Virus record (IMG/VR): IMGVR_UViG_3300006921_000214
Coordinates: 1-20,829 of that record
Strand: one strand, 5' to 3'
Length of the DNA stretch: 20,829 nt
From: a virus
A program made the position numbers and the translations under genes. How positions within the stretch are numbered: the stretch's first letter is position 1; every line of letters begins with the position of its first letter. This document shows, piece after piece, positions 1-20,829 of the stretch. The notes under the pieces were generated by a model that was given only the letters and a program-made list of their open reading frames with translations, did not search any database and was not told the DNA's origin.

Positions 1-2
1 AT

Positions 3-209
3 ACACACCCATTTGGTTCTGCTTATTTTAGTGGTACTGATATTAGAACAGTTAGAGTTTGGGAACCGTTAATGAAAACTGCTCATGTATTGGGTGGTGA
101 TGGTCATTATGGTTCTTGGTTCCAAGAAGAACCTAATCAATTGAAGATATACCGTAACTATGAATATGATAGAACACAAGTATGGAATATAAGGAGTGAA
201 GAAGAATGA
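3..209 (+). CDS. Unknown protein, C-terminal end only
   Basis: This is an open frame from the left edge to a TGA, giving the last 68 residues of a protein whose start lies outside the window. It is rich in Gly, Tyr and Trp, with many short hydrophobic/aromatic stretches, and looks like a globular beta-rich domain. No motif was recognised, so no function is assigned. It ends in SEEE, because the last codons carry the ribosome binding site of the next gene, and its TGA overlaps the next ATG as ATGA. A virion protein is possible but cannot be argued from this fragment. Confidence 0.75.
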   Translation, partial: THPFGSAYFSGTDIRTVRVWEPLMKTAHVLGGDGHYGSWFQEEPNQLKIYRNYEYDRTQVWNIRSEEE

Positions 210-535
210 AAACAGGACTAAGTACAGCAAGACAATATCAAGGAAGACCTATGAATCTTTATACTAAATACATCACAACAAAAAATAGTTATGGTGAGCA
301 AAAAACAATTGCTAAATTAGTACATGTGGATGATTTAACTCTGTCTAAAAGACAGGCTAACCATAAGAGAAGACATCCTAATGATAAGAACCAAAAGAAA
401 ACTAAAGGTATCTTCTTGGGGAAGAGAGGATATAAGGATGATATTCTAGATGAGTTTTATGAAACTCATGTTCATACTTTTATTGATGCAGACCTAAATA
501 TGGGATGGGTTAAAATCGGCGGTGAAGAAGAATGA
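206..535 (+). CDS. Unknown small basic protein, 109 aa
   Basis: The ATG overlaps the upstream TGA (ATGA), with AGTGA about 8 bases upstream as ribosome binding site. The central third (about residues 48-75) is very rich in Lys, Arg, His and Asn, suggesting nucleic-acid contact. The C-terminal third is mixed and ends in GGEEE. No enzymatic motif was seen. It lies in the same overlapping series as the next two genes, so it is almost certainly co-translated with the chaperonin genes. Function unknown. Confidence 0.75.
   Translation: MKTGLSTARQYQGRPMNLYTKYITTKNSYGEQKTIAKLVHVDDLTLSKRQANHKRRHPNDKNQKKTKGIFLGKRGYKDDILDEFYETHVHTFIDADLNMGWVKIGGEEE
521..535 (+). promoter_or_regulatory. Recurrent coupling cassette GGTGAAGAAGAATGA
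   Basis: This 15-base string combines a Shine-Dalgarno core (GGTGA, complementary to the UCACC of archaeal 16S rRNA ends), a purine spacer and an ATGA stop/start overlap. The identical string is at 790-804. Close variants are at 195-209, 3932-3946 and 17266-17280, and looser ones at 4297-4311 and 6436-6448. It encodes the Glu-Glu-Glu tail of each upstream protein. I read it as a translational-coupling signal. Confidence 0.75.
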
Positions 536-804
536 TACAATGGACTATTAGACGATTAATTGGCTTAATGGGAAGAGTGTATGTATTCTTAGATAAGTTC
601 CTAACCCATGATACTAGAGAAATACTAGGAATACCTATTGATGATGATTTTCAAAATATGACTAGAAGACAATTATGTAGGTATATTGAAGTTAAACTTG
701 GTTGGCAAGATGATGAGTTTTGGAATCTAGAATCCACTCAAAAGATTAGGCTTTGTTGCCAAGTAGCACGATTAAATAAATTTAAGTTAGGTGAAGAAGA
801 ATGA
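532..804 (+). CDS. Unknown protein, 90 aa
   Basis: The ATG overlaps the preceding TGA and is preceded by GGTGA. The N-terminal 25 residues are hydrophobic and basic (IRRLIGLMGRVYVFLDKF) and could be an amphipathic helix. The rest looks helical, with several Trp and Cys residues, and ends in GEEE. The middle (IPIDDDFQNMTRRQLCRYIEVKLGW) is reminiscent of a small helical fold but was not recognised. It sits directly upstream of the GroES-like gene. Confidence 0.72.
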   Translation: MIQWTIRRLIGLMGRVYVFLDKFLTHDTREILGIPIDDDFQNMTRRQLCRYIEVKLGWQDDEFWNLESTQKIRLCCQVARLNKFKLGEEE

Positions 805-1019
805 AAGCAGTAGGAAATTGGGTTGTAGTAATGATAGAAGAAAAGAAAACTGATAGTGGTATCTTAACAAAAGCCTCTAACAAAGGAAGGGTGTTTGATT
901 GTCAATGTGACACTACTCTTAGAGATAAGATTGTAGTTTTCAATGATAAACTAGAATATACAACAGAGAACAATGTAATGTTCATTCCTTATGAACAAAT
1001 AATGGCGGTGGTAAATTGA
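801..1019 (+). CDS. Short GroES/Cpn10-like co-chaperonin, 72 aa
   Basis: This is probably the lid of the GroEL chamber encoded 170 bases downstream. It follows GroES in order: an N-terminal VGNWVVV strand followed by IEEKK (GroES: DRVIVKRKE), a mobile-loop-like SGILT (GroES: GGIVL), then GRV, the IVVFND strand (GroES: IVIFND), and a C-terminal YEQIMAVVN (GroES: ESDILAIVE). It has 72 residues against about 97 in the family. The missing segment lies between GRV and IVVFND, where GroES carries the roof beta-hairpin. The ATG overlaps the upstream stop and follows GGTGA. Adjacency to GroEL strongly supports the call. Without that neighbour the match would be modest. Confidence 0.72.
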   Translation: MKAVGNWVVVMIEEKKTDSGILTKASNKGRVFDCQCDTTLRDKIVVFNDKLEYTTENNVMFIPYEQIMAVVN

Positions 1020-1192
1020 AGTGCGCTAATTGTAACGATTCTCATTTAGCGTATTTGGCTACTACCGCAGTAGGACAAAGAGCATTTTGTAGTGAAGAAT
1101 GTTATTGTTTGTATGCTGGAGTGCCTTATCACGGAGAAAACTATTACGGTTTAGAAAGATATAATTTTAAGAATGTGGAGAGATTTGAATGA
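1016..1192 (+). CDS. Zinc-finger microprotein, 58 aa, TTG start
   Basis: A TTG start overlaps the GroES-like stop (TTGA), with GGTGG about 6 bases upstream. The frame is open to a TGA overlapping the GroEL ATG. The protein begins MKCANC and continues with a second cluster CSEECYC at residues 25-31, giving Cys3, Cys6, Cys25, Cys29 and Cys31, a likely treble-clef or zinc-ribbon site (resembling MYM/FLZ-type small zinc fingers). The C-terminal half is Tyr-rich. It exactly fills the space between GroES and GroEL with overlaps at both ends, which supports it being real. Role unknown; whether it acts with the chaperonin or is just hosted there cannot be told. Confidence 0.68.
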   Translation: MKCANCNDSHLAYLATTAVGQRAFCSEECYCLYAGVPYHGENYYGLERYNFKNVERFE

Positions 1193-2724
1193 TAATTAAT
1201 GGAAAGGAAGTTAAACAGAAATTAAAAGAAGGAATTGATTTAGTAGCGAATACCGTAAAACCAACATTGGGGCCACAAGCAAAGACAGTAATTCTGCAAG
1301 GTAATCCTCCAGTTGTGATTAATGATGGAGTAACTATTACTAAGTATATTTCAAGTAAAGACCCTTATGTTCAAATGGGCGTTCAGATGGTTCAAAACTT
1401 AGCGAGTAAAGCACAGGATAATTCAGGTGATGGTACTACTACTGCCTGTATTATTGCTCAAGCATTAGTTAAAGGTATTAAAGAACAGCAGTTTTACAAT
1501 ATGCGTAACTTGCAAAATGAGTTTAAAGAAGCCGAAGAGGTAATTTTAGCCTCTCTTGCTGAACAGGCTAAACCTATTCTTGATGATGATATTCTGAATG
1601 TGGCCACAATAGCGGCTAATAATGATTCTAAGTTAGGATTATTGATTCAAGGGGCTATCAATAAAGTCGGAAGAGATGGTGTAATTACAGTTGAGGAATC
1701 TAAATCTCACATGACTAATCTAATAGTGAGAGATGGTTTAGAGTTTGATGAAGGTTACTTGAGTCATATGATGAGTAATGGAGAAGACGGTAAAGCCACC
1801 TTTGACAACCCTGTAATCTTTACATCTAATCTTAATATACGGCATTTCCAAGACATACTTCCTTTGTTGGAATTGTGTGCTAGAAACAAAAGACCGTTGG
1901 TTATTATTTGTAGAGGAATGGAAGGCACTGCACTAAGTAATGTAATCATGAATGTATTGCAGAAAACTATTGAAGTAGTTGTAGTAAAGGCTCCTAACTT
2001 TGGTGATGCCCAATTAGATGAGTTAACAGACATTACTGCTATTTGTGGTGGTAGGCTATTTAATGCAGAAAGTAAAGACGACCCTGCTATGGCTACTATG
2101 GATGAATTAGGTACTGCTGATAGAATAGTAGTAGGTAAAGAAAATACTGTTATTATCGGTGGAGAAGGCGATGAGGCCGAATTAAAACGCAAAGTACTAA
2201 GTCTTAAAGAATTATACGAGTCTTCTGAAGATAAATACGATAAGATGAGATTAAAGGGAAGAATTGCTAGACTTAACGGCGGTGTTGCTACTATTAGAAT
2301 AGGTGCGTCTTCTTCTATTGAAATGAGAGAAAAGAAAGAAAGGCTCGATGATGCACTTAACGCAACTAAAGCGGCTTTAGATGAGGGTATTGTTATTGGT
2401 GGAGGTAAAGCATTTATTATTGCTAGGCAAGAATTAGATGTAGCCAAGACTGGACATGCTTTAGTTTATGATTCTTTGAGTGCGCCAATATGTGCTATCT
2501 TCGATAATAGTGGCTTGAAGTATGCTGACTATGTTCATGATATAGAAGTAAACTACACAGTAGGTAAGGATTATGCGCTGAATGCTTTAACGGGTAAGAT
2601 TGAGAATATGCACGATGCAGGGATTATTGACCCTGTAAAGGTAACTAAGAATAGTTTCCTTGCGGCTATGTCTATTGCCAATCTATTCTTATCAACTGAA
2701 GTAGCGGTATTATTGGAGGAATAA
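1189..2724 (+). CDS. groEL: GroEL-like group I chaperonin, 511 aa
   Basis: ATP-driven folding chamber subunit. It aligns with bacterial GroEL over its full length rather than with the archaeal thermosome. The N-terminal equatorial part has KPTLGPQAKTV and NDGVTITK. The ATP loop is GDGTTTA (about residues 87-93). The intermediate/apical region has GRDGVITVEES, FDEGYLS, PLLELCARNKRPLVII and KAPNFGD. The C-terminal equatorial domain has RLNGGVATIRIGA and DDALNATKAALDEGIVIGGG, with the Asp equivalent to catalytic D398. The C-terminal DPVKVT and TEVAVLLEE match the family end, but the usual Gly-Met tail is absent and a loop after GGGKA is shortened, so the protein is 511 rather than about 548 aa. 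The ATG overlaps the upstream stop, and GGAG lies 8 bases before it. It would partner the short GroES-like protein. Confidence 0.96.
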   Translation: MIINGKEVKQKLKEGIDLVANTVKPTLGPQAKTVILQGNPPVVINDGVTITKYISSKDPYVQMGVQMVQNLASKAQDNSGDGTTTACIIAQALVKGIKEQQFYNMRNLQNEFKEAEEVILASLAEQAKPILDDDILNVATIAANNDSKLGLLIQGAINKVGRDGVITVEESKSHMTNLIVRDGLEFDEGYLSHMMSNGEDGKATFDNPVIFTSNLNIRHFQDILPLLELCARNKRPLVIICRGMEGTALSNVIMNVLQKTIEVVVVKAPNFGDAQLDELTDITAICGGRLFNAESKDDPAMATMDELGTADRIVVGKENTVIIGGEGDEAELKRKVLSLKELYESSEDKYDKMRLKGRIARLNGGVATIRIGASSSIEMREKKERLDDALNATKAALDEGIVIGGGKAFIIARQELDVAKTGHALVYDSLSAPICAIFDNSGLKYADYVHDIEVNYTVGKDYALNALTGKIENMHDAGIIDPVKVTKNSFLAAMSIANLFLSTEVAVLLEE

Positions 2725-2726
2725 AT

Positions 2727-2879
2727 ATGGAATGGTTAAAATGTCAATTTAAAGACTGTCAGAAAACAATACTGAAAAAAAGCGCATCTGTAATCGGAGA
2801 ACAGCCTACTTGGGTTAAAAAAATGATAGAAGGAGGATATTGTATGGAACACGGTATTCTTCTTTTTAAGGAGGAATGA
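2727..2879 (+). CDS. Zinc-binding microprotein, 50 aa
   Basis: The ATG lies 2 bases after the GroEL stop, with GGAGGA as a strong binding site at 2716-2720 and following. The protein has C6-x4-C11 and a later CMEH (Cys39, His42), giving a possible CCCH zinc knuckle. It ends in KEE because AAGGAGG for the next gene lies in its last codons. No family was recognised. The strong binding sites on both sides argue that it is translated. Confidence 0.6.
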   Translation: MEWLKCQFKDCQKTILKKSASVIGEQPTWVKKMIEGGYCMEHGILLFKEE

Positions 2880-2881
2880 AT

Positions 2882-3091
2882 ATGCCCGATAGAGCAAAAA
2901 CTTCTAAGATGGAACTTTCTATGAGAAAATACGAAGGTAAAAGAATGTTCTTTAGAACTAAAGAAGGTGATTTTGAGGGAACAGTTGAAGGAGTTATTTG
3001 GTTAGGTTCCCCTTTTATAGAATTAAGTAGCCCTATATCGTTGTTTAACGGCCATCAAATTATTTTTGGAAAAGAAGTGGTGGAGGAATAA
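2882..3091 (+). CDS. Small beta-barrel-like unknown protein, 69 aa
   Basis: I chose the ATG at 2882 because the perfect AAGGAGG (2868-2874) is 7 bases upstream. The in-frame ATG at 2876 would leave almost no spacing. After a basic N-terminus (MPDRAKTSK), short alternating strands occur (RMFFRTKEGDFEGTVEGVIW, FIELSS, HQIIFGKEVV). This resembles an Sm/LSm- or SH3-like small barrel, with GxxxG-type turns, but the match is weak and by eye only. It ends in VVEE with the next binding site (GGTGGAGG) overlapping. Confidence 0.6.
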   Translation: MPDRAKTSKMELSMRKYEGKRMFFRTKEGDFEGTVEGVIWLGSPFIELSSPISLFNGHQIIFGKEVVEE

Positions 3092-3092
3092 T

Positions 3093-3497
3093 ATGTCTAA
3101 GAAAAGGGCAGTAACAGTTACTTTACCTGCGCCACATGCGGCAGAAGTTAAGTGTCCTATTTGTGAAGGTAATAGGTGTAAAGTGTGTAATATGACAGGT
3201 AAATTATCTATTCAAGTAGCACCAAAGATACCTATTCAAAGAGCGCATATCATCAAGTATGTTGTTGAAAATATACACGATGTTGCTAATGAGATTACTA
3301 AGACATATGGATTAGTGCCAGAAGTTAATACTGTTGAAGTAGTAGAAATCAATGGAGGTCAATTTGAAATAGTGCAAGTATCGTCATTAGGAGGGGCTTG
3401 TTGGTTAGTTAATAGAATAGATGAGTTAGATACTCCTAGATATTTTACTTCAAGAAAGGAATTAGATAAATTCAAACAGGGGTGGTTCAGTGAGTGA
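3093..3497 (+). CDS. Protein with DnaJ-type CxxCxG zinc motif, 134 aa
   Basis: Start at ATG 3093, with GGTGGAGG at 3079-3086 about 6 bases upstream. The N-terminal region carries CPICEGNRCKVCNMTGKL (Cys21, 24, 29, 32), two CxxC pairs in the spacing of one half of the DnaJ Cys-rich zinc domain (CxxCxG...CxxCxxTG). The C-terminal part (about residues 45-134) is alpha/beta and unrecognised, with VNTVEVVEINGGQFEIVQVSS strands and a terminal helix. No J-domain HPD is present. The nearby chaperonin genes make a co-chaperone-like role conceivable, but such zinc motifs are common in small phage proteins. Confidence 0.65.
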   Translation: MSKKRAVTVTLPAPHAAEVKCPICEGNRCKVCNMTGKLSIQVAPKIPIQRAHIIKYVVENIHDVANEITKTYGLVPEVNTVEVVEINGGQFEIVQVSSLGGACWLVNRIDELDTPRYFTSRKELDKFKQGWFSE

Positions 3498-3687
3498 TTT
3501 TGAAATTAAAGGAAGAATAGTAAGGAATGCTAATGATGAAGTATTAGTCAAGCGAGGTACTTATTGGAATATCGAAGTCTTGGATATTCGTTGGCATAAG
3601 AATAATAAGCCAACAAAAGGCATTCGTCTAAATGTAGATGAAGCAAAGACATTATTAAATATATTAAAGAGGGAATTAGATGAATAG
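3490..3687 (+). CDS. Possible PC4/YdbC-like ssDNA-binding protein, 65 aa
   Basis: A GTG start at 3490 overlaps the previous gene by 8 bases, with GGGGTGG just upstream. The sequence WNIEVLDIRWHKNNKPTKGI followed by RLNVDEAKTLLNILKREL matches by eye the PC4/Sub1 pattern: a strand VDIREYW, then a KPTxKGI(S/R)L turn and a C-terminal helix. PC4-fold proteins bind single-stranded or melted DNA as dimers. A role in virus transcription or replication would fit the locus. The match covers only about 45 residues and is unverified. Confidence 0.5.
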   Translation: MSDFEIKGRIVRNANDEVLVKRGTYWNIEVLDIRWHKNNKPTKGIRLNVDEAKTLLNILKRELDE

Positions 3688-3946
3688 AATAAGCGATGTG
3701 CAAGTAAAGACTAGTGTCAGAAAGGCTAATCCTGATAGACAATATGGTATGGGTTCGTTAGGAAGACATGCTAAGTATTCTTCTGAATTGGTAGATTTAT
3801 GGTCTGCTTATATTGAAATGCAAATGCCAATTCCACCTAATTCGGGTAGGGGTTGTAGGGTGCAAACCGACCATATAGACGCATGTTGGGGTAGGTTCCA
3901 AACTGCTTTAATGAAATTAATGTTATTAGGAGATGAAGAAGAATGA
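3680..3946 (+). CDS. Unknown protein, 88 aa
   Basis: The ATG overlaps the end of the previous gene by 8 bases. GAGGG lies about 7 bases upstream. The protein is mixed in character: a basic N-terminus, a central Gly/Tyr/Arg-rich part (RQYGMGSLGRHAKYSSELVD), and a later C-R-V-Q-T-D-H-I-D-A-C segment that could bind a metal but is not a known motif. It ends in GDEEE, carrying the next ribosome binding site. Not recognised. Confidence 0.65.
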   Translation: MNRISDVQVKTSVRKANPDRQYGMGSLGRHAKYSSELVDLWSAYIEMQMPIPPNSGRGCRVQTDHIDACWGRFQTALMKLMLLGDEEE

Positions 3947-4311
3947 ATATGAATAAAATGTTTTTAGATATAACGAATGATAAAAGATTTGTAGAATGGG
4001 CGAAAGCCATGAAGAAGAAGATTAAGAAGAACCCTGCTGCATTAGCCCACTTTGAAGATAACTATGCAGTAGTTAGAAATGGAATGTTTTTACCAAGAGC
4101 GTCTTTTATGATGTATTGGGAAATGTTTCATTCTGATAATTTGGCTCGCCTAGCACCGGCTATAACGCAAGCATCTATGATTCATATGCTACATCGTTTA
4201 ATGGAACAAGGTAAAGAAGAAGAATCAGCACTTATTCAAACTATGATGATTAACTTTGTAAGGTTAATGAATAGTATAGAACAGGGAGTTGTTTCAGATG
4301 AAGAAGAGTGA
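3943..4311 (+). CDS. Unknown helical protein, 122 aa
   Basis: The ATG overlaps the previous TGA; GGAGAT lies 8 bases upstream. The ATG at 3949 is a possible alternative. The protein is predicted helical throughout and rich in Met, with a Lys-rich stretch (AKAMKKKIKKN, residues 20-30) and amphipathic helices between 75 and 115. It ends in SDEEE. No family recognised. Confidence 0.68.
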   Translation: MNMNKMFLDITNDKRFVEWAKAMKKKIKKNPAALAHFEDNYAVVRNGMFLPRASFMMYWEMFHSDNLARLAPAITQASMIHMLHRLMEQGKEEESALIQTMMINFVRLMNSIEQGVVSDEEE

Positions 4312-4534
4312 ATGGGAAAGATTAGCCCATCACTTATGGGCGCACTCTATCAAACTAGAAGGTGGTAAAATGAGCCTTTTACTAAAGGAATTAGTAATAA
4401 AATGTAATAACAATATGGAGATGATTATAAATGACAATGATGAGACTAGCGAGACTATTAGAAAGCACAGACCAAAAGACACCAACACAACAGGTATCTA
4501 TGATTACGAGGGAACTTCAAACCTTCCAAAATAA
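4298..4534 (+). CDS. Unknown small protein overlapping ligase start, 78 aa
   Basis: ATG at 4298, with GGGAG about 9 bases upstream inside the previous gene. A second in-frame ATG at 4370 has GGTGGT just before it, so a shorter form starting there is possible. The first 50 residues look like an ordinary helical protein (MKKSEWERLAHHLW, then MSLLLKELVIK). The last 35 lie in a different frame within the ligase gene and are polar and low in character. The 104-base overlap is unusual for this window. Either the gene is real with a long overlap or its tail is only nominal. Confidence 0.4.
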   Translation: MKKSEWERLAHHLWAHSIKLEGGKMSLLLKELVIKCNNNMEMIINDNDETSETIRKHRPKDTNTTGIYDYEGTSNLPK

Positions 4535-5969
4535 ACCAGCCTTATTTGCTATCTTAGCAAAAGAATATCCTAGTAACAATATAGGTCTTTCAAAGGCTAA
4601 GAAATGGTTGGCAAAGATATACAATGTTCATGATGATGAAATAGAAGATGAGTATAAGGCTCATGATGATTTAGGAGAAGCGATATATTACTTAGATGTA
4701 TCAGCAGAAACATTAGAAGAAACACCTATGGCAAGCGTCTTGCGGCTACTTTCTATGGATTGCGGTTCAATCAGCAGTAATTCATATGATACCATTAGAC
4801 ATAGTATAATTAATATGAGTGCTTTAGAATGTAAATGGTTTATTAGGTATTGGTTAAGAACGCCACGCAACGGGATTAACAGTGGAGTAGTAAAGAAGAT
4901 ATTGGCTAAACATTATGGCAAGAAGTTATCTGATGTCAAAGGGCATTGTAACTTTAATTCTATTTCTAATGTTGCGAGATATTATGAATCTAATGCCGAG
5001 CCACCAATGAATCTTGAGCATGGTTCTTTTGTAGCACCTATGTTAGCAAAAGACCTACCTATGAATAAATGGCCTCTTGATAAAATAGTGGACTACAAGT
5101 ATGACGGTAATCGTTATCAAATCCATAAAGAAGGAGACAATGTAATTATCTTTAATCGTAAGGGTAATGTAGTTACCCCTCAGTTTTCTGATATTGCGAG
5201 TATTGTTAGAGAGTATGATATTCCTAATGTTATACTAGATGGTGAAATATATCCTATTAATGAAGATGGTACGCCAGCAGAACATAAGAAGATGGGTACA
5301 AGGGTTCACTCTAAGAATCATGCAGAAGCAATAGAAAGGGTTCCCGTCGAATGGGTAATTTTTGATTGTCTAAAGTTTAATGGTGAGACTATTATGGAAT
5401 TATCTTATAGGGAGAGACTTGACAAATTCAAAGGTTTGCCTAATCAAGCACATAGAATGCCAGATGAATGTCTTGATACTCTTGCCTTTTACAGTAGAGC
5501 CATTAATGATGGCTTTGAAGGGATAATTGTAAAAGATGCTTCTATGTCTTATGAAGCAGGTAAAAGAAGTACAGGTTGGGCTAAATACAAACCTCCACGA
5601 ATTAACTTAGATGTAGTTATTCTTACTGCTAAGTATGGTGAAGGTAAAAGAGCGAATGTATTCGGTACATTTGGAATAGGTGTAAGAACTGAAAATGACG
5701 GTTATGTTAATTTAGGTTCTGTTGGTACGGGTTTTAGCGATAGTCAATTAGTTAGATTAACTAATGAATTAAGACGGCAAGTTGATAATTACGATAAAGG
5801 TACTTATCATTTCTTACCTAGAGTAGTTTTAGAAGTAACTGCTGATTTAATAACACAAGATGCAGAAGGTAAGTATGGATTGCGATTTCCTAGATGTGTC
5901 CGTATTCGTGATGATAAGTTTGTTGCGGATATTAATACCTTAGATGATATGATAGAGATGATAATATGA
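4431..5969 (+). CDS. lig: ATP-dependent DNA ligase, 512 aa
   Basis: Seals nicks in DNA through an enzyme-AMP intermediate. The N-terminal about 200 residues form the helical DNA-binding domain of archaeal/eukaryotic ligase I type. The nucleotidyltransferase core has motif I KYDGNR (catalytic Lys223), motif III DGEI (270-273), motif IIIa FDCLKFNG, motif IV EGIIVKD (363-369) and motif V WAKYKP (383-388). The OB domain follows (VFGTFGIGVR, TADLITQD, GLRFPRCVRIRDDK, with the motif VI-like RFPR...R). All nucleotide-binding motifs are present, so it should be active. Length is close to the 550-600 aa archaeal norm. ATG 4431 was chosen; ATGs at 4437 and 4440 are possible. It would join Okazaki fragments made by the other replisome genes. 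Confidence 0.96.
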   Translation: MTMMRLARLLESTDQKTPTQQVSMITRELQTFQNKPALFAILAKEYPSNNIGLSKAKKWLAKIYNVHDDEIEDEYKAHDDLGEAIYYLDVSAETLEETPMASVLRLLSMDCGSISSNSYDTIRHSIINMSALECKWFIRYWLRTPRNGINSGVVKKILAKHYGKKLSDVKGHCNFNSISNVARYYESNAEPPMNLEHGSFVAPMLAKDLPMNKWPLDKIVDYKYDGNRYQIHKEGDNVIIFNRKGNVVTPQFSDIASIVREYDIPNVILDGEIYPINEDGTPAEHKKMGTRVHSKNHAEAIERVPVEWVIFDCLKFNGETIMELSYRERLDKFKGLPNQAHRMPDECLDTLAFYSRAINDGFEGIIVKDASMSYEAGKRSTGWAKYKPPRINLDVVILTAKYGEGKRANVFGTFGIGVRTENDGYVNLGSVGTGFSDSQLVRLTNELRRQVDNYDKGTYHFLPRVVLEVTADLITQDAEGKYGLRFPRCVRIRDDKFVADINTLDDMIEMII

Positions 5970-6448
5970 AAGATAAATATAGTGCAGTAAATGATAGATA
6001 TGTAATTCACCCAACCTCAACTACTTATGCTAAACCTAGTACTAAATATGTTTCTGACTCTAAAGGGAATGTGTTCAAAATAAGTGATTTGTCTAAAAAA
6101 CAAATAGAAGGACATCTAGAGTTTTACAAGAAAAGAGTAAGGATTTCTTTAGCCAAATTGCGTAAATTGTATAGTTGTTATTATGATTGGCAAGAAGAAG
6201 AATTTCCAAAGGTTGCTATGGTAAACAAACTTAGCCTAGAAAAAAAACTTGCTAAAGATGCTGGTTTTACTCTTACTCCTGATTTTAGGGCCGCTTTTGA
6301 GTCTTTAGTTTCTCTAAAAGAAGATAGAGATTTTGCTGAAAGACAGAAGCAAGTGATTAACCTTACCATACTACAATTAGAAAACGGTGCAGAAACAGAC
6401 CTTATTCTAAAGATACTAAAACAATCGCAAGTGGAGGTCGAAGAATGA
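5966..6448 (+). CDS. Unknown helical protein, 160 aa
   Basis: ATGA overlap with the ligase stop. An N-terminal stretch rich in Ser, Thr and Tyr is followed by a helical region: basic helices at about 43-70 (ISLAKLRKLYSCYYDWQEEE) and a C-terminal helix pair (LVSLKEDRDFAERQKQVINLTILQLENG) that may form a coiled coil. No motif recognised. It ends in VEVEE, with GGAGGTCGAAGA forming the binding site of the histone-like gene. Confidence 0.7.
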   Translation: MKDKYSAVNDRYVIHPTSTTYAKPSTKYVSDSKGNVFKISDLSKKQIEGHLEFYKKRVRISLAKLRKLYSCYYDWQEEEFPKVAMVNKLSLEKKLAKDAGFTLTPDFRAAFESLVSLKEDRDFAERQKQVINLTILQLENGAETDLILKILKQSQVEVEE

Positions 6449-6891
6449 TACAAAAAGGACAGTTAACTGTAATAGATTTTGAGACTTATACTTGTATTGA
6501 TGTAGTGGATGGATATGCTTATCTAAAAAATGTATTACATGAACAGGGCCGACCTAAAAAATTGCTACAACATCTTGTCCCTTACTTTAATGAGCAAGGA
6601 GAATTTATTGAACCTAAACAACCTAAGAAGAAGAAATATAATTCTAGGGTTAGTTTAAATCAATTGATAAGAAATGCTACTGATATGCCTATTAGCCATA
6701 GTTTTACAGCCTTGTTGCATGAGTGGTTAGAAGGAGCAATAACTGATATGGTAGCATGGTCAGAAGCAAATGCTATAACTAAAGGACACCACCGTATTTC
6801 AGCACAGCATGTGTATTGGTGGGAATTGAGTGCTAACCAAGACACTAAAGGACATTGGCCTACACAAGAAGAGTATGTAAAGGAACAGTGA
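6445..6891 (+). CDS. Probable histone-fold protein, 148 aa
   Basis: The C-terminal part (about residues 70-130) has the spacing of a single archaeal histone fold. Helix 1 is SLNQLIRNA (70-78). Loop 1 is TDMPIS. A 28-residue helix 2 (about 84-111) contains LLHEWLEGAITDMVAW. Loop 2 is KGHHRIS. Helix 3 is AQHVYWWELS (120-129). HRISAQHV mirrors the RKTIKAEDI of archaeal histones. A basic KKKK run (61-64) precedes the fold. The N-terminal 60 residues (VIDFETYTCIDVVDG...) are an extra unrecognised domain. Archaeal histones are usually about 67 aa with no such extension. The role would be DNA binding/compaction or acting as a histone-like transcription subunit. The assignment is from pattern only. 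GGAGGT lies upstream of the ATG. Confidence 0.58.
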   Translation: MIQKGQLTVIDFETYTCIDVVDGYAYLKNVLHEQGRPKKLLQHLVPYFNEQGEFIEPKQPKKKKYNSRVSLNQLIRNATDMPISHSFTALLHEWLEGAITDMVAWSEANAITKGHHRISAQHVYWWELSANQDTKGHWPTQEEYVKEQ

Positions 6892-6895
6892 GATT

Positions 6896-7252
6896 ATGCT
6901 TCAAGACACTCATATTCAACAATGGATAAATAAATATGGTGGGGTAACTTCCTACACATACATTGTTTATGGTGCTATTGAACAAAGAGATTTAATGATG
7001 GTTCAACAAGGTTTAATGCTAAGATTAGTTCATCGAGGCTTTGACCATGATATGATATTCATTGAAGAAATAATTGATGAAGAGTTGGCAAGTGCATTAA
7101 ATCAATATAGAGGAACACAGATTAATGTAGTTTTTCCGGGCGATAATAGCGATGCCAGTGAATTAATCACTAATACTATTTCCGAAGGTTTAGATTATTT
7201 AAGACTAAAACATGACTTTATTGGCGTAATGGGGGCTAATGAATATGTATAG
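6896..7252 (+). CDS. Unknown protein, 118 aa
   Basis: The ATG lies 4 bases after the previous stop, with AGGAACAGTGAG upstream as a loose binding site. The sequence is mixed alpha/beta with acidic character (IFIEEIIDEELASALNQ). The segment INVVFPGDNSDASELITNTI resembles a strand-loop-helix, but no P-loop or catalytic motif was found. It overlaps the next gene by 8-14 bases. Function unknown. Confidence 0.68.
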   Translation: MLQDTHIQQWINKYGGVTSYTYIVYGAIEQRDLMMVQQGLMLRLVHRGFDHDMIFIEEIIDEELASALNQYRGTQINVVFPGDNSDASELITNTISEGLDYLRLKHDFIGVMGANEYV

Positions 7253-7643
7253 TAAAGATATGTTAATAGGTATTTTACTATCTTCCGCTAAACCTGAAAT
7301 ACAAATCATAAAAGATTCTAACTCTCAAATAGGATATAGAGTTAGGCTTAAAATTAACTTTAGAGGAAAAGGACAGTATTTAATGGCGATAAGAAGAACC
7401 TTATCTCAGTATAATATAAGTGCATCTTTTTCCACAAGAGAATCGGAAGCAAGGCCACGCCCTATTTTAAGAGTGGGTGGCATTAAAAATATATACAAGT
7501 TATGCGATTTGATTCCATCGGGAATACCTGACCGTAATGATGATTGGACTTCTTTTGCAGAAGCAGTAAATATAGTAGCAAACAATGAGCATTTAACTTT
7601 AGAGGGGTTAGAAAACCTCTTCAGAATAAAGGGATTGATATAG
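7245..7643 (+). CDS. LAGLIDADG-like protein lacking catalytic acids, 132 aa
   Basis: The layout resembles a single-motif LAGLIDADG homing-endonuclease domain. An N-terminal helix MLIGILLSSA (6-15) sits where LAGLIDADG lies, followed by a strand pair (PEIQIIKD, GYRVRLKINF), a helix (QYLMAIRRTLSQYNI), strands (SASFSTRE, PILRVGG), and a C-terminal IYKLCDLIP, FAEAVNIV and LTLEGLENLFRIK, typical of the family end. The two acidic positions of the motif read Leu12 and Ser14, so cleavage would not be expected. It may be a DNA-binding derivative. ATG 7245 was preferred for spacing from GGGGG (7231-7235); ATG 7239 is possible. The family call is by eye only. Confidence 0.48.
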   Translation: MYSKDMLIGILLSSAKPEIQIIKDSNSQIGYRVRLKINFRGKGQYLMAIRRTLSQYNISASFSTRESEARPRPILRVGGIKNIYKLCDLIPSGIPDRNDDWTSFAEAVNIVANNEHLTLEGLENLFRIKGLI

Positions 7644-7644
7644 A

Positions 7645-8499
7645 ATGGGTTTGACCAATTTAAATGATAATAGACCAATACTAATAACAGGAAAAACAGG
7701 AACAGGAAAAACGACAAAAGCAAAACAACTACTACCCAATGCAGTTGTAGTTTATGCTAATGAAATGAATATACAGGACTTAGGTTCTATTCCTAAAGGT
7801 AATGGTATTATAATTGAAGATGTTAATTATAAACCTAAGACTGATTCCATTCTTAATGTTATTAGAAGGTACAGGGGAGCGATTGTATTAACTTCAATCA
7901 ATGAAAAAAATGTTCCCAAGACCATAAAAAATATGTGTCAAATTAAAAGGGCAGGTTCAAAGAATCACATGCTAGATTCTATTAAAGAATTAGCCCCTCA
8001 TAGTGAAGAACCCTTTTCCTTAGAGAAAGATACTTACTCATTAGTGAGTTTCTTTCTTAAAGAAACTGATAGGGACTTAGTATCAGAAGTATTGAAATTC
8101 AATAAGCCTTCTGACACTCAAGTTTTGTCTTGGATTGTTGAGAACATTCACCCCAACAAGATTCTTTTTATTGATGGCGTAGTAAAAAGAAGATGGTCGC
8201 AGAATTACTTTTATGAGATGTTAGCGTATTCTCATGAAGGTAATGTTCGTGGCAGAATAAATATGCCATACAGAGGTACTTATTCTAAAGTGCCTAGACT
8301 TCTAAAGAGAATCGGTATTAGAAATGCCGATACAAGAATCTTTAATCAGATGAAGCAGGATGATGAGTTTGTAAAGTATGCAAAATCTAAATTCAATAAT
8401 GGCGATTGTAGGATTTTATCTTTAGGAGAAAAGAAAAGAAGAAGAAAGACTGAACCTGTTAAGGTTCAGCAGAATAGTTTAGAACAATATATGGAGTGA
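7645..8499 (+). CDS. Reduced RFC large-subunit-like clamp loader ATPase, 284 aa
   Basis: A P-loop ATPase with Walker A GKTGTGKTT (16-24, Lys22), a Walker B-like IIIEDV (55-60) and a sensor-1-like AIVLTSIN (79-86) followed by KTIKNMCQIKRAG, the RFC order. The C-terminal domain has LSWIVENIHP (161-170) and RRWSQNYFYEMLAYSHEG (182-199), matching the 'WIDEN...ADR...YxLWxY' collar region of archaeal RFC large subunits. The tail is basic (KKRRRK, 263-268) and ends QNSLEQYM (276-283), a PIP-box-like clamp-binding motif, as archaeal RfcL proteins also have. The N-terminal EKYRPKT motif is missing and the size is about 60% of a normal RfcL. It lies 250 bases upstream of the RFC small subunit, which supports the call. 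Confidence 0.68.
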   Translation: MGLTNLNDNRPILITGKTGTGKTTKAKQLLPNAVVVYANEMNIQDLGSIPKGNGIIIEDVNYKPKTDSILNVIRRYRGAIVLTSINEKNVPKTIKNMCQIKRAGSKNHMLDSIKELAPHSEEPFSLEKDTYSLVSFFLKETDRDLVSEVLKFNKPSDTQVLSWIVENIHPNKILFIDGVVKRRWSQNYFYEMLAYSHEGNVRGRINMPYRGTYSKVPRLLKRIGIRNADTRIFNQMKQDDEFVKYAKSKFNNGDCRILSLGEKKRRRKTEPVKVQQNSLEQYME

Positions 8500-8504
8500 C
8501 AATA

Positions 8505-8759
8505 ATGGGAGTAAGAACAAATCAATTTATAACAAATATCCAAACCGTACTAGTTGGAAAAACTTTGACTACTAGAGAAGTATTCAATGGAGTTATTGAC
8601 TTAAAATTACATGGCGGTGGAAGAAGAAAGGTAGTACCTACCTTTATGCAAGTCGTAGGGTTATTAACAACTAACCCTGAATTTATACTAGTTAAAGAAG
8701 AACCTCAAACAAGAGGCCGGTCAATAAAATACTGGAGGAATAAAAATGCTATGGACTGA
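8505..8759 (+). CDS. Small winged-helix-like protein, 84 aa
   Basis: ATG at 8505 with GGAGTGA just upstream; an in-frame GTG at 8496 overlapping the previous stop is an alternative. The order fits a winged helix: helix (TREVFNGVIDL), basic turn GGGRRKVVP, helix (TFMQVVGLLTTNP), then a wing (FILVKEEPQTRGRSIKYWRNK). It lies between the two clamp-loader genes and overlaps the start of the second by 14 bases. It could be a regulator or a structural DNA-binding accessory. Confidence 0.6.
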   Translation: MGVRTNQFITNIQTVLVGKTLTTREVFNGVIDLKLHGGGRRKVVPTFMQVVGLLTTNPEFILVKEEPQTRGRSIKYWRNKNAMD

Positions 8760-9660
8760 AAAATATAGACCAAAGACTTTGAGAGATGTTAAAGGACAAG
8801 AACACTTTGTATTAGATGCGGAGTTATGGATAGAAGAAAAGAATATGCCTAATGTATTGCTTTATGGTAATGCTGGTTGTGGTAAAACTGCGGCAGGATT
8901 GGCGTTAGCAAGAACTATGTTAGGTGAATATGCTAAAGATAACTTTGTTGAAGTTAATGCTTCTGATGATAGGCGACTTGAAGTGGTAAGAACCACCATT
9001 AAGAATGTAGCGCAAAGCGGCACTATCGGTGATGTACCATTTAGAATCTGCTTATTAGATGAGATGGATGGTATGACTACTGATGCTCAAAATGCACTAA
9101 AGCGTATTATGGAAAGATATTCTGGTAATATAAGATTCATTATTACTTGTAATGACAAGAGTAAGATAATATACCCCTTGCAAAGTAGGTGTGCAAACTA
9201 CCATTTCAAACCACTGTCTAATGAAGTCATTTTAGAAGTAATCAAAGGAATACTTCAAAAAGAACAAGTAAATGTATTTAGTGACGATGATTTGAGTCGC
9301 CTTATATATGTTTTAGACGGTGACTTGCGTAGGGCAATCACCGAAATACAAGCGGCGAAAGCCTCCGGTAATTCTCTAACGAAACAAATAGAATCTTCAC
9401 TAGAAGAATACGATAAAATACTAATGCTAATACTAAATAAAAATCTAAATGAATCACTAAAGCAACTTCATAATCTTATTTATGAAGGTCGTAGTGTTAA
9501 AGAATTATGTTTAGGACTACACAATGCTGTAATAAACTCAAAAGAATTAGACAATCTAATCAAATTTAAACTACTAAGAACAATAGGAGAAAGCGAATGG
9601 CGTTCCACTACCATGACACCAAAGGTACTAATATCTTGGATGGTAGGACAATTAATATAA
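8746..9660 (+). CDS. rfcS: RFC small subunit, clamp loader AAA+ ATPase, 304 aa
   Basis: Opens and places the sliding clamp on primed DNA with the large subunit. Family motifs in order: WTEKYRPKTL (3-12), Walker A GNAGCGKT (41-48), NASDDR (71-76), Walker B LLDEMDGM (103-110), sensor 1 FIITCND (131-137), arginine-finger SRC (147-149) and sensor 2 GDLRRAI (192-198), then the helical collar. It has 304 residues against about 320 in archaea. All catalytic residues are visible. GGAGGAAT lies about 6 bases before the ATG, and the start overlaps the winged-helix gene. Confidence 0.97.
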   Translation: MLWTEKYRPKTLRDVKGQEHFVLDAELWIEEKNMPNVLLYGNAGCGKTAAGLALARTMLGEYAKDNFVEVNASDDRRLEVVRTTIKNVAQSGTIGDVPFRICLLDEMDGMTTDAQNALKRIMERYSGNIRFIITCNDKSKIIYPLQSRCANYHFKPLSNEVILEVIKGILQKEQVNVFSDDDLSRLIYVLDGDLRRAITEIQAAKASGNSLTKQIESSLEEYDKILMLILNKNLNESLKQLHNLIYEGRSVKELCLGLHNAVINSKELDNLIKFKLLRTIGESEWRSTTMTPKVLISWMVGQLI

Positions 9661-9663
9661 AAT

Positions 9664-9675
9664 AAATGAGGGAAA
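9664..9675 (+). promoter_or_regulatory. Leader AAATGAGGGAAA, copy 1, with AT-rich upstream element
   Basis: The 12-base string just before the SSB-like gene is identical to 10972-10983 before the next gene. It includes the ribosome-binding GAGGG. Immediately upstream, 9648-9663 is AT-rich (TTAATATAAAAT) and could be a TATA-type promoter element, overlapping the RFC small-subunit stop. Promoter function is inference. Confidence 0.35.
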
Positions 9676-9679
9676 AAAT

Positions 9680-10900
9680 ATGAACGAAGAAATGAAAAAT
9701 GAAATAGAGAAATCTGCACAATATATCAATATGAGCGTCGAAGATGCTAAGATTAAGTTCAATGATATTTGTTCAGAAAATGGAATAGAAACGACAGACC
9801 CATTGGCTAAGGGATTGTGGCGCAATTATGTAGCACAAACTCGTAGAGCAAACAAACCAAATAATAGCAATACTTCAAGTGGAAGCAATTCTCTTGTTAA
9901 GAAAGCATTTGGATTCTTTGTTGCTCTGGAAGAACCAAGGGATATGATGTCTTGGAATAGAAATAAGGCTAAAGACGAATACCGCAGAGATGCCGACAAT
10001 GCTCTAACAGAGGGTATTATTGCTAATGCGGAAGAGAATGCTTTAGGCGGTTGGACTATTACCCGCTATTATAAGGGCGACCTGCAACAAAAAGAAGTAA
10101 CAGAAAGACCTGTTACTGCTGAACAGATGGAAGATGGAGTATGGGTTATTCCTCTTGATAGTACCGAAAGGTATCAAAATGGTGGAGAAAACCGTAATCA
10201 TGGTAAGCCACTTCCATTAGAGCAATTTAGACGCAGTGGAGTATTCTTTGGTAGCGTTGACGGTGGAGAAATGAAGAAGTATAACTTCTCATACAAGAAT
10301 CAAGGTGGAGTTGACTTTACTCCTAATACCTATGATTATGTTCACTTTGTAGCAATTCCAAGTGAAGATGGCAATAACCTATATGGCATGACTGAAACTA
10401 CGAAGTTAAGCCTAATTAGAAATGCTGACTTGAATCCCGATAATTCTGATTACAGAAATATGGAACATTATGACTTTGAAGAATGTCTTGCTAATAACTT
10501 TGGCACTCATTTAACACCGCTTGTTGAGATTGATAGAGCGCACATTACTAGGCAAACTTTGCCAGCAAGTGACCGCTTCATCATTACTGATGGTACAGTT
10601 TGTAATATGAATATGATGCCTACTAAGAATGGCAATCGCATTCTAAACCTTACTGATTTAAATGCCGAGTTTGACTATGATAATGATAACAACATGACTA
10701 CTTGTTGGGTTCCTTCTAATGTCGAATTAGACTTTGGTATTGGTTCACAGGTAATTGTAGTTGGTAGGACTTCACAGCGTACTACCGATGTAGGGCCAGA
10801 ACCAGTAACAATTAATGTTTCAGGACTGTATGTTACCCAAAAGAGAGGTTCACCAGTTGAAGTGAACCAACCCGTTGAAACCGATTTTGATTGGTTTTGA
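9680..10900 (+). CDS. Probable ssDNA-binding (RPA/SSB-like) protein, 406 aa
   Basis: A three-part layout. The N-terminal helical segment is residues 1-56. An Asn/Ser/Gly linker follows (59-73). Then comes a long beta-rich body that could hold OB folds (KKAFGFFVALEEPRD, GVFFGSVDGGEMKKYNFSYK, TYDYVHFVAIPS) and a late strand set (GSQVIVVGRTSQRT, TINVSGLYVTQKR). It ends in an acidic/aromatic ETDFDWF, like the protein-recruiting DIPF tip of bacterial SSB. Location between the clamp loader and the recombinase/clamp genes fits a replication SSB. No zinc site was seen. The family was not recognised with certainty, so a different replication protein is possible. Its own leader (GAGGGAAAAAATATG) precedes it. 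Confidence 0.48.
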   Translation: MNEEMKNEIEKSAQYINMSVEDAKIKFNDICSENGIETTDPLAKGLWRNYVAQTRRANKPNNSNTSSGSNSLVKKAFGFFVALEEPRDMMSWNRNKAKDEYRRDADNALTEGIIANAEENALGGWTITRYYKGDLQQKEVTERPVTAEQMEDGVWVIPLDSTERYQNGGENRNHGKPLPLEQFRRSGVFFGSVDGGEMKKYNFSYKNQGGVDFTPNTYDYVHFVAIPSEDGNNLYGMTETTKLSLIRNADLNPDNSDYRNMEHYDFEECLANNFGTHLTPLVEIDRAHITRQTLPASDRFIITDGTVCNMNMMPTKNGNRILNLTDLNAEFDYDNDNNMTTCWVPSNVELDFGIGSQVIVVGRTSQRTTDVGPEPVTINVSGLYVTQKRGSPVEVNQPVETDFDWF

Positions 10901-10986
10901 TATTTAATTAATACCTAAATACCGTGTAAGTGTGGCGGAAATGATGCTCAAATAGGTGCGAAGCCTATCCCAAATGAGGGAAATAT
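10901..10986 (+). promoter_or_regulatory. Only true intergenic region: AT-rich promoter candidate plus hairpin leader
   Basis: Every other junction here has at most about 20 bases, but this one has 86. The first 20 bases are AT-rich, with palindrome TTAATTAA (10904-10911), a candidate promoter. Downstream, ATAGGT (10952-10957) can pair with GCCTAT (10963-10968) around loop GCGAA. Outside it CTCA (10947-10950) can pair with TGAG (10975-10978), which overlaps the GAGGG binding site of the gene at 10987. CCC (10969-10971) could alternatively pair with GGG (10978-10980). The hairpin might therefore gate translation. It could mark a second transcription unit (recombinase, clamp, polymerase). No tRNA shape was found. 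Confidence 0.45.
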
Positions 10987-11253
10987 ATGAATGGAATTAT
11001 AGAAAATAGATTTATGTTTAAGAGTGGGAGTTACATTGTTGATTTAATTAATGTGGACTTCTTGACTTGGAAAGAAAATGCAACCGAGTACGGTACTTAT
11101 TGGCTTAAAATGCACATAGGTTCTAAAGAGGCTAGGTATGTATGTTCTAAACCTGAATTAAAAGTAATTATAGAAGAGTGGACTAGGGTTCATGGTAATA
11201 AAATAGAAATAGGAATAGAAGAATTAGGTGAAGAAAATGAGTTTGACCAGTAA
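10987..11253 (+). CDS. Unknown beta-rich protein, 88 aa
   Basis: ATG with GAGGG upstream. The first half has alternating strands (RFMFKSGSYIVDLINVDFLTW, YGTYWLKMHIGSKEARYVCS), and the second half a helix (ELKVIIEEWTRVHG) and an acidic tail (EELGEENEFDQ). It could be a small OB- or barrel-like fold. The last 17 bases overlap the Sak4-like gene. It is the first gene after the structured leader. Not recognised. Confidence 0.65.
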   Translation: MNGIIENRFMFKSGSYIVDLINVDFLTWKENATEYGTYWLKMHIGSKEARYVCSKPELKVIIEEWTRVHGNKIEIGIEELGEENEFDQ

Positions 11254-12046
11254 ACAAGGAACAGCAAGCAGTATGGATTTTGGGAAGAAACAGGAACAGT
11301 TTAACAGTAGGTTTCAAGAATTAATGGCTAATAAAAGAAAGCAGGTTAATTCAAGATTAGTGTTAGGTGTTTGGGGTCATCCCAAAACAGGAAAGACAGG
11401 AATCGCTTTGGATTTTCCCGATAGACCAATCTATGTTTTAGATTGGGATAAGGGCGTTGAATCAACATGGCGTGAGCATCATGACTCAACAGAAAGAATA
11501 CAGGTATATTGTCCTATTGAAATGAATAAGGATAACATTATTGATATACAAGCAAGTGAAGAAAACTCTCACATGTTTATCAAGTATGTTAGGTCTAAGA
11601 TTGAAGAAGGCGAGAAGCCTATATTCGTTCTTGACGGCGTTGATACTTGGCTTGATTCTTGTATCTTGAAGATTAACCCTAACCCGACTTTAGTTACAAA
11701 GGTTATGCCATTTCAATACGGTGCAAGAAACAAGACCTTCTATCACTTATTGGATTCAATCTATCTTTTAGATTGTGACATAGTTTACATAACTCATGAA
11801 ACTGAAAAGTACCACGACAGTACGCCAATTGGTATGATTGCTAATTGGAAAGATTGGGGCGGTAAGTTAGAACAAGAGATTCATTGTTCAAGAAAGAAGA
11901 TTAAGGGAGAGATACACTACTTGGCTGAATTAGTCGGTAGTCGCACTAATGGTAACTTAGTCGGTAAGACTTGGACTGTTAGACAAGGTACTCCCCCTAA
12001 TATCGTTTGGAATGGTATTCCCGAATTAAGGGAGGGTAAAGTTTGA
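11237..12046 (+). CDS. Sak4-like RecA-fold recombination ATPase (AAA_24 type), 269 aa
   Basis: Walker A GHPKTGKT (47-54) after LVLGVW, then RPIYVLDWDKG, a Walker B IFVLDGVDTW (129-138), and a strand IVYITHE before a C-terminal part with DWGGKLEQEIHCSRKK and LVGSRTNG. This order matches the phage AAA_24/Sak4 group of shortened RecA/Rad51 paralogues that assist single-strand annealing with a viral SSB. The N-terminal 40 residues are polar and basic. It has no extra N-terminal domain such as in RadA. ATG 11237 was preferred because GGTGA lies 5 bases upstream; GTG 11228 is the alternative. It lies near the SSB-like gene, as Sak4 genes often do. Confidence 0.75.
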   Translation: MSLTSKQGTASSMDFGKKQEQFNSRFQELMANKRKQVNSRLVLGVWGHPKTGKTGIALDFPDRPIYVLDWDKGVESTWREHHDSTERIQVYCPIEMNKDNIIDIQASEENSHMFIKYVRSKIEEGEKPIFVLDGVDTWLDSCILKINPNPTLVTKVMPFQYGARNKTFYHLLDSIYLLDCDIVYITHETEKYHDSTPIGMIANWKDWGGKLEQEIHCSRKKIKGEIHYLAELVGSRTNGNLVGKTWTVRQGTPPNIVWNGIPELREGKV

Positions 12047-12810
12047 TATTTAATGTGGAATCAAAATTATTAACAAAGGCTTTAGAGGATATACAAGGTA
12101 AAGGATTGTACTTAGGAGACAAAGGGTTTTCTAATTCCAAACTAAGTCCTTATGTCCTTATGGAATTAGAAGGAAATACATTGAGGCTATGGAATGGTGA
12201 TTCAACCTGCGGCATTACTTTGACTATTGAAGTTACAGGACAAACCAATGGTTCTTTTACAGGTAGTGCTGATACAGTAGTTCCTTATCTAAAGAAGTTT
12301 GATGGAGAAATTACAGTATCTTATAATGACTTCTTGGCTATTAGTGCTGGTACTAAATCAGCATCAATACCTGCGGCAGTTAATCATCCCAATATAGATG
12401 CAATAACTAGGATTAAGCAAATGACAACTGATGTTACATTTGAAGCAATACCTGAAAAACTCTTCACCTTCGGTGCAAAGAAGTTTGAGGGTGCATTTCA
12501 ACTAACTGCTGAATCTTTCAGTGATGCAATTAGCGGTTGTGAATTGGTTAAGAGTGGAGTATATCTTATCAATAGTGGAGATGGTAATGTATCTTTTAGT
12601 AGTGAGAATGGAACGGCTAACGCCTTTTGTGAAACACTGACAGCAATACACAGTGTCGGGGAACCTGCTACATTACAATATAGTGGGCCACTTCATAAGT
12701 TTGTAAAAGACCAGCCTTTAATTAATTTTTATGTACGAGATGACTTCCCGTTATTGATTGTAGGGCCAAATAAGATGGTGGTTAAAGCACCGTTTACTAG
12801 AGGGGATTGA
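12043..12810 (+). CDS. pcn: PCNA-like sliding clamp, 255 aa, TTG start
   Basis: Size (255 aa; PCNA is about 245-260) and pattern fit a DNA clamp of two similar halves. The first half has LSPYVLMELEGNTLRLWN, GSADTVVPYLKKFDGEITVSY and the PCNA-like SAGTKSASIP. The second has a parallel strand set ending INFYVRDDFPLLIVGPNKMVV, the position of the PCNA 'DYPLRL' strand, then KAPF. The interdomain-connector region is near 125-150. The TTG start overlaps the previous TGA, with GGAGGG about 7 bases upstream. The two PIP-box-like tails encoded nearby would bind here. The sequence is divergent but context is strong. Confidence 0.75.
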   Translation: MIFNVESKLLTKALEDIQGKGLYLGDKGFSNSKLSPYVLMELEGNTLRLWNGDSTCGITLTIEVTGQTNGSFTGSADTVVPYLKKFDGEITVSYNDFLAISAGTKSASIPAAVNHPNIDAITRIKQMTTDVTFEAIPEKLFTFGAKKFEGAFQLTAESFSDAISGCELVKSGVYLINSGDGNVSFSSENGTANAFCETLTAIHSVGEPATLQYSGPLHKFVKDQPLINFYVRDDFPLLIVGPNKMVVKAPFTRGD

Positions 12811-14469
12811 ATGATAATTAGTAGGTGTATGGATGGAAAGCATGTATTTAAATCTTGGAGAGAAAATGGAGAAAAGAAGTTTCTAATGGAAGCGTTTAGG
12901 CCATATTTCTATGTTAAAGAAGATGAAAAGGAACATGATAATTATTCACCTAGTAGGTATATCATAAGAAACTTTGAGTACGAAAGAGGTGATTGGGTTA
13001 ATCTAGATAAAGAAAGTCTAAAGAGAGTATATGTGGAAAACTCCTTTGACATCTATTCTGCTAGAAAGATGTTTAGTAAAACATACGAAGCAGATGTACC
13101 TTATACATTTAGATATGCAGTTGATACTATTTCAGAAATGCCTGAATATAAAATGCGTAAATGGTATTGGGATATGGAATGGCAACAAGGCGGAGAATAT
13201 CACGATTGTATTACTACTATTGTAATGTATGATAATTATGATGAAGAATATCATCAATGGGTTTGGTTTCCTGATTGGCCTTCGGATTTTTCTGCAAGAC
13301 AACCGAATAATAAATTCTTTTTTGATAATGAAAAAGACATGATTGAATCTTTCATTAATACAATGATAGACAAAGACCCCGATATGCTAATTGCTTGGTT
13401 CGGTAACTTTGCAGATATACCTAAACTTCTTGAAAGATGCTGTGCGTTAGGAATCAATCCTAACAGGATGTCTCCAATTAACCGCATAGATGGTCTTAAA
13501 AAGAGCAAGGGTGGCTTCAAATACATTAAGGGTGAAAAGGGATTTTCACCTATCGAACAGCCCATAGGGGGTCGCATAACCCTCAACCTAGACCTTGCTT
13601 TTGAGAGACAATGGAATGATTCACAAAGAGGAACATTACCTTCTTTAAGTTTAGATTATGTTTCAGAAATGCTATTAGATAAAAAGAAACTAGTAAGTGA
13701 GAAATTCCCAGACCCTAACGAGTTTTACCGTAGGGCTTGGTTAGAAGATACTGAAACTTATTTGGAATATGCTTTGAAAGATGTTGAATTGATTGTTGAA
13801 ATAGATGAAACTAATTATTGTAGTGAAGCAATTATAGCACTTCAAAGATTATTGAAAGCACCTTTCGATGCTTGTTTTTATGCAAGTCATATGGGTTCAA
13901 TTTACTTTATGCGTAATGCTTGGTGGATAGCACCAACAGGAAACAAAAAGGCTGAAAAAGAATCGTATAAAGGGGCCATGATTTATGACCCGTTAAGCGA
14001 GGACACTAACGGACTACATCTTAATGTGGCGGCGTTTGATTATAGCGGATTGTACCCTAGTATGATGATAGCACGAAACATTTCATTTGAAACCAAATCA
14101 TCTGAACCTACGGAATTTGGAGTTAATATCTTAACACCTAGAGATTTCAGCGAAGTTACTGAAGTGGAGATGCTTTATTACAAGACGGATAAGTTAGGTT
14201 TGTTACCTAAATCTGTTCTAGAGTTAAAGGAACTGCGAAATGAATATAAGCGTCTTATGCGAGAGGCTAGGGAATCGAATAATGATAAAGACTACATTAA
14301 GTGGTATAACAATCAAATGGCAGTAAAACGCCTATCTGCATCTTTTTATGGCATAATCGGATATACTGGTTTTGCTTGGGCTGATGTCGATTTAGCCGCT
14401 TCAATAACTGCAAGCGCAAGAGAAGCAATTAGATTAGCGGCATTTAAAGCAAAGGAGATGAAAATATGA
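12811..14469 (+). CDS. polB: DNA polymerase B, N-terminal half (exonuclease, motifs A and B), 552 aa
   Basis: Replicative polymerase split in two genes; this part has the proofreading domain and most of the palm. Visible: Exo I WDMEW (Asp121, Glu123), Exo II NFADIPKLL (199-207, Asp202), Exo III YALKD (320-324), a YxGG-like YKGA, motif A FDYSGLYPSMM (409-419, catalytic Asp410) and motif B KRLSASFYGIIG (506-517). In motif B the family's conserved Asn reads Ala510. The protein stops after LAASITASAREAIRL, about 10 residues before where motif C should begin. The rest is encoded at 15389. The TGA stop of the clamp abuts the ATG, and the next gene starts within the stop. A 3'-5' exonuclease should be intact. 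Confidence 0.92.
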   Translation: MIISRCMDGKHVFKSWRENGEKKFLMEAFRPYFYVKEDEKEHDNYSPSRYIIRNFEYERGDWVNLDKESLKRVYVENSFDIYSARKMFSKTYEADVPYTFRYAVDTISEMPEYKMRKWYWDMEWQQGGEYHDCITTIVMYDNYDEEYHQWVWFPDWPSDFSARQPNNKFFFDNEKDMIESFINTMIDKDPDMLIAWFGNFADIPKLLERCCALGINPNRMSPINRIDGLKKSKGGFKYIKGEKGFSPIEQPIGGRITLNLDLAFERQWNDSQRGTLPSLSLDYVSEMLLDKKKLVSEKFPDPNEFYRRAWLEDTETYLEYALKDVELIVEIDETNYCSEAIIALQRLLKAPFDACFYASHMGSIYFMRNAWWIAPTGNKKAEKESYKGAMIYDPLSEDTNGLHLNVAAFDYSGLYPSMMIARNISFETKSSEPTEFGVNILTPRDFSEVTEVEMLYYKTDKLGLLPKSVLELKELRNEYKRLMREARESNNDKDYIKWYNNQMAVKRLSASFYGIIGYTGFAWADVDLAASITASAREAIRLAAFKAKEMKI

Positions 14470-14672
14470 ATAAAAGATGTCAAGTATGGACTAACAAAAT
14501 TATAGCAGAAATGAAAGAACCTTTCACTGCTCTTACCATAAGAGAGAAATTAGTAGAACGCCATAAATCAAACTATATTGAAAGTAATACATCAATAGGC
14601 CAATACCTTTCAAGGCATTGTGTATTGATAGGTGTATCTGATTCTAGGCATGTTTATAGGAAATGTGATTAA
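14466..14672 (+). CDS. Small winged-helix-like protein inside split polB, 68 aa
   Basis: ATGA overlap with the first polB gene, with GGAGATG as binding site. The order helix (WTNKIIAEMKEPF), TALTIREKLVER, helix (TSIGQYLSRHCVLIG), short wing (RHVYRKC) fits a winged-helix DNA-binding domain, similar in size to the protein at 8505 but not clearly a copy. First of five small genes between the polymerase halves. Confidence 0.62.
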   Translation: MNKRCQVWTNKIIAEMKEPFTALTIREKLVERHKSNYIESNTSIGQYLSRHCVLIGVSDSRHVYRKCD

Positions 14673-14673
14673 T

Positions 14674-14844
14674 ATGATGACAAAACATGTAACAGTAAAA
14701 GTATCATACGATACAGAAGAAACTTGGAATACTACTTTACAAGAAATAAAAGAACTATTTCAAATGATGAATAACTTGAAGCGTCATGCTATCATTTTAG
14801 AAGTGGAGCAAGGTGTTAATCATGATGATGGACAAAACGAATGA
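14674..14844 (+). CDS. Unknown small protein, 56 aa
   Basis: ATG at 14674 directly after the previous TAA, with GTGATT upstream (a partial GGTGAT). A second ATG at 14677 is possible. The sequence has a strand (KHVTVKVSYD), a Met-rich helix (TTLQEIKELFQMMNN) and a strand (HAIILEVE), in a beta-alpha-beta order, ending in a polar tail. No family. The end overlaps the next microprotein by 23 bases. Confidence 0.5.
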   Translation: MMTKHVTVKVSYDTEETWNTTLQEIKELFQMMNNLKRHAIILEVEQGVNHDDGQNE

Positions 14845-14953
14845 ACTCCTAGAAGAATTGCTGGCTATGATAGCAAAGAGTAACAAGATATTGATGATGG
14901 TAAATATCGTGAACATAGCAACCATCATAACAATAGTGACGGTGATAATATGA
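14822..14953 (+). CDS. Tail-anchored membrane microprotein, 43 aa
   Basis: Three ATGs in a row (14822, 14825, 14828) follow GGTGTTAATC. The frame is open to a TGA that overlaps the next ATG as ATGA. The first 20 residues are amphipathic and charged (DKTNELLEELL); about residues 23-43 are almost wholly hydrophobic (ILMMVNIVNIATIITIVTVII) and long enough to cross a membrane, ending right at the stop. It could be holin-like, an anti-holin, or a host-membrane modifier. No family can be assigned. The overlapping chain supports translation. Confidence 0.55.
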   Translation: MMMDKTNELLEELLAMIAKSNKILMMVNIVNIATIITIVTVII

Positions 14954-15174
14954 ATGAAGAAATTAAAAGATTAACAATGGAAAATGAAGCATTAGCAGAA
15001 AGAATAAAAAGTCTTGAGAAAAGAATTAGACTTTTAGAAGATGAGCAAGAAAATATTCCTTCTGTATATCATGTAGCGAAAGCAATTCATGAAATACAAA
15101 ATGACCTTAAAAGCCTTCACCCCGAATTACATTTTAATAATTCAGTGTATGCGCCCGATAAGGTGGGGAATTGA
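14950..15174 (+). CDS. Coiled-coil protein, 74 aa
   Basis: ATGA overlap with the previous gene; GGTGAT lies 3 bases upstream. Residues 1-35 are a heptad-like leucine/isoleucine helix rich in Glu and Lys (EEIKRLTMENEALAERIKSL, then EKRIRLLEDEQE), a likely coiled coil and possible oligomerisation part. The C-terminal half has a shorter helix (VAKAIHEIQNDLKSL). No enzymatic motif. Possible partner of the membrane microprotein or the polymerase halves; unproven. Confidence 0.62.
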   Translation: MNEEIKRLTMENEALAERIKSLEKRIRLLEDEQENIPSVYHVAKAIHEIQNDLKSLHPELHFNNSVYAPDKVGN

Positions 15175-15383
15175 TGCCCTTTACTTATGATAGGACTTGG
15201 GCTGAAATACACACTATGCTTGAAAAAGCCGAAAGAAAACAGAATATGCACTATACTAAAATGCAGAGTCCAAGTAAGAAAGACCGCATTTATCACATGA
15301 GAAACTACAAGGCATTGGAAGGAGTAATCAAAGCCCTAAAGTGGACTCTTGGAGATAAAGATATAGAACATCCATTGGAGTGA
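15174..15383 (+). CDS. Unknown helical protein, 69 aa
   Basis: ATG at 15174 shares a base with the previous stop; GGTGGGG is 6-10 bases upstream. The in-frame TTG at 15171 is an alternative. The protein is basic and helical (WAEIHTMLEKAERK, then KKDRIYHMRNYKALEGVIKALKW), and ends in HPLE. Function unknown. It is the last gene before the polymerase C-terminal half, with GGAGTGAT at its end forming that gene's binding site. Confidence 0.6.
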   Translation: MPFTYDRTWAEIHTMLEKAERKQNMHYTKMQSPSKKDRIYHMRNYKALEGVIKALKWTLGDKDIEHPLE

Positions 15384-15388
15384 TAATC

Positions 15389-16276
15389 ATGAAAGTAGTT
15401 TACGGACATACTGATTCTATTTATGTTCAGATTGACTCTATTGAAAGAGCAGAAGAATGTATTAAAGAGATTGAAACTAGCGTTAGAGAATCCTTTCCTA
15501 ATGTTATGGGATTAGATGAACACCCCGTAGTATTAGAGTTTGAGAAATACTATTCTGCTTTAGGAGTAGGAGTAACTAAGAATAGAAATGCTGGTATGAT
15601 TGTATGGGAGGATGGTAATTATTTAGATAAACCTAAGTTTACCATGACGGGTTTTACTGCGAAGAGAGTTAGTGAAACTCCCTTCTCAAAAACTATTCAG
15701 ACTGATGTACTAAAGATGTGGGTTAACTCTAAAACGGAAACTGAAATCTTAGCATATTTGCATGGTAAATATGCTGCTACTCTTAATGGTGAGTTAGAGG
15801 TAAAAAACTTCATCAAGAGAAGTAGGTTAAAATCTAATCGCTTTATGGTTAAGTGCGGTAAATGTAATACTAAATATCACATCACCGATTGTTTGAAAAT
15901 GGGATGGTGTAAAAAGTGCAGTAACAATACTAAAAACTTCACTACTTTAGAAGGGAAAAAACCCACATTTGGTTCCGGTATTGCCGGTGTATTATATGGT
16001 TGGGAAAAGAAGGATATGACCTTTGACGACTCTTATCTTTATCTTAAAGTAAAGAGTGTTAACGATAGTTATACAAATCCTTTGACTAAGGAAATAAGAA
16101 GCGTGGAATATGTTTCCGGCACAACCTATGCAGACTTTGAAAGTTATACGGTTGATTGGTCACACTACGCAGAACAGGTCTTAAAAAAGGCCGAGCCGAT
16201 TTACAAGGCTATGAAATGGGACTTATCTAGTATAAGGACTGGTAAAATACAAAGAAAATTAGATGATTGGTGGTAA
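15389..16276 (+). CDS. polB: DNA polymerase B, C-terminal half (motif C, thumb, zinc ribbon, PIP-like end), 295 aa
   Basis: Completes the polymerase encoded at 12811. It begins MKVVYGHTDSIYV, which is motif C of the palm with the first Asp replaced by His (usual YGDTDS); the second Asp (residue 9) is kept. After FTAKRVSETPFSKTIQTDVLK comes the thumb, carrying an inserted zinc ribbon (CGKC at 156-159, Cys168, CKKC at 174-177). The end, QRKLDDWW (288-295), has the QxxLxxWW form of a clamp-binding PIP box, as in archaeal PolB ends. ATG 15389 has GGAGTGAT upstream; the in-frame GTG at 15380 is an alternative. The halves join without apparent loss, so they should assemble as a heterodimer. No intein residues are visible. 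Confidence 0.88.
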   Translation: MKVVYGHTDSIYVQIDSIERAEECIKEIETSVRESFPNVMGLDEHPVVLEFEKYYSALGVGVTKNRNAGMIVWEDGNYLDKPKFTMTGFTAKRVSETPFSKTIQTDVLKMWVNSKTETEILAYLHGKYAATLNGELEVKNFIKRSRLKSNRFMVKCGKCNTKYHITDCLKMGWCKKCSNNTKNFTTLEGKKPTFGSGIAGVLYGWEKKDMTFDDSYLYLKVKSVNDSYTNPLTKEIRSVEYVSGTTYADFESYTVDWSHYAEQVLKKAEPIYKAMKWDLSSIRTGKIQRKLDDWW

Positions 16277-16277
16277 T

Positions 16278-17183
16278 ATGAATAATGATGAAAAATATAA
16301 TGCGGTAATTTCTTCTATGCAAGATTTTACTTACGACTGGAAGCCCGAAAATTACGAAGACCCAAGTATGCCTATATTGAAGATAACTAAATCTTCTCTT
16401 GGAACATTTCAATGGTGTCAGAAAAAGTACGATTTTTCTTATATTCAGCGTTTGCCTCAAGACCAAACAGACGCTATGTTGAAGGGAACTATTTGTCACA
16501 CTACAAGAGAAAACTTTTTCAATGATTTTGATATTAAAAAGGCAGAATCTATGAGTGCTGATGAAGTGTTTGAGTATTGTCAAAGTCTTCATCCTATTGA
16601 TGATTACTTGGATATATCCATGACGCAATCCGCATTTGAAGCCGAGCGTTTTATTGAAGCAAGGGCAGAAGATAAGTTAGATGAATACTTACCTGTTTGT
16701 AATGAAGGTAAATTCGATGCTAATATAACTATTGACAAAGATACTAACCCTAAATATCCTCTAAGAAGAGATTATGTAATACACATACAAGGAATTATTG
16801 ACCGTATCTTTGAAGTAGATGGCGGCTATCTTCCTTTTGAATATAAAACGGGGCCGTGGAAAGACTACAAGAAAACTATGATGCGTAAAGAAATGGCATT
16901 TTATCAACTGTTGATTGAAAACTCTCCCGATGAAGTGCTTATTCAAAATGGATTAGACCCCGAAAAGAAGGTAACTCATTGGGGTTGGTACTATCCTGTT
17001 TCTAATTATGTGTTTTCACAAAAGGTAGCAAAAAGAACAATGACTTCTGTAATGAATCATATAGCCCATTTAATTTGGTCTTATGAGAATAGTCAATTCC
17101 CTGCAAAATTCTTTTACAAGACTTGTTCACATTGTTCCTTCTTTGGTATCTGTGATGCAGCACAAGAAGATACTTGGGTTTGA
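16278..17183 (+). CDS. RecB/Cas4-like Fe-S PD-(D/E)XK nuclease, 301 aa
   Basis: Core motifs: LKGTICH (His74), QGIIDRI (Asp175), FEYKTG (Glu188, Lys190) and an AFYQ helix (Gln210). Cys47 (QWCQKKY) and a C-terminal CSHCSFFGIC (Cys283, 286, 292) form the four-Cys iron-sulfur site typical of Cas4/AddB/RecB-family nucleases. It therefore likely degrades or trims DNA ends in recombination or replication. No CRISPR repeat or Cas1/2 gene is present, so a stand-alone viral nuclease is preferred. Length is longer than the roughly 200 aa of Cas4. ATG 16278 follows the polymerase stop closely, with GGTGGT upstream. Confidence 0.82.
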   Translation: MNNDEKYNAVISSMQDFTYDWKPENYEDPSMPILKITKSSLGTFQWCQKKYDFSYIQRLPQDQTDAMLKGTICHTTRENFFNDFDIKKAESMSADEVFEYCQSLHPIDDYLDISMTQSAFEAERFIEARAEDKLDEYLPVCNEGKFDANITIDKDTNPKYPLRRDYVIHIQGIIDRIFEVDGGYLPFEYKTGPWKDYKKTMMRKEMAFYQLLIENSPDEVLIQNGLDPEKKVTHWGWYYPVSNYVFSQKVAKRTMTSVMNHIAHLIWSYENSQFPAKFFYKTCSHCSFFGICDAAQEDTWV

Positions 17184-17187
17184 TATT

Positions 17188-17280
17188 ATGTTATCTTTAA
17201 TTAAAAGACTTCTAAGAAAGATAGGATTATTGTTAAGAATGCCCGAAAGTGAATGGTTAGAGAAAGGTGAAGAGGAATGA
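17188..17280 (+). CDS. Tiny amphipathic/basic protein, 30 aa
   Basis: ATG 4 bases after the nuclease stop. The first 17 residues (MLSLIKRLLRKIGLLLR) form a basic amphipathic helix and the end is EKGEEE. The last bases form the coupling cassette GGTGAAGAGGAATGA. The upstream binding site is weak. It may be a true microprotein or only a leader that couples translation of the next gene. Function unknown. Confidence 0.4.
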   Translation: MLSLIKRLLRKIGLLLRMPESEWLEKGEEE

Positions 17281-17405
17281 AATGTAAACTATGTAAAGAA
17301 GAAATAAAAGGCTACGGGCATTACCTAAGTAATGGTGGCTATTGTTGCGATACTTGTAATTGGTTAAAGGTTATACCAGAAAGAATGAGGGGGAATCATC
17401 TGTGA
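17277..17405 (+). CDS. Zinc-ribbon microprotein, 42 aa
   Basis: ATG in the cassette GGTGAAGAGGAATGA, overlapping the previous TGA. It starts MKCKLCKEEI (Cys3, Cys6) and has YCCDTCNW (Cys23, Cys24, Cys27), giving two CxxC pairs of a compact zinc ribbon, then a short basic end (RMRGNHL). The stop overlaps the next GTG start. The design is like the TTG-start protein at 1016. Probably nucleic-acid binding, unproven. Confidence 0.62.
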   Translation: MKCKLCKEEIKGYGHYLSNGGYCCDTCNWLKVIPERMRGNHL

Positions 17406-17776
17406 ATGACGATATGATTAAACAAAAGGTATTGGCTAGAGATTGGACATTTACAGAAATATCTAATCTAAAACATACAATAGACACGCTATGTAATGAA
17501 ATATATTCTGAATCTAAATTGATTGAACGGTTTGAATTAATTAGAGACATTAGAATAAATGAAAGTTATGTAGGTCATACATTTGAAGATGTGATGCGAG
17601 AAGCAATAAATACAAAACTTTCCGGCGAAATAGCCGGTGTAATAAGAAATATGCTAAATACAGCAACAGTGAATTTTGGAGGTAATAACAATGAAATATC
17701 CGAGGGAAGTATGGGCGGGGAGCCACATAAAGAACGCACCGCAGATGAAAAGAAAAGTAGTCTTATCGAGGAATGA
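17402..17776 (+). CDS. Unknown helical protein, 124 aa
   Basis: A GTG start overlaps the previous stop (GTGA), with GAGGGGG upstream; an in-frame ATG at 17414 is possible. The protein is mostly helical (FTEISNLKHTIDTLCNEI, IERFELIRDIRI, FEDVMREAI). The last 30 residues are polar and lie in a different frame over the start of the primase gene (86-base overlap), while the binding site of the primase sits at 17678-17683 inside it. No family recognised. Confidence 0.55.
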   Translation: MNDDMIKQKVLARDWTFTEISNLKHTIDTLCNEIYSESKLIERFELIRDIRINESYVGHTFEDVMREAINTKLSGEIAGVIRNMLNTATVNFGGNNNEISEGSMGGEPHKERTADEKKSSLIEE

Positions 17777-18731
17777 ATATGCTGAGTTTGTTAACGCTCA
17801 AAATAATAGGACAAATGTTTATACGACAGTTTATGACTTTGAACATTTTTCAGAAACGGCAAAGGTAGATTCATCGGTAATTCTAGATAGAATATTTTTA
17901 GATTTTGACGGGCATGATAATGATTTAGAATACGCATGGAGGGATTTGAAGATGGTAATGCAAAGAGTATTAGAAAGAGATTGGAGATACACTATGTTCT
18001 TTTCAGGAAGAGGTTTTCATTTATTTTTATTTGGTAAACCTGCTGATAATATCAGAAGTATTCAGACCTTCTTTAGAGAAATTAAAACATTTCTTAAAGC
18101 AAACATTACTGGTAAAACGACTCTTGATGATAGAGTAGGTCAAACTACTAGATTGAGAAGAGTACCCAACACCGTAAATATGTCTTCTAATTATTACGGC
18201 AATCCGCTATACTGCATCCCTTTACAGAAGGAAGACCTTAGCCATAGTTTAGATACTATACTAGAGTTAGCAACCAAACCAAGGCATTTACGCTTTGAAA
18301 TAGGTGGTAATATCGAGGTCACTTTTCCTGATGTACCCCCTATCGAAGCCGTTGAAGGTGAAATTTCTGTCCCAAAATATACAGGAAAACTCCCAATATT
18401 GCCTTGTTTACACAATGCTATAATGACGGAGAATCCGTCGCATATTGCTAGAGCATACTTGGTTTCTTGGTATAGAGATTTGTTAACAGGTAGGCGACCA
18501 TTAAATTCATTGAAGGAAAAACAAGAAGTATTAGACTTAATTGTAAAAGAAATCAAACAATTGGTTGAATCTAATGATGAAGTATGGTTAGATTGGGATG
18601 AACACACAACTAGAAAACATGCTAAGTTTACAGTATTTGGTAATTATAAAACTCCATTCTGTAATAAGTTAATTAGTGAAGGTTACTGTGTTGGTAAATG
18701 CTGGCGTTATCCAGATTATTTAGGTGAGTAA
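17691..18731 (+). CDS. AEP primase, PriS-PriL-like fusion, 346 aa
   Basis: Makes primers for replication. The catalytic AEP fold shows motif I FLDFDGHD (Asp71, Asp73), motif II FFSGRGFHLFLF (Ser105 to His110) and a motif III region LDDRVGQTTRLRRVPNTVN (Asp146/147, Arg158). The C-terminal third carries PCLHNAI (Cys239) and FCNKLISEGYCVGKC (Cys324, Cys333, Cys337), four cysteines in the order of the PriL iron-sulfur domain. So small and large primase subunits appear fused in a very short protein, as in some plasmid and nanoarchaeal primases. ATG 17691 was chosen: GGAGGT lies 7 bases upstream. It sits directly before the ERCC4 nuclease and the P-loop helicase candidate. Confidence 0.85.
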   Translation: MKYPREVWAGSHIKNAPQMKRKVVLSRNEYAEFVNAQNNRTNVYTTVYDFEHFSETAKVDSSVILDRIFLDFDGHDNDLEYAWRDLKMVMQRVLERDWRYTMFFSGRGFHLFLFGKPADNIRSIQTFFREIKTFLKANITGKTTLDDRVGQTTRLRRVPNTVNMSSNYYGNPLYCIPLQKEDLSHSLDTILELATKPRHLRFEIGGNIEVTFPDVPPIEAVEGEISVPKYTGKLPILPCLHNAIMTENPSHIARAYLVSWYRDLLTGRRPLNSLKEKQEVLDLIVKEIKQLVESNDEVWLDWDEHTTRKHAKFTVFGNYKTPFCNKLISEGYCVGKCWRYPDYLGE

Positions 18732-18732
18732 T

Positions 18733-19428
18733 ATGTTAGTAATAGATAGCAGAGAAAAAGATGGTTCTAAATTAGTTAAATTAGTACAGGCTAAATGTAA
18801 AGGCTTAGGTATTAAAACTGAAAAGAAATGGCTTGAGATTGGAGATTATGTTTTTGATGATGTATGCTTTGAAGCAAAATCAACAACTGATTTTCTAGGT
18901 TCAGTTATGAACAAAAGAATATGGACTCAAATAGATAACATGGATAGACACTATAAAACTAACATAGTAATTATCTATGGTACTTTAGAAGAAGCGATTT
19001 ATAATGTTAAAAGACATGGTAAATCTAACATTCAAGAACCTGCAAGAAGTATAATGCTAAACAATAAGTTTTTAGGTGGTATAGGAAGGATTACCTTAGA
19101 TACTGATGTAAAGGCTTTTTGGGTTCCAACAGAAAAAGAAGCGGCCTTAATCATAAGTGCCATATGTAAAATGAAGCCTATTGAAAGAGATGTAATTAGG
19201 CCAGAGATATTTAAAAGAATAACAACTGATGATTTAAGGTTAGATGTATTAACTAGTATCAAAGGTGTCTCTTTAAAGAAGGCTAAAGCCTTTATCAAAG
19301 AATACGGAAGTATTATGGAGATAGGCGAGCAAACAGTCCATGAATTGTGTCACATGGATGGTATCGGTGAAAAAACCGCACAAAGAATATTAGACACATT
19401 AAACAGTGAAAAGAAGGTGAAAATATGA
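18733..19428 (+). CDS. ERCC4 (XPF/Mus81/Hef-type) nuclease with HhH domain, 231 aa
   Basis: Structure-specific endonuclease without a helicase part. The nuclease domain shows IDSREKD (4-10), GDYVF (37-41) and FEAKSTTDFLGS (46-57), the equivalent of the ERKxxxD core with the central Arg replaced by Ala. The C-terminal about 55 residues contain two helix-hairpin-helix elements (TSIKGVSLKKAKAF and HMDGIGEKTAQRIL), the usual (HhH)2 DNA-binding unit. Length matches crenarchaeal stand-alone XPF. ATG 18733 follows the primase stop with GGTGAG upstream. Likely role: cutting forks, flaps or recombination intermediates. Confidence 0.9.
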   Translation: MLVIDSREKDGSKLVKLVQAKCKGLGIKTEKKWLEIGDYVFDDVCFEAKSTTDFLGSVMNKRIWTQIDNMDRHYKTNIVIIYGTLEEAIYNVKRHGKSNIQEPARSIMLNNKFLGGIGRITLDTDVKAFWVPTEKEAALIISAICKMKPIERDVIRPEIFKRITTDDLRLDVLTSIKGVSLKKAKAFIKEYGSIMEIGEQTVHELCHMDGIGEKTAQRILDTLNSEKKVKI

Positions 19429-20829
19429 ATGAAGATGAATTAGAAGAAGAGAGAATACATACAAACGCTATGTATGCTGATGAAGATGAAGTAGCATATT
19501 TACAAGAATACGAAGAAAATATGAAATCATTTTCAGGAGTGTTACCTGCGGCAGTAAAAGCATTTCAAGAAGATGCTTGTAATGTTGCTCATTATAATGA
19601 TATTCCTGCGGCGGCTTCATTCTTTGTAATATTAGGGCAGATATGTAAAGACTTTATTAAAGTACCAAATGGATTCAGCGTTGAAGATTCAAGAATACAT
19701 TTTTTACAGATTCAAACTTCCGGTACGGGAAAATCAACATTGTATAACTTCGTTGGCCCTGTATCTAAAAAAGTTTTTAAAATGATAAATGATACTAACA
19801 GCCATCCATTAGCAGAATTGATTCCATCTACATATGAGAATGAATTTGAAGCAAAAAAACCAAAACACTTCAATACTTTCTCAACTACTCTTTATACTGA
19901 TGCGGCATTGACAGGTCATTATACTCCTGAGATGATTACCGAAGGAGATGATAAAGGTCAATTTGTTCAGAAAAGAGTTGCTGGTGAATTAGAAGGTAGC
20001 GGGTTAGCCCATTGGGATGAATTTGAATATTCAGGTATTTTCCATCAAACCCAACATAAGCAAGACGCTATCGTTATGTTGAATACTTTTATGAATACTT
20101 TACATGGTGAGTCTTGGATTGTTTCTAAAAAGTTAAAAGATGGTGATACTATGTTCTGCTTTAATGAGCGTTCAGTGTTAGCGATGACTTATCCTCCTAA
20201 TAAACTAGAATCTGTAATAACAGAAAAGGGAGTACTACAAAGAATGTTAGTGTTCATATGGGATGTACCTCCTTTTATTCAAGATAAAATGAGAAGAAAA
20301 CAAATATTTTATGCTGGTAAAGTAATGGAAAGTAATCTACCGATTGATAAACACGCTAAGAGATTATTTAAGATTTATTCAACAGTAAAGGAAAGATGGG
20401 AAGAAGTCGATAAAGATGGTCTTAGAGTCATGACCTTTTCTCCTGATTTTAACGAAGTATTAGAGTTTGAGTACGAAGGTATGGAAGACTATATTCAGTC
20501 AACTAGGCCCGAAGTTAGGAAGATTGCATCTAATTTTACTACCCGATTGCTTAAAATTCTTATTAAAATGTCTGTTCTATGCAGTGTGGCCCAAAGCCCC
20601 TCTATCACCAATAAAGAAGAACGGTTCATAGTTACAGGCTACAATGTCCGACAAGCCACCACTATTGTCCGACAGTGTTATATGACATTGGTGGACTGGC
20701 TAGAACGAAGCCTCAAGGTGAAGGCAAGGCAACTTGCTGACAAAGGTAAGCAACCCCAATTTATCAAAGTATTCACAGAAATGAAAAAAGATGAAGAGGG
20801 TTTTGTTAATAAAAAGAAATTCTTAGATG
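19425..20829 (+). CDS. P-loop ATPase, DUF3987-like helicase candidate, 3' end missing
   Basis: An ATG overlaps the ERCC4 stop (ATGA), with GGTGA 6 bases upstream. The frame stays open for 468 codons to the window edge. An acidic N-terminus (1-32) is followed by PAAASFFVILGQICKDF and IHFLQIQTSGTGKST (Walker A near 98-105, Lys103; the first Gly of the loop is Gln97). HWDEFEYSGIF (196-205) may be Walker B. Further on are ERSVLAMTYPP and VLQRMLVFIWD, resembling the sensor and lid parts of DUF3987-type primase-helicase ATPases. As no MCM is seen here, this is the best candidate replicative helicase. The family name is from memory. Confidence 0.65.
   Translation, partial: MNEDELEEERIHTNAMYADEDEVAYLQEYEENMKSFSGVLPAAVKAFQEDACNVAHYNDIPAAASFFVILGQICKDFIKVPNGFSVEDSRIHFLQIQTSGTGKSTLYNFVGPVSKKVFKMINDTNSHPLAELIPSTYENEFEAKKPKHFNTFSTTLYTDAALTGHYTPEMITEGDDKGQFVQKRVAGELEGSGLAHWDEFEYSGIFHQTQHKQDAIVMLNTFMNTLHGESWIVSKKLKDGDTMFCFNERSVLAMTYPPNKLESVITEKGVLQRMLVFIWDVPPFIQDKMRRKQIFYAGKVMESNLPIDKHAKRLFKIYSTVKERWEEVDKDGLRVMTFSPDFNEVLEFEYEGMEDYIQSTRPEVRKIASNFTTRLLKILIKMSVLCSVAQSPSITNKEERFIVTGYNVRQATTIVRQCYMTLVDWLERSLKVKARQLADKGKQPQFIKVFTEMKKDEEGFVNKKKFLD

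Follow-up and report, generated by a model that had tools for sequence, protein, structure and literature searches.

The window analysed here, a stretch of 20,829 nucleotides of viral DNA, carries a family B DNA polymerase (PolB) as two genes, with a group of small genes parting them between motifs B and C. The two genes very probably encode a two-subunit replicative polymerase that goes back to one old fission, probably an insertional one, and whose seam gains and loses microgenes. An earlier note on this DNA had already described the division between both motifs and the lack of intein residues. Its coordinates were correct (N half 12811-14469, end of the C half at 16276), as was its observation of different reading frames, and both halves had Pfam matches. 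The genes bordering the seam are:

12043-12810, plus strand: sliding clamp (PCNA) gene, immediately 5' of the N subunit; labelled by inspection
12811-14469, plus strand: PolB N subunit, 552 aa, with exonuclease domain, motif A, fingers and motif B; the C-terminal end is KAKEMKI followed by the stop
15389-16276, plus strand: PolB C subunit, 295 aa, with MKVVYGHTDS (motif C) at the N-terminus, the remaining palm and the thumb; based on Pfam
16263-17183, plus strand: PD-(D/E)XK nuclease gene, immediately 3' of the C subunit; Pfam PDDEXK_1, E 1.1e-13

The N subunit matched the Pfam profiles DNA_pol_B and DNA_pol_B_exo1 as well as phrog_262 (PHROGs), and the DNA_pol_B profile was shared out between the halves, with positions 28-197 in the N half and 221-362 in the C half, both above cut-off. 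In the N subunit we take DYSGLYPS to be motif A and KRLSASFYG to be motif B. Residues D121, E123, D202, D324, D410 and K506 of the N half were invariant in 49 N-half or full-length rows, and T8, D9 and S10 of the C half in 47 C rows; all of them are presumed to be catalytic. Together with sequence and fold matches to archaeal PolB these findings place both halves in family B. The thumb of the C subunit carries a CxxC...CxxC insertion. Motif C reads YGHTDS, with a histidine in place of the first usual aspartate, and the unsplit sister group shares this motif including the histidine. Primer-independent PolBs are described as lacking the same aspartate and as being active (PMC7544198).

Structure prediction pointed to complementary folds. 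The AF2 model of the N subunit had a mean pLDDT of 90.2, and its sole stretch below 50 was residues 404-406, adjoining the motif A strand. For the C subunit the mean was 78.5, with the thumb above 90 and the palm part low; values fell below 50 in motif C (residues 3-8), in the palm part (51-92) and at the final four residues. This low confidence may also reflect a shallow alignment. Foldseek matched the N half (E 1.6e-24) and the C half (E 3.4e-05) to archaeal PolB, and by sequence as well as fold N and then C matched the same archaeal PolB chains.

We analyzed related loci, many of which were fragmentary and several of which shared one contig. None of 177 near-relative entries with an N half (overlapping loci on one contig counted separately) continued for at least 5 residues beyond the seam; the C half was seen in 134 of them and 43 ran off before it. 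With deeper relatives included, 173 of 260 loci were split, 55 ran off and 32 were unsplit. A later helix-pattern sample, with partly the same contigs, contained no unsplit member, and scanning genome contigs for the N half yielded no relatives of the viral protein. Excluded from the counts are L001 and L002, which belong to the record of the window itself, and three T4-like loci. Deduplication by identical last 300 aa of N and identical gap reduced the 173 split loci to 122, the window included, with near-copies remaining. The set of 121 loci used below lacks in addition L062, which has no Met at the C start, and the table of half identities covers 117 loci (five of the 122 left out).

The phylogenies of the halves agreed on a single change between the split and the unsplit state (SH-aLRT 99 in the N tree, 98 in the C tree), each with an unsplit sister group. 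The trees comprised 50 (N) and 51 (C) split rows plus 20 unsplit ones; L211 and near-copies were left out. Purifying selection acts on both halves, with a median dN/dS of 0.130 for N (62 estimates) and 0.134 for C (51 estimates); as dS approaches saturation (medians 0.95 and 1.23), these values are rough. The halves have their own starts, are both constrained and have complementary predicted folds.

The earlier note had named an assembly error or a second complete polB as findings that would overturn its reading. The identical break was present in more than 100 contigs, and of 19 split records searched at full length, 18 contained a single N match, a single C match and no further PolB; the remaining record, G016, contained two N+C pairs. 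We found no support for dead remnants or an assembly error and, given also the purifying selection, regard this explanation as practically negligible.

In the two-subunit polymerase the N subunit would supply the exonuclease along with motif A and the motif B-bearing fingers, and the C subunit the motif C hairpin, the remaining palm and the thumb. Both would be expressed from one operon, each half translated from its own ribosome-binding site, and would join noncovalently to form a single active site. The assembled enzyme presumably works with the viral clamp and clamp loader.

The seam and the island of small genes within it are composed as follows, the signals being read from the sequence:

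14452-14469, plus strand: left edge of the seam, with an AAGGAG ribosome-binding-like site within the final N codons
14466-14672, plus strand: island gene 1, 68 aa; family 3, in 76/121 islands; no Pfam match at E 0.1
14674-14844, plus strand: island gene 2, 56 aa; family 2, in 83/121 islands
14822-14953, plus strand: island gene 3, 43 aa, hydrophobic C-terminal half; family 0, in 106/121 islands
14950-15174, plus strand: island gene 4, 74 aa, coiled-coil-like; family 1, in 90/121 islands
15174-15383, plus strand: island gene 5, 69 aa; family 9, in 9/121 islands
15377-15383, plus strand: GGAGTGA, ribosome-binding-like site of the C gene

The gap of 919 bases (14470-15388) with five plus-strand ORFs was as previously noted. 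The N stop TGA overlaps the ATG (14466) of the first microgene, and an ATGA formed by the last base and the stop of the N gene was present in 96 of the 121 loci. The C half likely starts at ATG 15389 rather than at GTG 15380, since GGAGTGA lies at the appropriate place and the Met position is kept in relatives: a Met exactly four codons upstream of the motif C Tyr was found in 172 of 173 split loci. A Shine-Dalgarno-like core preceded the C start in 103/121 loci as compared to 206/2037 internal ATGs of the N gene.

Alignment with unsplit relatives, which had been proposed as a check, was informative about the join itself. The unsplit sister reads AFKAQELGYEVIYGHTDS through the join and therefore no residue was lost; none was duplicated either, and the start Met is a gain just ahead of motif C. 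The occurrence of ATGAAA at 14458-14463 and 15389-15394 is real. Its reading as the footprint of a simple insertion is not supported, given that no residue is duplicated, even though insertion as the cause of the split fits. The repeat is explained equally well by the conserved MKV start of C and a KEMKV-like N end that doubles as ribosome-binding site and next start. At least 7 matching places between the last 9 N bases and the first 9 C bases were counted in 82/121 loci. A target-site duplication as proof of insertion was rejected, as no residue is duplicated and deep lineages end N elsewhere.

Most likely, the split arose by a single insertion of a small gene or cassette, at the loop that connects the final long palm helix to the motif C hairpin. 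Such an event would have cost no residue and added the Met before motif C, and the end of the N gene (AAGGAG...ATGA) would also provide the gene that follows with its ribosome-binding site and start. After the split the seam would have been kept open as a microgene island in which very small genes arrive and leave.

It is rather unlikely that the split arose when an intein at the Pol-c site was lost erratically, with microgenes arriving later. Such excision has been proposed for the split of Methanobacteriales PolB3 (PMC4104785), and the unsplit relative L202 carries an intein-like insertion. The latter lies inside motif C (YGD/TDS) and the seam is about seven residues upstream of it (extrapolated numbering), so that the earlier note was right in placing the break near the Pol-c site but the sites do not coincide. 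Furthermore, there is no intein remnant, as N halves stop no more than a few residues from the seam, whereas C halves begin with Met. The unsplit sister genes (L203, L204, L207-L210, L215) are homologous to both halves and uninterrupted, and the complete ones (L203, L204, L207, L209, L210, L215) are with 813-822 aa too short for an intein. An intein or intron as present identity of the interruption was rejected, in view of the lack of intein parts at the seam and of an Rfam match in the window.

In the 121 loci the island ranged from 94 to 2819 bp in length and was never empty. Gaps of 79-85 bp contained a single microgene of 28-30 codons. Tiny plus-strand genes tiled 98.8% of the islands, versus 55.6% for the minus strand and 32.3% for shuffled gaps with the same procedure, and 393 of 787 island gene junctions were exactly -4. 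The gene content varied between relatives, with a common core of the 56 aa protein, the putative membrane microprotein and the coiled coil. Median dN/dS was 0.139 for the family of gene 2 and 0.131 for that of gene 3, which is a probable membrane microprotein as judged from its sequence. As to the labels given previously, the coiled-coil gene had Pfam matches which all remained below the curated cut-offs, and the gene called winged-helix (gene 1) gained no support from Pfam. One may speculate that the core has an accessory role in replication, e.g. in membrane tethering.

These data bear on whether N and C are joined into one chain at the RNA or protein level by an intron, trans-splicing or a frameshift. 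The halves had the same order and strand in every split locus read. The gap is nearly all coding and variable in length and content, the N and C genes each carry stop or start signals of their own, the frames differ in the window, and an Rfam gathering search of the window gave 0 matches. We consider joining highly improbable.

Members of four endonuclease-type families, which matched HNH/endonuclease-VII-like or GIY-YIG-type (T5orf172) entries, were found in only 10/121 islands, in 7 of which they were the first gene after the N stop. The scans used one or two representatives per family and covered families with a member of 90 aa and the window's genes; 34 island proteins were chosen and two left out, giving 32 plus the window's five. 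Additionally, an N-half-like ending KE[ML][KE][VIAL] was present in 16/121 first island genes and 3/545 other island genes. It is possible, although we favour it less, that a homing endonuclease gene broke polB, comparable to mobE/seg of T4-like phages, and was later replaced by small genes; polymerase genes are described as favoured by homing endonucleases (PMC2988022). The other 111 islands, the window included, yielded no endonuclease within the scope of the scan, and in the window no homing endonuclease exceeded the cut-offs of Pfam and PHROGs. The short islands L219, L255, L226, L227 and L231 have genes of at most 65 aa, too small for an endonuclease. The largest endonuclease family has a PHROGs call without Pfam support, and the four families are unrelated, which makes later invasion as likely.

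The polymerase genes are tightly linked to their neighbours: the PCNA/N junction (median 4 bp, n=119) and the C/nuclease junction (median -10 bp, n=116) are nearly closed, compared to a median of 1048 bp for N/C across relatives. The seam is not the sole loose junction in the operon. At nuclease/primase the median was 414 bp (n=103), and the P-loop ATPase/PCNA junction exceeded 300 bp in 15% of 114.

Tentatively, the seam may permanently capture microgenes and also mark a boundary at which halves are re-paired between lineages. The N end would at the same time be coding, bind the ribosome and offer a short homology for recombination; incoming genes would bring along a copy of it, and partners about 37-45% diverged in the half concerned would be tolerated (L101, L102). 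Strong discordance (residual >0.2; 4371 pairs from 94 loci) was found for 14 pairs at N2/C1, 1 at C1/C2 and 0 each at PCNA/N1, N1/N2 and C2/nuclease. The seam as strongest recombination boundary was not upheld, since P-loop ATPase/PCNA had 208 such pairs. A swap at the seam between L031 and L068 was rejected because identity fades already within the N gene. L101 and L102 remain as candidates, where chimaeric assembly is possible since their presumed parents are identical over stretches of 41-43 bases close to the N stop. Re-pairing is thus a lead only.

The split can serve as a natural experiment on how far the division of an active site can go while it still evolves, as the palm of an essential polymerase is cut a few residues from the catalytic hairpin and the cut was kept through diversification of the clade. 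The unsplit sister represents the undivided state and the single genes of 28-30 codons indicate how small the wedge can be. Because two recognisable gene ends bound it, the island is a clean setting in which to follow tiny viral genes as they emerge, move and reach fixation.

The split itself has already been drawn in print. The ICTV profile of the Aoguangviridae (2023) marks PolB-NTD/CTD of virus YSH_150918 near RFC-S, PCNA and MCM in the legend to Figure 1, and its text lists GroEL/GroES (PMC10768690). The split in the window is probably the same as this Aoguangviridae/magrovirus one. The gene content by inspection, including GroEL/GroES-like genes, and the halovirus-like PolB agree with Aoguangviridae/Magrovirales, suggesting a virus similar to magroviruses, whose presumed hosts are ocean archaea. 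The ICTV text describes neither the split and where it lies nor the island and its conservation, and we found no account of its anatomy in the part of the literature covered. The halovirus PolBs of HF1 (854 aa) and HVTV-1 (913 aa) are homologous to both halves but uninterrupted.

Among cellular archaea, PolB3 of Methanobacteriales is likewise encoded by two genes, but there the split is ascribed to intein excision (PMC4104785). According to the same source, PolB of Nanoarchaeum equitans is also encoded by two genes, which do not adjoin each other and whose halves intein parts could trans-splice; such parts are absent in the window. The T4-like phages 44RR and 25 divide their family B polymerase into gp43A and gp43B as well, and those of phage 25 co-purify and have polymerase activity (PMC2988022). 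There the split lies before motif B, so that motifs B and C stand together in gp43B of 44RR, and the genes are separated by a short spacer in 44RR and a homing endonuclease gene in phage 25. In the window, by contrast, the break falls after motif B and directly before motif C, and the halves are separated by a microgene island.

The family B polymerase of this 20,829-base virus record is encoded by two ORFs, with a gap of 919 bases and five plus-strand genes between them:

12811-14469, plus strand: PolB N ORF (N half); Pfam DNA_pol_B positions 28-197; C-terminal end KAKEMKI-stop
15389 (ATG) to 16276, plus strand: PolB C ORF (C half); Pfam DNA_pol_B positions 221-362; first residues MKVVYGHTDS

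The ORF coordinates, the Pfam positions and the five genes in the gap confirmed the split PolB with small genes between its halves, as suggested in the earlier note. Its proposed count of loss or overlap at the join revealed no lost residue in alignments with KOD polymerase (1wn7_A) and with the unsplit sister, i.e. relatives with one uninterrupted polB gene (L203, L204, L207-L210 and L215). The unsplit sister reads AFKAQELGYEVIYGHTDS over the join, and the window AFKAKEMKI-stop, then M-KVVYGHTDS. N position 546 aligned to KOD position 527, and position 2 of the C half to KOD position 535; by extrapolation the N half would end at about 533 and the new Met would be located at 534. This Met was found exactly four codons ahead of the motif C Tyr in 172 of 173 split loci, and the N-half ends differed in deep lineages (e.g. 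EL, ELQ, EIGEEVAA).

Scans of viral contigs covered the top 80 of 507 relatives of the N half and 25 of the C half as well as the best 80 of 475 matches to a divergent query and the best 80 of 445 to a halovirus-led alignment. Among the matches listed, none of 177 N-half entries (overlapping loci on one contig counted separately) read through by 5 or more residues beyond the seam, the break between motif B and motif C; a C half was present in 134 and the remaining 43 ran off the stored DNA. The recurrence of the same break point speaks against an assembly error as its cause. With deeper relatives added, the search for unsplit polB in related viral genomes was successful: 173 of 260 loci among the matches listed were split, 55 were run-off and 32 unsplit. 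A second complete polB would make the halves remnants. In full-length searches of 19 split records, which may be incomplete, 18 contained a single N and a single C match without any further PolB. The remaining one, the L068 record (184,733 bases), carried two N and two C matches; it is roughly double the length of the related long records and perhaps represents two joined genomes.

Two extra pattern scans, with contigs partly overlapping those of the earlier scans, were both consistent with these counts. Of 32 stretches with the contiguous-join pattern AFxA...VxYGHTD, 28 were confirmed. Identity to the window N half was 39-44% for 26 of these and 49% over 53-59 residues for two partial ones; split N halves shared 51-82%. 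Judged by sequence, the 28 stretches are assigned to the unsplit sister. The last-helix pattern gave at least 112 matches in 116 loci examined; among the matches listed, 86 were split (including three in ORFs without a match to the motif B search pattern, and L357 only by inspection), 26 run-off or spurious and none unsplit. The split is real and clade-wide.

A single split/unsplit change was present in the N tree (70 rows, 50 split; SH-aLRT 99) and in the C tree (71 rows, 51 split; SH-aLRT 98); both were quick trees with a long-branch warning, mostly for the unsplit outgroup rows L206, L199, L192 and L202 and the split row L244. At 15407-15409 (C residue 7) the window carries His for the first Asp of motif C (YGHTDS). 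As the unsplit sister shares YGHTDS with the split forms, the His is probably older than the split; the haloviruses examined keep YGDTDS. Intein-like insertions were present in two unsplit loci, inside motif C (L202:4935-8477) and at motif B (L211:4923-8762).

Both halves were similarly constrained: the median dN/dS was 0.130 over 62 estimates in the N half and 0.134 over 51 in the C half, at dS near saturation (63 pair entries of 195 pairs: 3 with the window and 60 random draws, repeats possible). Of 121 C starts, 103 had a ribosome-binding-like core upstream, compared to 206 of 2037 internal ATGs. The AF2 model of the N half had a mean pLDDT of 90.2, and its sole stretch below 50 adjoined the motif A strand; the C half (78.5) was low at motif C, a palm part (residues 51-92) and the last four residues, with a confident thumb. 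From these low-confidence stretches we infer that the halves may be two parts needing each other. A CxxC...CxxC insertion in the thumb (15854-15919, C residues 156-177) was found in many split C halves and was absent in unsplit L204 and split L244; the N halves of L104, L130 and L150 carry such an insertion ahead of motif A, which the window lacks.

The gap between N and C had a median of 1048 bp (range 94-2819, n=121). The medians of the flanking junctions were 4 bp for PCNA and N (n=119) and -10 bp for C and the nuclease (n=116). Loose junctions were also located between nuclease and primase (median 414 bp, n=103) and between P-loop ATPase and PCNA, where 15% of 114 junctions exceeded 300 bp; PCNA and P-loop ATPase were identified by inspection. 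In the window the nuclease-primase junction (17184-17675), the second loose place of the operon, contains small ORFs.

None of the 121 gaps, here referred to as islands, was empty. Plus-strand ORFs of at least 24 aa tiled 98.8% of the gap (666 ORFs; 393 of 787 junctions exactly -4), compared to 55.6% for the minus strand and 32.3% for shuffled gaps under the same procedure. The genes formed 89 families (41 singletons) in 93 arrangements.

Frequent island genes (islands; dN/dS)
43 aa probable membrane protein: 106/121; 0.131
Coiled coil: 90/121; 0.375
56 aa protein: 83/121; 0.139
69 aa protein: 76/121; 0.341

The membrane and 56 aa genes were constrained at polymerase level, the coiled coil and 69 aa genes less so. 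The consecutive order 56 aa, membrane, coiled coil was present in 72 of 121 islands. At least three deep split lineages (L244, L213, L231) carry a relative of the membrane gene outside the island, beyond the C gene on its downstream side, which suggests that this gene has moved. Individual genes appear to be gained and lost, since the smallest gaps (79 bp in L373, 82 bp in L399, 85 bp in L372) held one gene of 28-30 codons and the L227 island two genes alike. The L114 island included a DNA methylase gene (8475-9242; Pfam N6_N4_Mtase).

New genes might insert by recombination at a short sequence of the N 3' end. The N stop lies within ATGA in 96 of 121 loci, and an N-like ending KE[ML][KE][VIAL] was found in 16 of 121 first island genes and 3 of 545 others. 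Copies of the N 3' end (at least 17/24) were present in 34 of 121 islands versus 5% of first-order Markov resamples, which would fit such an insertion; some of the likeness is accounted for by the requirement for a ribosome-binding site in both places. Endonuclease-matching families, three of HNH or endonuclease VII type (one by PHROGs only) and one of GIY-YIG type, occurred in 10 of 121 islands in a scan of families with a member of at least 90 aa and the window's own five genes.

The halves of two loci were discordant. L101 shared 99.5% identity with L257 in the N half and 55% in the C half, and with L110 61.9% and 98.3%, respectively. L102 was 99.7% identical to L110 in the C half and 63.3% in the N half, which was 88.5% identical to that of L168. 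In both, similarity to the left parent stopped at the N stop or within 5 bases of it. This is a lead to halves from two lineages, either as recombinants or as assembly chimaeras; exact common runs of 41-43 bases near the N stop of the putative parents make chimaeric contigs possible. Across the pairs compared, the seam was not the most discordant junction.

The split is already known as an annotation: the genome map of the ICTV Aoguangviridae profile (PMC10768690) labels PolB-NTD/CTD, a term found nowhere else in the literature searched. The ICTV Apasviridae profile does not mention a polymerase split, nor do the parts consulted of PMC10160649, PMC7544198, PMC5332604 and PMC5628999 for magrovirus polymerases, and titles and abstracts of the literature searched did not treat seam or island as a topic. 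The split position, the single origin, the unsplit sister and the filling with microgenes appear to be undescribed in that literature. The split of the window belongs with split PolB, a kind already known. In phages 44RR and 25 the polymerase is broken before motif B, whereas the break in the clade of the window is located after it.
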